Shown here piece by piece: positions 1 to 64,000 of a stretch of DNA of 64,000 nt (the first letter of the stretch is position 1; every line of letters starts with the position of its first letter). The position numbers and the translations under genes are program-made. The stretch comes from an uncultured Alphaproteobacteria bacterium (GTDB lineage: Bacteria; Pseudomonadota; Alphaproteobacteria; UBA2966). Below the pieces are notes generated by a model. It saw nothing but the letters and a program-made list of their open reading frames with translations. It had not been told where the DNA came from and ran no database searches. The stretch covers positions 372,001 through 436,000 of the forward strand of contig OY282368.1 in the NCBI GenBank assembly GCA_958295725.1. Direction: 5' to 3'.

Positions 1-71
1 GGCAGTAAGTACTCGTGCCTTTCAACGCGCAAGAGAGCTTGAGCAATCGTGATCGGTGTCTGAAACGTCAT
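1..71 (-). CDS. DUF262/GmrSD-type protein, N-terminal 23 codons only (runs off left edge)
   Basis: The complementary strand from an ATG at 71 is open to the window edge. It begins MTFQTPITIAQALL and continues RVERHEYLLP. This pattern (SFxTPITI, then a helix, then YLLPAIQREFVW in complete members) is the typical start of DUF262 proteins, the GmrS-like half of modification-dependent restriction enzymes and related phage-defence NTPases. A strong Shine-Dalgarno sequence, AAGGAG, lies 8 nt upstream of the ATG. Everything downstream, including the catalytic motif and any DUF1524 nuclease domain, lies outside the window. The family call therefore rests on 23 residues plus the ribosome-binding site. 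Confidence 0.7.
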   Translation of the reverse strand, partial: MTFQTPITIAQALLRVERHEYLL

Positions 72-285
72 GGATCCTTCTCCTTGCGATTTCAGTTACA
101 GATGATCAGGCGAGCGGTTCCTCGACGAGGGGCACGCCGAGAACCTTGTCGGGCAGCAGCGGCTAGATACGGGCGAACTGGGCGTCGGAAGGCCAGCAAT
201 GGTGAACAGACATAATAACCCTCTATGCCTTGGGACGTCCAACCATATCACACATCAAAGAACAAAGCATTTATGGGGCCCGAAC

Positions 286-954
286 CTAATACCCCTTGAA
301 ATCCGGCGGCGCGTCGGACTGGTTTTGCGCCAGGGCATCGCGGAATGCCGGCATGCCCTCGCACAGTCCGTAGATCCGCCGCACCGTCGGGCAGGGCGCC
401 AGATCGCAGCCGTAGCGGCGCGCGACCTGTATCAGCGAAGCCAGGCATATGTCGGCGAACGTCGGGGTTTCCCCATGGCAAAAGGTTCCCGTGGCCGGAT
501 CGTCGACGAGCGACGCCTCCAGCGTTTCCAGGCCCTGGCGAACCCAGTCATGGCACCAGCGACGAACGCCTGCTTCGTCCTGGTTCAGGTAGCCGGAGAG
601 GCGGTCGCGCACGCGACTCGGCAACAGCGCGAAGACGTCTCCGGCCACGGCGAGAGACAGGCCGCGCACGCGCGCCCGGCCGACGAGATCGCCGGGCAGC
701 AACGGCGGCTCGGGGAACTTCTCTTCGAGGTACTCGAGGATGGCCAGGGACTGCGTGACCGTCACGTCCCCGTCCCGTAGCGCCGGAACCTTCCCCTGCG
801 GGTTCAGGTCCCGGTATCCGGGGGACGCGGCGTCACCCTTCAGGACGTTGACGATCTCGTCCTCGTAGGCGATGCCCTTGAGATTGAGCGCGACCCGCGC
901 CCGGTAAACGTTGGTGGACAGGTAATAGCCGTAGAGTTTCACGGGACAGGTCAC
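286..954 (-). CDS. maiA: Maleylacetoacetate isomerase-like zeta-class glutathione S-transferase
   Basis: The 222-residue product is normal length for this family. In tyrosine and aromatic-acid catabolism such enzymes isomerise maleylacetoacetate to fumarylacetoacetate with glutathione in the cytoplasm. The N-terminal thioredoxin-like domain carries the active-site stretch STNVYRARVALNLKG (about residues 13-27), followed by NPQGKVPAL and the glutathione-binding QSLAILEYLEE. The C-terminal helical domain has the family features CHGETPTFADICL and a PTVRRIY region. The usual first residues of the zeta motif (SSxS) read STNV here, so another GST activity is possible. No homogentisate dioxygenase or fumarylacetoacetase gene is visible nearby. 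A typical ring-cleavage partner is therefore absent from the window. Confidence 0.83.
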   Translation of the reverse strand: MTCPVKLYGYYLSTNVYRARVALNLKGIAYEDEIVNVLKGDAASPGYRDLNPQGKVPALRDGDVTVTQSLAILEYLEEKFPEPPLLPGDLVGRARVRGLSLAVAGDVFALLPSRVRDRLSGYLNQDEAGVRRWCHDWVRQGLETLEASLVDDPATGTFCHGETPTFADICLASLIQVARRYGCDLAPCPTVRRIYGLCEGMPAFRDALAQNQSDAPPDFKGY

Positions 955-1071
955 CTCTCGTTCGTTCGGTCGCGCCTTGTTCGGGAAGGCGTCCGGCCAC
1001 GCCTCGCGATTCCCGACCGCAACCTATCCCACCGGCTCGTTCCGTCACAGAGCCTTCGCCGCCACCCGCCT

Positions 1072-1407
1072 TTACGCCGACCCATCTCTCCCGCTTCCCC
1101 GCTTCAAAGGAATTCCTTCACCGCACGGACCAGCCCGTCCGGGTCTTCTCCGCCGACGTTGTGCCCGGTATCGAGTTCCACGAGCGTCACGTTGGCGTTC
1201 GCCTCCTTCACCTTCGAAGCGGTTCAGAATTTCCAGCATCTGACGCAGGCGGATCTGGGTCTTTCGCGCGCGGATCCGTGATGCGCGCGAGAACGCGTCG
1301 CGGCCGAGACCCAGGGTGCCGGCGATTTCGGACTTGGTGGTACGCAGGGCGTCGGCTATGAGCACGGGCGAGAACACCTGATCGTCAACGAATTCCTGGA
1401 ACTTCAT
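1072..1407 (-). pseudogene. Truncated MbcA/ParS/Xre-type antitoxin running into foreign sequence
   Basis: The ORF has 111 codons, but only about residues 1-63 look like a real protein. This part resembles the N-terminal helix-turn-helix of MbcA/ParS (DUF2384) antitoxins: VFSPVLIADALRTTKSEIA, then LGLGRDAFSR, then a helix ending RLRQMLEILNR. In complete members that helix leads into a WAGS...AW...PLPGFGG DUF2384 domain. Here the frame instead becomes arginine-rich nonsense, because the DNA continues as the end of an unrelated hydrolase in another frame. A good ribosome-binding site (GAGGAG) precedes the ATG, so a short protein may still be made. No RES or other toxin gene is adjacent. The gene is probably a dead remnant of a toxin-antitoxin module. 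Confidence 0.6.
1104..1223 (-). pseudogene. C-terminal remnant of an alpha/beta hydrolase
   Basis: On the same strand as the truncated antitoxin, but in a different frame, 39 codons read KVKEANANVTLVELDTGHNV and then a segment ending AVKEFL before a TGA. This is the end of an alpha/beta-hydrolase fold: a last beta strand, the catalytic-histidine loop (D-x-GHN) and the final helix, in register and without stops. The frame is closed upstream by a TGA at 1224-1226, so the first four-fifths of the enzyme are missing. I read it as a deletion or recombination junction at about 1215-1235 that joined an antitoxin head to a hydrolase tail. Confidence 0.55.
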
Positions 1408-1489
1408 GGTCGCTCCTCATGATTCTCGACGTAGTACAGCGCGATCGAACATGTGATTCCAGAGGCAGGAACCCCTCCAGGCGCCTGAT

Positions 1490-2719
1490 GTGACGACCGC
1501 CGAACCCGCTCCCCTCAGTCATGACGTCAAGGTCATCGGCCTTGTCGGAAGCGCGCATGTCGTCAGCCACTTCTATCAGCTCGCGCTGCCGCCGCTCTTT
1601 CCGGTCCTCAAGGACGATCTCGGTGTGTCCTACGCCGCTCTCGGCCTGTTGAGCACGGTTTTCTTCGTCGCCTCGGCGGTCGCCCAGCCCGCCATGGGGT
1701 TCCTCGTGGACCGTATCGGCGCGCGGCGCGTGTTGATCGCCGGCATCGGCCTGCTCGGCCTTTCCTATTTGATGATGGGGCTCGTACCCACGTATCCCGC
1801 GTTCATCGTCCTGGCCGTGGTTGGCGGCGTCGGCAACTCCGTGTTCCATCCCGCGGACTACTCGATCCTGACGGCGTCCGTCAGCGAGGGGCGTTTGGGC
1901 CGGGCCTACAGCGTTCACACGGTCGGCGGCAACATCGGCTGGGCCCTCGCCCCGATCGTCATGATCGCGTTGGCCACCGTCATCGGATGGCGGGACGCCC
2001 TGATTTCGAGCGGCATCGCTGGACTGGCGCTCGCCGCGTTCCTGGTGTGGCGAGGTTCCCTGCCGCGGGACGAGAGCGACGCCCGTGGACGTTCGGACGC
2101 GGATGGCGGCGACGCTTCGCGGACGACGGGGTTCGCGTTCCTGCTCGACGTATCCATTCTCGCGTCGTTCGTCTTCTTCATGTTCCTGGCCATGGGCCAG
2201 TTCGGAATCCAGTCCTTCTCCGTGACTGCACTCAACGCGGTCTACGGCGTCGACCTCGCGCTGGCCGGTTCCGCGCTGACGACCTATCTGGCGGCGGGCG
2301 CCATCGGGACCATCGCCGGCGGGATCACGGCCGATCGCGTGCGGGATCCCGGGATGATCGTGGCGGTCGCCTTCGTCATCGCGGCGCCGGTCTTCGTGGC
2401 CATGGGCGGCCTCGATCTCCCGTTCCCGGCGATGTTCGCGGGCTTCGCCCTGACCGGGTTCGCCATGGGGGTGGCCATGCCGTCCCGCGATCTCATCGTC
2501 AAGCGCGCGACGCCGGCGGGCGCGACGGGCCGGGTGTTCGGCTTCGTCTACTCGGGGCTGGACGTCGGCGGGACCGTCGCCCCGGTCCTGTTCGGCGCCT
2601 TCATGGACATCGGTCGCCCCGACTGGCTCTATCACGCCGTGGCGCTGCTGATTCTTGCCGCCGTCGGCAGCGTTCTGATCGTCCGGCGGCGCACCGGCGG
2701 CGCCAGCCGCCGACGGTAG
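1490..2719 (+). CDS. MFS exporter, fosmidomycin-resistance (Fsr)-like
   Basis: This is a 409-residue inner-membrane major facilitator with about 12 membrane segments. The first helix region (HFYQLALPPLFPVLKDDLGV), the motif-A-like GFLVDRIGARR loop near residue 70 and the GNSVFHPADYSI segment near residue 120 follow the pattern of Fsr-type drug exporters. Such proteins use the proton gradient to expel small molecules. The start is a GTG at 1490. No ATG in the same frame precedes the first membrane helix. The transport substrate is not predictable. A short charged loop around residues 190-210 marks the middle of the two six-helix halves. A hairpin follows the stop codon. The gene stands alone between a leftward pseudogene and a leftward SDR gene. 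Confidence 0.82.
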   Translation: MTTAEPAPLSHDVKVIGLVGSAHVVSHFYQLALPPLFPVLKDDLGVSYAALGLLSTVFFVASAVAQPAMGFLVDRIGARRVLIAGIGLLGLSYLMMGLVPTYPAFIVLAVVGGVGNSVFHPADYSILTASVSEGRLGRAYSVHTVGGNIGWALAPIVMIALATVIGWRDALISSGIAGLALAAFLVWRGSLPRDESDARGRSDADGGDASRTTGFAFLLDVSILASFVFFMFLAMGQFGIQSFSVTALNAVYGVDLALAGSALTTYLAAGAIGTIAGGITADRVRDPGMIVAVAFVIAAPVFVAMGGLDLPFPAMFAGFALTGFAMGVAMPSRDLIVKRATPAGATGRVFGFVYSGLDVGGTVAPVLFGAFMDIGRPDWLYHAVALLILAAVGSVLIVRRRTGGASRRR

Positions 2720-2741
2720 ACGCCTTTCGGCCCTGGGTCTT

Positions 2742-2763
2742 GGGTCCGACGCTGGGCGGACCC
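2742..2763 (+). terminator. Hairpin after the Fsr-like exporter
   Basis: GGGTCCG (2742-2748) pairs perfectly with CGGACCC (2757-2763) around an 8-nt loop, 22 nt after the exporter stop codon. No T-run follows, so it may need Rho or act only as an RNA-stabilising structure. Confidence 0.45.
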
Positions 2764-2947
2764 GGACGACAAGCGCCGAAACCCGAAGATCGAGACCGCC
2801 TCATCCGGCAACCGGTCACGACAAGCGGCGCGGACCTTCGTCGCCATACTCCCATGTCTCGACAGCATCGACGCACGGCGGCTGCCGCGGCGATCCCGAT
2901 CGACACGGCGGTCCGGTTCTTCATCACGGCGCCGGGACGCGCGCGGT

Positions 2948-3673
2948 TCAGGCGCCGCCCCGGGCCACGGTGATGCCGCCGCAGACGTACAGGGTCTGCC
3001 CGGTGACGAAGCTCGACCGTTCGTCCATGAAGAAGGCGACGGCGTTGGCGATGTCCTCCGGCTCGCCCATGCGCCCCGCCGGCACGCTCTCGACGATCGC
3101 CGTCGTGCGGGGGTCGTCGGCAGGGTTGGCGGCCCTCCACAGCTCGGTGCCGATGGGGCCGGGACCGATGGCGTTGCAGGTGATGCCGTCGCCGGCCAGC
3201 TCCAGGGTCCAGACCCTGGACATGGCGATCAACCCGGCCTTGGCGGCGGCGTAGGAGGTGCGGTCGTGTTTGCCCAGGCTGGCGCGGCTCGAGATGTTGA
3301 CGATGCGTCCGAACCGCGCCGCGCGCATACCCGGCGCGACGGCACGGACGATCTGCGCCGCGCCGCGGGTGTTGACGGCGAGCACCTCGTCGAACACTTC
3401 CGGCGTGAACTCGTCGATCGACTGGCGGCCGACGATCCCCGCGTTGTTCACCACGCCGAGCACGGGTCCTTCCGCGAGGACGCGGCCGAGCGCCTCGTCG
3501 AGGGCGGCCGGGTCGGCCAGATCGACCTCGATCCATTCGTCCCCGGAGTCCCGGCGGTCTCCGGGCGGCTCGCGGTCGAAATTGCGGATGCGCCAGCCTT
3601 CCGCGACGAGGCGCTCCGCGATGGCGCGGCCGATGCCGCGGCTGGCGCCGGTGACGATGGCGGTTCGGATCAT
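2948..3673 (-). CDS. Short-chain dehydrogenase/reductase (FabG-like)
   Basis: This 241-residue classical SDR is a cytoplasmic NAD(P)-dependent oxidoreductase. Visible motifs are the cofactor loop TGASRGIG (8-15), NNAG (76-79), the catalytic serine region NISSR (126-130) and the YxxxK pair Tyr141-Lys145. The C-terminal end (FVTGQTLYVCGGIT) is typical of FabG-like enzymes that reduce or oxidise a ring or chain hydroxyl. The next gene upstream on the same strand is a Rieske oxygenase beta subunit. A diol or alcohol dehydrogenase role in the same oxidation pathway is plausible but inferred. Its 5' region holds a 100-bp repeat that is also found at the start of the oxygenase alpha gene. Confidence 0.88.
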   Translation of the reverse strand: MIRTAIVTGASRGIGRAIAERLVAEGWRIRNFDREPPGDRRDSGDEWIEVDLADPAALDEALGRVLAEGPVLGVVNNAGIVGRQSIDEFTPEVFDEVLAVNTRGAAQIVRAVAPGMRAARFGRIVNISSRASLGKHDRTSYAAAKAGLIAMSRVWTLELAGDGITCNAIGPGPIGTELWRAANPADDPRTTAIVESVPAGRMGEPEDIANAVAFFMDERSSFVTGQTLYVCGGITVARGGA

Positions 3674-3689
3674 GGCGTTACCTCGCGCT

Positions 3690-3779
3690 TCACGCGACGG
3701 GGCCGCTCACACGCCTACCCTTTGACAGAGGAAGGTCGGGAGGGGGTGCTTCCCGGGTCGCGGCCGATCGTGACGGCAT
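3690..3779 (-). other. 29-codon upstream ORF in the SDR leader
   Basis: An ATG inside repeat copy A opens 29 codons (MPSRSAATREAPPP...) that end 16 nt before the SDR start. In copy B, in front of the oxygenase alpha subunit, the equivalent codons (MPSRSAATWEAPPP) run straight into the enzyme. The little ORF may be just a by-product of the duplication, or a leader peptide. I see no protein family. Confidence 0.3.
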
Positions 3780-3850
3780 GGACGCCTCCGCGGGTTTTCG
3801 ATGGCGCATCCGGTCGAATCTAGCACCGGCCCGGGCCTCTTGCGACCGGC
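3751..3850 (-). repeat. 100-bp repeat, copy A (upstream of SDR)
   Basis: This segment matches 5713-5811 with about 8 mismatches and one single-base gap by hand alignment, roughly 91% identity, in the same orientation. Both copies sit at the 5' side of a leftward gene. Each includes an ATG in the same context and a conserved GTGCTAGATTCGACCGG. This pattern suggests a duplicated promoter/leader region rather than a mobile element, because no terminal repeats or target-site duplications are visible. Confidence 0.8.
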
Positions 3851-3935
3851 CGTCCTGGTTCTCGGGGCATATGAGATGGTCGGATCTCCCGGGCTGTTTG
3901 TCTCGCAAGGCGGCGCCGGGTCCGTTCATGCTCTT

Positions 3936-3984
3936 TCCCCTTGCCGGGGGAGGCCATTTGCACTCCCCCCTGTCAGGGGGAGGC
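3936..3984. repeat. Two CCCC/GGGG hairpins of a dispersed family
   Basis: Two short inverted repeats lie side by side. The second one is CTCCCCCC-TGTCA-GGGGGAG (3963-3982). Similar CCC-rich/GGG-rich hairpins occur at 5700-5716, 10994-11016, 19473-19496, 19796-19815, 19837-19860 and 48743-48779. All but the one at 5700-5716, which falls within the first codons of the oxygenase alpha ORF, lie outside genes. Confidence 0.6.
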
Positions 3985-4077
3985 AGGTCGCAGTCCCGTA
4001 ATTCGGCGAGGATCGCCTCGACAGCGCTCTCCATACTCTCCAGCACGTCGCGCGTTCCGGAACCGGACGACGGGCGC
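3985..4077 (-). pseudogene. Possible frameshifted C-terminal remnant of a DUF559 endonuclease-like gene
   Basis: Immediately downstream of the oxygenase beta gene the minus strand reads VVRFRN. A one-base frame change then gives RDVLESMESAVEAILAEL. DUF559 (Vsr-like) proteins typically end with a strand such as VxRFxN followed by DVLxNxxGVxxxI and a final helix, and this order is preserved. Only about 28 residues remain, and the call needs the frameshift, so it is tentative. The remnant ends in the CCCC/GGGG hairpins. Confidence 0.28.
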
Positions 4078-4539
4078 TCAAATGGGGACGTGGGAGCCGA
4101 TGCCGAGATCGCGCGACGCGAGGCGGACATCGCGCGCGACGAGCAGCGGACGCGCGCCGCCCTCGTCGACCGCGTCGTGGTAGTGTCCGACGGCAAAGAC
4201 GCTGGGCCGGCCCTCGTTGTCGATGTCGAAGACGGAGAAGGCCGATACGGCCCGGGCCGGTCCGCCGTTTCCGTCGCGTTCGATCGCATAGACGGTCGCG
4301 TTGCGTTGCAGGGACCCGAGGCGCGCGAGATGGCGGGGCACGGCGGCCAGAAGCGCGGCGAGTCCGTCCCGGTCGTGGTTGAGCCAGATCATCTCCTTGC
4401 GTAGCTCGGGGCTGTAGACCACGATCCGGTAGCGGAACGCCGGCGCGCAGAGCGCGATGTAGCCGTCGAAGTCGTGGGTATCCAGGCAACGGCACGAGCG
4501 GTAGATCAGCTCGCGCACGGCGTTGTCGCCGGAGGACAC
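4078..4539 (-). CDS. Ring-hydroxylating dioxygenase beta subunit (small, NTF2-like)
   Basis: The 153-residue product has the snoaL/NTF2-like fold of oxygenase beta subunits. These pack under the alpha subunits as an alpha3beta3 assembly and have mainly a structural role. I chose the GTG at 4539, 11 nt after the alpha-subunit stop, with a TGAGG ribosome-binding sequence. An in-frame ATG at 4632 would overlap the alpha gene by about 80 nt and adds a proline-rich tail that does not look like the family. Recognisable segments are VRELIYRSCRCLDTHDFDGY near the N-terminus and FRYRIVVYSPELRKEM in the middle. The C-terminal strand is rich in arginine and valine, as usual. It is tightly coupled to the alpha gene and surely co-expressed with it. 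Confidence 0.82.
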   Translation of the reverse strand: MSSGDNAVRELIYRSCRCLDTHDFDGYIALCAPAFRYRIVVYSPELRKEMIWLNHDRDGLAALLAAVPRHLARLGSLQRNATVYAIERDGNGGPARAVSAFSVFDIDNEGRPSVFAVGHYHDAVDEGGARPLLVARDVRLASRDLGIGSHVPI

Positions 4540-4550
4540 GGAAGCGGACC

Positions 4551-5741
4551 TCAGTCGTTGGTCGGGTGGCTCGCCGGGCGGCCCATGCGCCGGCTCCATT
4601 CCGCCCAGAACCCGCGAAGGCCCGAATCGCACTGCCCCCTGCCGTCCTCGTCGCGGGCGATGATGCCGTGCGGCGCCGCGCCCTTGCCGAACGAGAGCTC
4701 GCAGCCTTCGGCGGCGAACGCGTCCTCGGTGACGTTGCGGCCGAACGGCCCCCAGTACTCGTTATGGTGGTCGATCCGCATCGCGCGGTCTTCCGGCGAC
4801 TCGCCCTTCAGGCCGAGCCCGCGGGACTCGATCAGGCACTTGTGGGGCGTGATCGGCTGCACCGTGTCGACCCGCATGACCGTGCCCCGCGCGATGAAGG
4901 TCTGGGCCGGGAACAGCGGCGCGAAGCGGGCGTCGTCGGGATCGAGCCCGGGCAGGCACGTCGAGTGGTCGCGGCGGCGCCAGCCTTCGTACTTCTCGTA
5001 ATCGGCCTTGAGGCCGGCGATGGTGACGTGGCCGTTGGCGTAGGTGCGCATCTCGCGGTCGTCCATGCTCGCGGCGGGCATCTGCGTGTCGCGCAGGATG
5101 ACGTGCATGAACTCGTGGTAAAGATCGACGATGGTCTCCTGGTAGGCCTTCCAGTTGGCGTCGATCTCGGCGCGGTGATAGTGGAACACCTCCAGATCCG
5201 CGTCGGGCAGGACCCGGTCGAAGATGTCGAGCGCTCCGTCGAGGAACCTGTCGAGCGGCGCGCAGTCGTCGTCGAGGTTGACGAAGACGAAGCCCCACTT
5301 CACCTCCGTCCTCACCTCGCGCAGTCCCATGTTCTCCTTGCGAACCGGCGTGCCGCGGTAGCCCTCGGGACGCGGCATGGAGACGCAGGCCCCCTCGGTG
5401 TCGTAGGTCCAGTGGTGGTAGAAGCAGGTGAAGGAGCGGGCGTTGCCGCCGGGCTCCATCGCCACCCGCGCGCCGCGATGAGAGCAGACGTTGACGAAGG
5501 CGCGGACGCGGCCGTCGCCGCCCCGGACCACGATCAGCGGCGTGTCGGCGCGCTCGACGGTGCGGAAATCGAAAGCCTCCGCCACCTCGCTCTCGTGACA
5601 GACGAAGTGCCACACCTTCTTGAAGATGCGCTCGCGCTCTTCGGCGAACATCCGTTCGTCGCGGTACACGCGCCCGCTGACGTAGTGTCCGTCGGGAAGG
5701 GGAGGCGGAGCCTCCCAGGTCGCGGCCGATCGTGACGGCAT
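4551..5741 (-). CDS. Aromatic ring-hydroxylating dioxygenase alpha subunit (Rieske oxygenase)
   Basis: The 396-residue alpha subunit uses electrons from a separate reductase to add O2 to a ring or related substrate. The Rieske [2Fe-2S] ligands are Cys86-x-His88 and Cys106-x2-His109. The mononuclear iron motif is Asp206-x2-His209-x3-His213, so both metal sites are intact. The start at 5741 lies inside repeat copy B. No later ATG exists before residue 31, and the family usually begins about 20 residues before the RERIF segment seen at 36-40, so this start is acceptable. A hairpin GGGAGGC/GCCTCCC at 5700-5716 falls within the first codons. The beta gene follows directly. No ferredoxin or reductase gene is adjacent; the nearest candidate is at 11041-12018. 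Confidence 0.88.
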   Translation of the reverse strand: MPSRSAATWEAPPPLPDGHYVSGRVYRDERMFAEERERIFKKVWHFVCHESEVAEAFDFRTVERADTPLIVVRGGDGRVRAFVNVCSHRGARVAMEPGGNARSFTCFYHHWTYDTEGACVSMPRPEGYRGTPVRKENMGLREVRTEVKWGFVFVNLDDDCAPLDRFLDGALDIFDRVLPDADLEVFHYHRAEIDANWKAYQETIVDLYHEFMHVILRDTQMPAASMDDREMRTYANGHVTIAGLKADYEKYEGWRRRDHSTCLPGLDPDDARFAPLFPAQTFIARGTVMRVDTVQPITPHKCLIESRGLGLKGESPEDRAMRIDHHNEYWGPFGRNVTEDAFAAEGCELSFGKGAAPHGIIARDEDGRGQCDSGLRGFWAEWSRRMGRPASHPTND

Positions 5742-5811
5742 GGGCGCCTCTGCGGTTTTCGATGACGCGTCCGGTCGAATCTAGCACCGGCGCGGGCCTC
5801 GCGCGACCGGC
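5713..5811 (-). repeat. 100-bp repeat, copy B (5' end of oxygenase alpha)
   Basis: This is the partner of the repeat at 3751-3850, about 91% identical and in the same orientation. It covers the upstream region plus the first 9-10 codons of the oxygenase alpha gene, including its ATG. A TCGGGG/CCCCGA hairpin (about 5837-5853) lies just beyond it, in the divergent interval before the LivF-like gene. Confidence 0.8.
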
Positions 5812-5896
5812 GCTGGATCTCGGGGGGCGTTGCGAGTCGGGGCCGCGTCCCCGATAGTGGCGCGACGCTCCCTTCGGGCAGGGAAGACGCCGGTCG

Positions 5897-6598
5897 GTGC
5901 TGACGGTCGAGAACATCGAAACCTCCTACGGTCCGAGCCAGGTGCTGTTCGGCGTGTCGCTCGCCGTCGGGGCGGGCGAGGTGGTGACGCTGCTGGGGCG
6001 GAACGGGATGGGCAAGACGACCACGGTCCGCTCGATCATGGGATTGGTCCGTCCCCACGCCGGCGCCATCGCCCTCGACGGCGTCGCCATCACGGGTCTG
6101 CCGTCCTACAAGGTGGCGCGGGCCGGGCTCGGCCTCGTTCCCGAGGGTCGGCAAGTCTTTCCGAACCTGTCGGTCCGGGAGAACCTCGTGGCGACGGCCG
6201 TCAACCGGTCCGCGAGCGCCAGACCCTGGACGCTGGAGCGGGTGTTCGCGCTCTTTCCCGCCCTGCGCGAGCGCCGCGCGCGCATGGGCGACCGGCTGTC
6301 CGGCGGAGAACAGCAGATGCTGGCCATCGCTCGTGCGCTGATGACCAATCCGCGCCTTCTCATCCTCGACGAGGCGACGGAAGGTCTGGCCCCCCTCGTC
6401 CGCGCCGGGATATGGCGCGTGCTCGAGCGCCTCAAGGCGGCGGGCCAGTCCATCCTCGTCATCGACAAGAACGTCGAGGCGCTGACGCGCATCGCCGACC
6501 GCCACTACGTCATCGAGAAGGGCCGTATCGTCTGGTCGGGCTCTTCGGGGGAATTGCGGGAGAACACCGGGATCCAGCACCGGCACTTGGGGATCTGA
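5897..6598 (+). CDS. livF: LivF-type ABC transporter ATP-binding protein, orphan
   Basis: The 233-residue ATPase subunit matches LivF, one of the two ATP-binding proteins of branched-chain amino acid (HAAT) importers. Such importers also take up aromatic acids and amides. Walker A is GRNGMGKT (34-41), the signature LSGGEQQ lies at 134-140 and Walker B LLILDE at 154-159. The region LGLVPEGRQVFPNLSVRENL is characteristic of LivF. The start is GTG at 5897. The unusual point is context: no LivG, permease (LivH/LivM) or periplasmic binding protein is nearby. The subunit must work with components elsewhere or be a leftover of a broken operon. The gene is divergent from the Rieske oxygenase. Confidence 0.87.
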   Translation: MLTVENIETSYGPSQVLFGVSLAVGAGEVVTLLGRNGMGKTTTVRSIMGLVRPHAGAIALDGVAITGLPSYKVARAGLGLVPEGRQVFPNLSVRENLVATAVNRSASARPWTLERVFALFPALRERRARMGDRLSGGEQQMLAIARALMTNPRLLILDEATEGLAPLVRAGIWRVLERLKAAGQSILVIDKNVEALTRIADRHYVIEKGRIVWSGSSGELRENTGIQHRHLGI

Positions 6599-6696
6599 GG
6601 CGGACGGAGGGTCCGTCGCCGTCGTCCGGCCTCCCGCGCGGCTTCCCCATGCCGGTTCCCTCGCGTTCCGCCGGATCGGACGCGCGAGCCGCCACA

Positions 6697-6771
6697 CTAT
6701 CCCGAAATCGTACGGAAACCGCGCGAAGTGTGCAACTAAAAAATCATCTTTTCGGTAAATTTTCTGTGATC
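6697..6771 (-). repeat. 75-bp AT-rich repeat, copy A (after the racemase-like gene)
   Basis: Read on the minus strand, this segment aligns with 13684-13757 on the plus strand at about 73% identity with one gap. Both copies begin at or just before the stop codon of the preceding gene, in that gene's orientation. Both run through an A/T-rich block to GCGCGGTT and CGGGATAG. Both contain TTGCAc/t, a 17-nt spacer and TACGa/gT, which look like -35 and -10 hexamers. Confidence 0.65.
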
Positions 6772-7532
6772 GAGGTATCGGCCCCGGACACGATCATGGC
6801 GCGCAGGGTGTCGTCGACGCGGGTCGTCGGCCCGCCATGCGCCCGCCGGCCGTGGGAAAGCCCGAGTCCGAGGAGGGCCTCAGCGATCTTGTAGGTGAGG
6901 GGCCCCGGATCGATCAGGGGAACCTCCAGCCGCTCCTTCAGATACGCGTGGGCCCGGTGCATCGTTGTCGAGCCGAGGCAGACGACGTCGGCGCCGTCCT
7001 CGTCGACGCAGAGGCGGGCCGCCTCCGCGAGCCGGGGAAAGGCGTCCTCCTTGCCTGCCATGAGCCCGCGGTTGTCGGGCGTCGCGCCGATGTCCCGCAC
7101 GGAGGCGAGCTTGTGGCCGATGCCGAGCTCGTCGATGGTCCTGCGGTAGGCGTCGTTCCAGCGGTCCCACATGGCGACGATCGAGAACCTGTCCCCGAGC
7201 AGCATGGCCGTCAGGAACGAGGCGCGCGCCGCCCCGATGACCGGGATGTCGAGGATGGACCGGAGCGCGGCGACGCCGGTGTCGCCCGTGGTGTCGACGC
7301 AGACGGCGTCGTAGCCCTCGTCCGCGGCGGCGAGGCCGGCCTCCAGCACGGCCGTCTCCCCGATGGGCCATTCGTAGGGGCTGATCAGGTTGCGCCCGCC
7401 GACCTTCACCGGTCGATAGTCGAACGCGATCCCGGGTCCGAGGTCGGTGGACGCGCGCTGCTCCCGGCGCAAGGCGAGGTGTTCCTCGCCCACGGGGAAG
7501 GGCACGATCACCAGGACCCTCTTGTCCTTCAT
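6744..7532 (-). CDS. Aspartate/glutamate/hydantoin racemase-family protein lacking the usual cysteines
   Basis: The 262-residue product has the two-domain Asp/Glu racemase fold, best matching hydantoin/allantoin racemases and related isomerases. I start it at the ATG at 7532 (MKDKRVLVIVPFP); the frame stays open further upstream but is low-complexity and overlaps the next gene. In the family, the two catalytic Cys lie in a CFGDPG-type loop and a LGCAGM-type loop. Here these read TTGDTG (Thr81) and LGSTTM (Ser188). If the alignment is right, the two-base thiol mechanism is lost and the protein probably does other chemistry or binds a ligand. The gene ends inside the 75-bp repeat. It follows the Rap1a-like gene by 13 nt, so the two probably share a transcript. 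Confidence 0.72.
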   Translation of the reverse strand: MKDKRVLVIVPFPVGEEHLALRREQRASTDLGPGIAFDYRPVKVGGRNLISPYEWPIGETAVLEAGLAAADEGYDAVCVDTTGDTGVAALRSILDIPVIGAARASFLTAMLLGDRFSIVAMWDRWNDAYRRTIDELGIGHKLASVRDIGATPDNRGLMAGKEDAFPRLAEAARLCVDEDGADVVCLGSTTMHRAHAYLKERLEVPLIDPGPLTYKIAEALLGLGLSHGRRAHGGPTTRVDDTLRAMIVSGADTSITENLPKR

Positions 7533-7545
7533 CGAGGGAGGCGCC

Positions 7546-7968
7546 TCATTCGCAGGGAAACGCGCCCGCCAGGGCCTCGGCCACGAGTTCCGCGGCCGGC
7601 TCGTCCAGCCTGTCGGGATGCGCCTCGAGAAACCGCTTCGCGGCGTCGCGCGCCTCGCCGGGGTCGGTTCCCTCGGGAAAGCAGGCCTCGCGGCCGCCCA
7701 GGTATCCGCGCCGCGCGCCGCCGTCGGCGCCGGCCCTTCCCCCGACGCGCCCGTTCCGCTCTCCGCGCCGTTCATTGGCGATCATGGCTTCCATCACCGC
7801 GCTGGAGAACCCGAGACAGGTCCCGAAGGGGATGGCCGATTCCAGCCCCGCCCCTTCCCCCGCCTCGCAGTGGTTGAGGAGCGTATTGCCCGTGACCGCG
7901 TTGGCGTCGGCGCCGGCCGCCATCGACAGCAGCGCCGCCAGCAGCATCCGGCGCGCGACCATGCCCAT
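7546..7968 (-). CDS. Secreted Rap1a/Tai-like immunity-family protein
   Basis: The 140-residue protein begins with a cleavable signal peptide (about residues 1-22, ending near ADA) and should reach the periplasm. The mature part starts with TGNTLLNHCEA, continues with FGTCLGFSSAVMEAM and a central ACFPEG, and ends with a helix and AFPC. This spacing, including four cysteines at 34, 51, 96 and 139, matches the Rap1a/Tai family, best known as immunity proteins against type VI amidase effectors. Many members in Alphaproteobacteria are not linked to any effector. No effector or secretion gene is near here, so an immunity role is not implied. The start is the first of two ATGs (MGM), after GGGACGGGA. 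Confidence 0.7.
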   Translation of the reverse strand: MGMVARRMLLAALLSMAAGADANAVTGNTLLNHCEAGEGAGLESAIPFGTCLGFSSAVMEAMIANERRGERNGRVGGRAGADGGARRGYLGGREACFPEGTDPGEARDAAKRFLEAHPDRLDEPAAELVAEALAGAFPCE

Positions 7969-8116
7969 CGTTCCCGTCCCTTTCCGCGCGGCGCTCGTCC
8001 TCTCCGTCCCGCGAGCGAAGGTCGCCGGACGCGGGATTTGTACCCGAAAGCCGCTGCTTGTAAACAGCACGAGGCGGTCGCGCCGTGTGCCGGACCTTGT
8101 ACGGGGCTTGAGTTCC

Positions 8117-9160
8117 ATGGAGTGCGGGATCGTTGGACTTCCGGGAAGCGGAAAGACGTGCCTGTTCCAGGTGCTCACGGCGCACGCCGTGGCGGTCAAG
8201 ACCGGCGCCCTCGACCCCAACGTCGGTCAGGCCGACATCCCCGACCCGCGCCTGCGCGAGATCGCCCGGTTCGTGCCGACGCGGAAGATCGTGCCGGCCC
8301 GCCTGGAGCTGGTCGACATCCCGGGTATCCCGGCGGGCGGAGACACCCGCGCGGCGGTCCTGGCTCATATCCGGACGGTCGTCGCGCTCTGCCACGTGGT
8401 CGATTGCTTTGGCCAAACGGCGGATCCGGCATCTGCCCGCTCGAGCCTCGAACTGGAACTCGTCCTCGCGGACCTCGATGTCATCGAGAATTCGTTGCGA
8501 CGGGCGCGCAAGGCCGCCCGGGGCGGCGACGAGGAGGCCGCGCGCCGACGGGACGCGCTGGAGAAGGCGCTGGCCCTCGTGGAGGCCGGGCGACCGGTCT
8601 CGGCTGGCGACTGGAGTACGGCCGAGGAGCTGGCGCTGAGGGGGTTCGGGTTGCTGTCGGCCAAACCCGCGCTGACCGTCGCCAACGTCGCCGAGGGCGA
8701 TCTCCGGGGAGCCGGCGCGCCGGCGCGGGCGCTCCGGGAGGCCGTGGCCGGCGACGGCGGGGCCGTGGTCGTTCTCTGCGCGGCGTTGGAGCGCGAGATC
8801 GCGGAGCTGCCGGAGGACGAGCGGGCCGAGATGCTGGCGTCGATGGGGCTGGAGGAGCCTGCCGTCGGACCGCTGGCCCGGGCCCTCAACGATTCCCTCG
8901 GGCTGGCGACGTTCTACACCGCCGGCGACAAGGAGGTGCGCGCGTGGATCGTCCGCCGGGGCGCCACGGCGCCCGAGGCGGGCGGCGCCGTGCATTCGGA
9001 CATCGAGCGCGGATTCATCCGCGCCGAGTGCTATCACGTCGACGAGCTGAGGGAGTTCGGATCGGAAAAGGCGATCAGGGAGGCGGGCCGGCTGCGCTCC
9101 GAGGGCCAGCGGTACGTCATGCGGGACGGCGACGTCGTCCGCTTTCTGTTCAACGTCTGA
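8117..9160 (+). CDS. Divergent YchF/OLA1-like ATPase
   Basis: The 347-residue protein is a little shorter than canonical YchF (about 363), a ribosome-associated ATPase linked to stress responses. The order of motifs is that of YchF: P-loop GLPGSGKT near residue 7, the stretch NVGQADIPDPRL, a switch-II DIPGIP, the NxxE nucleotide-specificity motif as NVAE and a C-terminal TGS domain ending GDVVRFLFNV. The P-loop departs from the near-invariant GLPNVGKS, and DIPG replaces DIAG, so this is probably a paralogue rather than the housekeeping ychF. I use the ATG at 8117; sequence before it is out of character. It converges on the monooxygenase gene with a hairpin between. Confidence 0.75.
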   Translation: MECGIVGLPGSGKTCLFQVLTAHAVAVKTGALDPNVGQADIPDPRLREIARFVPTRKIVPARLELVDIPGIPAGGDTRAAVLAHIRTVVALCHVVDCFGQTADPASARSSLELELVLADLDVIENSLRRARKAARGGDEEAARRRDALEKALALVEAGRPVSAGDWSTAEELALRGFGLLSAKPALTVANVAEGDLRGAGAPARALREAVAGDGGAVVVLCAALEREIAELPEDERAEMLASMGLEEPAVGPLARALNDSLGLATFYTAGDKEVRAWIVRRGATAPEAGGAVHSDIERGFIRAECYHVDELREFGSEKAIREAGRLRSEGQRYVMRDGDVVRFLFNV

Positions 9161-9165
9161 AGGCA

Positions 9166-9180
9166 GGGGGCCGAGCCCCC
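9166..9180. terminator. Hairpin between convergent genes
   Basis: GGGGGC-CGA-GCCCCC forms a perfect 6-bp GC stem in the 21-nt gap between the YchF-like gene and the convergent monooxygenase gene. It is likely a shared bidirectional terminator or pause site. There is no T-run. Confidence 0.5.
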
Positions 9181-9181
9181 G

Positions 9182-10864
9182 CTATTCCGCCGCGACTCCG
9201 GCGGTCGCCTCGGCGGCCCCCGCCCGCGACAGCACGAACCCGCGATAGCCGTCGGCGGCGATCTCGTCGCAGATCCCGCGATATCTGCCGAAGCCGCCGA
9301 AGTAGGGCATGTAGACTCGCTTCTTGCCCGGCACGTTGGCGCCGACATACCAGGAATCCGCGACCGGCATCAGGGTCGCGTCGGCGACCTCGCAGGCGTG
9401 CGCGACCCATGCGGCCTGGGCGCGTTCCGTCGCCTCGACCCGGTTGAGGCCGCGCGCGGCGAGATGGCCGATCAGGTCCATGATCCAGTCGGCGTGCTGT
9501 TCGATGGCGATGATCATGTTCGTCTTGACCGACGGGCTTCCCGGTCCGTTGATCATGAACAGGTTGGGCAGGCCCGCCACCATCAGGCCGAGATAGGTGT
9601 CCGGTCCGTCCGACCACGCGTCCTTCAGGGAGGCGCCGTCGCTGGTCCGGATGTCGATCGCCAGCAGCGATCCGGTCATGGCGTCGAAACCGGTCGCGAA
9701 GACGATGACGTCGAGCCCGTGCTCGCCGTCGGCGGTCTTGATGCCACCCGCCGTGACGCGCTCGATCGGGGTGCACCCGAGGTCGACCAGGGAGACGTTA
9801 TCCCGGTTGTAGGTCTCGTAATAGTCGGTATCGATGGGCGGGCGCTTCGAGCCGATCGGCAGATCCTCCGGCGGACAGAGCCGTTCCGCGACCTCGGGGT
9901 CCTTCACGATCTCGCGAATCTTGTCGCGCACGAAGTCGGCCACGGCGGCGTTGGCCTCCCGGTCGATGTTGATGTTCTCGTAGGTCGTCAGCATGGCCTG
10001 GGGCATTCCCCCCTCTTCCCACCGCTTCTCGAAGTAGGCCCGGCGCTCCTCCGGCGTGTCGTCGCGGACGGTCCTGGTGGGTGCGGGGAAGCCTGTCATC
10101 GCCGTGAAGGTGTCGCGGACCTCGTCGTGCCACTGGGCGCGGCGGACGTTGAAGGCGCGTTGCTCGCCGGGCGCCATCGGTCGGTTGCGGGCGGGCGTGG
10201 TGTACTGCGGCGTCCGCTGGAACACCGTCAGGTGCGCGGCCTCCGCGGCGATGACGGGGATGGCCTGGATGCCCGTCGACCCGGTGCCGACGACGCCCAC
10301 CCGCTTGCCGCCGAAACGGACCTCCTCGTGCGGCCACGCGCCGGTGTGGTGCCACTCGCCGCGAAAATCCTCGATCCCGGGAAAGGGGGGCCTGTACGGC
10401 GTCGACAGGCTGCCGGTGGCCATGACGCAGTAGGGTGCCGACGCCACGTCTCCCTTGTCGGTCCTCAGTGTCCACAGGTTCGTCCCGCCGTCGAACTCGG
10501 CGGAGACGACGCGCGTGTCGAACTTCGCGTCGCGGCGCAGGTCGAAGCGGTCGGCGACGTGGTTGGCGTAGCGGAGCAGCTCGGGCTGGGAGGCGAACCT
10601 CTCCGTCCATTGCCAGTCCCGGGTGAGCATATCGGAGAAGTTGTAGCTGTACTGCACGCTGTCCACGTCGACCCGGCAGCCGGGGTAGCGGTTCCAGTAC
10701 CAAGTGCCGCCGACGTCGCTGCCGGCCTCGAAGGCACGCCCCGTCAGGCCGCGCTGGCGCAGGCAATGGAGGACGTACATCCCGGCGAACCCCATGCCGA
10801 CGACGAGGACATCGACCTCCCGCTGACGTTGGGCGGCCCCGCCGCGCCCGGTCATTTCGTTCAT
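9182..10864 (-). CDS. Type I Baeyer-Villiger monooxygenase (FAD/NADPH)
   Basis: The 560-residue flavoprotein should insert one oxygen atom next to a carbonyl, turning ketones into esters or lactones, using NADPH and O2. The FAD-binding GxGxxG is at 23-28 and the NADPH-binding GTGSTG at 193-198. The Baeyer-Villiger fingerprint FxGxxxHxxxWP is complete as Phe167, Gly169, His173, Trp177 and Pro178. This separates it from ordinary flavin-containing monooxygenases. The start is the ATG at 10864. Reading further upstream in this frame gives arginine-rich antisense sequence of the reductase gene. The downstream alpha/beta hydrolase at 13907 could open the resulting ester, but that link is inferred. 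Confidence 0.88.
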   Translation of the reverse strand: MNEMTGRGGAAQRQREVDVLVVGMGFAGMYVLHCLRQRGLTGRAFEAGSDVGGTWYWNRYPGCRVDVDSVQYSYNFSDMLTRDWQWTERFASQPELLRYANHVADRFDLRRDAKFDTRVVSAEFDGGTNLWTLRTDKGDVASAPYCVMATGSLSTPYRPPFPGIEDFRGEWHHTGAWPHEEVRFGGKRVGVVGTGSTGIQAIPVIAAEAAHLTVFQRTPQYTTPARNRPMAPGEQRAFNVRRAQWHDEVRDTFTAMTGFPAPTRTVRDDTPEERRAYFEKRWEEGGMPQAMLTTYENINIDREANAAVADFVRDKIREIVKDPEVAERLCPPEDLPIGSKRPPIDTDYYETYNRDNVSLVDLGCTPIERVTAGGIKTADGEHGLDVIVFATGFDAMTGSLLAIDIRTSDGASLKDAWSDGPDTYLGLMVAGLPNLFMINGPGSPSVKTNMIIAIEQHADWIMDLIGHLAARGLNRVEATERAQAAWVAHACEVADATLMPVADSWYVGANVPGKKRVYMPYFGGFGRYRGICDEIAADGYRGFVLSRAGAAEATAGVAAE

Positions 10865-10993
10865 CGGTCGGTCCCCGCGCTTCGATCCGCGCGCCGCATC
10901 GCGCGCCAATCCCATGATATCCCCTCGAACCGCGCCCGGCCAGCGTCCGCCCGGCGCGCGACCGTCCGGGGATCGCGGTCGCATGTCCATGCG

Positions 10994-11016
10994 TCCCTTC
11001 CCTTGTCGGGGGGAGG
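10994..11016. repeat. CCC/GGG hairpin of the dispersed family
   Basis: CCCTTCCCTTGTCGGGGGGA and the following AGG form an imperfect C-rich/G-rich hairpin in the 176-nt gap between the reductase and the monooxygenase, both leftward. It resembles the hairpins at 3936-3984. It could end the reductase transcript. Confidence 0.4.
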
Positions 11017-11040
11017 GGTGTAAGCGGCCCCGACCTCGGG

Positions 11041-12018
11041 TCACAGGTCGAGGACGATCCTCTCGGATCTGGAGCGGGCGCAACAGATCATCACCCACTC
11101 CCGCTGCTCGGCGTCCGTCAGCACGAAGTCGTTGTGGTCGGGCTCGCCTTCCAGGTAGTGGGTCTTGCAGGTGCCGCAGGTGCCGGCCTCGCAGGACGTG
11201 TCCACGTCGATCCCGTTGTCCCGCAGGACGTCGACGATCGACTTGTCCGCCGGGACGTTGTAGGTGGCGCCGGTGCTGGAGAGGGTGACCTGGAACTCGG
11301 CGTCGCCGAGATCGACCGCCTCGCCGGCCGCCGGCTTCTCTTGGGGGACCGGCGCGAAATACTCGAAATGGGCCGTTTCCGGCGGCCAGTGCGCGGACCC
11401 CTCTCTGGTCGCCAGCATGAACCCGGTGGGGCCGCAGTAGTAGAGGTGCGTCCCTTCCTCGCGGCGCGCCAGGAGCCCCGGAATGTCGAGGCCCTTCGAC
11501 GGATCCCCGCCGTCGTAGTGGTTGACGACCAGGCCTCGCGCGGCGAGGCCGGCGAGACGGTCCCGGAACGCGGTCTGGGCCACGGACCTCGTGCAGTAGT
11601 GCATGGTGAAGTCCGCACCCGTGGTCTCGAGCCGCTCGATCATCGCCATCATCGGCGTCACGCCGATGCCGCCGGCGAGCAGAAGGTGGCGTTTCGCCTC
11701 CTCCCGGATGGGGAAGTTGTTGCGCGGGCGCGAGATCGTGATTCGGTCGCCGGCGCGGACGTTCCGGTGCATGGCGCGCGACCCGCCCGTACTTGCGGGG
11801 TCGTCGAGCACGCCCACGACGTAGCGATGCCGTTCCCGGGGATCGTTGCACAACGAGTACTGGCGGAGGAACCCGCCGGGGGCGTGCACGTCGATGTGGG
11901 CGCCGGCCGCGAACGCCGGCAAATCGTTCCCGTCGGGATCGACGAGCTCGAACGTGTTGATCCCCTCCGCCTCGTTCGTGATCCGGCGGACCCGCAGCTC
12001 CATCGTCTCGACAGCCAT
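11041..12018 (-). CDS. VanB-type oxygenase reductase (FMN/FAD, plant-type [2Fe-2S])
   Basis: The 325-residue protein fits class IA oxygenase reductases such as vanillate O-demethylase and phthalate dioxygenase reductase. They pass electrons from NAD(P)H through flavin to a [2Fe-2S] centre and on to a Rieske oxygenase. Visible are the flavin-binding RQYSL (52-56), the pyridine-nucleotide loop GGIGVTPMM (116-124), CGPTGFM (195-201) and the C-terminal ferredoxin ligands Cys276, Cys281, Cys284 and Cys312 or 313. The ATG at 12018 follows GAGGAG at good spacing. It is divergent from the Rieske oxygenase at 12249, its most likely partner. It could also serve the two-subunit oxygenase at 4078-5741. 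Confidence 0.9.
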   Translation of the reverse strand: MAVETMELRVRRITNEAEGINTFELVDPDGNDLPAFAAGAHIDVHAPGGFLRQYSLCNDPRERHRYVVGVLDDPASTGGSRAMHRNVRAGDRITISRPRNNFPIREEAKRHLLLAGGIGVTPMMAMIERLETTGADFTMHYCTRSVAQTAFRDRLAGLAARGLVVNHYDGGDPSKGLDIPGLLARREEGTHLYYCGPTGFMLATREGSAHWPPETAHFEYFAPVPQEKPAAGEAVDLGDAEFQVTLSSTGATYNVPADKSIVDVLRDNGIDVDTSCEAGTCGTCKTHYLEGEPDHNDFVLTDAEQREWVMICCARSRSERIVLDL

Positions 12019-12248
12019 GCGCTCTCCTCGGCCGGGACGACCGGCCTCCCCGCGAACCGTCGCCGCGGGGTGTCGCCGCGATCCCCGACACCGGCCCTTA
12101 TTTGGCGCACCGGCGCGCCTCCCGCAAGTGTCCGGCGCCGATCCGCGCGACGCGCCGCCGGAGAGCGCTCGTGGTATCCTGAAGATCGTGGGGCGGGCGC
12201 GAACCGGTGCGCGGACGCGACGCCGAGCGAGGCCGGAGGACCGATTCC

Positions 12249-13685
12249 ATGAGTGCGCGGGGCGGGAGCGAGCGAGACGCGAGTGCGCGGGACGGGGCGG
12301 GGAAGGCGCTGAACACGCCATTCGCCGGCTATTTCCTGCGCGCGGTTCCTCCGGAGGACCCGGAGCTGACCCACGTCGGTCCGGGGACGCCGTGCGGGGA
12401 GTACCTGCGCAAGTTCTGGCACCCCGTGGCGCTGTCCGGCAACCTCGCGGACCTGCCCCACGCGGCGAGGATCATGGGCGAAGACCTCGTCGTGTTCCGC
12501 GACGGGTCGGGAAGCGTCGGCGTGCTGCACCGGCATTGCAGCCATCGCGGGACTTCGCTCGAATACGGGGTCGTCGGCGAGCGCGGCATTCGCTGCTGCT
12601 ATCACGGCTGGCTGTTCGACGTCGACGGCCGGATCCTCGAGACCCCGGGCGAGCCGCCCGACTCGAAGCTCAAGGACAGCTTCTATCACGGGGCCTATCC
12701 CGCTATCGAGTACAACGGGCTGGTGTTCGCCTACATGGGTCCGCCGGAGGAAAAGCCGGAGTTTCCCATCCTGGATACCTTCGAGTGGCCCCGCGGCAAC
12801 AGGCTGGCGCCGTATTCCATCCACCACCCGTGCAACTGGTTGCAGGTCGCCGAGAACTTCCAGGATCCCGTCCACGCCGTGTTCCTGCACACCAACCTGA
12901 CCAACGTGCAGTTCACCGAGGCTTGGGGCAACATGCCGACGGTCGACTTCGGCGAGCTCGACGACGGCATGTACTACATCACCTGTCGGCGCGTCGGAGA
13001 CATGGTCTGGGTGCGCAGCAACCATTTCCTGGCGCCCAACCTGGGCCAGGTGGCGGCGCTGTGGGAGGACGCCGACGAGGAGAAGTATTTCGGGCGCGCC
13101 AGCATCACCCGCTGGACGGTGCCGATCGACGACACGCACTGCTGGATCTTCGGGTTCCGCCACTACAACGACGACGTCGATCCCAAGGGGCTGGGAAAGC
13201 CGGAAGAGTGCGGCGACAACTCGGTCGACTTCTTCGGCCAGACGGGGGAGCGGCCTTACGAGGAGACGCAGCGCACGCCGGGCGACTACGAGGCTCAGGT
13301 CGGCCAACGCGCGATCGCCGTCCACGCCCTCGAGCACCGGGGCGCCAGCGACGAGGGCGTTCTCCGCATGCGCCGCATCCTGCGGAACGGGGCGCGCGGC
13401 GCGGCGCGCGTCCCCCAGCCGGCCGACAAGAAGCGCGCCGACGGGACGATCCACACCTACACCCACGACACCATCCTGCGCGTTCCCGAGTGGGCGGGTG
13501 TCGACGACGACGCGATGATGAAGGAACTCGGCCGGAGGGTGATCCAGGCCATCTTCGCGGGGGACGCTCACGAAGGGGACGCCCGCCGGATCGAGATCGA
13601 ACGGGGCCTCAAGGCCCTGGCGGCGGAATTCGCCGGCTGTGGGGATGCGGGTCGGGGACATTCGGCGGCTCGCCGCCGGCTTTGA
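12249..13685 (+). CDS. Rieske non-heme iron oxygenase, single-subunit type (phthalate/phenoxybenzoate dioxygenase-like)
   Basis: The 478-residue oxygenase has an intact Rieske centre, Cys97-x-His99 and Cys116-x2-His119. Its mononuclear iron motif sits in the segment NFQDPVHAVFLH, where Asp is followed by two His. The N-terminal part (CGEYLRKFWHPVALSGNL) is typical of the phthalate/PobA group, which has only alpha subunits and draws electrons from a VanB-type reductase. Such a reductase lies divergently 230 nt away. The start is the ATG at 12249, preceded by GGAGGA at 8 nt. The likely reaction is hydroxylation or ether/methoxy cleavage of an aromatic acid; the substrate is not predictable. The stop codon overlaps the start of the 75-bp repeat. 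Confidence 0.88.
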   Translation: MSARGGSERDASARDGAGKALNTPFAGYFLRAVPPEDPELTHVGPGTPCGEYLRKFWHPVALSGNLADLPHAARIMGEDLVVFRDGSGSVGVLHRHCSHRGTSLEYGVVGERGIRCCYHGWLFDVDGRILETPGEPPDSKLKDSFYHGAYPAIEYNGLVFAYMGPPEEKPEFPILDTFEWPRGNRLAPYSIHHPCNWLQVAENFQDPVHAVFLHTNLTNVQFTEAWGNMPTVDFGELDDGMYYITCRRVGDMVWVRSNHFLAPNLGQVAALWEDADEEKYFGRASITRWTVPIDDTHCWIFGFRHYNDDVDPKGLGKPEECGDNSVDFFGQTGERPYEETQRTPGDYEAQVGQRAIAVHALEHRGASDEGVLRMRRILRNGARGAARVPQPADKKRADGTIHTYTHDTILRVPEWAGVDDDAMMKELGRRVIQAIFAGDAHEGDARRIEIERGLKALAAEFAGCGDAGRGHSAARRRL

Positions 13686-13757
13686 TCGAAAAAAATTACC
13701 GAATTGAAAAATTTTCTCTTGCATACGTTGCGCGGTTCGGGTACGGTTCCGGGATAG
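13684..13757 (+). repeat. 75-bp AT-rich repeat, copy B (after the Rieske oxygenase gene)
   Basis: This is the partner of 6697-6771. It begins in the stop codon of the Rieske oxygenase (TGATCGAAAAAAATTACC). It carries TTGCAT-17-TACGGT hexamers and ends CGGGATAG. No plus-strand gene follows it, so if it is a promoter its product would be a non-coding RNA or antisense to the hydrolase. Confidence 0.65.
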
Positions 13758-13906
13758 GGCAGGGACCCGCGCGGCCAATTCGGCGGGCTACGCGATGGGC
13801 GGCAGCGACGACCGCGCGCTCGACGACGGGTCGAGCCTGTCCGTGTGGTTCCGAACGTCCGGCCGGAGGAGAGGGCGGTGCCCTCCGCGGTTTCGAGAAG
13901 CCCGGG

Positions 13907-14704
13907 TCAGGCGTCCGCGTGGCGTTCGAGGAACGACGATAACGCCGCGTTGAACGCCTCGGGCGCGCACAGGTTCGAGAGATGCGCCGCGCCCTCGAGT
14001 ACGACGAGCTCGGCGCCCGGGATGCGGTCGTGGACGATCGCGTGCTCCTCCGGCGTTGTGCCGGTGTCTTCCGAGCCCACGAGCAGCAGGGTCGGCGCTT
14101 CGATGGCGCGGAGGCGGTCGGTCAGGTCCACTTCCTGAATGGCCCGGCAGCAGGCGGCGTAGGCCTCGGGCGCGGTCGAGCGGACGAGGCCGGCGAACTT
14201 GGCGACGAGCCCGGGATTCCGTTCCCGCGTGTCCGCGTCGAACCAACGCTCGATCGTGGCCGGCGCGAGGGGCTCCATGCCCTCGGAGAGGGCGGTGACC
14301 GCGCGCTCTTCCCAGACGGGAAGCGTGGGGGCCGGGGGGCGGCTGGTGGTGTCGCACAGGACGAGGGTGCGGACGGCCTCGGGGTGGGCCAGGGCGAGGG
14401 TCTGCCCGACGATGCCGCCGTTGGACAGTCCGACGAAGTGGGTGCGCTCGATCTCCAGGGTCCGGAGCAGGGCGAACGCGTCCTCGGCGAATTGCCCGAA
14501 GGAGTACGGAGGGGGCGCGACGTCCGTCCCGCCGTGGCCCCGGTGATCGTATCGCAGTACCCGGAAGCGGTCCCCGAGCAGATCCGCCTGCGCATCCCAC
14601 AGCGCCAGCGAGCTCGCCAGGGAATGGCTGAAGGTCACGACCGGCGCGTCCTCGGGACCTTCGAGGAGGTATTCGATGTCGATGCCGTTGGCACGGAGGC
14701 GCAT
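13907..14704 (-). CDS. Alpha/beta hydrolase, 3-oxoadipate enol-lactonase-like
   Basis: The 265-residue hydrolase resembles PcaD-type enol-lactonases. The oxyanion strand and HSLASSLALWD loop follow the N-terminal sheet. RYDHRGHGGTD comes next, the nucleophile elbow is GLSNGG, the acid lies near the LLVGSEDTGTTP loop, and the histidine is in GAAHLSN. These features make an esterase or lactonase likely. In this setting it could open lactones made by the Baeyer-Villiger enzyme or act in a ring-cleavage pathway. I take the ATG at 14704, which fits the family N-terminus. An ATG at 14761 directly after the upstream stop (TGAATG) could be used by translational coupling and adds 19 residues. It is the last gene of the leftward exporter run. 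Confidence 0.82.
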   Translation of the reverse strand: MRLRANGIDIEYLLEGPEDAPVVTFSHSLASSLALWDAQADLLGDRFRVLRYDHRGHGGTDVAPPPYSFGQFAEDAFALLRTLEIERTHFVGLSNGGIVGQTLALAHPEAVRTLVLCDTTSRPPAPTLPVWEERAVTALSEGMEPLAPATIERWFDADTRERNPGLVAKFAGLVRSTAPEAYAACCRAIQEVDLTDRLRAIEAPTLLLVGSEDTGTTPEEHAIVHDRIPGAELVVLEGAAHLSNLCAPEAFNAALSSFLERHADA

Positions 14705-14761
14705 GGGCGGGACTCTATCGCGCGCGCCGCTGGCGGTCGAACGCGCCGGACCGGTCGCCAT

Positions 14762-16306
14762 TCAATCGACGGCGCGCGGCCGGTCCAGGAACGCGATCAG
14801 GGGCAGGACGATCACCGCGACGATGGTCAACGCCCAGAAATCGTTCACGTAAGCGATCATCGAAGCCTGCCGGAACATCTCCATGTCGAGCCGCATGAGG
14901 CCCTGGAGGTTCGAGAGGTCCCAGACGCCCCGGGACGCGGCGAGATCGAACGACTGGTGGAAGGGGGAGAGATGCTCGTTCAGCTCGGCGCGGTTCGCCT
15001 GGGTCGAGCGCGCGAGGATGGTCACGCCCGCCGAGATGCCGATTCCCCCACCGAAGAACCGGGACGAATGGATGACGGCCGAACCGTAGTCGACCAGTCC
15101 CGGGGCGAGCCGCGAAAACGCGAGAACCGAGAGCGGTATCCAGATGACGGCCTCGCCCATGCCCATCCATATGCCGGCGATGAAGATCTCGTGGAGCCCG
15201 ACGGTGAGGTCGAAGGTCGTCATGTACCAGAAGGCTACCCCCTGGAGGCCGAACCCCAACGCCATCATGAGGCGCTCGTCCATGATCTTGACGAGGTGGC
15301 CGAGGATGAAGACCCCGATCATGAACCCGACGCCCCGGGGCGTCAGCATCAGGGAAACCGTTTCGAGCGGCAGGCCCTGAAGCCGTCCGAGAAGCGACGG
15401 GAGAAGCATGAGCGCGGCGAAGGACGTCACGCCGGCGACCACCATGCAGACGACGCATATGGCGAAGTTCTTGTGCCGAAAGACCCGCAGGTCGAGGAAC
15501 GGCTGCCGGGCGCAGGAACAGCGGACGACGAACAGGTAGAGCGCGACCGAGGCGACCGCGCCCCATGTCGCGATCTCGTGCGACTCGAACCAGTCGAGCC
15601 GGTTGCCGCGATCCAGCATGAATTGAATGGACGCGAGGCACGTGGCCAGAAACAGGAAGCCCAGCCAGTCGAGGCGGAGATTCGGCCGGGTCGGGAACCG
15701 GGGAACGGTCAGGGCGATCATGTAGAGGGCGAGCAGGCCGGCCGGTGCCATGCAGACGAAGGCGAGCCGCCAGTCGTAGATCTCGGCGAGGATGCCGCCG
15801 ACCGGTGGCCCCAGGACCGCCCCCAACATGCTGCCGCCGGCCCAGAACCCCATGACCATGCCGTGGGATCTCTTCGGATAGACGTCGAGGAGGATGGGCA
15901 TCGACAGGGGCAGCATGGGACCGCCGGCGAGCCCTTGCACGGCGCGCCAGAATACGACTTCCTCGAGACTCGCGGCGACGCCCAGCGCCCCCGAGGCGAA
16001 CGTGAAGATGCCCAGGGCCACCAGGAGCGAGCGCCGTCTCCCGAATCTCATGCCCAGCCAGCCGGCGGCGGGCATGCCGATCGCCGTTCCCACCATCGTG
16101 GCGGTCAGGACCCAGGAGATCTCTTCCAGTCCGGCCGAAAGATCCCCCTGCATCTGGGGCAACACGGCGTTGGCGATCGTGGCGCTGAGGGTTTGCAGCG
16201 CGCCGGCGATGATTATCGAGATCAGGATGACGGTTCGCCGGACGGCGGAGTCGATGACCGTCGCCGGCGCCTCGCCCGGAAGCGCGTCCGTGGCCATTCC
16301 GTTCAT
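14762..16306 (-). CDS. DHA2-family MFS exporter (EmrB-like), third of three tandem paralogues
   Basis: The 514-residue protein has about 14 membrane segments and the DHA2 signatures: LPQMQGDLSAGLEEISWV after helix 1, the motif-A loop GMRFGRRR, and a conserved LDRGNRLDWFE before the central helices. EmrB-type pumps expel hydrophobic compounds with protons, usually with an EmrA adaptor and an outer-membrane channel. Neither is encoded nearby. The ATG at 16306 overlaps the preceding gene's stop (ATGA), so the three exporters are translationally coupled. The hydrolase follows. Its sequence is clearly paralogous to the next two genes, with conserved positions spread along the full length. Confidence 0.88.
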   Translation of the reverse strand: MNGMATDALPGEAPATVIDSAVRRTVILISIIIAGALQTLSATIANAVLPQMQGDLSAGLEEISWVLTATMVGTAIGMPAAGWLGMRFGRRRSLLVALGIFTFASGALGVAASLEEVVFWRAVQGLAGGPMLPLSMPILLDVYPKRSHGMVMGFWAGGSMLGAVLGPPVGGILAEIYDWRLAFVCMAPAGLLALYMIALTVPRFPTRPNLRLDWLGFLFLATCLASIQFMLDRGNRLDWFESHEIATWGAVASVALYLFVVRCSCARQPFLDLRVFRHKNFAICVVCMVVAGVTSFAALMLLPSLLGRLQGLPLETVSLMLTPRGVGFMIGVFILGHLVKIMDERLMMALGFGLQGVAFWYMTTFDLTVGLHEIFIAGIWMGMGEAVIWIPLSVLAFSRLAPGLVDYGSAVIHSSRFFGGGIGISAGVTILARSTQANRAELNEHLSPFHQSFDLAASRGVWDLSNLQGLMRLDMEMFRQASMIAYVNDFWALTIVAVIVLPLIAFLDRPRAVD

Positions 16307-17820
16307 CCCAGCCTTGGCGGACGGTCGAGCAGCAGGATGAGCGGCAGGACCGCGAGTGTCAGCACCAGCAGCACCCGGAAATCGTCGAGATAGCCGATCA
16401 TCACGGCCTGCCGGAACATCTCGTTTTCCAGCCGCGCCAGCCCCTGCAAGGTGGTCGGGTCCCAGGCCGGCGGGACCGCGGGCGGCTGGAGGGCCTCGTG
16501 GAAAGGAGAAATGCGCTCGTTCAGCGCGGCGCGGTTGATCTGGGTGGAACGGGTCAGCAACGCGATGGCGAGGGAGATGCCGATGCCGCTGGCGAAGAAC
16601 CGCGCGAATTGGAAGATCGCCGCGCCGTAGCCGCGGAGGCCGGGCGCCAGGGTCAGGAAGGTGATCGTGGCCAGGGGGGTCCACATCACCCCCTCTCCGA
16701 TCCCCAGGATCATGCCGCCGAGAAACACCTGCGTCGGACCCACCGCGAGGTCGAAGGTCGCCAGATACCAGAAGCCGGAGGCCTGGATGGCGAACCCCAG
16801 CGCCAGCATGGCCCGGCCGTCCATGATCCGTACCAGGCGGGCGAGACCCAGGGCGCCGATGGCGTAGCCCAGGCCGCGCGGGACGAGCATGAGGCTGACG
16901 ACCTCGACCGGAAGGTCCCGGAGCTGGGCCAGGAGATTCGGCAGCAACATCAGCGGGGCGAAGGTGAGCATCCCCGATACCGCCATGCAGGCGCAGCCGA
17001 TGGCGTAGTTCCTGTCCAGGAATATGCGGAGATCGATGAAGGGTGACCGGGAGGTCAGGCTGTGAACGACGAACAAGTACATGGCGAGGCCCCCGGACGC
17101 CGCCCACAAGACGATTTCAGCCGACTCGAACCAGTCCAGCCGGTTGCCGCGATCGAGCATGACCTGGAGGGACGCGACTCCCACGCAGAGGGCGACGAAC
17201 CCGAGCCAATCGAGGCGCAGGTCGGGGAATCGCTTCGTCTCCGGCGCCGCGACGAGCACCAGGAAGTACGCGAGCACCCCGAAGGGCGCCAGGAACACGA
17301 AGGCGAGACGCCAGTCGTGGATCTCCGCCATGAAGCCGCCGAGCGGCGGGCCCATGATCGGACCCAGCATCACGCCGCCGGACCAGAACGCGAGGGCCAT
17401 GGCGTGGGATCTCTTCGGGTAGGCGTCCAGTATCCCCGCCATGCACAACGCCGGGATCGCCCCCCCGAACAGGCCCTGGCAGACGCGCCACAGGATGACC
17501 TCCTCGAGCGTCGTCGCGACGCCGAACATCGCCGACGCGAACGTGAACGCCGACAGGGCGACCAGCAGAGATCGCCGGCGTCCGAACCTCATGCTGAACC
17601 AGCTCGACGTCGGCACGCCGATCGCCGTCGACACCAGTGCCGCGGTGAGCACCCAGGACACTTCCTCCAGACTGGCCGAAAGGTCCCCCTGCATCTGGGG
17701 AAGGACGGCGTTGGCCACCGTCAGGTTGATCGTCGGGAGCGTGGACGCCAGCGCCAGGACGAACAGGATCAACGAGCGGCGGGTGCGCGAGTCGACGGTT
17801 TCCGAAAGCTGGTCGGTCAT
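16303..17820 (-). CDS. DHA2-family MFS exporter (EmrB-like), second of three tandem paralogues
   Basis: The 505-residue inner-membrane pump has the same layout as its neighbours: LPQMQGDLSASLEEVSWV, a SMRFGRRR loop, the segment LDRGNRLDWFE, and NRAALNERISPFHE before the last helices. The last segment lies in an extracytoplasmic loop in EmrB relatives. In the motif-A region SSWFSMRFG replaces AGWLGMRFG of both neighbours, so this copy has drifted there. Start and stop both overlap neighbouring genes by four bases (ATGA). Three retained copies in one operon suggest either different substrate ranges or a multimeric pump. I cannot tell which from the sequence. Confidence 0.88.
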   Translation of the reverse strand: MTDQLSETVDSRTRRSLILFVLALASTLPTINLTVANAVLPQMQGDLSASLEEVSWVLTAALVSTAIGVPTSSWFSMRFGRRRSLLVALSAFTFASAMFGVATTLEEVILWRVCQGLFGGAIPALCMAGILDAYPKRSHAMALAFWSGGVMLGPIMGPPLGGFMAEIHDWRLAFVFLAPFGVLAYFLVLVAAPETKRFPDLRLDWLGFVALCVGVASLQVMLDRGNRLDWFESAEIVLWAASGGLAMYLFVVHSLTSRSPFIDLRIFLDRNYAIGCACMAVSGMLTFAPLMLLPNLLAQLRDLPVEVVSLMLVPRGLGYAIGALGLARLVRIMDGRAMLALGFAIQASGFWYLATFDLAVGPTQVFLGGMILGIGEGVMWTPLATITFLTLAPGLRGYGAAIFQFARFFASGIGISLAIALLTRSTQINRAALNERISPFHEALQPPAVPPAWDPTTLQGLARLENEMFRQAVMIGYLDDFRVLLVLTLAVLPLILLLDRPPRLG

Positions 17821-19376
17821 GCGCTCGAGGAGGTCGCGGGCTCGCGGATCCCGGGGGCCTCGCCGGGACGGTGGAGCAACAGCACCAGGGGTATCGTCGC
17901 CAGGGCGAGCAACGTCAGCAGCCAGAAGTCGTTGAGGTAGCCGATCATCATGGCTTGCCGCGTCAGCTCGCCGTCGATTCGCGCAAGGCCCTCGCCGACC
18001 CCGATGTCGAGCAGACCGCTGCGGTTGATCAGGCGAAGCGTCTCGTTGAACGGCGTGATGTTCTCCCCCAGCGTCGCGTGGTTGACCTGTGTGGAGCGGG
18101 CCAGCACGGTGACCAGGACCGAGATGCCGACACTGCTGAGGAAGAACCGGCCGAACTGGAAGAGCGCCGCGCCGTACCCGTGGAGGCCGGGCGGGAGAGT
18201 GGAGAAGGCGATGGTCGCGACGGCCGTCCAGGTAAAGGCCTCGCCCAGCCCCAGGACGGACCCGGCGACGAAGATCTCGAACAGCCCCACCCCCAGGTCG
18301 AACGTCGACATGTACCAGAACGCGGGCGCCTGGGAGGCCAGGCCGAAGGCGAGGAGCACGCGCAAATCCGTGACCCTGACGAGCCGGGCGACGATCACGG
18401 CGCCGATGACGAATCCCACGCCGCGCGGCGTCAACATGATGGCGATGGTGTCGACGGGCACGTCCCGGAGGCGTCCCAGCAGGGTCGGGATCAGCATCAG
18501 GGGCGCGAACGTCAGGATTCCCGATACGCACCAGCAGGAGAACGCCACCGAATAATTCCGATTCAGGAAAATGCGCAGGTCGACGAACGGCTGTCGAACG
18601 GTCAGGCAATGCACGAGAAACACGTAGAACGCGATCCCCGAGACGATCGCGGAGAGGACGATTTCGGGCGCCTCGAACCAGTCCACCCGGTTGCCGCGAT
18701 CCAGGAGGAATTGGGCGGCGGCGACGGAAACGGCGAGCGCCAGGAAGCCGAACCAGTCGAGGCGAAGCTCGGAATGCCGCCTGGACTCCGTGATCGCGGC
18801 AACGACGAGGAAATGGGTGGCGACGCCGACGGGAACCATGAACAGGAAGGCCAGCCGCCAATTATAGAGCTCGGTCAGCCATCCGCCGAGCGGCGGCGCC
18901 AGGATCGGCGCGAGCATCACGCCGCCCGACCACACCGCCAGCGCCCAGCCGCGTTCCGCCTCGGGGAACGAGCGCAGGATGATGGGCATGCATATGGGCG
19001 GGACCGGCCCGCCGAACAGTCCTTGCGCCGTCCGCCAAAAGACGACCTCCTCGAGACTGCCGGCGAACCCGAGCATCGTGGAGGCGATGGTGAAACCGAC
19101 GACCGCGCCGATCAGCACCCGCCGCTGACCGAACCTCATGCCCAACCAGCCGGCGGTGGGCATGGCGATGGCCGTCGACACCAGGGTCGCCGTGATCACC
19201 CACGATATCTCCTCGATCCCCGCCGACAGATCACCGCGAATCTGGGGCAGCACCGCGTTGGCTATGGTGACGTTGAGGGTCGGCAGCGCGGCCGCGAACG
19301 TGAGCGACAACAGGACGAATGTCCGCCGGACCCGGGACTCCGTGGTCGTATCGGTTTCTTCGATCACTCGAGTCAC
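17817..19376 (-). CDS. DHA2-family MFS exporter (EmrB-like), first of three tandem paralogues
   Basis: The 519-residue protein is the first gene of the exporter run and starts with GTG at 19376. Signatures are LPQIRGDLSAGIEEISWV, GMRFGQRR and LDRGNRVDWFE, with the 14-helix pattern of DHA2 pumps. The C-terminal tail (about 15 residues, rich in Pro and Ser) is longer than in the other two copies. No regulator gene such as a TetR or MarR repressor lies beside it, which is unusual for drug-type pumps. Control is therefore not evident from the sequence. Expression presumably starts in the gene-free stretch upstream. Confidence 0.88.
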   Translation of the reverse strand: MTRVIEETDTTTESRVRRTFVLLSLTFAAALPTLNVTIANAVLPQIRGDLSAGIEEISWVITATLVSTAIAMPTAGWLGMRFGQRRVLIGAVVGFTIASTMLGFAGSLEEVVFWRTAQGLFGGPVPPICMPIILRSFPEAERGWALAVWSGGVMLAPILAPPLGGWLTELYNWRLAFLFMVPVGVATHFLVVAAITESRRHSELRLDWFGFLALAVSVAAAQFLLDRGNRVDWFEAPEIVLSAIVSGIAFYVFLVHCLTVRQPFVDLRIFLNRNYSVAFSCWCVSGILTFAPLMLIPTLLGRLRDVPVDTIAIMLTPRGVGFVIGAVIVARLVRVTDLRVLLAFGLASQAPAFWYMSTFDLGVGLFEIFVAGSVLGLGEAFTWTAVATIAFSTLPPGLHGYGAALFQFGRFFLSSVGISVLVTVLARSTQVNHATLGENITPFNETLRLINRSGLLDIGVGEGLARIDGELTRQAMMIGYLNDFWLLTLLALATIPLVLLLHRPGEAPGIREPATSSSA

Positions 19377-19921
19377 CGGGGGAAGACGGCTCCGTTTCGA
19401 TCTCGGAAAGATTGCCTGCTTGTCCGCAAACCTCGTCCGGCGCCGAGAGTACTATAGGGCCCGTTCATGCTTCTCCTTCCCCTGACAGGGAGAGGAGCGG
19501 CGCATCGGATATCGGGAAGTCATGCGAGAAACAGGAACGGGACGGCAGGGTCGCCGACGGGTCGCGCCTGGAGGTCTCGCGCGGATAGACCGGCAACACG
19601 AACGGAAAGCATCAACTCCGTGGAAGCCGGCAGCTCCGCGGGCACATCCACCGTGTGCCGGTCGGAGGGTATCTTCGTGAGGACACAGTGCCGATACCGT
19701 CCGCGCCAGACCCGGGGTTTCGTGTGCAGCCAAGTGTTCGTCGATCGATCACGGCGGATTTCTCGGGACCGCGCGATATTCCCGAACGGCCGTCTTCCTT
19801 CCGGCAGGGGAAGGAGCGCAAACAAACCCCCTCCATCCTCCTCCCGGAAAGGGGAAGAGGACGAGCAGCCCCGGCGGCGGAACCGCCAGCCTACATCATG
19901 CCGCCCGACGGCGGCACTGGT
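19377..19921. other. Gene-free interval with three CCC/GGG hairpins
   Basis: I find no convincing gene in these 545 bases; the ORFs present are short and lack ribosome-binding sites or recognisable motifs. Hairpins of the dispersed C-rich/G-rich family occur at 19473-19496, 19796-19815 and 19837-19860. The promoter of the leftward exporter operon should lie near 19380-19460. The minus strand at about 19523-19680 reads an open, protein-like stretch containing STELMLSVRVAGLSARDLQ. I do not recognise it and treat it as unexplained. Confidence 0.6.
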
Positions 19922-20218
19922 CTACGAATTGGCGCGCTCGACGACGATCCGGCCGCGTCCGCGTCTGACCAGATAACCGCCCCGCGGGATCATCAAATCG
20001 CGCTGCTGGATCAGGGGCCAGAGCGTGTTCGCGATCAACTCCGCGTGCTTGTCCTTCGTTTCGGTCCGTTGCGACGAAAGCCACTTGGCGAACGCTTCCT
20101 CCGCGATCTCGTTGCCGATGGACTTCCGGAGGGCATTGAGTTTGCGAACTTGCCCCTTCGTCAGGTTACTTTCGTCGATCGTTCGGGCAGGCATCTGTGT
20201 CATGACTTCCATTACCAT
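19922..20218 (-). CDS. Small conserved-looking hypothetical protein
   Basis: The 98-codon ORF gives a basic, soluble protein with no signal peptide or membrane segment. It reads like a folded domain: TIDESNLTKGQVRKLNALRK, then a helix with EIAEEAFAKWLSSQ, then an amphipathic helix LIANTLWPLI and a C-terminal arginine-rich strand GGYLVRRGRGRIVVERA. I do not recognise the family. Three in-frame ATGs (20218, 20212, 20203) are possible starts and none has a strong ribosome-binding site. It is flanked by gene-free DNA on both sides, so it is probably transcribed alone. Confidence 0.55.
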   Translation of the reverse strand: MVMEVMTQMPARTIDESNLTKGQVRKLNALRKSIGNEIAEEAFAKWLSSQRTETKDKHAELIANTLWPLIQQRDLMIPRGGYLVRRGRGRIVVERANS

Positions 20219-20318
20219 TCAAGTTGCTGGGACACGGTTTTCCTCTTCACCGGCTTTAAGGTCCGGTGCGGCCGAAAGTTTTCGGCGTTATTTTCACGGA
20301 GTCTAACCCGGATTTTTT

Positions 20319-20365
20319 CGATTTTCAACAGCGATTTTCAACAGATTGTCGCGCGGATTGTCGCG
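20319..20365. repeat. Two pairs of adjacent short direct repeats
   Basis: CGATTTTCAACAG occurs twice back to back (20319-20331 and 20332-20344). It is followed at once by ATTGTCGCG at 20345-20353 and again at 20357-20365. The block is AT-rich compared with its surroundings. It lies just past the stop codon of the deacetylase gene and upstream of the small hypothetical gene, so it could be an operator for that gene or the scar of slippage. Confidence 0.5.
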
Positions 20366-20396
20366 GGTCGCCGCGGCGGCGATTCCATGTCCCGGG

Positions 20397-21290
20397 TCAC
20401 TCGACCAGGCGTTTTCCTTCCGGATCCTGATCGCGGAACCAGTCGGCCATCCGGCCGCCGGTCACGAAGATGGTGTCGTCGCGCTCGAGCAGCATGTCCA
20501 AGGTGCGGGCGAACGTGTCCAGGCGGTAGGGAACCCCGATGATGTGGGGATGCAGGCCCATGGTCATGACGCGCGGCGGTGCCCCGAGCTCGCCAGCGAA
20601 ATACTCCACGGCGGCCTTCCAGCGCGTGTGGTATTCCTCGGCCGTATTCCGGTCGAGCGCGAAGGTCATGACGTCGTTCATATCCAGCGCGTAGGGCAGG
20701 GCGATCAAGGGCCCGTGCTTGGTGCGCATCCAGACCGGCGTGTCCTGGACCATCCAGTCGTGGATGTACTCGATCCCCTTGCTCTTCAGGAGGTCCGGGG
20801 TGTCGAGGCTCTCGCCGTATCCCGGGCCCAGCCATCCCCTGGGCCGCGCCCCGGAATACGCCTCGAATTTCTCCAGGGCTTCCTCGATGACCGCCTCCTC
20901 GTCGTCTTCGTAGAGCAGGGAGCGCTGAAAAAGGCCATGTCCGCAAAGCTCCCAGCCGGCGTCGAGGGCGAGCCGCGCGCAGGCCGGGTAATAGTCGGGA
21001 AGGGCCGCGTTCATCATGTTGGTCACCGGCAGGCCACGTTCCTCGAAGATGCGCGCGAGACGCGGCACACCGGTCCGCAAGCCGTATTCGACCCAGCTGA
21101 AGTTCCCGATGTCCGGGATCGGGGACTTGCCGTGCGGGTTCTGGAGGATGGTCCGGGGCATGGGCCGGTCGAACGGCCACACCTCCAGGTTCATCACGAT
21201 GTGGATCATGATGGGCTTGCCCTTCAGGGGCTTCAGCCTCGGCAGTTCGCCGAGAAGTCGAAAGGGAATGCGTGGGTTGTTCTCCGGCAT
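20397..21290 (-). CDS. Polysaccharide deacetylase-family amidohydrolase (PuuE-like)
   Basis: The 297-residue protein has the NodB-like barrel of carbohydrate esterase 4 relatives. Its closest resemblance is to cytoplasmic members annotated as allantoinase PuuE or deacetylase rather than to secreted chitin deacetylases: there is no signal peptide and the start is followed directly by NLEVWPFDRPMPR. Recognisable segments are GVPRLARIFEERGLPVTNMMN, GWELCGHGLFQ (metal-ligand region), the GYGESLDTPDLL loop and a late MGLHPHIIGVPYR. The metal-binding Asp-His-His triad cannot be assigned with certainty by eye. It is 76 nt downstream of the aldo/keto reductase on the same strand, so the two are probably co-transcribed. 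Confidence 0.78.
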   Translation of the reverse strand: MPENNPRIPFRLLGELPRLKPLKGKPIMIHIVMNLEVWPFDRPMPRTILQNPHGKSPIPDIGNFSWVEYGLRTGVPRLARIFEERGLPVTNMMNAALPDYYPACARLALDAGWELCGHGLFQRSLLYEDDEEAVIEEALEKFEAYSGARPRGWLGPGYGESLDTPDLLKSKGIEYIHDWMVQDTPVWMRTKHGPLIALPYALDMNDVMTFALDRNTAEEYHTRWKAAVEYFAGELGAPPRVMTMGLHPHIIGVPYRLDTFARTLDMLLERDDTIFVTGGRMADWFRDQDPEGKRLVE

Positions 21291-21366
21291 GTCTGTTCCG
21301 CTCCTAACAGGACGACGTCCGTCCGGCGGCGCTCCCTGTCCGCGTCTCGAGGTCGGGGGAGAACGC

Positions 21367-22386
21367 CTATTTCGTTTCGGGCTTGAAGAGCGGAATCCCC
21401 GTCGCCCGTTCGATGCCCGACGTCTCGTGGGGTTCGTAGAGTTCCTCGAGGAACGTCATCTCCTCGTCGTCGAGCCGGATATCCACGGCCCGCGCGGCAT
21501 CCGCGATGTGGGACACCCGCGTGGCGCCGATGATCGGCGCCGTGACCCAGGGCTTGTGGAGGAGCCAGGCGATGGCGATCTGGGCCGGCGCGTGGCCGCG
21601 TTTCTTCGCCAGCGCGACGAGCCGGTCGATGATGTCGAAGTTGTTGTCCTGGTGGTAGAGCTGCCGGGACCGCGGGTCCCCCTTGGCGCGCCTCGTCGGC
21701 GCCGCGCCTTGGCGCTCGCGCTTGCCGGACAGGTATCCCTTGGCGAGCGGCGCCCAGGGGATGACCCCGATGCCTTCCTCCTCGCAGAGCGGCATCATTT
21801 CCCGCTCCTCCTCGCGATAGATCAGGTTGTAGTGGTTCTGCATCGAGGCGAACCGGGTCCAGCCGTTGAGGTCCGCCGTGTAGAGCATCTTCGCGAACTG
21901 GTAGGCCAACATGCTGGAGGCGCCGAGGTAGAGGACCTTGCCGGCCTTGACGACGTCGTGGAGCGCCTCGATCGTCTCCTCGACCGGCGTCAGATCGTCG
22001 AATCGGTGGATCTGGTAGAGGTCGAGGTAGTCGGTTCCCAGGCGCTTCAGGCTGGCGTCGATGCCTTCCATGACGTGCTTGCGGCTCAGGCCGCCGGCGT
22101 TGGGAGAGGGGCCCATGGGGTTGAAGACCTTCGACGCGATGACGAGCTCGTCCCTTCGGGCGTACTTCGTCAGCCACTTCCCGGTGATCGATTCGCTCTC
22201 GCCGTTCGAATAGGTGTCGGCCGTGTCGAAGAAGTTGATCCCGAGATCGAGGGCCTTGCGGAAGTGGGCCCGGGCCCCTTTCTCGTCGATCATGTAATCG
22301 CGATACCACTTGCCGCCGTAGCTCATGCAACCGAGCACCACGCGGCTGACCTTCAGACCGGTCTGGCCGAGATTGACGTATTCCAC
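21367..22386 (-). CDS. Aldo/keto reductase (YghZ/Kv-beta-like)
   Basis: The 339-residue NADPH-dependent oxidoreductase folds as an (alpha/beta)8 barrel. The catalytic tetrad is complete: Asp54 and Tyr59 in FFDTADTYSNGE, Lys86 in VIASKVF and His127 in YQIHRFD. Cofactor-binding GATRVSHIADA appears near the C-terminus. It belongs with the potassium-channel beta-subunit/YghZ group, which reduces aldehydes or methylglyoxal-like compounds. It is divergent from the large ACP-FAAL-PlsC gene. The gap of 123 nt presumably carries both promoters. Confidence 0.88.
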   Translation of the reverse strand: MEYVNLGQTGLKVSRVVLGCMSYGGKWYRDYMIDEKGARAHFRKALDLGINFFDTADTYSNGESESITGKWLTKYARRDELVIASKVFNPMGPSPNAGGLSRKHVMEGIDASLKRLGTDYLDLYQIHRFDDLTPVEETIEALHDVVKAGKVLYLGASSMLAYQFAKMLYTADLNGWTRFASMQNHYNLIYREEEREMMPLCEEEGIGVIPWAPLAKGYLSGKRERQGAAPTRRAKGDPRSRQLYHQDNNFDIIDRLVALAKKRGHAPAQIAIAWLLHKPWVTAPIIGATRVSHIADAARAVDIRLDDEEMTFLEELYEPHETSGIERATGIPLFKPETK

Positions 22387-22509
22387 CGAGCGTCCTCCCT
22401 GTCGGCGTGTGTCCTGACCCGACGACCTTATACCAGAGGAACGCGACCGGTGGCGCGACGCGGGGCGGGCAGACTATCATGGCGCGATCCGTGACGATTC
22501 CGTGAAGCG

Positions 22510-25374
<2,865 letters not shown>

Positions 25375-25524
25375 CGGCGGGCGGTCCGCGCCGACGCCTG
25401 GCCGGTCCACGGCGAGGAGGACCGGCGCCCGTTGTCCTGACGGCCGCGCGCGGGCGATCGTTTGCTCGTCCGCAACCGATGCGCATACTGGACGCGCCCC
25501 GAGGCGGAAGCGGAACCCGTACGC

Positions 25525-27111
25525 ATGCGCGACTTTCACCGACCCGGACGTTCGACCGTGCGCGCGCTCAACGCCATGGCGGCGACGTCGCATCCGGCGG
25601 CGACCCTGACCGCTATCGGCGTTCTCCGAGCGGGCGGGAACGCCGTCGACGCGGCGGTCGCCGCCGCGGCCGTTCTCGGCGTCGTGGAACCGCACTCCAC
25701 CGGCATCGGTGGCGACTGCTTCGCACTCTACGCGCCGTACGGGACAACCGACATCGTCTGCATCAACGGGTCCGGCCGGGCGGCGGCGGCGGCGGCGGCG
25801 GACTGGTATCTCGACAACGGCTTCACGGGCATTCCGCTGTTCAGCCCTCACGCGGTCACTGTTCCGGGCGCGGTGGACGCCTGGGCGCGGCTGCTCGCGG
25901 ACCACGGCACGATGGGATTCGACGAAGTCCTGCTGCCGGCGATCGACTACGCCGAACACGGCTACGTCGTTCACGGCCGCGTCGCCCAGGCCTGGGCGGC
26001 GAACGCGGAGAAACTCGCGCGGGACCCCGCGTCGGCGAGCGTGTTCCTGCCTGGAGGCCGCCCGCCCGCGGAAGGCGACGTCCATCGCCAGACGATGCTG
26101 GCGGAAACCCTGAAGACCATCGCCCGGAGCGGGCGGGACGGTTTCTATGCCGGCGCCGTCGCCGAGGACATCGTGGCCCGCCTGAACTCCCTCGGGGCGT
26201 TGCATACCCTCGACGACTTCGCGGCGCACGAATCGGAATACAACGCGCCGGTCAAGGGCGGATATCGCGGGTTCGACGTCTATCAGGCGCCTCCCAACAA
26301 CCCGGGCGTCACCGCCCTCCTGATGCTCCGCATCGTCGAGGGCTTCGACCTCGCGGGTCTCGATCCGTTGGGAGTCGAGCGGCTTCACCTTGAGGCGGAG
26401 GCGGCGCGTCTCGCCTACGACGCGCGCGAGACCGACGTCGGGGATCCCGCCTTCGCCGACGTCCCCCTCGACAAGCTCCTGTCGGCGGGGTTCGCGTCCG
26501 AACTGCGCGCCAGGATCGATCCCGCCAAGGCCATGGACTTGAAGTCGATCCGGCCGCCCACGGCACCCGATACGGTCTATCTCTGCGTTGTCGACTCGGA
26601 CCGCAACGCGATCTCGTTCATCAATTCGCTGTCCTATGCGTTCGGGACCGGACTGCTCAGCCCCGACACCGGGGTGATGCTCCAGAACCGGGGCGCGGGT
26701 TTTCGGGTGGAGCCGGGTCACCCGAACTGCATCGCGCCGCGTAAGCGGCCGCTCCACACGATCATGCCGGGAATGCTGGCGGAAGGGGACCGCGTGCTCA
26801 TGCCCTACGGCGTGATGGGCGGGCAGTATCAGCCCACCGGCCATACCCACGTTCTCACCAATATCCTCGACTACGGCATGGACGTGCAGGCGGCCATCGA
26901 TTGCCCCCGCGCCTTCCATTTCGGCGACAGATACCTGTTGGAGCGCGGTATCGGCGAGGACGTCGAGTCCGGCCTCCGGGCGCTCGGTCACGAAACGGAG
27001 CGGGCGGACATGCCCCACGGCGGCGGGCAGGCGATCTGGATCGACTGGGACCGCGGCACGCTGGCCGGCGGCTCCGATCCCCGCAAGGACGGCTGCGCGC
27101 TCGGGTATTAG
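25525..27111 (+). CDS. Gamma-glutamyltransferase/acylase-family N-terminal nucleophile hydrolase
   Basis: The 528-residue proenzyme of the GGT family self-cleaves before a threonine to make two subunits and then hydrolyses or transfers gamma-glutamyl (or other acyl) groups. The large-subunit start HPAATLTAIGVLRAGGNAVDA is typical. The nucleophile is Thr350 in DTVYLCVVD, followed by the small-subunit signature SYAFGTGLLSPDTGVMLQNR. There is no signal peptide, so it is probably cytoplasmic, as in YwrD-like acylases, rather than a periplasmic glutathione GGT. I chose the ATG at 25525, where family similarity begins. The reading frame is open earlier but not protein-like. Confidence 0.87.
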   Translation: MRDFHRPGRSTVRALNAMAATSHPAATLTAIGVLRAGGNAVDAAVAAAAVLGVVEPHSTGIGGDCFALYAPYGTTDIVCINGSGRAAAAAAADWYLDNGFTGIPLFSPHAVTVPGAVDAWARLLADHGTMGFDEVLLPAIDYAEHGYVVHGRVAQAWAANAEKLARDPASASVFLPGGRPPAEGDVHRQTMLAETLKTIARSGRDGFYAGAVAEDIVARLNSLGALHTLDDFAAHESEYNAPVKGGYRGFDVYQAPPNNPGVTALLMLRIVEGFDLAGLDPLGVERLHLEAEAARLAYDARETDVGDPAFADVPLDKLLSAGFASELRARIDPAKAMDLKSIRPPTAPDTVYLCVVDSDRNAISFINSLSYAFGTGLLSPDTGVMLQNRGAGFRVEPGHPNCIAPRKRPLHTIMPGMLAEGDRVLMPYGVMGGQYQPTGHTHVLTNILDYGMDVQAAIDCPRAFHFGDRYLLERGIGEDVESGLRALGHETERADMPHGGGQAIWIDWDRGTLAGGSDPRKDGCALGY

Positions 27112-27361
27112 GCGCGGAGGCTCGGCACCGGACAGGTCGCCCCCGTCGGCGCCGGTCCGCCGACGGGCGGTTCGTTCGTTTCCTGGGCTGTCGTTGACCG
27201 GCCCCGGAGAGAGTCGCCGGACGGACCGATACGGCCCGCGCCGCTCGGCACCGGGAATATGGCCTCCGGTACGGCGACGCCTGCCCGTCCCGCCCGGCGT
27301 CCCCGGCGCAGGCGAAAGGCCGCTCCGGCGTTTCCTCGTATGGCGTGGCGAGGTGGGGCGG

Positions 27362-28345
27362 TCAGTCCGGGTAGCAGCCGGCCTCCCGGGCGCGGCGGAC
27401 CACGAGGGCGTGAACGAGGGCGATGGTCGGAGTGGGAACGCCCGTCAGGTGGCCGAGCTCCAGGACCGAACCCACCAGCGCGTCGATCTCCATGGGGCGG
27501 CCCTGGTCGAGGTCCTGGAGCATGGACGTGCGGTGAGCGCCGACCTCCTCGGCGGCCTTGATGCGGGCGTCGACGTCCATCGGGAACTCGGCGCCGAGCG
27601 CCTCGCCGACGGCGCGGCCTTCCTCCATCATGGCTCGCAGCAGGCCACGACAGCCGGGATCGGTCGCCAGGGTGTCCAGCGTCGCGTCGGTCAGGACGCT
27701 CACCGGGTTGAAGGACAGGTTGCCCCACAGTTTCATCCAGATTTCATTGCGGATCCTGGGCCGCACGGGCGACTTGAGTCCGGCCGCGATCATCGCCTTG
27801 CTCAGCGCGAGGGCGCGCTCGGACCGGCTGCCGTCGGGCTCGCCGAGCGGCATACGGTTGCCGTGGGAGTGCTTGACGACGCCGGGCGCCTGGAGTTCGG
27901 CGGAGGTCCAGACGACGCAGCCGACCACGCGCTCGGGGCCGATGTGCGTCCACTGGCGGTCGCCGGGGTCGATACAGGCGATGCGGCGGCCTTCGTAAGG
28001 ACCCTCGAGCTTGTGGAAGTACCACCAGGGGATGCCGTTGACGACCGGCACCACGACGGTATCGGCGCCGAGGAGCGGCGCCATCCGGTCCGCGACCGGC
28101 GGCGCGGAGTGCGCCTTGAGCGCGACCAGGACGTAGTCCTGGACGCCGGCTTCCGTCGGGTCGTCCGTGCAGCGCGGCCGCGCGACGAACTCGTCTCCGT
28201 CGTCGGTGATTACGGTCAGTCCGTCCCGTTTCATGGCGGCGAGGTGCGGGCCGCGCGCGATCAGCGTGACGTCCAGCCCCTCGCGGGACAGCAGGGCGCC
28301 GACGTGCCCCCCGATGGCGCCCGCCCCGAAGATGCAGACCTTCAT
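27362..28345 (-). CDS. 2-dehydropantoate 2-reductase (ketopantoate reductase) family protein
   Basis: The 327-residue NADPH-dependent enzyme starts with the Rossmann motif FGAGAIGG (6-13). It has the catalytic lysine region NEIWMKLWGNLSFNPVSVLT in the C-terminal helical domain, and ends with a GRPMEIDALVG segment. Ketopantoate reductase makes pantoate for coenzyme A. Such paralogues also reduce other 2-keto acids, and this one is clustered with an acyl-CoA ligase rather than with pantothenate genes. A catabolic role is therefore as likely as a biosynthetic one. I leave the symbol blank for that reason. Its ATG overlaps the ligase stop codon (ATGA), so the two are translationally coupled. Confidence 0.83.
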   Translation of the reverse strand: MKVCIFGAGAIGGHVGALLSREGLDVTLIARGPHLAAMKRDGLTVITDDGDEFVARPRCTDDPTEAGVQDYVLVALKAHSAPPVADRMAPLLGADTVVVPVVNGIPWWYFHKLEGPYEGRRIACIDPGDRQWTHIGPERVVGCVVWTSAELQAPGVVKHSHGNRMPLGEPDGSRSERALALSKAMIAAGLKSPVRPRIRNEIWMKLWGNLSFNPVSVLTDATLDTLATDPGCRGLLRAMMEEGRAVGEALGAEFPMDVDARIKAAEEVGAHRTSMLQDLDQGRPMEIDALVGSVLELGHLTGVPTPTIALVHALVVRRAREAGCYPD

Positions 28346-29877
28346 CGGGCGGGCGCCGTCAGCCCGAGCTTCCCGGCGAGACCGATGCGTCGCAACTTGC
28401 CCGTCGCCCCCTTGGGGATCTCGTCGACGACCACGACGGTCCGGGGGACCTTGAAGGGGGCGAGCCGTTCGGCCGCGAACTCGCGCAGCTCCTTCGCGGT
28501 CGGCGACCCGCCTTCGCGCGGCACGACGGCGGCCGCCACGTCCTCGCCCAGTTTGTCGTGCGCCACCGCGAAGGTGACGGCCTGGGCCACCGCGTCGTGA
28601 CCCATCAGGACCTCGTCGACCTCGTGTGGCGAGATCTTCTCTCCGCCGCGGTTGATGATCTCCTTCAGCCGGCCGGTGATCGTGAGATATCCGTCCTCGT
28701 CGAGGACGCCCTGGTCCCCGGTCCGAAACCAGCCGCCGACGAAGGCATCGGCGTTCGCCTCCGGGTCGGCCTCGTAGCCGGCGGCGACGTTGGCGCCCCG
28801 GATGGCGACCTCGCCCTGGACGCCCGCGGGCAGGGGCGCGCCCGACTCGTCCAAGACGGCGATCTCGGGACCCGCGGGCAGGCCGACCGAACCGGGCTTG
28901 CGCCGCCCCGGCGGCAGGGGGTTCGAGGCCATCTGGTGCGCCGCCTCGGTCATGCCGTAGGACTCGATGACGGGGACGCCGAAGACCTCCTCCAATTCCG
29001 CCATGACCCGCGACGGCAGCGCGGCGCTGGACGAACGAACGAGGCGCAGCGTGGAACGGCCGACGATATCGGGGTTGCGCCCGGCACGCGCCAGGATCGC
29101 CTGGTGCATGGTGGGCACGGCCGTGTACCAGGTCGGCCGGACCTCGTCGAGCCAGGCGAAGAATCGAAGGGCGTCGAATCCCGGCGGACAGTGGACCGAG
29201 GCACCCGCCGACAGACTCGCGAGGACGGCGGCCATCAGCCCGTGTATGTGGAACAACGGCATGACGTTGAGGCAGCGGTCGCTCGGACCCAAGGAAAGCG
29301 TCGCGGCGATGTTTCTGGCCGACGCGCACACGTTGGCGTGGCTGAGCGGAACGATCTTGGGCCGCGACGTGGTGCCCGACGTGTGGAGTACCAACGCCAC
29401 GTCCTCGACCTCCGCGGCGCCGTCGGTGGAGGCTGCGCCGACCGGGTCGCCCGTCAGATCGAACAGTCCTATGGGCATGTCGGGGCTGGGCAGGAGCCGC
29501 AGCACGCCCACCCCGAGGCGGTACGCCGCCGCGGCCGCGGGCGAGTCGTCGCCGTCGGCGACGATCAGCGCCTTGGCGCCGAGGTCGCGGAGGCAGAACT
29601 CGAACTCCTCGCCGCGAAAGGCCGGGTTCAGGGGCGCCGCCGTCGCGCCGGCGGCGACCGACACGAAGGCGATCGCCATGCCCGGGCCGTTGGGAAGCAC
29701 GATCGCCGCCCGGTCGTTGCGGCCGACGCCGAGGCGCCGGAGCGTCGCGACGGTGTGCTCTACCTGCCGCCGCAAGCGATCGAAACTGAAGACACGCGTG
29801 CCGGAAGCGCCGGAAGCGCCGATCGCCGTATCGGTTCCGGCGCCGCGCGAGAGGAGGTTCAGGATCGTGTCCGGCAT
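28342..29877 (-). CDS. AMP-forming acyl-CoA ligase, oxalate-CoA ligase (AAE3)-like
   Basis: The 511-residue adenylating enzyme activates a carboxylic acid with ATP and CoA. Motifs are the ATP loop HTSGTTSRPK, the YGMTEAAHQMASNPLP segment with the preceding RSSSAALP, the GWFRTGDQG motif and the hinge GRLKEIINRGGEKISP with a late catalytic lysine in PKGATGKLRR. The region around YGMTEA closely follows plant and fungal oxalyl-CoA synthetases, so a short dicarboxylate such as oxalate is a good substrate guess, although only a guess. No oxalyl-CoA decarboxylase is in the window. The start is the ATG at 29877. The reductase gene overlaps its end. Confidence 0.82.
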   Translation of the reverse strand: MPDTILNLLSRGAGTDTAIGASGASGTRVFSFDRLRRQVEHTVATLRRLGVGRNDRAAIVLPNGPGMAIAFVSVAAGATAAPLNPAFRGEEFEFCLRDLGAKALIVADGDDSPAAAAAYRLGVGVLRLLPSPDMPIGLFDLTGDPVGAASTDGAAEVEDVALVLHTSGTTSRPKIVPLSHANVCASARNIAATLSLGPSDRCLNVMPLFHIHGLMAAVLASLSAGASVHCPPGFDALRFFAWLDEVRPTWYTAVPTMHQAILARAGRNPDIVGRSTLRLVRSSSAALPSRVMAELEEVFGVPVIESYGMTEAAHQMASNPLPPGRRKPGSVGLPAGPEIAVLDESGAPLPAGVQGEVAIRGANVAAGYEADPEANADAFVGGWFRTGDQGVLDEDGYLTITGRLKEIINRGGEKISPHEVDEVLMGHDAVAQAVTFAVAHDKLGEDVAAAVVPREGGSPTAKELREFAAERLAPFKVPRTVVVVDEIPKGATGKLRRIGLAGKLGLTAPAR

Positions 29878-30087
29878 GATCGCGGGAGTCGTGCGTGGTT
29901 GGTCCGCCCGAAGGCCGGGCGATTGCACCCGATCCCGCCAGCGCGGGCAAGTCCGGCAGGGCCACCGGCCGCCCTTGGCCTCCCCGTGGCGGGTATGAAA
30001 GAGTAGAGCTCGGGCTGACGCGGCGGCGCGCATGGTCGGGGCCGCGGGACGGCTCGGGAAGGATACTTGGAAGGGGATGCCGGGCGG

Positions 30088-31077
30088 ATGAGATACGGAC
30101 TGAGAATCCCGAGTTACGCGCTCGGACCGAAGACGGCGACGCTCCAGGAGATGGGAGCCTATCTCCGCAAGGCGGAGGACCTCGGTTTCGAGGCGGCCTT
30201 CAGCATCGACCACCTGCTGCTCACGCCGCCCGCCTACGCCTGCACCTGGCTGGAGCCCCTGACGACGCTCTCGGCACTGTCGGGCGTGACCCGCACCATC
30301 CGGCTGGGCACGCTCGTGCTCGTCCTGCCGATCCGCAACCCCGCGTATTTCGCCAAGGAGTGGGCGACGCTGGACCTGCTGTCGGGCGGACGCTCGATCC
30401 TCGGGATCGGCGTCGGCTGGCACGAGAAGGAGTTCGAGCTCATGGGCGTGCCCCACAACGAGCGCGGGCGGCGCATGAACGAGATGCTGGAGCTGCTCAT
30501 GGCGCTGTGGACGGAGGACAACGTCACCTACGAGGGCCGGTACTACCAGGTGCGGGACCTCACCATCGACCCGAAGCCGGCGCAGCAACCGCATCCGCCC
30601 ATCTGGATGGGCGGCGGCAGCATGACCTTCGAGAAGAAGTACGGTCAGAAGGTCGCCAACATCGAACCCGTGCTGAGACGGATCGCCAGGTACGCCAGGA
30701 CGTGGGTGCCGCACGCGCCGGCCAGCCTCGACATGATCAACCACGACTGGGAGAAGATCCAGGCCTTCATGGGCGACTTCGGGCGGGACCCGGGCGACAT
30801 GTCCACGGTCTACAACAACTGGATCCACGTGCTGAAACCCGGCGAGAATCCCGAGAACGCAGTCGAGCACTTCTCCGTCTATTCGGGCATGGACCTGCCC
30901 TATTGGCGGGAATACTACCTGTGCGGGGAGGCCGAGCAGGTGGCGGAGAAGATCGCCGGGCGCGTGAGGGCGTTGGGCGGCTGCGAGTGGATCGCGCTCA
31001 ACCCGATCACCTGGCGGGAAGAGCAGCTCGAGATCATCGCCGGAGAGGTGCTGCCGCTGGTGGAGAAAGAGGTCTGA
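30088..31077 (+). CDS. Luciferase-like (LLM) flavin-dependent oxidoreductase
   Basis: The 329-residue TIM-barrel monooxygenase uses FMNH2 or F420 supplied by other enzymes. The N-terminal strand MRYGLRIPSYA, the loop FSIDHLLLTPP, RTIRLGTLVLVLPIRNPAYFA and the GRSILGIGVGWHEKEF segment are standard for the family. The ending GCEWIALNPITW is unusual enough that I do not name a substrate. I start at the ATG at 30088. A TTG seven codons earlier is the alternative and has no clear advantage. It is divergent from the ligase, with about 210 nt between the two, and has no same-strand partner before the murein hydrolase promoter. Confidence 0.83.
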   Translation: MRYGLRIPSYALGPKTATLQEMGAYLRKAEDLGFEAAFSIDHLLLTPPAYACTWLEPLTTLSALSGVTRTIRLGTLVLVLPIRNPAYFAKEWATLDLLSGGRSILGIGVGWHEKEFELMGVPHNERGRRMNEMLELLMALWTEDNVTYEGRYYQVRDLTIDPKPAQQPHPPIWMGGGSMTFEKKYGQKVANIEPVLRRIARYARTWVPHAPASLDMINHDWEKIQAFMGDFGRDPGDMSTVYNNWIHVLKPGENPENAVEHFSVYSGMDLPYWREYYLCGEAEQVAEKIAGRVRALGGCEWIALNPITWREEQLEIIAGEVLPLVEKEV

Positions 31078-31223
31078 CCCTCCGCGGTGCCGGATCCCCG
31101 AACAGGGGATCGGGAATGCGGAGGACCGCGCCCGGGCGGGATCCTGGCGTGCCGCGCCGTGGGGTCGGCGAGGTCCGGTCGGGAAGCGCGATCTTCATCA
31201 TGTTGATTCCAAATGAAATTTCC

Positions 31224-31253
31224 TTGACAAGGGAGTCTGGATTCGCTTATGTT
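31224..31253 (+). promoter_or_regulatory. Sigma-70-type promoter for the M23 peptidase gene
   Basis: TTGACA at 31224-31229 and TATGTT at 31248-31253 are separated by 18 nt in an AT-richer stretch. Transcription would begin near 31260, about 60 nt before the ATG at 31321. The ATG inside the -10 box (31249) is therefore not the start codon. Confidence 0.7.
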
Positions 31254-31320
31254 CGGGCGGTTTCGGTTTCCATTTCCTGGAAACGCGCGAAAAATCGACA
31301 CCGGGAGACGCCCGTCAGCC

Positions 31321-32790
31321 ATGGCCGGAAGGTACCGAGGTCCCCGATTCAGGCGTAGCGGCCGACACGTCGCCGGGGGAGGAAGATTGACCGCCTACGG
31401 CATAATCTTCGGTCTCGGTGTCCTCATGGTGGCGGTGACCGCGCTGGATTTGCCGGCGCTCGGCAGTGCGAACGACCCCCCCCGGGACTTCGTCGCCGTC
31501 CCCGACGCGGACTCGCCACCGGGCCCCGTCGTTCCGCCCGAGGGCGAGGGAGAGAGCGCCGCCTCGGTCGAATCGATCGAACCGGAAATGGCCGCCGTGC
31601 CGACGGCCGTGTCCTCGGGAAGCCTCGGACCCGACTTCGAACCCGATGTCGAGGAGAGGCGCGTCACCGTGCGCCGCGGCGACACGCTGATGAAGGTGCT
31701 GCGGCGGGCCGGCGCCGAGCGTGGCGAGGCTCACGCCTCGATCACGGCGATAGGAACGGTTCTCGACCCCCGCCGCCTCAAGATCGGACAGAAGCTGACG
31801 GTGTCGTTCCGTCGTCCCGCGTCCGCGGACGGAACGTCGGGAAAGATCGGAGAGCTCGTATCGGTGACGGTGGAGATCGACTCCGAGCGCAGCGTGACCG
31901 CGAGCCGGACGGAGAGCGGGTTCGATGTCCGGGAGACCGTGCGACCTCTCGATTCCACCCTCGTCCGAGGCGAGGGCCGGATCGACGACAGCCTGTTCGT
32001 TTCCGCCCGGCGCGCGGGCGTTCCCGCGCGGGTCGTCATGGATATCATCCACATGTTCAGTTGGGACGTCGACTTTCAACGCGAGATCAGGCGCGGCGAC
32101 CGCTTCGATATCCTCTTCGAGAGGTTCAGGGACGATGACGGTCGGCCGGTGAAGGACGGCGACATCCTGTTCGCGTCCCTGTCCTTGAGCGGCGCGGATC
32201 TCCAGCTCTACCGCTTCGTCGCCGACGGTGTCGTCGATTACTACGATCCCAAGGGACGGAGCGCCCGCAAGGCCTTGATGAAGACCCCCGTGGACGGCGC
32301 GCGGCTGTCGTCCCGCTACGGCAAGCGGCGTCACCCGATCCTCGGCTATACCACGATGCATCGCGGGGTCGATTTCGCGGCGCCCAGGGGCACCTCGGTC
32401 ATGGCCGCGGGTGACGGTGTCGTCGAACGGGCCGGCCGCTACGGCGCCTATGGCAACTACGTCCGCATCCGCCATAACGGCACCTACAAGACCGTCTACG
32501 CCCACTTGAAGAGCTATGCCAGGGGCGTGAGATCAGGGAAGCGGGTCCGGCAAGGACAGACCATCGGTTACGTGGGTTCGACCGGACGGTCGACCGGGCC
32601 GCACCTGCACTACGAAGTGCATCGGGACGGCAGGCAGGTAAATCCGCTGCGGCTCAAGCTGCCCACGGGCAGGAAACTGAAGGGCCGAGATCTGGCCCGG
32701 TTCCTCGACCACAAGACCACGATCGACGTCGCGCTCGCCGAAACGCCGACGCTGCCCCGCCTCGCGCGGGCTGGCGCCGGGGAAGAATAA
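31321..32790 (+). CDS. LysM and M23-family murein endopeptidase (MepM/YebA-like)
   Basis: The 489-residue envelope protein has one N-terminal membrane anchor (about 24-44). A periplasmic linker rich in Pro, Asp and Glu follows, then a LysM/OapA-like domain beginning VRRGDTLMKVLRRAG near residue 119 and a C-terminal lysostaphin-type M23 peptidase. The zinc ligands are visible: His347 and Asp351 in HRGVD, and His428/His430 in HLHYE. It should cut DD-crosslinks to allow insertion of new murein. A promoter lies directly upstream. A strong 9-bp hairpin follows the stop codon, so the gene is a single unit. Confidence 0.9.
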   Translation: MAGRYRGPRFRRSGRHVAGGGRLTAYGIIFGLGVLMVAVTALDLPALGSANDPPRDFVAVPDADSPPGPVVPPEGEGESAASVESIEPEMAAVPTAVSSGSLGPDFEPDVEERRVTVRRGDTLMKVLRRAGAERGEAHASITAIGTVLDPRRLKIGQKLTVSFRRPASADGTSGKIGELVSVTVEIDSERSVTASRTESGFDVRETVRPLDSTLVRGEGRIDDSLFVSARRAGVPARVVMDIIHMFSWDVDFQREIRRGDRFDILFERFRDDDGRPVKDGDILFASLSLSGADLQLYRFVADGVVDYYDPKGRSARKALMKTPVDGARLSSRYGKRRHPILGYTTMHRGVDFAAPRGTSVMAAGDGVVERAGRYGAYGNYVRIRHNGTYKTVYAHLKSYARGVRSGKRVRQGQTIGYVGSTGRSTGPHLHYEVHRDGRQVNPLRLKLPTGRKLKGRDLARFLDHKTTIDVALAETPTLPRLARAGAGEE

Positions 32791-32791
32791 C

Positions 32792-32813
32792 CCTCCCTCC
32801 GTGCGGAGGGAGG
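32792..32813. terminator. Hairpin between convergent peptidase and clpB
   Basis: CCTCCCTCC-GTGC-GGAGGGAGG is a perfect 9-bp stem with a 4-nt loop, starting just after the peptidase stop and 22 nt before the end of clpB. It can serve both directions. No T-run is present. Confidence 0.6.
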
Positions 32814-32834
32814 CGTCGCCCGACCGGCCCGGCC

Positions 32835-35423
<2,589 letters not shown>

Positions 35424-35692
35424 GACGATATCCCACCATTGCCGAGCCGGAGCGCGCCGCCCGCGCCGCCGCTGTCCCATATGTAGTGTTGCTCAATTAC
35501 CACACAAGAGGGCGGCGTCGGAAACGCGACTCCCGTCGGCGGCCATGACGCGGGCGATGCGGAACGGCGGAGCGAATCCGACCGGACCGGAACCGCTCCG
35601 GGCTTCCTCGAGAGCTCTGGTCGGCCTGTCAGTGCTGGATCATGGAGACCGGGCCGCGGGAGCCGGCCGCGCCGGGGTGGACGCGCGGCCCT

Positions 35693-36202
35693 TTACGACC
35701 CGGCCGACTCGGCGTCGCCCCCCGCCATGGGCGGCCGGTCGCCGTGTCGCGTGCCGTTCCCGGACTCGCCCGGCGCGGGCGAGGCGTCTGATCCCGATCG
35801 ATTCTTTCCCTCGGCATCGGGAGCGGGTTCGGCCTGTTCGCCCATGTGGTGCATGGGCGCCCGCTCGCCCGACAACGCGACCTCCGCGGGTGCGACCATG
35901 GCGTCGCGGCGGCCGTTGTAACGGCCCTGCCCCTGCCCCTGATTCTGTCCCTGTTGCCCATCATCGCCATGTACGACGCGATAGTAATGCTCGGCGTGTT
36001 GCAGATAACCTTCCGCCTTGATCCGGTCGCCGGCCGACGACGCATCCCGCGCCAGGGCGAGATAGCGGTCGCATATCTGCACCGCGTTGCCCCTGACCCT
36101 GACGTCGGGTCCGTTGCTGTCGTAGGCTCGATTGGGCCCGTGATTCGGTCGCCGGCCACCGGAGCGGCCACGACCCCTCTTTGGGTTCGGATTGTGCTTC
36201 AT
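35693..36202 (-). CDS. DUF4167 domain protein
   Basis: The 169-residue, very basic and then acidic protein starts with PKRGRGRSGGRR and NYDSNGPDVRVRG-type sequence (here AYDSNGPDVRVRG). It then has a helical hairpin ending LQHAEHYYRV, the full hallmark of DUF4167. The C-terminal half is low-complexity (Gln/Gly, then Asp/Glu/Ser). The family is found mainly in Alphaproteobacteria, often beside prmC and clpB as here. Its function is not established; the basic head suggests RNA or ribosome binding, which is inference. The ATG at 36202 follows TGAGGT. It lies 218 nt downstream of prmC and may have its own promoter. Confidence 0.88.
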   Translation of the reverse strand: MKHNPNPKRGRGRSGGRRPNHGPNRAYDSNGPDVRVRGNAVQICDRYLALARDASSAGDRIKAEGYLQHAEHYYRVVHGDDGQQGQNQGQGQGRYNGRRDAMVAPAEVALSGERAPMHHMGEQAEPAPDAEGKNRSGSDASPAPGESGNGTRHGDRPPMAGGDAESAGS

Positions 36203-36420
36203 TACCTCATGTAACCGGTATTTGCGCCACCGCCCGCGGACAGACGGCGCATGATACAGAACCGTCCCGCGAAAACCACTCGCCGCGGTTGTCCGGCAGG
36301 TCCCCTGCCTCCCCGCACAATGCCCGGCCGTGCACGTTCCCATCATGCGGCATTGCCGGAGCGGAGCCGACTGCCTGTTATCGTTGTCGTTGTGTCGGAT
36401 CGCCGAATCCGGGCACGACC

Positions 36421-37371
36421 CTAGCGGCCCTGGAACGCCATTCCAAGCCCTTTTTTGGCTTGACTTTTCGGGATTCTCTGTCTTGCCAGAAGGCATCGTT
36501 CCACGCCCGCGAGGTCGCGACGGGACTCGATCGCGGCGAATCCCGCACCGCGCAGGAGCGCCGCCACGCTCCCGGCCTGGCCTCGGCCGATCTCGAGCGC
36601 CACCAGTCCCGTTGGACGAACCAGCCGGCAGAGGTCGGGCGCGATCTCCCGGTAGGCGTCGAGGCCGTCGCGTCCGCCGAAGAGAGCGCGGCGCGGATCG
36701 TGATCGACGACCTCGGGGGCGAGACCGTCCATGTCGCGAACCGCCACGTATGGCGGATTCGCTACGACGATGTCGAACCCCCCGCCCATGGCGTCTCCCC
36801 AGTTCGCGCAAACGAGCCGGGCGCGCCCTCGGAGACCGTTGCGGACGAGGTTCCGCCGCGCCACGCGGAGCGCGGCCGGATCGACGTCGACCCCGATGCC
36901 CGTCGCGTTCGGCAGTTCGCCGAGCAGCGCCGCCAGCAGGCATCCGCTGCCCGTCCCGAGATCGAGCAACCGCGCCGGCGCCTCGCGGTCCGGCGCCGTG
37001 GAGAGGATGGCCTCGACGAGGGCTTCGCTGTCGGAACGGGGATCGAAGACCGCGTCCCCCAGCTCGAAGGTCAGGCTCCAGAACTCGCGCGCGCCGACGA
37101 TTCGCGAGACCGGCTCGCGGGCGAGGCGCCGGGATACGAGTCGCCGGAAACGGCGAACGGCGTCACGCGCGACGACGTCGTTCCCGCGAGTGGCGAGACT
37201 CGCGGGGTCCCGGCCCAGGGCGTGGCCCAGCAGGCACCGCGCGTCCAGCCGCGGCGCGCCCGTTCCGGCCTTTCCCAGCCGCGCCGCCGCGTCGCGAAGA
37301 AGGTCGGAGACCCTGGCCTCCGGCTCCGGGGTCGGGCCGGGACCGTCCACGAGTCCCGATTTCGCGTCCAT
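36421..37371 (-). CDS. prmC: Peptide chain release factor N5-glutamine methyltransferase PrmC
   Basis: The 316-residue enzyme methylates the glutamine of the GGQ motif in release factors, using S-adenosylmethionine. It has the N-terminal helical domain, the AdoMet loop LLDLGTGSGCLLAAL and the glutamine-binding NPPY motif. The usual PRPDTE loop reads PRSDSE here, a mild departure. Its substrate gene prfA is directly upstream. The ATG at 37371 lies 13 nt past the prfA stop. A GTG at 37383 is an alternative. The C-terminus ends in a basic tail (RIPKSQAKKGLGMAFQGR) beyond the usual fold. Confidence 0.92.
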   Translation of the reverse strand: MDAKSGLVDGPGPTPEPEARVSDLLRDAAARLGKAGTGAPRLDARCLLGHALGRDPASLATRGNDVVARDAVRRFRRLVSRRLAREPVSRIVGAREFWSLTFELGDAVFDPRSDSEALVEAILSTAPDREAPARLLDLGTGSGCLLAALLGELPNATGIGVDVDPAALRVARRNLVRNGLRGRARLVCANWGDAMGGGFDIVVANPPYVAVRDMDGLAPEVVDHDPRRALFGGRDGLDAYREIAPDLCRLVRPTGLVALEIGRGQAGSVAALLRGAGFAAIESRRDLAGVERCLLARQRIPKSQAKKGLGMAFQGR

Positions 37372-37384
37372 GCCGGCGCCCACG

Positions 37385-38533
37385 CTACCCGTGGGCTTCC
37401 ATCTCGGCCAGGCGGCTCGCCCGGTCCTCGGCGATCAGCGCTTCGATCACCTCGTCCAGCGCCTCTCCGGCCAGCACGCGGTCGAGCTTGTGGAGGGTCA
37501 GATTCACGCGGTGGTCGGTGATGCGCCCCTGCGGGAAGTTATAGGTGCGCACGCGCTCCGACCGGTCGCCGGAGCCGACCTGGCCGCGCCGCCGCGCCGC
37601 CCGTTCGAGGTGCGCCCGCTCCCGCTCCAGCTCGTACAATCGGGAGCGCAGGATCTTCAGCGCCTTCGCCCGGTTCTTGTGCTGGGACTTCTCGTCCTGC
37701 TGGGTCACCACGATTCCCGTCGGGAGATGGATGATCCGGACTGCGGAATCGGTCGTGTTGACCGATTGACCGCCGGGCCCGCTGGCGCGGTAGACATCGA
37801 CGCGAAGGTCCTTGTCGTCGAGCGCGACGTCGATGTCCTCGGCCTCCGGCAGGACGGCCACCGTCGCCGCGGAGGTGTGGATGCGGCCGCCGCTCTCCGT
37901 TTCCGGCACGCGTTGAACCCGATGCACGCCGGACTCGAACTTGAGACGGGCGAACACGTCAGATCCGGAGATCAGCGCCTGGGCTTCCTTGATCCCGTCG
38001 AGAGTGGTTTCGGACACCTGGAGGGGCTCGAACTTCCATCCCCGTATCTCGGCATGGCGTCGATACATGCGGTAGAGGTCGGCGGCGAACAAGGCCGCCT
38101 CGTTGCCGCCGGTGCCGGCGCGAACCTCCAGGATCGCGTTCTTCCCGTCGGCGGCGTCCCGAGGCAGGAGGAGAATCTGCATCTTTCGCTCGATCTCCGG
38201 CAGCCGCTCCCGATGTTCGGCGAGCTCCTCCTCCGCGAGCGCCCGCATCTCGTCGTCGGTATCCGGGTCCCGCAGCAATTCCTCCAGGCCCGCCGCGTCG
38301 CCGCGCAGCTTCCGGAGCTCCACGGCGCCCTCGGCGACCGGGATGAGCTCGGCATACTCCCTGGACAGACGGACGAACTCCTCGCCACCGCCGGGGACGG
38401 TCGCCAGCTCGCCCTCCAGGGCGGCGCGGCGGTCGACGATCCTCCGCAGTTTCTCTTCCGGGATGCTGGCCACGGCCTCGCGCAACTCCACGGTATCGGC
38501 CGGCGTGACGCGTGACGCCGGCCCGGATTCCAC
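37385..38533 (-). CDS. prfA: Peptide chain release factor 1
   Basis: RF1 reads UAA and UAG and triggers peptide release. The catalytic GGQ lies at 254-256 and the stop-codon-reading tripeptide region is PET (210-212) within [15 protein letters not shown], the RF1 form of the PxT motif. The 382-residue length from the GTG at 38533 is about 20 longer than usual. That GTG follows the hisS stop codon without a gap. A later GTG (residue 15 or 21) could be the true start. It lies between hisS and prmC in one tightly packed leftward operon. Confidence 0.92.
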
Positions 38534-39787
38534 CTATTCCGCCCGTTCCAGGGCCTTGAGCGCCGCTTCCAGCGCATCGCGCGCGACTTCCCGCTGGTCC
38601 CCGGAGTCGAGATCGCGCAAGGCGACGGTGCCGCGCCCGAGCTCGTCCTCGCCCAGAAGCAGGGCCGCGCGCGCGCCGATCCGGTCGGCCCGCTTCATGC
38701 GACGCGTCACGTTCCCGTGGTAGCCGAGATCGACGACGAACCCCGAACGGCGCAGGTCGCGGGCCAGTCGCATGGCGGCATGGCGAACGCCATCGCCCAC
38801 GGGCACCAGCGAGATGGGCCGGGGCGCGCCGGGCGCACCGACGGCGAGCATGGCCAACCGTTCGATGCCGCCCGCCCAGCCGACGGCCGGCGTCGGCGGC
38901 CCGCCCATCGTCTCGATCAACCCGTCGTAGCGCCCGCCGGCGATGACTGCGCCCTGCGCGCCCAACTCCCCGGTGACGAACTCGAACGCGGTGTGGCCGT
39001 AGTAGTCGAGGCCGCGCACAAGGTGCGGGTTCCTGCGATAGCGGATCCCGAGGGCGTCCAGGCCGGAGAGAACGGCTGCAAAGAAGGCGGCGGAGTCCGC
39101 GTTCAGGAAATCCTCCATGCGGGGAGCCTCCGCCACGAGGGCGCGGTCCCCTTCGTCCTTCGAATCCAGGATCCGCAGCGGGTTGCGCTCGAGCCTCTCG
39201 CGGCTATCCTCCGACAGGCCGTCCCGCCGCGCGCCGAACCAGGCCACGAGGGCGTCGCGCCACGCGGACCTGCTTTCCGCGTCGCCCAGGGAGTTGATCT
39301 CGAGCTCCGTGCTCTTCAGCACGCCCAGGGCCTCCAGGATGTCCGCGCCGAGAGCGATGACCTCGATGTCCGCCTGGGGTTCGGCGACGCCGACGATCTC
39401 CGCGTCGATCTGATGGAACTGGCGCAGCCTGCCCTTCTGCGGACGCTCGTAGCGGAACATGGGGCCGTGCGCGAAGAAACGCAGGGGGAGCCGCTGGCTC
39501 AGGCCGCCCGAGATCACCGCGCGGGCGATGCCGGCCGTATACTCGGGACGCAACGTGATCTCGTCGCCGCCCCGGTCCCGGAAGGTGTACATCTCCTTGG
39601 CGACCACGTCGGACGTCTCGCCCAGGGTGCGTCGGAACACCTCGGTGAACTCGAGGATCGGAGTGGCGATCTCGGCGAACCCGTAGCGTTCCGACAATGC
39701 CCGCGCGGTCTCTACGACGTGGCGCTGTCTCCGGCCGTCCTCGGGCAATATGTCGTGCGTGCCGCGGACCGGCCGCGGGCGACTCAC
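38534..39787 (-). CDS. hisS: Histidine-tRNA ligase
   Basis: The 417-residue class II synthetase charges tRNA-His. The N-terminal [13 protein letters not shown], motif 2 with [16 protein letters not shown], the histidine-specific [16 protein letters not shown] and GGRYDGL are all present, followed by an anticodon-binding domain. The GTG start at 39787 overlaps the ispG stop by four bases (GTGA), so the genes are coupled. Starting here gives the expected short leader before the conserved RGTHD. Confidence 0.95.
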
Positions 39788-40917
39788 GGCGACCTCGCCG
39801 GAGCCGCCGCGGGCGCGGCGCGAGCCGCCTCGATCTCTGCGGCGCGGCACTCGACCAGCTCGACGACGTGGTCGACGAGCCCCTCCTCGCCGATCTTGTG
39901 GTCGGCGACGCCGGAAAGATAGACCATGTGGGTCCCGCGCCCGCCGCCGGTGACGCCGATATCCGTCTCGCGCGCCTCTCCCGGCCCGTTGACGACGCAG
40001 CCGATCACCGAAAGGGACATCGGGGTCGAGATGTGCGCCAACCGCTCCTCGAGGACCCGGACGGTTTCGATGACCGGAAAGGCCTGCCGCGCGCAGGACG
40101 GGCAGGAGATCACGGTGACGCCCCGGTGCCGCAGACCGAGCGCCTTCAGGATCTCGTAGCCGGCGCGGACTTCCTCGACGGGATCCGCCGATAGGGAAAC
40201 GCGGATCGTGTCGCCGATCCCCTCCCACAACAGAGTCCCCAGTCCGATCGCGGACTTCACCGTGCCCGTCACGAGGCCGCCGGCCTCGGTGACGCCCAGG
40301 TGGAGGGGATGATCGCAAGCCGCCGCCAATTGCCGGTAGGCCGCCGCCGTGAGAAACACGTCGGACGCCTTGACGCTGATCTTGAACTCGAGGAAGTCGT
40401 TGTCCTCGAGCAGGCGCGCGTGGCCGAGCGCGCTCTCGACCATCGCCTCGGGGCACGGCTCGCCGTACTTCTCGAGCAGGTCCCGTTCGAGCGACCCCGC
40501 GTTGACGCCGATCCTCATGGAGCACCCGTGGTCGCGCGCCGCGCTGACCACCTCGCGTACGCGGGCCCCGCTTCCGATGTTGCCCGGGTTGATCCGCAGG
40601 CAACTCGCGCCGGACTCCGCCGCCTCGATGGCGCGCTTGTAGTGGAAGTGGATGTCCGCGACGATCGGGACGTCCACCGCCCGCGCGATCTCCTTCAGGG
40701 CTGCCGACGACTCCGCGTCCGGGCAGGAGACGCGGACGATATCCGCGCCCGCCGCCTCCAGCGCCCTGATCTGCGACACCGTCGCCGCCACGTCCGTGGT
40801 CGGCGTGTTGGTCATCGACTGAACGGAGATCGTCGCGCCGCCGCCGACCGCCACGTCGCCGACATGGATCCGCCGACTCTCGCGGCGCACGGTATCACGG
40901 TAGGGTCGAGCGCTCAT
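39784..40917 (-). CDS. ispG: 4-hydroxy-3-methylbut-2-enyl diphosphate synthase (flavodoxin), IspG
   Basis: The 377-residue iron-sulfur enzyme makes HMBPP in the MEP pathway to isoprenoids. The TIM-barrel half starts with [19 protein letters not shown] and contains RINPGNIG. The [4Fe-4S] ligands lie in VISCPSCAR and the later [13 protein letters not shown]. The length is typical of the short bacterial form. It lies between rodZ and hisS, an order repeated in many Alphaproteobacteria. The C-terminal tail is Ala-rich and probably unstructured. Confidence 0.95.
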
Positions 40918-41095
40918 TACCAGGCAAGGTATCGGTTCGCGACGGCGGCCGGGGCGGCGATGGCCGCGCGGCCCGGCGGGCATCGTGAAGACGTCACGCC
41001 GGACTGTATCACATCTGTCTGAACGAGGTCACACGGGATCCGACGGTGTGCGAATTGTGCGGACCGCCACGCCGGGGCGGCGCAACCGTGGACGG

Positions 41096-42331
41096 CTATC
41101 GTTCGACGACGGTGCCGGCGAGGAGAAGCCCGGGCGCCAGAGCGACGTTGCGGCGCACGGTTCCGGGCCGACCGAGCGTGGGCGCGACCTTGCCGTCCAC
41201 GACGATCTCGAGTCCCCCCGCGTTGCCGGTCGTGAGGAACAGACCCTCGTGATCGGGCACGAAGTACCGGTCGCCCGGACGGAGAACCCGCGTTAGCAGC
41301 AATTCGCCGTCCGCGCTCGTGACCTGGACCCAGCTGACCATCGTGGCCGTCACGATGATACGTACCTGCCCATCGTCTTCCCCGTAGGCCCGAGGTTCGC
41401 GCTCCGTATGGTCGGGCTGGGGCGCGTCGCTCGTCCCGGCGACCGGTTCGGCGGTGGCCGCCGCGGGTTCGACGGCCGACGTCTCGGTCGGTGGACGGGA
41501 TCCGGCGCCGGACGTCGGAGGCTCTTCCGCTTCCACGGGCCAGACGGGGGTGGGCGTCTCCGCCGTGTCCACAGGCTCGGCGGACGAGCCGTCCGCGGAT
41601 GCCGGGCTTCCGGACGCCGAGCTTCCGGACGCCGGAGGTCCAGTGTCCGCGCCATCCGCCCGCGACGACTCCGAAGGGGCCTCGGCGGCCACCGGATCGA
41701 CGCTGGCCGGCGTGTCGGCGGCGGGCGCCTGCACCGGGATCCCTTCCGTCTCCACGGGATCGGCCGGCGCCGGCGCATCCGCCGCGGGCCGGTCGCCGGA
41801 AGGAGCCGGCGCCAGGGCGGCGAGTCCCTCGGGAACCGGCGGAATCCGGTCGGTCGCCAATCTCCCGTTCATCTCGGCGTAATGCCAGCCCGCGTAGATC
41901 AGGCCCGCCAGCACCAGCGACAGGGCGATAAGCCATCCTCTCGGAACGCGACTCTCGGGAGTGGAAAACGGGAACACCAGCTTGGTCTCGTCACCCAGAC
42001 TCGACGTCTCCCGCTTGAACGTCTCGACGGCGCTTTCGCCGTCCAGCCCCAGAAGGTCGGCATAGGAGCGCACGAAGCCCACAGCGTAGACCGGCGCCGG
42101 CAGGTCGTCGAAACGACCTTCCTCGATCGCGGCGAGGTAGGCGCGGCGGATTCGAAGCTTGTCCGAGATCTCCGAGAGATCGAGCCCGTCGCGAACCCGC
42201 GCGGCCTTGAGGTCCGCCCCCAGACCGTCGTAATTATCGGTTTCGGCGCTCACCTCGTGAAAATGCAGCCGCCGCGCCCGTGACGGCCGGGCGAGGCTCT
42301 CCAGATCGGCTTTCGAGGGGGGGTCGGTCAT
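41096..42331 (-). CDS. rodZ: Cytoskeleton protein RodZ (HTH and DUF4115)
   Basis: The 411-residue membrane protein ties the MreB cytoskeleton to the cell wall machine in rod-shaped growth. It has an N-terminal Xre-like helix-turn-helix (about 36-100, with DLSEISDKLRIRRAYLAAIE), a juxtamembrane basic patch and one membrane helix (RGWLIALSLVLAGLIYAGW, about 131-150). A long periplasmic linker of Pro, Ala, Ser, Glu and Asp follows, with internal repeats, and then the C-terminal DUF4115 beta domain. The helix-turn-helix binds MreB in known RodZ and is not a regulator. The ATG at 42331 gives the usual cytoplasmic leader. Confidence 0.9.
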   Translation of the reverse strand: MTDPPSKADLESLARPSRARRLHFHEVSAETDNYDGLGADLKAARVRDGLDLSEISDKLRIRRAYLAAIEEGRFDDLPAPVYAVGFVRSYADLLGLDGESAVETFKRETSSLGDETKLVFPFSTPESRVPRGWLIALSLVLAGLIYAGWHYAEMNGRLATDRIPPVPEGLAALAPAPSGDRPAADAPAPADPVETEGIPVQAPAADTPASVDPVAAEAPSESSRADGADTGPPASGSSASGSPASADGSSAEPVDTAETPTPVWPVEAEEPPTSGAGSRPPTETSAVEPAAATAEPVAGTSDAPQPDHTEREPRAYGEDDGQVRIIVTATMVSWVQVTSADGELLLTRVLRPGDRYFVPDHEGLFLTTGNAGGLEIVVDGKVAPTLGRPGTVRRNVALAPGLLLAGTVVER

Positions 42332-42546
42332 GTCCTGGCCCGGTACCGCGAGTCGACAACCCGGAGGCAGTAGACCAGCAATCCCGGCGTTTTGCAACGA
42401 GTTGTCCTGCGTTCAGGACATATGGGACGGAGGGGGTTCCTCGACTGTGTATCCGGCAAGGTGCTGGACAGGGGTTTGTCCGTCGAGAGCCTGATGGGGC
42501 CGGAAGGGGCTGGATCGCCGTCCCGCGGCTCGGCGGAATCCGTGCG

Positions 42547-43803
42547 TCAGGAGCGATACCTGTCGAGCGCCCATTCGGAAGGGTCGATGTCGGCGTCGCG
42601 CCCGCCCGTCATGTCGCTCAGCAGTTTCGCCGACCCGCAGGCGAGCGTCCAGCCGAGCGAACCGTGGCCGGTGTTCAGAAACAGGCCGCGGATCCCCGTC
42701 CGCCCGATCACCGGGGAGCCGTCGGGAGTCATGGGGCGCAGGCCGGTCCAGAGAACGGCCCGCGCCAAGTCGCCGCCGTTCGGGAACAGCTCGAGCAGAG
42801 GCTCGAGAACGGATCGCGCCCGGCGCTCGTCGACGCGGCGGTCGTGGCCCGCGAGCTCCGCCGCGCCGGCGGCGCGGAGCCTGTCGCCGAGGCGCGCGAT
42901 CACGACCTTGCGTTCCTCGTCGGCTATTCCCCTCGACGGCACCTTGCCGCGGTCGGCGACGGGAACGGTCACGGAATATCCCTTGACGGGGTAGACGGGC
43001 AGGGCGATGCCCAGCGGCCGGACGAACAGGGGGCTCTCGCTTCCCATCGCGACGACGACGGCGTCGGCGTCCCGGAAGCCGGCGTCGGTCGCCACGCCGG
43101 TCGCCGCGCCGTCGGCGACGGCGATCGAGCGCGCGCGTTCGCCGTAGCGGAAGCGAACGCCGGCGCGCGCGCAGTGTCCGGCGAGTTCCCGCGTGAAGAT
43201 GTGGGCGTCGCCGCATTCGTCGAGAGGCGAATAGACGCCGCCGGCGACCGGCGTCGCCGCGTCCCCGAGCGCGGGTTCCCGCCTCAGACATTCCCGCGCA
43301 TCGAGTATCTCCTTGTCGACGCCCTCGTCGCGCAGGGCCTCGGCGTGTCCGGCCGCCGCGTCCCAGGCCCGGGGGGTGCGGAACACCGACAGGATGCCGC
43401 GCGCCGAATGATCGAACTCGATGCCTGTCGACTCCCGGACCCGGGTCAGCATCCCCTGGCTGTATACCGACAGGCGCCGAAGCCTCGCCGCGTTCCGGCG
43501 GAAGCGGGCCGGCGCGCAGTTGCGGAGGAACGCGAGTCCCCAGCGCCACATGCCGGGGTCGAGCCGCGGCACCATCCGGAAGGGGGCGTCGCGCCGCCCC
43601 ATCCAGCGCAGCAGTTGTCCGGGCAGTTCGGGCCGCGCCCAGGGCGCGGCGTGGCTGACGGAAATCTGCCCGGCGTTGGCGAAGCTGGTCTCGAGGCCCG
43701 GCCCCTCGCGCCGTTCGATCACCGAGACCTCGTGGCCGGCCTCGTTCAGGAAGTACGCGGTGGCGACGCCGACCACGCCGCCGCCGAGCACGATGACCTT
43801 CAC
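42547..43803 (-). CDS. dadA: D-amino acid dehydrogenase (DadA-like FAD oxidoreductase)
   Basis: The 418-residue flavoprotein oxidises D-amino acids to keto acids and passes electrons to the respiratory chain at the inner membrane. The dinucleotide loop GGGVVG lies at 7-12. The segments ETSFANAGQISVSHAAPWA, SPLDECGDAH and the C-terminal GHGSLGWTLACGSAKLLSD follow DadA. No alanine racemase gene (dadX) is next to it. It is divergent from an amidase gene. This pair could serve in release and use of amide- or D-amino-acid-type nitrogen sources, as an inference from context. Confidence 0.88.
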   Translation of the reverse strand: MKVIVLGGGVVGVATAYFLNEAGHEVSVIERREGPGLETSFANAGQISVSHAAPWARPELPGQLLRWMGRRDAPFRMVPRLDPGMWRWGLAFLRNCAPARFRRNAARLRRLSVYSQGMLTRVRESTGIEFDHSARGILSVFRTPRAWDAAAGHAEALRDEGVDKEILDARECLRREPALGDAATPVAGGVYSPLDECGDAHIFTRELAGHCARAGVRFRYGERARSIAVADGAATGVATDAGFRDADAVVVAMGSESPLFVRPLGIALPVYPVKGYSVTVPVADRGKVPSRGIADEERKVVIARLGDRLRAAGAAELAGHDRRVDERRARSVLEPLLELFPNGGDLARAVLWTGLRPMTPDGSPVIGRTGIRGLFLNTGHGSLGWTLACGSAKLLSDMTGGRDADIDPSEWALDRYRS

Positions 43804-43902
43804 GCCGCGATCCTCCCATCGTTACTCTCGCGCGCGGGACTCGACCGGACGGGCGGCCGGGCATAGCCTCGCGGCGACGCGCCCGCGGCCCGGGAGAGTT
43901 CC

Positions 43903-45303
43903 ATGTCGGACGACATTCTATACACACCCGCCGGCGAACTGGTCGGCCGTTATCGCGACCGGAGCCTGTCGCCGGTCGAGGTCGTGCGCGCGACCCTCGA
44001 TCGCATCTCGGCGATCGACGATGAGACGAACGCCTACGTCCTGGTCGACGCGGAGTCGGCTCTGGAGACGGCGCGGGCCTCGGAGGAGCGGTGGCGCGCC
44101 GGCGCGCCGATGGGCCTGGTCGACGGGGTTCCCTGCTCGATCAAGGATCTGGTGCTCGCCAAGGGATGGCCGACGCTGTCCGGATCGAAGACGACCGATC
44201 CCGACCGGGCATGGGACGCCGACGCGCCCTGCGTCGCGCGGCTGCGGGAGCACGGCGCCGTCATCCTCGGAAAGACGACGACGCCGGAGTTCGGATGGAA
44301 GGGGGTCACGGACAGTCCGGTATCGGGCGTCACGCGGAACCCCTGGAACCTGGACAAGACGCCGGGCGGGTCGAGCGGGGGCGCCGGGGCGGCCGTGGCG
44401 GCGGGGATGTGTCATCTCGCCATCGGCACCGACGGCGGAGGGTCGATCCGCATCCCCGCGGGCTTCTGCGGGATCTTCGGCCTGAAGCCGAGCTTCGGGC
44501 GCGTGCCCGCCTGGCCGCCGGGCCGCTTCGGCACGCTCGGGCACGTGGGTCCGATGGCGCGGACGGCGGCGGACGCGGCGCTCATGCTGACCGTGATCTC
44601 GGGACCGGACCCCCGCGACTGGACCGCCCTGCCCCACGACCCGCGCGACTACCGCGACGGTCTCGACCGGGGCGTGGAAGGCCTCCGCGTCGCCTTCTCG
44701 CCCGACCTGGGCTACGCCGACGTCGATCCCGAGATCGCCGGGATCGTCGCCGGCGCCGCCGAGTCGTTCGCCGATCTCGGCGCGGAGGTCGTCCATGAAT
44801 CCCCCGGGTTCGAAGATCCCGGAGCGGCGTTCCGGGCACTGTGGTGGGCGGGCGCCGCGAACGGACTGCGCGGGCTGACCGACGAGCGGATGAAGCTCGT
44901 CGAGCCCGATCTCGTCGCCGTGGCGGAAGAGGGAAAGCGGATCCCGCTTCTGGATTACATTGCCGCGGACGGCGAACGGGCCATCCTGGGCGCGCGCATG
45001 ATGGCGTTCCATCGGACCCGCGATCTTCTCCTGACGCCCGCCCTGGCGGTCGCCGCGTTCGATGCGGGAACGATCTCGCCCCGCGCGACCGACGACCCGA
45101 AGTGGATCACGTGGTCGCCGTTCACCTACCCCTTCAACATGACCAGGCAGCCGGCGGCGAGCGTTCCCTGCGGATTTACGGCCGACGGGTTGCCGGTGGG
45201 TTTGCAGATCGTCGGCCCCATGTTCGCCGACCACCTGGTGTTGCGCGCGGCCCACGCCTATCAGCGGGCGTTCCCCTTGACGGACAGGCGTCCGCCGGTT
45301 TGA
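43903..45303 (+). CDS. Amidase-signature family hydrolase
   Basis: The 466-residue enzyme hydrolyses an amide to acid and ammonia. The Ser-cisSer-Lys triad is readable as Lys81 (CSIKDLV), cis-Ser157 (PGGSSGG) and nucleophile Ser181 (TDGGGSIRIPA), with the usual 24-residue spacing between the two serines. It lacks the GatA-specific context (no gatB or gatC) and its C-terminal half resembles catabolic amidases. The substrate is unknown. The ATG at 43903 follows a GAGAG-type site. The next gene begins 39 nt later but has a different base composition and is probably not functionally related. Confidence 0.9.
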   Translation: MSDDILYTPAGELVGRYRDRSLSPVEVVRATLDRISAIDDETNAYVLVDAESALETARASEERWRAGAPMGLVDGVPCSIKDLVLAKGWPTLSGSKTTDPDRAWDADAPCVARLREHGAVILGKTTTPEFGWKGVTDSPVSGVTRNPWNLDKTPGGSSGGAGAAVAAGMCHLAIGTDGGGSIRIPAGFCGIFGLKPSFGRVPAWPPGRFGTLGHVGPMARTAADAALMLTVISGPDPRDWTALPHDPRDYRDGLDRGVEGLRVAFSPDLGYADVDPEIAGIVAGAAESFADLGAEVVHESPGFEDPGAAFRALWWAGAANGLRGLTDERMKLVEPDLVAVAEEGKRIPLLDYIAADGERAILGARMMAFHRTRDLLLTPALAVAAFDAGTISPRATDDPKWITWSPFTYPFNMTRQPAASVPCGFTADGLPVGLQIVGPMFADHLVLRAAHAYQRAFPLTDRRPPV

Positions 45304-45342
45304 GTCCGCCCGCCATGCAGGCCGAATACCCGGGAGCGACGG

Positions 45343-46398
45343 ATGCCGATATACCGTATCGACGACAATAAAATCGTTCCGATTCAATCCACGACGTTCA
45401 AGGAACAGGGCTTGCTGGAACGGTCGGATCTCCAGGCTCTTCTGAAGACCCGGATCGACGCGATCTCTCCGGATACGTTGGTCGTCGCCGAGGAATTCAG
45501 CGGCTGGGAGGACAGTCGGCGGAGCATCGATCTGCTGGGTATCGACAAGGACGCCAACCTCGTCGTGATCGAGCTCAAGCGCACGGAGAGTGGAGATCAC
45601 ATGGAGCTCCAGGCCCTTCGTTACGCCGCGATGATCTCCACGCTGACCTTCGACAAGCTGGTGGATATTTACAAGAGGTATTCGAGTGAAAATAACCTGG
45701 GAGGCGATGCAAAAGGCCGTTTGATTGAGTTTTTGACGCCGGATGATCTCAACGACGAGGAATTTGATCCGGAGGTGAAAGAGGTTAAAATTGTCCTCGC
45801 CTCGGCCGGGTTCTCGAAGGAGCTGACGACCTCGGTGATGTGGCTGAACGATCGTAGGCTGGATATCCGCTGTGTCCGGTTGCGCCCCTGCGACAACGAC
45901 GGACAGATACTGCTTGACGTTCAGACCGTCATTCCAATCCCGGAGGCGGAAGAGTATCAGATCGGTATCCGAGAGAAGAGGCAAAGGGAGCGGGCATCGA
46001 GACGAAGCGAACGAGACACCAGCAAGTACGACGTGACCATTGGCGACGAACGATATCCGGCACAATTCAAACGTCAAATGATGCTCTTGCTAGTTTCGGA
46101 GATACTGAAGAGAGACGGAGATCCGGAGAAAGTGTTGGAGGCTATTCCCAAGAGAAACCTCGAGGTTTTTGAAGGAGAGCTCGATTCGGTAGAAGTCAAA
46201 GAACAGCTCGACTCTGATGGAACGCCGCGGTCTAGGTATTTCTTTTGCGGAGACGGCCAACCCTTCCATGTGGAGGGCAAGACCTGCGTTCTGTCCAAGC
46301 AATGGGGTCGCGAAACGCTCGATGTAGTGGAGGGATTGGGGAAGAAGTTTCCCGAGCTGAACATCAAGTGCAGGCGGTCGGAACAAGACGACGCCTGA
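45343..46398 (+). CDS. PD-(D/E)xK nuclease-like protein (DUF91/NucS-like N-terminal domain), lower GC
   Basis: The 351-residue soluble protein has a nuclease-type core near the N-terminus: Asp63 in RSIDLLGID, then a strand with Glu77-x-Lys79 (VVIELKR), then a helix with Gln90. This D...ExK arrangement is that of the NucS/EndoMS-like DUF91 group. The C-terminal 150 residues form a second domain (KRQMMLLLVSEILKR, later TCVLSKQWGRETLDVV) that I cannot name. From about 45.65 kb the DNA is clearly poorer in GC and its codon use differs from the neighbours, a sign of recent transfer. No methyltransferase or restriction partner is adjacent. A DNA-repair or defence role is possible. Confidence 0.68.
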   Translation: MPIYRIDDNKIVPIQSTTFKEQGLLERSDLQALLKTRIDAISPDTLVVAEEFSGWEDSRRSIDLLGIDKDANLVVIELKRTESGDHMELQALRYAAMISTLTFDKLVDIYKRYSSENNLGGDAKGRLIEFLTPDDLNDEEFDPEVKEVKIVLASAGFSKELTTSVMWLNDRRLDIRCVRLRPCDNDGQILLDVQTVIPIPEAEEYQIGIREKRQRERASRRSERDTSKYDVTIGDERYPAQFKRQMMLLLVSEILKRDGDPEKVLEAIPKRNLEVFEGELDSVEVKEQLDSDGTPRSRYFFCGDGQPFHVEGKTCVLSKQWGRETLDVVEGLGKKFPELNIKCRRSEQDDA

Positions 46399-46469
46399 GG
46401 CCCTATCGACTGACGGAGCCCGTGGCGGGTTCCGTGATAGAGTGGCGCGATCCGGACCGGGAGGGTCGA

Positions 46470-47180
46470 GTGGACGAACGCATGACGGTGCCCACGACCG
46501 ACCTGGGCGAGGCGAGCCACATCGAGGTCGTCGACCGGCTCCTGGATGTCGACGGCCGACGCCTCGTCGATGTGGGGAGCGGGGACGGCGAATTCGCGCG
46601 CGCGCTGGCGGAGCGCGGGGCCCGGGTGCTGGCGGTCGAGCCGGACGAGCGGCGGACGCCGCCCGAGCTTCCGCCGGCCATCGGCGATCTCGTGACGTTC
46701 GCGGCGGCGGGCGGCGAGGCCATCCCGCTCGACGACGGGGAGGCGGACGGCGTCTTCTTCAACCGCTCCCTCCACCACGTTCCGCCGGAGCTCATGGACC
46801 GGGCCCTCTTCGAGGCGCGACGGGTTCTGACTCCCGACGACGGCTTCCTGTACGTGGTGGAACCCGACATGTCGGGGACCTGGGCCCAACTTCTGAAACC
46901 GTTCCACGACGAGACCGAGGTCCGCCGCCTCGCCATCGAGGCGCTGGACCGGACGGCGGCGCGGCTGTTCGCCGACGGAAAGGAATATCGGTACATGCTG
47001 TGGGTGCGCTTCGGCGACTTCGAGGAGTTCGCGACGCGGCCCATGATGGCGCGGCTCGGCGTCCCGGCCGAAGACGTCGAGACGCCCGAGGTGCGGTCTC
47101 TGTTCGACGCCGGCGGGACCGCCGGCGAGTACGCCTTCTCGCAGATCCTGCGGCTTCGCGTCTATCGGGGCGTGGCGTAG
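46470..47180 (+). CDS. Class I SAM-dependent methyltransferase
   Basis: The 236-residue enzyme shows a Rossmann AdoMet site LVDVGSGDGEFA, the acidic motif-II AVEPDE, a motif-IV region GVFFNRSLHHVP and a late VVEPDMSGTW. This is a UbiE/Methyltransf_11-like arrangement in which LHHV follows the active-site strand. The substrate is not predictable. I prefer the GTG at 46470 because GGAGG lies 5 nt ahead; an ATG four codons later is the alternative. It is followed at 39 nt by the NAD(P)HX repair gene and may share its transcript. Confidence 0.83.
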   Translation: MDERMTVPTTDLGEASHIEVVDRLLDVDGRRLVDVGSGDGEFARALAERGARVLAVEPDERRTPPELPPAIGDLVTFAAAGGEAIPLDDGEADGVFFNRSLHHVPPELMDRALFEARRVLTPDDGFLYVVEPDMSGTWAQLLKPFHDETEVRRLAIEALDRTAARLFADGKEYRYMLWVRFGDFEEFATRPMMARLGVPAEDVETPEVRSLFDAGGTAGEYAFSQILRLRVYRGVA

Positions 47181-47219
47181 GGACGCCGCGCGTCCGCCGT
47201 CGCCCGCCCCGCGTTCGCG

Positions 47220-48713
47220 ATGGATACCGGGATCGTGTCCAGCCGCTCGTCCCTCGCCCTCCTGTCCGTCGCGGAGATGCGCGCCGCCGACCGGGCGGCG
47301 ATGGACGGCGGGGTGTCCGGCGCCACGCTGATGGAGGCGGCGGGAGCGGGCGTCGTGCGGGCGATGACCCGGCGCTGGGCGCCGCGGCCCACGGTCGTCC
47401 TCTGCGGTCCCGGCGACAACGGCGGTGACGGGTTCGTCGTCGCCAGGCGACTCCGGCGGGCGGGCGCCCGGGACGTCCGCTTGGCGCTGCTGGGGTCCCG
47501 CGAGGCGTTGCGGGGCGACGCGCGGGCCATGGCGGACGCCTGGGAGGGAGAGATATCGCCGCTCGGTCCGGAGTCGGTGGAGGGCGCGGCCCTGATCGTC
47601 GACGCCGTCTTCGGGGCCGGCTTGTCGCGCGAGGTGGACGGCGTCGCGCGAGCGGCGCTGGAGGCCGCCAACGCTGCCGACGCCGCGCGGGTCGCCGTCG
47701 ACGTCCCGAGCGGCATCCACGGCGATACCGGCCATGAACTCGGCCGTTGTTTCCGGGCCGACCTGTCGGTCACGTTCTTCCGTAAGAAGCCGGGACACCT
47801 GCTGCTCCCCGGCCGCGCGGCCTGCGGCGAGGTCGAGGTCGTGGACATCGGAATACCGGATTCGGTCCTGGACGCGATCGCGCCGCGGACGGTGGAGAAC
47901 GATCCGGCGCTCTGGGGCCATCTCGTCCCGGTTCCCGGACCCGCCACGCACAAATACCGCCGCGGCCATGCCCTGATCGTCGGCGGCGGCCCGGATAGCA
48001 CCGGCGCGGCGCGCCTCGCCGCGCGGGCGGCGCTGCGCGTCGGATCGGGCTTGGTCACGCTCGCCGGTCCGCCCGACTCCCTCGTCGTGAACGCCTCTCA
48101 CTCCACGGCCGTCATGACGGAGAGCTTCGCCGGGCCGGCCGAGCTCGGGGCGGTCCTGGGCCGCCGGCGCCGGAACGCCGTGCTCCTCGGTCCGGGGAAC
48201 GGCGTGACGGAGGCGACCTGCGACAACGTATTGGCGGCCCTGCGATCCCCGGTGGCCTGCGTGCTCGACGCCGACGCGCTGACCGCGTTCGCCGGGCGAC
48301 GGGACGCGCTGGCGGCGGCGGTCTCCGGTCCCTGCGTGCTCACGCCCCACGACGGCGAGTTCGCGCGCCTGTTCGGCGAGGCGCTCGGGGGGCGGGGGAA
48401 GGCGGACTCCGCGCGCCGGGCGGCGCGGTCGGTCGGCGCGACGGTGCTCCTCAAGGGCGCCGATACGGTCATCGCGGCGCCGGACGGGCGCGTCGCGATC
48501 GACGGCAACGCGCCGCCCGACCTGGCGACCGCGGGCACGGGCGACGTGCTGTCGGGTCTGGTCGTCGGATTGCTGGCCCAGGGCATGGAGCCGTTCGAGG
48601 CGACGAGCGCGGCGGCGTGGATGCACGGAGCCGCGGCGCGGGCCGTCGGCCCCGGCCTGATCGCCGAGGACCTGTCCGAGGCGCTGCCGGACGTCCTGTC
48701 GGGCCTCCGGTAG
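47220..48713 (+). CDS. nnr: Bifunctional NAD(P)H-hydrate epimerase / ADP-dependent NAD(P)HX dehydratase
   Basis: The 497-residue enzyme repairs hydrated NADH and NADPH. The N-terminal YjeF epimerase half (about 1-215) has LCGPGDNGGDGFVVARRL and AVDVPSGIHGDTG. The C-terminal kinase-like dehydratase half begins with HKYRRGHALIVGGGP. It contains the nucleotide loop TAGTGDVLSGLVVGLLAQG and a final helix with AAWMHGAAA. Both catalytic halves look complete, and the fused form is common in bacteria. A perfect 11-bp inverted repeat lies 30 nt after the stop codon. Confidence 0.93.
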   Translation: MDTGIVSSRSSLALLSVAEMRAADRAAMDGGVSGATLMEAAGAGVVRAMTRRWAPRPTVVLCGPGDNGGDGFVVARRLRRAGARDVRLALLGSREALRGDARAMADAWEGEISPLGPESVEGAALIVDAVFGAGLSREVDGVARAALEAANAADAARVAVDVPSGIHGDTGHELGRCFRADLSVTFFRKKPGHLLLPGRAACGEVEVVDIGIPDSVLDAIAPRTVENDPALWGHLVPVPGPATHKYRRGHALIVGGGPDSTGAARLAARAALRVGSGLVTLAGPPDSLVVNASHSTAVMTESFAGPAELGAVLGRRRRNAVLLGPGNGVTEATCDNVLAALRSPVACVLDADALTAFAGRRDALAAAVSGPCVLTPHDGEFARLFGEALGGRGKADSARRAARSVGATVLLKGADTVIAAPDGRVAIDGNAPPDLATAGTGDVLSGLVVGLLAQGMEPFEATSAAAWMHGAAARAVGPGLIAEDLSEALPDVLSGLR

Positions 48714-48742
48714 CCGGTCCTCGCCGGGTCGCGGGATCGCGG

Positions 48743-48779
48743 TCCATCCCCCTCCGACTTCCCCCGCCAGGGGGATGGA
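48743..48779. terminator. Perfect 11-bp inverted repeat after nnr
   Basis: TCCATCCCCCT (48743-48753) pairs with AGGGGGATGGA (48769-48779) around a 15-nt loop that itself contains CCCCC. It fits the dispersed C-rich/G-rich family. It sits between nnr and the tRNA-Leu gene, where a transcript end is expected. Confidence 0.5.
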
Positions 48780-48898
48780 GAAGTACGGATGGCCTCCGGC
48801 GGGGGCGAAGGCGAATCCGGTCTGGTGCCGGCCCCTCTCGTGCTATAGAAGGTGCGGGCCTCCGGGATCGGAACGAAGCCGGCCCGCTGGATGCCCGC

Positions 48899-48983
48899 GC
48901 GGCTGTGGTGGAACCGGTAGACACGCATGCCTTAGGAGCATGTGCCTTACGGCGTGGGGGTTCGAGTCCCTCCAGCCGCACCA
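48899..48983 (+). tRNA. tRNA-Leu (anticodon UAG), CCA encoded
   Basis: The 85-nt gene folds as a class II tRNA. The acceptor stem is GCGGCTG/CAGCCGC, the anticodon loop CTTAGGA carries TAG, the variable arm is long as in leucine tRNAs, the T-loop is GTTCGAGTC, and ACCA is encoded at the end. TATAGA at 48844-48849 may be its -10 box. It ends 42 nt before the tig start codon. Confidence 0.95.
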
Positions 48984-49025
48984 GAGCGTCTTGGGGACGA
49001 CCGCACCAGTCGGGGACGAGAGACC

Positions 49026-50372
49026 GTGATCGAAGTGACTCAGACCAGCGCGGAGGGCCTCAAGCGCGAATTCAAGGTCGTCGTCGATAACACGATGATC
49101 GAGGAGCGCGTCGGCGCCAAGCTCGGCGAACTGGCCGGCAGGATTTCGCTCCCCGGATTTCGTCCGGGCAAGGTGCCCCTGTCGCTCCTCAAGAAGCGCT
49201 ACGGCGATGCCGTCAGGGGCGAGGTCCTCGAGGAGACCGTGAGCGAGGGGACCCAACGGGCCCTCTCCGACCAGGGCTTGCGCGCCGCCGTTCGACCCGA
49301 GATCGAGATCACGAAGTTCGAGGAGGGCGGCGGGCTCGAATACACGCTTTCGATCGAGGCGTTCCCCGAGATCGAACCGGTCGACTTTTCGTCCATCGCG
49401 GTCGAGCAGCTCCGGGCCCAGCCGACGGAGGAGCGTATCCAGTCGCATCTGGAATGGATGGCGAAAGCCCAGACGACCTACGAGACCGAGGAAAACCGGG
49501 AGGCCCGGTCGGGCGACGCCGTCGTCATCGATTTCGTCGGGCGGCGCGACGGCGTCGAGTTCGAGGGCGGCAGTGCCCAGGACTTCCAGTTCGTCCTCGG
49601 ATCGGGTGCCTTCATTCCGGAGTTCGATGATCGGTTGGTCGGCGTGACCGCGGGCCGGCACCTCGATATCGACATGACCTTCCCGGATACCTACCCGGTG
49701 GAGGAGCTGGCGGGACAGCACGCCGTGTTCGAGATCGACGTCAAGGAGGTCAAGCGTCCCGAGGCGCCGGCGGTCGACGACGAGCTGGCCGCGAAGATGG
49801 GCGTGGAAAACCTGGAAGAGCTCAGGAAGGCGGTCTCGGACCAGATCAGGTCGGACTACGACCGGGTCTCGCGGGAGCGGGTCAAGCGCAAGCTCCTTGA
49901 CGCACTCGCCGAGCGGTGCGATTTCGAAATCCCCCGCGGACTCGTCGACGACGAATTCGAGGAAATCTGGAAGCGACTCGGGGAAGAGCACAAGACGTCG
50001 GACGAGGGCGGGGACGAGGAGGGTCCGCCGAAGTCCGAGGAGGAGGCGAAGGAAGAGTATCGGGCGATCGCCGAGCGGCGGGTCGGTCTGGGATTGCTGT
50101 TGTCGGACGTGGGCCGTCGCAACAATATCGAGGTGCAACAGGACGAGATCGACCGGGCGATGGCGGAGTATGCGCGGCAGTTTCCCGGAAGGGAACGCGA
50201 GGTCGTTCGGGAGCTTCGGGACGATCCTCGGGTGATAGCCAGGTTTCGGGGGCCCATTCTGGAGGACAAGGTCGTCGATTTCATTCTCGAGATGGCCGAC
50301 GTCGGCGAACGCGAGGTGACCCCGGACGAACTGCTGGACGAGCGCGGGGACGACGAGGAGTCCTCTTCGTGA
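49026..50372 (+). CDS. tig: Trigger factor (ribosome-bound chaperone and prolyl isomerase)
   Basis: The 448-residue protein binds nascent chains at the ribosome exit. The ribosome-binding signature [19 protein letters not shown] appears near residue 40. The FKBP-like PPIase domain (about 160-240, [20 protein letters not shown]) and a long helical C-terminal arm follow. The start is a GTG at 49026, 42 nt behind tRNA-Leu. A Glu/Asp/Ser-rich insert (about 322-340) and an acidic tail are a little longer than in Escherichia coli. The tig-clpP-clpX-lon order places chaperone and proteases together, as in many Proteobacteria. Confidence 0.95.
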
Positions 50373-50466
50373 GGACGTCCGGCGACGTGTCCGCGCCGTT
50401 CCTCGACGAAGGCGCCGGGCGCCGTCCCGGCCATGTGATCAAGACCGAACGGAGCGTGGGTTCGCC

Positions 50467-51108
50467 ATGACGGATACCAGGATGCAGGCTCTCGTACCGA
50501 TGGTGGTCGAGCAGACCAACCGGGGGGAACGGGCGTACGACATTTACTCGCGGCTGCTCAAGGAGCGGATCGTGTTCCTCGCCGGCGCGGTCGACGATCA
50601 CGTGGCGAGCGTGATCACGGCCCAGCTTCTCTTCTTGGAGGCCGACAATCCGCGGAAGGACATCGCCTTCTACATCAATTCGCCGGGCGGCATCGTGTCG
50701 TCGGGTCTGGCGATCTACGACACCATGCAATACGTCCGCCCGGACATCTCGACGCTCTGCTTCGGCCAGGCGGCCTCGATGGGGTCGCTGCTTCTCGCGG
50801 CCGGTGCCAAGGGGAAACGGTACGCGTTGCCCAACGCGCGGATGATGATCCACCAGCCCCATGGCGGCGCTCAGGGCCAGGCGGCGGACATCGAGATCCA
50901 CGCAAGGGAGATCCTGGCGTTGCGGGACCGGCTCAACGCGATCTACGCGGAACATACGGGCCAGAGCCTCGACGTCATCGAGCGGAACATGGACCGGGAC
51001 AAGTTCCTGACTCCCGAGGAAGCCCGGGCCTTCGGGATCGTCGATGAAATCGTGGCGCGCCGCCCGGCGGCGCTCGACGCCGCCGGCAACGACGACGGCG
51101 ATGGCTGA
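50467..51108 (+). CDS. clpP: ATP-dependent Clp protease proteolytic subunit
   Basis: The 213-residue serine peptidase forms two stacked heptameric rings fed by ClpX. Catalytic Ser104 in GQAASMGS and His129 in MIHQPHGG are present, with the Asp further along near the [15 protein letters not shown] segment. The N-terminal leader is short ([20 protein letters not shown]). The C-terminal extension is Ala/Asp-rich. It lies between tig and clpX. Confidence 0.96.
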
Positions 51109-51355
51109 CGATCCGGCGGTCCCGCCTTCGCGGACCGGGCTCCCGGGATCCGTTTCCGTCCGGCGGACGCGGCCGGACCGCCTGGTCGCGAGAGCGATCG
51201 GCTGCATGGACGGCATAATCAAGGGACCGATAAGGGACCGCCTCGCCGCGCGCGAGATTTGCGTTGTGGACGGCGGACCGAAGTCGCTAACATGAGGCCT
51301 CGGGTGCGGTGCCCCCGTGCGGGTTCGGCCCGACCTCCCAAGCCTCGGAGTTCCC

Positions 51356-52621
<1,266 letters not shown>

Positions 52622-52704
52622 GCGGACCGCTTGAACGGCGGTATCGGCAGAACCATGTATGAGGCGGGCGGTATCGTGGCCGCGCCGGACGACAGTCAGA
52701 GGGA

Positions 52705-55128
52705 ATGAGCAGGAAAATGGTTGAAGCGAATCCCGTCCAGGTTTTTCCCGTGCTTCCGCTGCGCGACATCGTCGTGTTTCCGCACATGATCGTTCCGCTG
52801 TTCGTGGGCCGGGACAAGTCCGTCCGGGCCCTGGAAGACGTCATGCGGGCCGACAAGCGGATCCTGTTGCTGGCCCAGAAGAACGCCAGCCAGGACGACC
52901 CGTCGCCGGACGACATTCATGCCGTCGGGACGATCGGGTCCGTGCTCCAGTTGCTGAAGCTGCCCGACGGCACGGTCAAGGTGCTGGTGGAAGGGGCGCA
53001 CCGGGCGCGCGTGCGGGGCTTCACCGACAACGCGGAGTTCTTCGAGGCCGAGGCGGAAATCCTGGAGGAGGCCAACAACGACCCGCAGGAGCTGGAAGCC
53101 CTGTCCCGTTCGGTGGTCGCGGAATTCGAGCAATACGTGAAGCTCAACAAGAAGATCACGCCGGAGGTCCTGGTGTCCCTGAACCAGATCGAGGATCCGG
53201 ACAAGCTCGCCGATACGGTCGCCTCGCACCTGCAGCTCAAGATCGCCGACAAGCAGGAGCTGCTGGAGATCCAGGGCGTGGGAGAGAGGCTGGAGCGGGT
53301 CTACTCGCTGATGGAGGGCGAGATCGGCGTGATGCAGGTCGAGAAGAAGATCCGCGGCCGCGTCAAGCGCCAGATGGAGAAGACCCAGCGCGAGTACTAT
53401 CTCAACGAACAGCTCAAGGCCATCCAGAAAGAGCTGGGCGAGGGGGAAGAGGGCGGCGGCGAGCTGGCCGAGCTGGAAGAGAAGATCGCCAAGACGAAGC
53501 TCTCGAAGGAAGCCCGGGAGAAGGCCGGCGCGGAGCTCAAGAAGCTGCGCAACATGAGCCCGATGTCGGCCGAGGCCACCGTGGTTCGCAACTATCTCGA
53601 CTGGATCCTGAACATCCCGTGGCGCAAGAAGAGCAAGATCAAGAAAGACATCAACTTCGCCCAAAAAGTCCTCGACGACGACCACTACGGTCTCGAGAAG
53701 GTGAAGGAGCGTATTCTCGAGCACCTCGCCGTCCAGCAACGGGCCAAGAAGCTCAAGGGACCGATCCTGTGCCTGGTCGGGCCGCCCGGTGTCGGCAAGA
53801 CGTCGCTGGGTCAGTCGATCGCCCGGGCCACGGGCAGGAACTTCGTCCGCATGTCGCTCGGCGGCGTGCGCGACGAAGCCGAGATTCGCGGCCATCGACG
53901 GACCTATATCGGTTCGCTGCCCGGCAAGATCGTCCAGTCGATGAAGAAGGCCAAGACGTCCAACCCTCTGATCATGCTGGACGAGGTGGACAAGCTGGGC
54001 GCCGACTTCAGGGGCGATCCGTCGGCGGCCCTGCTGGAAGTCCTGGACCCCGAGCAGAACCACGCCTTCAACGATCACTACCTCGAGGTCGACTACGATC
54101 TCTCCGACGTGATGTTCATCACCACGGCGAACACCTTGCGGATCATCCCGGCGCTTCTGGACCGCATGGAGGTTCTCCGCATATCGGGCTACACCGAGGA
54201 TGAGAAGGTCGAGATCGCGAAGCAGCACCTGCTTCCGAAGCAGATCGAGGCGCACGGCCTCGAGGAGGGAGAGTGGGCCCTGTCGGACGAAGCTCTGCGT
54301 TCCCTCATCCGTCATTACACCCGCGAGGCGGGGGTCCGGAACCTGGAGCGCGAGATCGCCGGCCTTTCGCGAAAGGCGATACGCGATATTCTCCAGCACG
54401 GCAGGAAACGCGTCCACGTCACCAAGAAGAGCCTCGAGAAGTACGCGGGCGTGCCCCGTTACCGGTCGAGCGAGCTGGAGGAGAAGGATCTGGTCGGCGT
54501 CTGCACGGGCCTCGCGTGGACCGAGGTGGGCGGTGAGCTGTTGTCGGTCGAAACCATCACGCTTCCCGGCAAGGGCCGCATCAACATTACGGGCAAGCTC
54601 GGCGACGTCATGCAGGAATCGGCGCAGGCCGCGGCCAGCTACGTGCGGGCGCGGTCGGTGTCGTTCGGCGTCAAGCCGACGATGTTCGAGAGACGCGACA
54701 TACACGTCCACATCCCGGAGGGAGCGACACCCAAGGACGGTCCCTCCGCCGGCATCGCGATGATCTCGGCGATCGTTTCGGTCCTGACCCAGAACCCGGT
54801 TCGCCGGGATATCGCGATGACGGGCGAGATCACCCTTCGGGGGCGTGTCCTGCCCATCGGCGGGCTCAAGGAAAAGTTGCTCGCCGCCTTGAGGGCCGGG
54901 GTCAAGACCGTGCTCATTCCGAAGGAGAACGAAAAGGATATCGCGGAGATCCCGGACAACGTCAAGCGTGGCCTCGATATCGTCGCGGTCGATACGGTCG
55001 ATGACGTGTTGAAGCTCGCGTTGACCAAGCCGTTGATACCCATCGAATGGGACGAGGAGGCGGAGCTCGCCAAAGTCGCCGCGAAAGGGGCCGAAGCGGA
55101 GGACCTCGACGGCGTCGTGACTCATTAG
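52705..55128 (+). CDS. lon: ATP-dependent protease Lon
   Basis: The 807-residue LonA protease degrades damaged and regulatory proteins. The N-terminal LON substrate-binding domain, a coiled coil around 200-280 ([20 protein letters not shown]), the AAA+ domain with [15 protein letters not shown] and the C-terminal serine protease with Ser681 (PKDGPSAG) and Lys722 (GGLKEKLL) are all there. The ATG at 52705 follows AGAGGGA. A second ATG four codons later is possible. It follows clpX by 83 nt. Confidence 0.96.
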
Positions 55129-55166
55129 GCCGGAGAACGACCGGGCCTCCCACTCGGCTTTTCCCT

Positions 55167-55195
55167 TTGACGATGCGCCGGGCCCACCCTACACT
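55167..55195 (+). promoter_or_regulatory. Sigma-70-type promoter for hupB
   Basis: TTGACG (55167-55172) and TACACT (55190-55195) are separated by 17 nt. Transcription would start near 55202, leaving a leader of about 70 nt before the hupB GTG. The position between lon and hupB supports independent hupB expression. Confidence 0.65.
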
Positions 55196-55270
55196 TCATG
55201 GCGCGTCGGAGACGTCGTTCCGGGTTTCACCTACCCGAATTCCAATAAACATATGAGGGAGCCCCCTGTC

Positions 55271-55543
55271 GTGAACAAAAACGATCTTGTGGCAAGCGTA
55301 GCCAGCGATACCGGTCTCTCGAAGGCGGACGCGGCGAAAGCGGTCGACAGTGTGTTCGATACGATTTCCAAGGTGCTTTCGAACGGCTCGGATGTCAGAC
55401 TCGTCGGCTTCGGCACGTTCAGCGTCGCCGAACGCCGCGCTTCCGAGGGCCGCAATCCGCGAACCGGAGAGAGCATCAAAATACCGGCTTCGAGGCAGCC
55501 CAAGTTCAAGGCGGGTAAGGTTCTGAAGAACGCCGTGAACTGA
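55271..55543 (+). CDS. hupB: DNA-binding protein HU-beta
   Basis: The 90-residue HU homodimer-type nucleoid protein bends and compacts DNA. MNKNDLVASVAS is followed by the dimerising helices, GFGTFSVAERRASEGRNPRTG with the DNA-binding arm, and the PKFKAGKVLKNAVN end. I choose the GTG at 55271, which gives exact family length and has AGGGAG about 9 nt upstream; an ATG 18 nt earlier would add an untypical MREPPV. A promoter precedes it and a near-ideal terminator follows. Confidence 0.95.
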   Translation: MNKNDLVASVASDTGLSKADAAKAVDSVFDTISKVLSNGSDVRLVGFGTFSVAERRASEGRNPRTGESIKIPASRQPKFKAGKVLKNAVN

Positions 55544-55563
55544 GGGTTTCCCGAAGAGGTGTC

Positions 55564-55597
55564 CGGCCCCGGCCGCCTCCGTGGGCGGCCGGGGCCG
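55564..55597 (+). terminator. Strong hairpin terminator of hupB
   Basis: A perfect 14-bp GC stem (CGGCCCCGGCCGCC with GGCGGCCGGGGCCG) encloses a 6-nt loop, 20 nt after the hupB stop codon. CTTCGTTC follows, a weak T-run. It separates hupB from the tRNA genes. Confidence 0.8.
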
Positions 55598-55622
55598 CTT
55601 CGTTCGCCGGGCAGGGGATTTC

Positions 55623-55698
55623 GGGCGGTTAGCTCAGCCGGGAGAGCGCCACGTTTACACCGTGGAAGTCGGCGGTTCGATCCCGTCACCGCCCACCA
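55623..55698 (+). tRNA. tRNA-Val (anticodon UAC), CCA encoded
   Basis: The acceptor stem GGGCGGT/ACCGCCC, D-arm TAGCTCAGCCGGGAGAGC, anticodon stem CCACG/CGTGG with loop TTTACAC (TAC), and T-arm with GTTCGATCC are all readable. The gene ends ACCA. It lies shortly after the hupB terminator. Confidence 0.95.
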
Positions 55699-55838
55699 CG
55701 TCTCGCGGTCTCGGGTGTCGTTGGGGTTTCCGCCTCGGAGAAGACCTTCATGCCTTCGGCCCGCCTCTCCGGGCCACGCCGGGACGACCGCTTGACTCCC
55801 CGGAACGGGGTACAGTACAGGGGCTTGGTTCCCGGTTG

Positions 55839-55916
<78 letters not shown>

Positions 55917-56002
55917 CCATCGCGTCGGACCGGTTCGCGGGATCCGGACCGGATGGTCGGGCGCCTTCGGGCGGTCCGAACCCGCCCGCGCCCAATCTCC
56001 AC

Positions 56003-56031
56003 TTTCAATCGCGCGGGCGCGCGCCTATAAT
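56003..56031 (+). promoter_or_regulatory. Promoter of the nuo operon
   Basis: TTTCAA (56003-56008) and a consensus TATAAT (56026-56031) are separated by 17 nt. This is the only perfect -10 box I noticed before a gene here. Transcription would begin near 56038, about 104 nt before the nuoA ATG. Confidence 0.7.
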
Positions 56032-56141
56032 GGCGGCTGTGTTCGCACGGGGGTGACGGCGGTGTTTTCGCCGCCTCGTCGGTCACCGGGTCGACGCGTT
56101 TTTCATGGTCCGAGCGATTGTTGGCAACCGTGGCTGGCGGC

Positions 56142-56507
56142 ATGCAAGGGTTTATCGTCGAATACCTGCCGATTCTCGTGTTTCTCGCCATTGCCGTCGG
56201 AATGGCCATCGTCGTCGTGGCCGCCTCGTATGTCGCGGCGCGTCACTATCCGGACGGCGAGAAACTCTCGCCCTATGAATGCGGCTTCGAAGCCTTCGGC
56301 GATGCCCGCCGCCAGTTCGACGTGCGTTTCTATCTCGTCGCCCTGCTGTTCATCATCTTCGATCTCGAAGTCGCCTTCCTGTTCCCTTGGGCGGTCGCGC
56401 TGGGGGATATCGGGGTCTTCGGTTTCTGGTCGATGATGATCTTCCTCGTCATTCTGACCGTCGGGTTCGTCTACGAGTGGCGGAAGGGAGCGCTCGAATG
56501 GGAATGA
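56142..56507 (+). CDS. nuoA: NADH-quinone oxidoreductase subunit A
   Basis: The 121-residue membrane subunit of respiratory complex I has three helices. The conserved loop [16 protein letters not shown] lies between helices one and two and [12 protein letters not shown] follows in helix two. The ATG at 56142 gives the normal length; an upstream TTG would add eight unlikely residues. It is the first gene of the nuo operon and overlaps nuoB by 10 nt. Confidence 0.95.
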
Positions 56508-57031
56508 CAGCGCCGCCGCGGCCGCCGGATCACGATCTGGATGCGCCGTTCGAGCGGATGTCGCGGGTCCTCGACGACAAGAGCTTTCTCGTCACCAGGG
56601 TCGATGACGTGGCCAACTGGGCGCGAACCGGTTCCCTGTGGTGGATGACGTTCGGCCTCGCCTGTTGCGCGGTCGAGATGATGCACGCCTCGATGCCGCG
56701 GTACGACCTGGATCGTTTCGGGGTGGTTCCGCGCGCCAGCCCGAGACAGTCGGACCTGATGATCGTCGCGGGAACGCTTTGCAACAAGATGGCGCCGGCG
56801 TTGCGCAAGGTCTACGACCAGATGGCCGAACCCCGCTGGGTCATTTCGATGGGAAGCTGCGCCAACGGCGGCGGTTACTACCACTACTCCTACTCGGTCG
56901 TCCGGGGCTGCGACCGGATCGTACCCGTGGACATCTACGTTCCGGGCTGCCCGCCGACGGCCGAGGCGCTGGTGTACGGGATCCTGCAACTCCAGAAGAA
57001 GATACGGCGGACGGGAACGGTCACCCGTTAG
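56498..57031 (+). CDS. nuoB: NADH-quinone oxidoreductase subunit B
   Basis: The 177-residue peripheral-arm subunit holds the N2 [4Fe-4S] cluster that reduces quinone. The ligands appear in [27 protein letters not shown] and the [10 protein letters not shown] segment. The ATG at 56498 has AGGGAG 8 nt upstream; a second ATG two codons later overlaps the nuoA stop exactly (ATGA). It is required next to NuoD at the quinone site. Confidence 0.95.
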
Positions 57032-57074
57032 CGCGGGTCGACGGTGCGAAGCCTTTTACGTGGTCACGGGGAAC

Positions 57075-57683
57075 ATGGACGAAGCGCTCTCCGAACTCGC
57101 GGAATACGTCGCGGCCGCCTTCCCGGGCGAGGTCGCGGCCACGGAGGTCGCGTTCCACGAACTCGTGGTGGCGGTGGACCGCGAGTCGATCGTCAAGGTC
57201 CTGACGTTCCTGCGCGATGACGCCAACTGCGGATTTCGCGTTCTGGTCGATATCTGCGGCGTGGACTGGCCGGAGCGCGAGACGCGGTTCGACGTGGTCT
57301 ACAACCTGCTCTCGCTCACCCACAATCAGCGCATACGGGTCAAGGTCCAGACGGACGAGCGGCACCCCCTGCCGTCCGTGGCCGGCGTCTTCAGATCGGC
57401 CGGCTGGTACGAACGCGAAGCCTGGGACATGTACGGCATCATGTTTTCCGGACACTCCGACCTGCGCCGCCTGTTGACCGATTACGGATTCGAGGGCCAT
57501 CCGCTCCGGAAGGATTTCCCTCTGACCGGGCATGTCGAGCTCCGCTACGACGACGAGGAGAAGCGCGTCGTCTACGAGCCCGTGTCCCTGACGCAGGAAT
57601 TCCGCACGTTCGATTTCCTGAGCCCGTGGGAAGGTGCGCGGTATCTCCTTCCGGGGGACGAGAAGGCGCGAGGCGAAGGCTGA
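57075..57683 (+). CDS. nuoC: NADH-quinone oxidoreductase subunit C
   Basis: The 202-residue 30-kDa subunit stays separate from NuoD, unlike the NuoCD fusion of enteric bacteria. It contains the conserved [20 protein letters not shown] and [17 protein letters not shown]. The ATG at 57075 follows GGGGA; an upstream GTG at 57060 is an alternative. Its stop overlaps the nuoD start (TGATG). Confidence 0.95.
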
Positions 57684-58861
57684 TGGCGGAAGTCCGCATC
57701 GAGCCCTACACCATGAACTTCGGGCCGCAACACCCGGCGGCGCACGGGGTTCTGCGGCTCGTCATGGAGCTCGACGGCGAGATCGTGGAGCGCGTCGACC
57801 CGCACATCGGCCTCCTGCATCGCGGCACCGAAAAGCTGATCGAGCACAAGACCTATCTCCAGGCGATCCCGTACTTCGACCGCCTCGACTACGTCTCGAT
57901 GATGTGCCAGGAGCACGCCTTCGTGCTGGCCATCGAGAAGCTGCTGGCGCTGGAGGTGCCGGCGCGGGGCCGGTACGTGCGCGTGCTGTTCAGCGAGATC
58001 ACCCGGGTGCTCAACCATCTCCTCAACGTGACGACGCAGGGGATGGACGTCGGCGCGATGACGCCGGTCCTGTGGGGCTTCGAGGAACGGGAGAAGCTGT
58101 TCGAGTTCTACGAACGGGTCTCCGGTGCCCGTATGCACGCCGCGTACTTCCGGGTCGGCGGCGTGCATCAGGATCTCCCCGCCGGACTGACCGACGATAT
58201 CGCGGAGTGGGCGGAGAAGTTTCCCGCGGTCATCGACGATATCGAAAATCTGCTGACGGAGAACCGGATCTTCAAGCAGCGCAATGTCGATATCGGCGTC
58301 GTCACGGCCGAACAGGCGATGGATTGGGGCTTCACGGGGGTCATGCTGCGCGGCTCCGACGTCGCGTGGGACTTGCGCAAGGCCCAGCCCTACGAGGTCT
58401 ATTCGTCGATGGAATTCGACATCCCCGTCGGCAAGAACGGCGATTGCTACGACCGCTATCTCTGCCGGGTCGAGGAGATGCGCCAGAGCGTACGCATCAT
58501 CAAGCAGTGTCTCGAACGCCTTCCCGACGGTCCCGTGACCGCGACCGACAACAAGGTGGTGCCGCCGAGGCGGGAGGAGATGAAATCCTCCATGGAAGCC
58601 CTCATCCACCATTTCAAGCTGTACACGGAGGGTCACCGCGTGCCCGCCGGCGAGACCTACACCGCCGTCGAGGCGCCCAAGGGCGAATTCGGGGTCTACC
58701 TCGTGTCCGACGGGACGAATTCGCCCTATCGGTGCAAGATCCGCGCACCGGGCTTCGCGCATCTCCAGGCGCTGGACTTCCTGACGCGGGGCCACATGCT
58801 CGCCGATGTGGTGGCGATCATCGGGACACTGGACATCGTGTTCGGCGAGGTCGACCGATGA
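57683..58861 (+). CDS. nuoD: NADH-quinone oxidoreductase subunit D
   Basis: The 392-residue 49-kDa subunit is related to NiFe-hydrogenase large subunits but lacks the metal cysteines, and forms the quinone cavity with Nuo[17 protein letters not shown] at the N-terminus and [14 protein letters not shown] follow the family. The end [14 protein letters not shown] is the standard C-terminus. Start and stop both overlap neighbours (TGATG and ATGA). Confidence 0.96.
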
Positions 58862-59451
58862 GCGATACGCGCGCCGGCTTCGAGTTCACGCGGGCTCTTC
58901 GGACCGAGGCCGACAAGATCGTCGCCAGGTACCCGGAAGGACGGCGGGCGAGTGCCGTCCTTCCGGTTCTGGATATCGTTCAACGGCGCAACGGAGGCTG
59001 GGTGACCACGGAGATGGTCGATGCGGTCGCCGGATATCTGGATATGGCGCCCATACGCGTCTACGAGGTCGCGACCTTCTACACGATGATAAACCTGGAG
59101 CCCGTCGGCGAGACCGTGGTCGAGGTCTGCACGACGACGCCGTGCTGGCTCCGGGGATGCGACGGCATCGTCCGGGCCTGCGAGGAAGCGCTGGGCATCG
59201 GGCTGGGCGACACCGGCGCGGACGGCAAGTTCACGCTGCGGGAGGTCGAGTGTCTCGGGGCGTGCGTCAACGCTCCCGTCGTCCGCATAAACGACGATTA
59301 CTACGAGGATCTCGATCCCGACCGCGCGCGCGCCGTATTGGCCGCGGTTTCGCGCGGCGCTTCCCCGCCGCCGGGGCCGCAGACGAGCCGCGCGGCTTCG
59401 GCCCCGGCGAGCGGGCCGACCACCTTGCGCGCGAGCGCCGGAAGCTCCTGA
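58858..59451 (+). CDS. nuoE: NADH-quinone oxidoreductase subunit E
   Basis: The 197-residue 24-kDa subunit carries the N1a [2Fe-2S] cluster. The ligands are the C-x4-C of VCTTTPC and the C-x3-C of ECLGAC. The N-terminal helical part ([18 protein letters not shown]) contacts NuoF. The C-terminal 35 residues (Ala/Pro/Ser-rich) are an untypical low-complexity tail. Start overlaps the nuoD stop and its own stop overlaps the nuoF ATG. Confidence 0.95.
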
Positions 59452-60746
59452 TGCTCGGCGACAAGGACCGTATCTTCACCAACCTCTACGGCCTGGAGGA
59501 TTGGAGGCTCCCCGGCGCCCGGGCGAGGGGCGATTGGGACGGCACCAGGGCGCTCCTCGACAAGGGACGGGACGGGATCATCCGGGAGATCAAGGATTCC
59601 GGCCTTCGGGGCCGGGGAGGTGCCGGCTTCCCGGCGGGCTTGAAGTGGTCCTTCATGCCCCGGGAGTCCGACGGGCGTCCCGCCTATCTCGTGGTCAACG
59701 CCGATGAAGGCGAGCCCGGAACGTGCAAGGACCGGGACATCCTGCGCCACGACCCGCACAAGCTCGTGGAGGGATGTCTGGTCGCGGGGTTCGCGATGGG
59801 CGCCTGTGCGGCCTACATCTACACGCGGGGGGAGTTCCATCGCGAAATCCGGCACTTGCAGGCGGCCATCGACGAGGCATATGAGGCGGGGCTGATCGGC
59901 CGGAACGCCTGCGCTTCGGGATACGACTTCGACGTCCATGTCCACCGCGGCGCCGGCGCTTACATCTGTGGCGAGGAGATGGCCCTCATCGAGAGCCTCG
60001 AGGGCAAGAAGGGGCAGCCGCGGCTGAAGCCTCCCTTCCCGGCGGCGGTCGGCGTATGGGGGTGCCCGACGACCGTCAACAACGTCGAGACGATCGCCGT
60101 CGCGCCCGAGATCCTGCGGCGCGGATCCTCCTGGTTCGCGGGACTCGGACGTCCCAACAACACCGGAACCAAGATCTTCTGCATCTCCGGGCACGTCAAC
60201 GAACCCTGCAATGTCGAGGAAGAGATGGGTATTCCCATGCGCGAGCTCATCGAGAAACACGCCGGCGGCGTGCGCGGGGGATGGGACAATCTGCTCGCCG
60301 TGATTCCCGGCGGCGCGTCGGTGCCGGTGATTCCCAGATCGGTCTGCGATACGGTGCTGATGGATTTCGACTCGCTGAAGGACGTCAAGTCGGGCCTCGG
60401 AACCGCCGCGGTCATCGTCATGGACAAGTCCACGGATATCGTCAGGGCGATCGCCCGGTTGTCCAGGTTCTACATGCACGAGAGCTGCGGACAGTGCACG
60501 CCCTGTCGGGAAGGCACCGGCTGGATGTCCCGGGTGATGGATCGCCTGGTCGAGGGCCGGGCCGAGATCGCCGAGATCGATCTTCTCGAGGAAGTCACGT
60601 ATCAGGTCGAGGGTCATACGATCTGCGCGCTGGGGGACGCGGCGGCGTGGCCTGTCCAGGGATTGATCCGCCATTTCCGGCCGGAGCTGGAGCGGCGCGT
60701 CGTCGAGAACACGTTGTCCGACGACGGCGCTCCGGCGGCGGCGTAG
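59451..60746 (+). CDS. nuoF: NADH-quinone oxidoreductase subunit F
   Basis: The 431-residue NADH-binding subunit contains FMN and the N3 [4Fe-4S] cluster. The FMN/NADH loops [16 protein letters not shown] (about 51-66) and [15 protein letters not shown] are followed by [16 protein letters not shown]. The cluster ligands are in [12 protein letters not shown] and HTICALGD. It receives electrons from NADH and passes them to NuoE and NuoG. The short gap to nuoG holds GGGAGCC, a possible ribosome-binding site. Confidence 0.96.
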
Positions 60747-60760
60747 GTCGGGAGCCCGGT

Positions 60761-62845
60761 ATGCCGACAGTCACCATCGACGGTCTGGAGGTCGAGGTCG
60801 AGGCGGGCGCGACCGTCCTTCAGGCCTGCGAACAGGCCGGCAAGGAGATCCCCCAGTTCTGCTATCATGATCGGCTGAACATCGCGGGAAACTGCCGGAT
60901 GTGTCTGGTGGAGATGGAGAATTCTCCCAAACCCATCGCTTCGTGCGCGATGCCGGTCGGCGACGGCATGGTCGTTCACACGAACACCCCCCAGGTCCGG
61001 AAGGCGCGCGAAGGGGTGATGGAGTTTCTGTTGATCAACCATCCGCTCGACTGTCCCATATGCGATCAGGGCGGGGAGTGCGATCTGCAGGACCAGGCCA
61101 TGGCCTACGGCATGGACCGTTCCCGGTATCGTGAGAACAAGCGGGCCGTGACGGACAAGGACCTCGGTCCCCTGGTCAAGACGGCGATGACGCGCTGCAT
61201 CCATTGCACGAGGTGCATCCGTTTCGCCACGGAGATCGCCGGCGTCGAGGAACTGGGCGCCTTCGGACGCGGCGAGCACATGGAGGTCGGCAATTACGTC
61301 GAACGGTCGCTGACCTCGGAGCTCTCGGGCAACATCGTCGATCTCTGCCCCGTCGGCGCGCTGACCTCGAAGCCGTATGCGTTCGCCGCCCGGTCGTGGG
61401 AATTGGACGCGACGGAGACGATCGACGTCCATGACGCCGTCGGCAGCAACGTCCGTGTCGATTCCCGCGGGCGGGCGGTCCTGCGCGTGCTGCCGCGCCT
61501 TCACGAAGACATCAACGAGGAATGGATCTCGGACAAGACCCGTTTCGCCAACGACGGCCTGCGGCGCCAGCGCCTGGACCGTCCTTATCTCCGGCGCGGC
61601 GGTCGTCTGGAGTCGACGACGTGGGCCGACGCCTTCGCCGCCATCGCCGATCGCCTGAAGACCACGGACGGGGACCATATCGCGGCCATCGTCGGCGACA
61701 TGGCCTGCGCCGAGTCCATGGTCGCCCTGAAGGATCTGATGACGGCCCTCGGGTCGCCCCACGTCGATTGCCGGCAGGACGGCGCGAAGCTGGAGACCGG
61801 GGTCCGGGCTTCCTATCTGTTCAACACGATGATCGCCGGCATCGAAGAGGCGGACGCGTGCCTTCTGATCGGGACGAACCCGCGCCGGGAAGCCGCGCTG
61901 GTCAACGCCCGACTGCGCAAGCGCTATCTCGCCGGCGGCTTCCGTGTTCTTTCCGTGGGTCCGGACCTCGACCTGACCTTCCCGGTGGCGCGTCTCGGCG
62001 GCGGACCGGAGGCGCTGGCGGCGTTGGCCGAGGGTTCCCTCCCGGCGAGCGCGGAGCTGGGCGACGCCGCGAGGCCCATGCTCGTCCTGGGGCAGGGCGC
62101 TCTCGCTCGACCCGACGGTTCCGCCGTGCTCGGCGCCGCGCGGCGCATCGCCGAGCGGTGCGGCATGGCGCGAGACGACTGGAACGGTTTCAACGTCCTG
62201 CATACGGCCGCCGCCCGGGTGGCGGGCCTCGACCTCGGCCTGGTCCCGGGAGAGGGGGGACGGGACGTGTCCGGCATCCTGGAAGGAGCCGGCGATGGTG
62301 ACATCGAGGCCGTGTTCTTGCTGGGCGCGGACGAGATCGACACGGATGGCCTGGGCGATGCCTTCGTCGTCTACCTCGGGCATCACGGAGATGCGGGCGC
62401 GAGCCGGGCCGACGTGGTTCTTCCGGGTGCCGCCTACGTCGAGAAGGACGCGACGTGGGTGAACACCGAAGGCCGCGCGCAGCTGGGTCAGCGGGCCGTG
62501 TTTCCGCCCGGCGATGCACGCGAGGACTGGGCCGTGATCCGGGCCCTGTCGGAGGCGGCCGGCCATGCGCTTCCCTACGACGATCTCGCCGCGGTCCGGG
62601 CGCGCCTGGCGGACGTGGCGCCATGGTTCGGAGCGCCGGACGAGATATGGCCCGCGACGTGGGGGACGTTCGGAGCGGATGGCGCGATGGACCCGCGTCC
62701 GTTCGCGAGTCCGGTCTCCGACTTCTACATGACCGACGCCATCTGCCGGGCGTCCGAGACGATGGCGGCCTGTAGCGCGCGGATTCTCGGTAACAACGAT
62801 GCGTGGGACGGCGCCGGTGCGCGGGACGACGGCGCCGATGGCTGA
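60761..62845 (+). CDS. nuoG: NADH-quinone oxidoreductase subunit G
   Basis: The 694-residue 75-kDa subunit has the N-terminal [2Fe-2S] domain (Cys34, Cys45, Cys48, Cys62). A His-Cys3 cluster region follows in [18 protein letters not shown] [4Fe-4S] site follows in [11 protein letters not shown], with its last Cys near [11 protein letters not shown] molybdopterin-type fold without cofactor makes up the rest. The fragment [20 protein letters not shown] equivalent ([19 protein letters not shown]) is typical. Its end overlaps nuoH by 8 nt. Confidence 0.95.
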
Positions 62846-63848
62846 GTTCACGACGGCCTATGCGATCCCCCTGGCGATCATCGTCGGCCAGATTCTGGCC
62901 ATCGTCGCGCCGTTGCTCGTGGTCGTGGCCATGCTCACGTGGTTCGAGCGCAAGGTCATGGCCGCGATGCAGTTGCGCATGGGACCGAACGTCGTCGGAC
63001 CTTTCGGCCTGCTACAGCCGTTCGCCGACGGCCTGAAGCTGTTTCTCAAGGAAACGGTGGTCCCGACGGGCGCCAACAAGGTGGTGTTCGTCGCCGCGCC
63101 GATGCTGACGTTCGCGCTGAGCCTGATCGCCTGGGCCGTCGTCCCCTTCGGCGAGGGACTGGTGCTGTCGGACATCAACGTCGGCATCATGTACATCTTC
63201 GCGGTCTCGTCGCTCGGCGTGTACGGCATCGTGATGGCCGGGTGGGCATCGAATTCGCGGTACGCGTTTCTGGGCGCCCTGCGGTCGGCGGCCCAGATGG
63301 TGTCCTATGAGGTCTCGATGGGGTTCATCATCATCACGGTACTGCTGTGCGTGGGCTCGCTGAACATGAGCGCGATCGTCCGGGCGCAGGAGGACGGTCT
63401 CTGGTTCTTCATCCCGCTGTTCCCCATGTTCGTGCTCTTCTTCGTGTCGGCCCTGGCGGAGACGAACCGCCATCCGTTCGACCTGCCCGAGGCGGAGGCC
63501 GAGCTCGTCGCCGGCTATCAGGTGGAGTACGCGTCCATGACCTTCGCCCTCTTCTTCATCGGCGAGTACGCGAACATGGTCCTGATGAGCGCCCTGACGG
63601 CGATCCTCTTCCTCGGGGGCTGGCTGCCGCCGTTCGACGTGGCGCCGTTCACCTGGGTCCCGGGCCCGGTCTGGTTCGCGCTCAAGATAGCCCTGCTGTT
63701 GTTCGTCTTCGTGTGGGTTCGCGCGACGTTTCCCCGTTACCGCTATGACCAGCTGATGCGCCTCGGCTGGAAGGTGTTCCTGCCCCTTTCCCTGTTCTGG
63801 GTGGTCCTGACGGCCGGCGCGTTGGTGGCCTTCGACTGGCTGCCGTAA
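62838..63848 (+). CDS. nuoH: NADH-quinone oxidoreductase subunit H
   Basis: The 336-residue membrane subunit, with eight helices, connects the quinone cavity to the proton-pumping arm. [21 protein letters not shown], the KLFLKE segment, the [12 protein letters not shown] helix and the acidic [20 protein letters not shown] loop are all highly conserved. The ATG at 62838 is inside the nuoG end; the frame before it is only nuoG sequence shifted. Confidence 0.96.
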
Positions 63849-63859
63849 GGGCGATCGAA

Positions 63860-64000
63860 ATGGTTTTCAGGAATCATGCCGCGCGCACCGCGCTGCTCTC
63901 CGAACTGTGTTTCGGGATGTATGTCACGTTCAAGGCGATGTTCAAGCGGCGGGCGACGCTCAACTATCCCCACGAGAAGGGGTACCTGAGCCCCAGGTTC
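63860..64000 (+). CDS. nuoI: NADH-quinone oxidoreductase subunit I, first 47 codons (runs off right edge)
   Basis: The ATG at 63860, with AAGGG ahead of it, opens a frame to the window end. MVFRNHAARTALLSELCFG is followed by MYVTFKAMFKRRATLNYPHE and KGYLSPRF. The NYPxEKGxLSPRF pattern is the characteristic start of NuoI, which carries two [4Fe-4S] clusters (outside the window). Its place right after nuoH agrees. Confidence 0.93.
   Translation, partial: MVFRNHAARTALLSELCFGMYVTFKAMFKRRATLNYPHEKGYLSPRF

Follow-up and report, generated by a model that had tools for sequence, protein, structure and literature searches.

The locus examined here raises the question of how a single nuclease-like gene of low GC content came to lie among the GC-rich core genes of an alphaproteobacterium, and what its product does there. 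The window, that is, the whole stretch of DNA that was analyzed (64,000 nucleotides), had a mean GC content of 68.0%. The gene under study is listed below.

45343..46398, + strand: gene for a PD-(D/E)xK nuclease of family PDC-S11 (open reading frame with ATG start, 351 amino acids plus stop)

The GC content of the gene was 54.2% and its GC3 was 67.9%, compared with 71.1% and 88.2% for the upstream amidase gene and 71.4% and 89.8% for the downstream methyltransferase gene. GC contents under 60% were found in the window for this gene, which was the lowest, and for two isolated 500-base segments (1–500 and 20001–20500). The second of these segments is an isolated stretch of 57.6% GC with short open reading frames on both strands. 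An initial annotation, made from the sequence alone, had described a lower-GC gene in GC-rich surroundings with a shift of codon use inside it, and both descriptions held. GC3 fell from 78% to 66% and 62% over the successive thirds of the gene, and the drop between the first 105 codons and the remainder was significant (Fisher p 0.009). The same difference in 77 relatives averaged 3.8 points (sd 5.4) and was at least 13 points in only one of them; the shift of roughly 14 points is unusual yet modest.

The manner of arrival was examined from the flanking genes.

43903..45303, + strand: flanking amidase gene of the ancestral arrangement (Pfam Amidase, 2.3e-102), whose orthologue adjoins the methyltransferase gene in genomes G001, G002, G004, and G006
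45346..46428, no strand assigned: inserted segment, approximate extent, from comparison with the same-genus genome G002 (edges by eye, good to some bases)
46470..47180, + strand: flanking class I SAM methyltransferase gene, ancestral neighbor (Pfam Methyltransf_11, 1.7e-12; likely GTG start, by eye)

The orthologues of the amidase and methyltransferase genes were adjacent, with no nuclease gene between them, in both same-genus genomes (G001 and G002) and in two of the four same-family genomes (G004 and G006); in the other two (G003 and G005), the amidase and methyltransferase genes had their best matches on separate contigs. The spacer of G002 resembled that of the window up to the ATG of the nuclease gene and then again from GTTCCGTGATAGAGT onward. 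The edges were read by eye, the automatic alignment of the two spacers being scattered in the middle, and were set at the nuclease ATG on the left and just before GTTCCGTGATAGAGT on the right. Because the similarity stops and resumes at these points, about 1.08 kb appears to have been inserted, which is hardly longer than the open reading frame and amounts to a nearly exact one-gene insertion. No convincing target-site duplication was found in the flanks, which show only two imperfect repeats, one of 11 bases (two mismatches) and one of 9 bases (one mismatch), and the insertion coincides with none of the three tRNA genes seen in the window (tRNA-Leu, 48899–48983; tRNA-Val, 55623–55698; tRNA-Asp, 55839–55916). 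Matches to the nuclease were absent anywhere in the six genus and family genomes G001–G006, and this absence, together with the low GC content, favors gain of the gene over repeated loss. The pattern that the initial annotation had named as evidence against its reading, a conserved vertical distribution among close relatives with normal codon use, was thus looked for, and none of the six genomes carried the nuclease.

The copy in the window stands alone among core genes, outside any defense island. The claim that it has no partner gene was borne out as well. The downstream methyltransferase was considered as a partner and rejected, as it is of the Methyltransf_11 type and is present in relatives that lack the nuclease. 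This ancestral enzyme does not belong to a DNA methyltransferase family by Pfam, so that no cognate methyltransferase lies adjacent. The source genome as a whole (3.7 Mb, G000 contigs C1 and C2) gave 14 N6_N4_Mtase and 10 N6_Mtase matches, apparently a large complement of DNA methyltransferases for a genome of this size; one of the 10 N6_Mtase matches was strong and type I-like.

The protein was divided into two domains joined by a helix.

45343..45936, + strand: N-terminal NucS-like nuclease domain, residues 1–198
45529..45531, + strand: codon of the predicted catalytic D63 (invariant in 75 aligned rows; aligned with NucS)
45571..45579, + strand: codons of E77-L78-K79, the ExK motif (invariant in 75 rows; aligned with ELKR of NucS)
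45937..46005, + strand: linker helix, residues 199–221 (helix 200–221 in the AlphaFold model)
46015..46377, + strand: C-terminal module, residues 225–345, here called the NQWG-type domain
46303..46305, + strand: codon of W321, the sole invariant residue of the C-terminal module (row alignments)

The AlphaFold model of the full protein was built from 75 rows (the window protein, 67 of 80 genome loci, and 7 of 36 viral loci) and reached a pLDDT of 89.4 and a pTM of 0.64, the mutual arrangement of its halves being less certain. Residues 25–191 of the model superposed on NucS (2vld_A) with a Z of 13.1 and an rmsd of 2.0 over 107 residues, and on EndoMS with a Z of 12.8. In sequence searches, the best Pfam match was NucS_C (E 0.0034, under its cut-off), and phmmer matched NucS 2vld with an E of 0.0027; the PD-(D/E)xK core of NucS type named in the initial annotation is therefore upheld by the fold and by phmmer, with a sub-threshold Pfam match. 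Residues D63, E77, and K79 align with the conserved D and ExK residues of NucS, which are catalytic in that enzyme. The positions invariant in the 75 rows include E26, Q31, E50, E51, D63, E77, K79, R80, Q90, R93, and Y94.

These matches raise the possibility of a mobile DNA-repair nuclease, that is, a NucS/EndoMS-like enzyme acting on mismatches or branched DNA, with which the window protein shares the nuclease fold and the D...ExK motif; NucS/EndoMS was its top fold match and NucS_C its top Pfam match. However, the curated NCBIfam NucS models scored far under their cut-offs (23.7 versus 216 bits and 17 versus 252), and the N-terminal domain of NucS is absent: model residues 25–191 align with residues 126–233 of the 2vld chain, which leaves only about 25 residues ahead of them in the window protein. 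The window protein further differs from NucS/EndoMS in its long C-terminal module and its mobile distribution, and the absence of the gene from G001–G006 and the restriction–modification (R-M) and BREX genes near relatives also speak against a repair enzyme, which we regard as highly unlikely.

A full-length match was obtained with a PADLOC profile. Residues 1–345 aligned with positions 1–344 of 347 of profile PDLC04909 (E 7.8e-124) for PDC-S11, a single-gene candidate family of PADLOC-DB v2. The window protein has the same length as its relatives and shows no structural difference from this family, which is itself a computational candidate. The PDC families are presented in the available text of PMC10855318 as candidates by embedding only; the same text reports, for a Pseudomonas survey, that 90% of 10 strains with PDC-S11 were phage-resistant, which is a correlation, and the available text of a Streptococcus suis survey gives co-occurrence statistics for PDC-S11 (PMC12813430). 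Activity tests or phage protection for PDC-S11 were not found in the accessible parts of the literature on the family.

The distribution of the family is patchy. At an E of 0.001, the nuclease matched in 7 of 96 related genomes and, within the class, in 16 of 387 (own genome included in both), and in 26 of 396 genomes of the phylum, many of these matches covering the N-terminal part only. Plasmid records with a relative numbered 352, of which 4 had matches spanning 80% or more of the query, and one phage record also contained a relative. A scan with an alignment as the query found 529 relatives in genome contigs, of which the best 80 were fetched, and 36 loci in viral contigs; a close-relative scan with the single window protein gave no match in either set of contigs, so that the alignment query was needed. 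PHROGs gave no match for three proteins. In a tree of 84 rows, the window protein fell in a supported set of 28 that mixed Pseudomonadota, Planctomycetota, Gemmatimonadota, and Latescibacterota; only rows over 330 amino acids were taken, which left out L118, L120, and L123. This mixing of phyla fits horizontal spread, with the reservation that some of the rows come from metagenome bins. One such bin (Dehalococcoidia, L085 7268–8317) holds a near copy of the relative on a Vibrio tubiashii plasmid (tree distance about 0.005). The copy is followed, as on the plasmid, by a large open reading frame, which may reflect contamination of the bin or a recent plasmid transfer.

Such a distribution would also suit a weapon or addiction element by which prophages and plasmids exclude competitors, the copy in the window then being a domesticated or decaying remnant with no present function. 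The 36 viral-contig loci, the 352 plasmid records, and the solitary position among core genes can be read in this way. The open reading frame, however, is intact and keeps all the active-site residues and W321, and keeping competitors out would itself count as restriction; we consider a remnant of this kind very improbable.

The genes around relatives were then compared with those of control stretches. Type I R-M genes were present in 18 of the 80 relative loci (the best 80 of 529; up to 10 kb on each side, 1.29 Mb) and in none of 40 control stretches of 20 kb (0.8 Mb; Fisher p 0.0006). As the controls came from eleven isolate-like genomes, four with a relative elsewhere, and many relatives are metagenome bins, this enrichment is rough. 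The type I genes were counted with four probe proteins, and the probes and the neighbor in L127 were identified by profile; a PADLOC tally of 139 nearest neighbors was too scattered and was set aside. The nuclease gene abutted a type I R-M gene on the same strand in 7 of the 80 loci: hsdR in L069, L074, L076, L127, and L129, hsdS in L135, and hsdM in L120. In L129, the nuclease lies between HsdR and HsdM, and the copy in L120 is truncated (160 amino acids). The initial annotation had called the gene solitary, which fits the copy in the window and fails in these seven relatives.

Other defense genes were also found near relatives. On the Vibrio tubiashii plasmid, the relative (48% identity) lies three genes after brxL in a BREX locus, a Loktanella relative lies near an NaeI-type R-M system, and a Bradyrhizobium relative lies among transposases. 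A short Argonaute gene abuts the nuclease gene in L082 and L085. In L082 (3433–7443), a TIR-like open reading frame (label by eye), the short Argonaute, and the PDC-S11 nuclease follow one another with small gaps, so that a short-Argonaute system may here include the nuclease as an additional component. The occurrence in defense islands that had been proposed as a check thus applies to part of the relatives (BREX, type I R-M, and short Argonaute) and not to the copy in the window. Of the two roles proposed at the outset, phage defense or repair, the full-length PDC-S11 match, this gene company, and the plasmids and viral contigs point to defense, while the patchiness and the lack of the NucS N-terminal domain argue against repair.

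The C-terminal module folds confidently in isolation (pLDDT 94.3, 69 rows). The module of the window protein had no Pfam match, and among the 69 rows there was no credible match and three single weak ones; the description of an unknown C-terminal domain was apt to this extent. Foldseek at an E of 0.001 found no match for the C-terminal model in the PDB or BFVD. The top PDB sequence matches of the module profile were designed repeat proteins, which were taken as spurious. The profile and structure searches with both domains that the initial annotation had suggested placed the whole protein in PDC-S11, gave a NucS-like fold for the core, and left the module with no Pfam family and a weak resemblance to SeqA, discussed below.

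The NQWG-type module is not confined to PDC-S11. It was also found in the PADLOC profile PDLC05042 of PDC-S57, the other half of which matches a T5orf172 protein, on a KAP NTPase (L226), on a protein weakly similar to methyl-directed restriction enzymes (L232, E 8.7e-5), on another PD-(D/E)xK protein (L258), on an RHH-like protein (L225) and a membrane-type protein (L262; both labels by eye), and in a small open reading frame overlapping a PD-(D/E)XK gene of Dulem virus 37. These occurrences could be aligned with the domain of the window protein. Nucleases outside PDC-S11 and an NTPase thus carry the module as well, among them several candidate defense proteins, and this is new here. A small open reading frame in L128 (11094–11543), right after a PDC-S11 gene, starts like the C-terminal module alone and is perhaps a tandem or detached reader.

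Conversely, the core carries other tails. A tree was built from the N-terminal parts of 75 proteins, whose C-terminal domain labels numbered 62, 11, and 2; in it, the module was replaced on the PDC-S11 core by DUF4268 at two separate places and by a third C-terminal domain at two places. DUF4268 has been reported in GmrSD type IV enzymes, according to the available text of PMC4619093, so that GmrSD would have this tail in common with some PDC-S11 relatives. The third domain (L166 10640–11125 and L177 10616–11065, alignment A5) is also present on a DUF262 protein encoded by a plasmid of Lacticaseibacillus. It had no Pfam match and no credible PDB sequence match, either with single sequences or with the A5 profile, and an EVE/PUA-type identity, considered on resemblance only, was dropped.

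The exchange of tails bears on the reading in which the protein is a structure-dependent defense nuclease like Shedu, which would cut phage DNA according to ends, loops, or replication intermediates, the module regulating or oligomerizing it instead of recognizing a modified base. SduA is a defense protein, and it resembles the window protein in being a single-gene PD-(D/E)xK protein with a similar core (8ps5_A, Z 7.2), although a Z under 8 may reflect a common arrangement according to the warning of the structure tool. The SduA_C model matched relatives under its cut-off (best score 17.3 versus 27) and was not listed for the window protein at an E up to 1. By the aligned ranges, the nuclease core is N-terminal in the window protein and C-terminal in SduA. 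The presence of the module on quite different enzymes and its replacement by other domains are better fitted to specificity modules, and we hold the Shedu-like reading to be possible but doubtful.

We consider it probable that the gene encodes a horizontally acquired single-gene DNA endonuclease that restricts incoming DNA, a solo, type IV-like enzyme with an exchangeable DNA-reading tail. This reading follows from a mobile solo nuclease with exchangeable tails, the lack of a cognate methyltransferase next to it, and the restriction genes near some relatives. Cleavage of DNA would be the task of the N-terminal domain (1–198; D63/E77/K79), which would use a divalent metal in the manner of NucS, and the C-terminal module (225–345) would hold and select the DNA and set the specificity. 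The module is exchangeable in evolution, the NQWG module, DUF4268, or the third domain occurring on the same core. As no cognate methyltransferase lies beside the gene, host DNA would have to be spared through what the module recognizes, which may be a foreign modification, a methylation state, or a DNA structure. In some relatives, the solo enzyme would have been drawn into type I R-M operons. A nuclease joined to a reader is the layout of modification-dependent enzymes, as described in the available texts of the EVE survey (PMC7641849) and PMC7897488. The window protein has in common with EVE-HNH and GmrSD (type IV) a nuclease with an exchangeable reader, the reader being putative here, and, like a type IV restriction enzyme, it has no cognate methyltransferase next to it.

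The modification-reading step of this mechanism is suggested by analogy and by a weak structural match of the module to SeqA, the C-terminal DNA-binding domain of which binds hemimethylated GATC. Among 996 chains aligned to the module, two SeqA entries ranked first, with Z of 4.6 (1lrr_A, rmsd 4.2) and 4.4 over 95–96 residues, that is, nearly the whole domain, values which again lie in the range that may reflect a common arrangement. The next non-SeqA entry had a Z of 3.3 over 46 residues, and the full-length model matched SeqA to the same C-terminal part (Z 4.4). In sequence, Pfam gave no SeqA match for the module. Comparison by hhalign with a SeqA profile of 10 sequences (a start was obtained at 10 of 15 loci) scored 18.5, which was reached by 2 of 200 column-permuted controls, while the reversed profile scored 9.4; the probability was only about 3%. 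A widened module profile scored 17.9 (reached by 2 of 200) and, when written on the window sequence, 16.7 (no permutation).

The weak alignment is collinear, and the RYF and NQWG motifs fall on the SeqA loops with R116, T117, and R118 and with N150 and N152, respectively, residues that contact GATC according to the available text of PMC6225831. The N-x-N loop of SeqA corresponds to N-Q-W in most rows and to K-Q-W in the window protein. At the first site of this loop, 49 of 75 rows have N and the window protein has K (319); at the second, W is found in 75 of 75. The window protein also has Y at 299, where the family has R. The N-terminus of L225, which is RHH-like, weakly resembles that of SeqA (E 0.029, ahead of 2,000 self-shuffles and 1,158 other open reading frames), but the same N-terminus occurs on proteins that lack the module, and it was not taken as a sign of a SeqA architecture. 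Kinship of the module with SeqA is plausible, not established. A limited literature search for a prior description of a SeqA–restriction nuclease fusion found none beyond two candidate papers, one of which uses SeqA only as a marker, and the words NucS, DUF91, or SeqA do not occur in the available text of the EVE survey (PMC7641849).

We put forward only tentatively the further proposal that the module is a SeqA-fold reader of the adenine-methylation state and that defense nucleases, both solo and type I-associated, have recruited it many times over, in independent events, for targeting. PDC-S11 would then single out DNA that is hemimethylated or carries unusual methylation, and its members in type I operons would inspect the m6A marks of the system itself. 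With the gene in the window, a catalogued candidate family gains one more member; what is new is the shared module, along with its possible kinship with SeqA, in that a module with no Pfam model recurs on effector domains unrelated to one another, and several of the proteins concerned are candidate defense proteins. If the module reads the methylation state as SeqA does, this would account for the sparing of the host by solo nuclease genes, would bring PDC-S11 and PDC-S57, both PADLOC candidate families, under one mechanism with a testable prediction for both, and would add to type IV restriction a new class of reader that is not built on the PUA/SRA/EVE fold.
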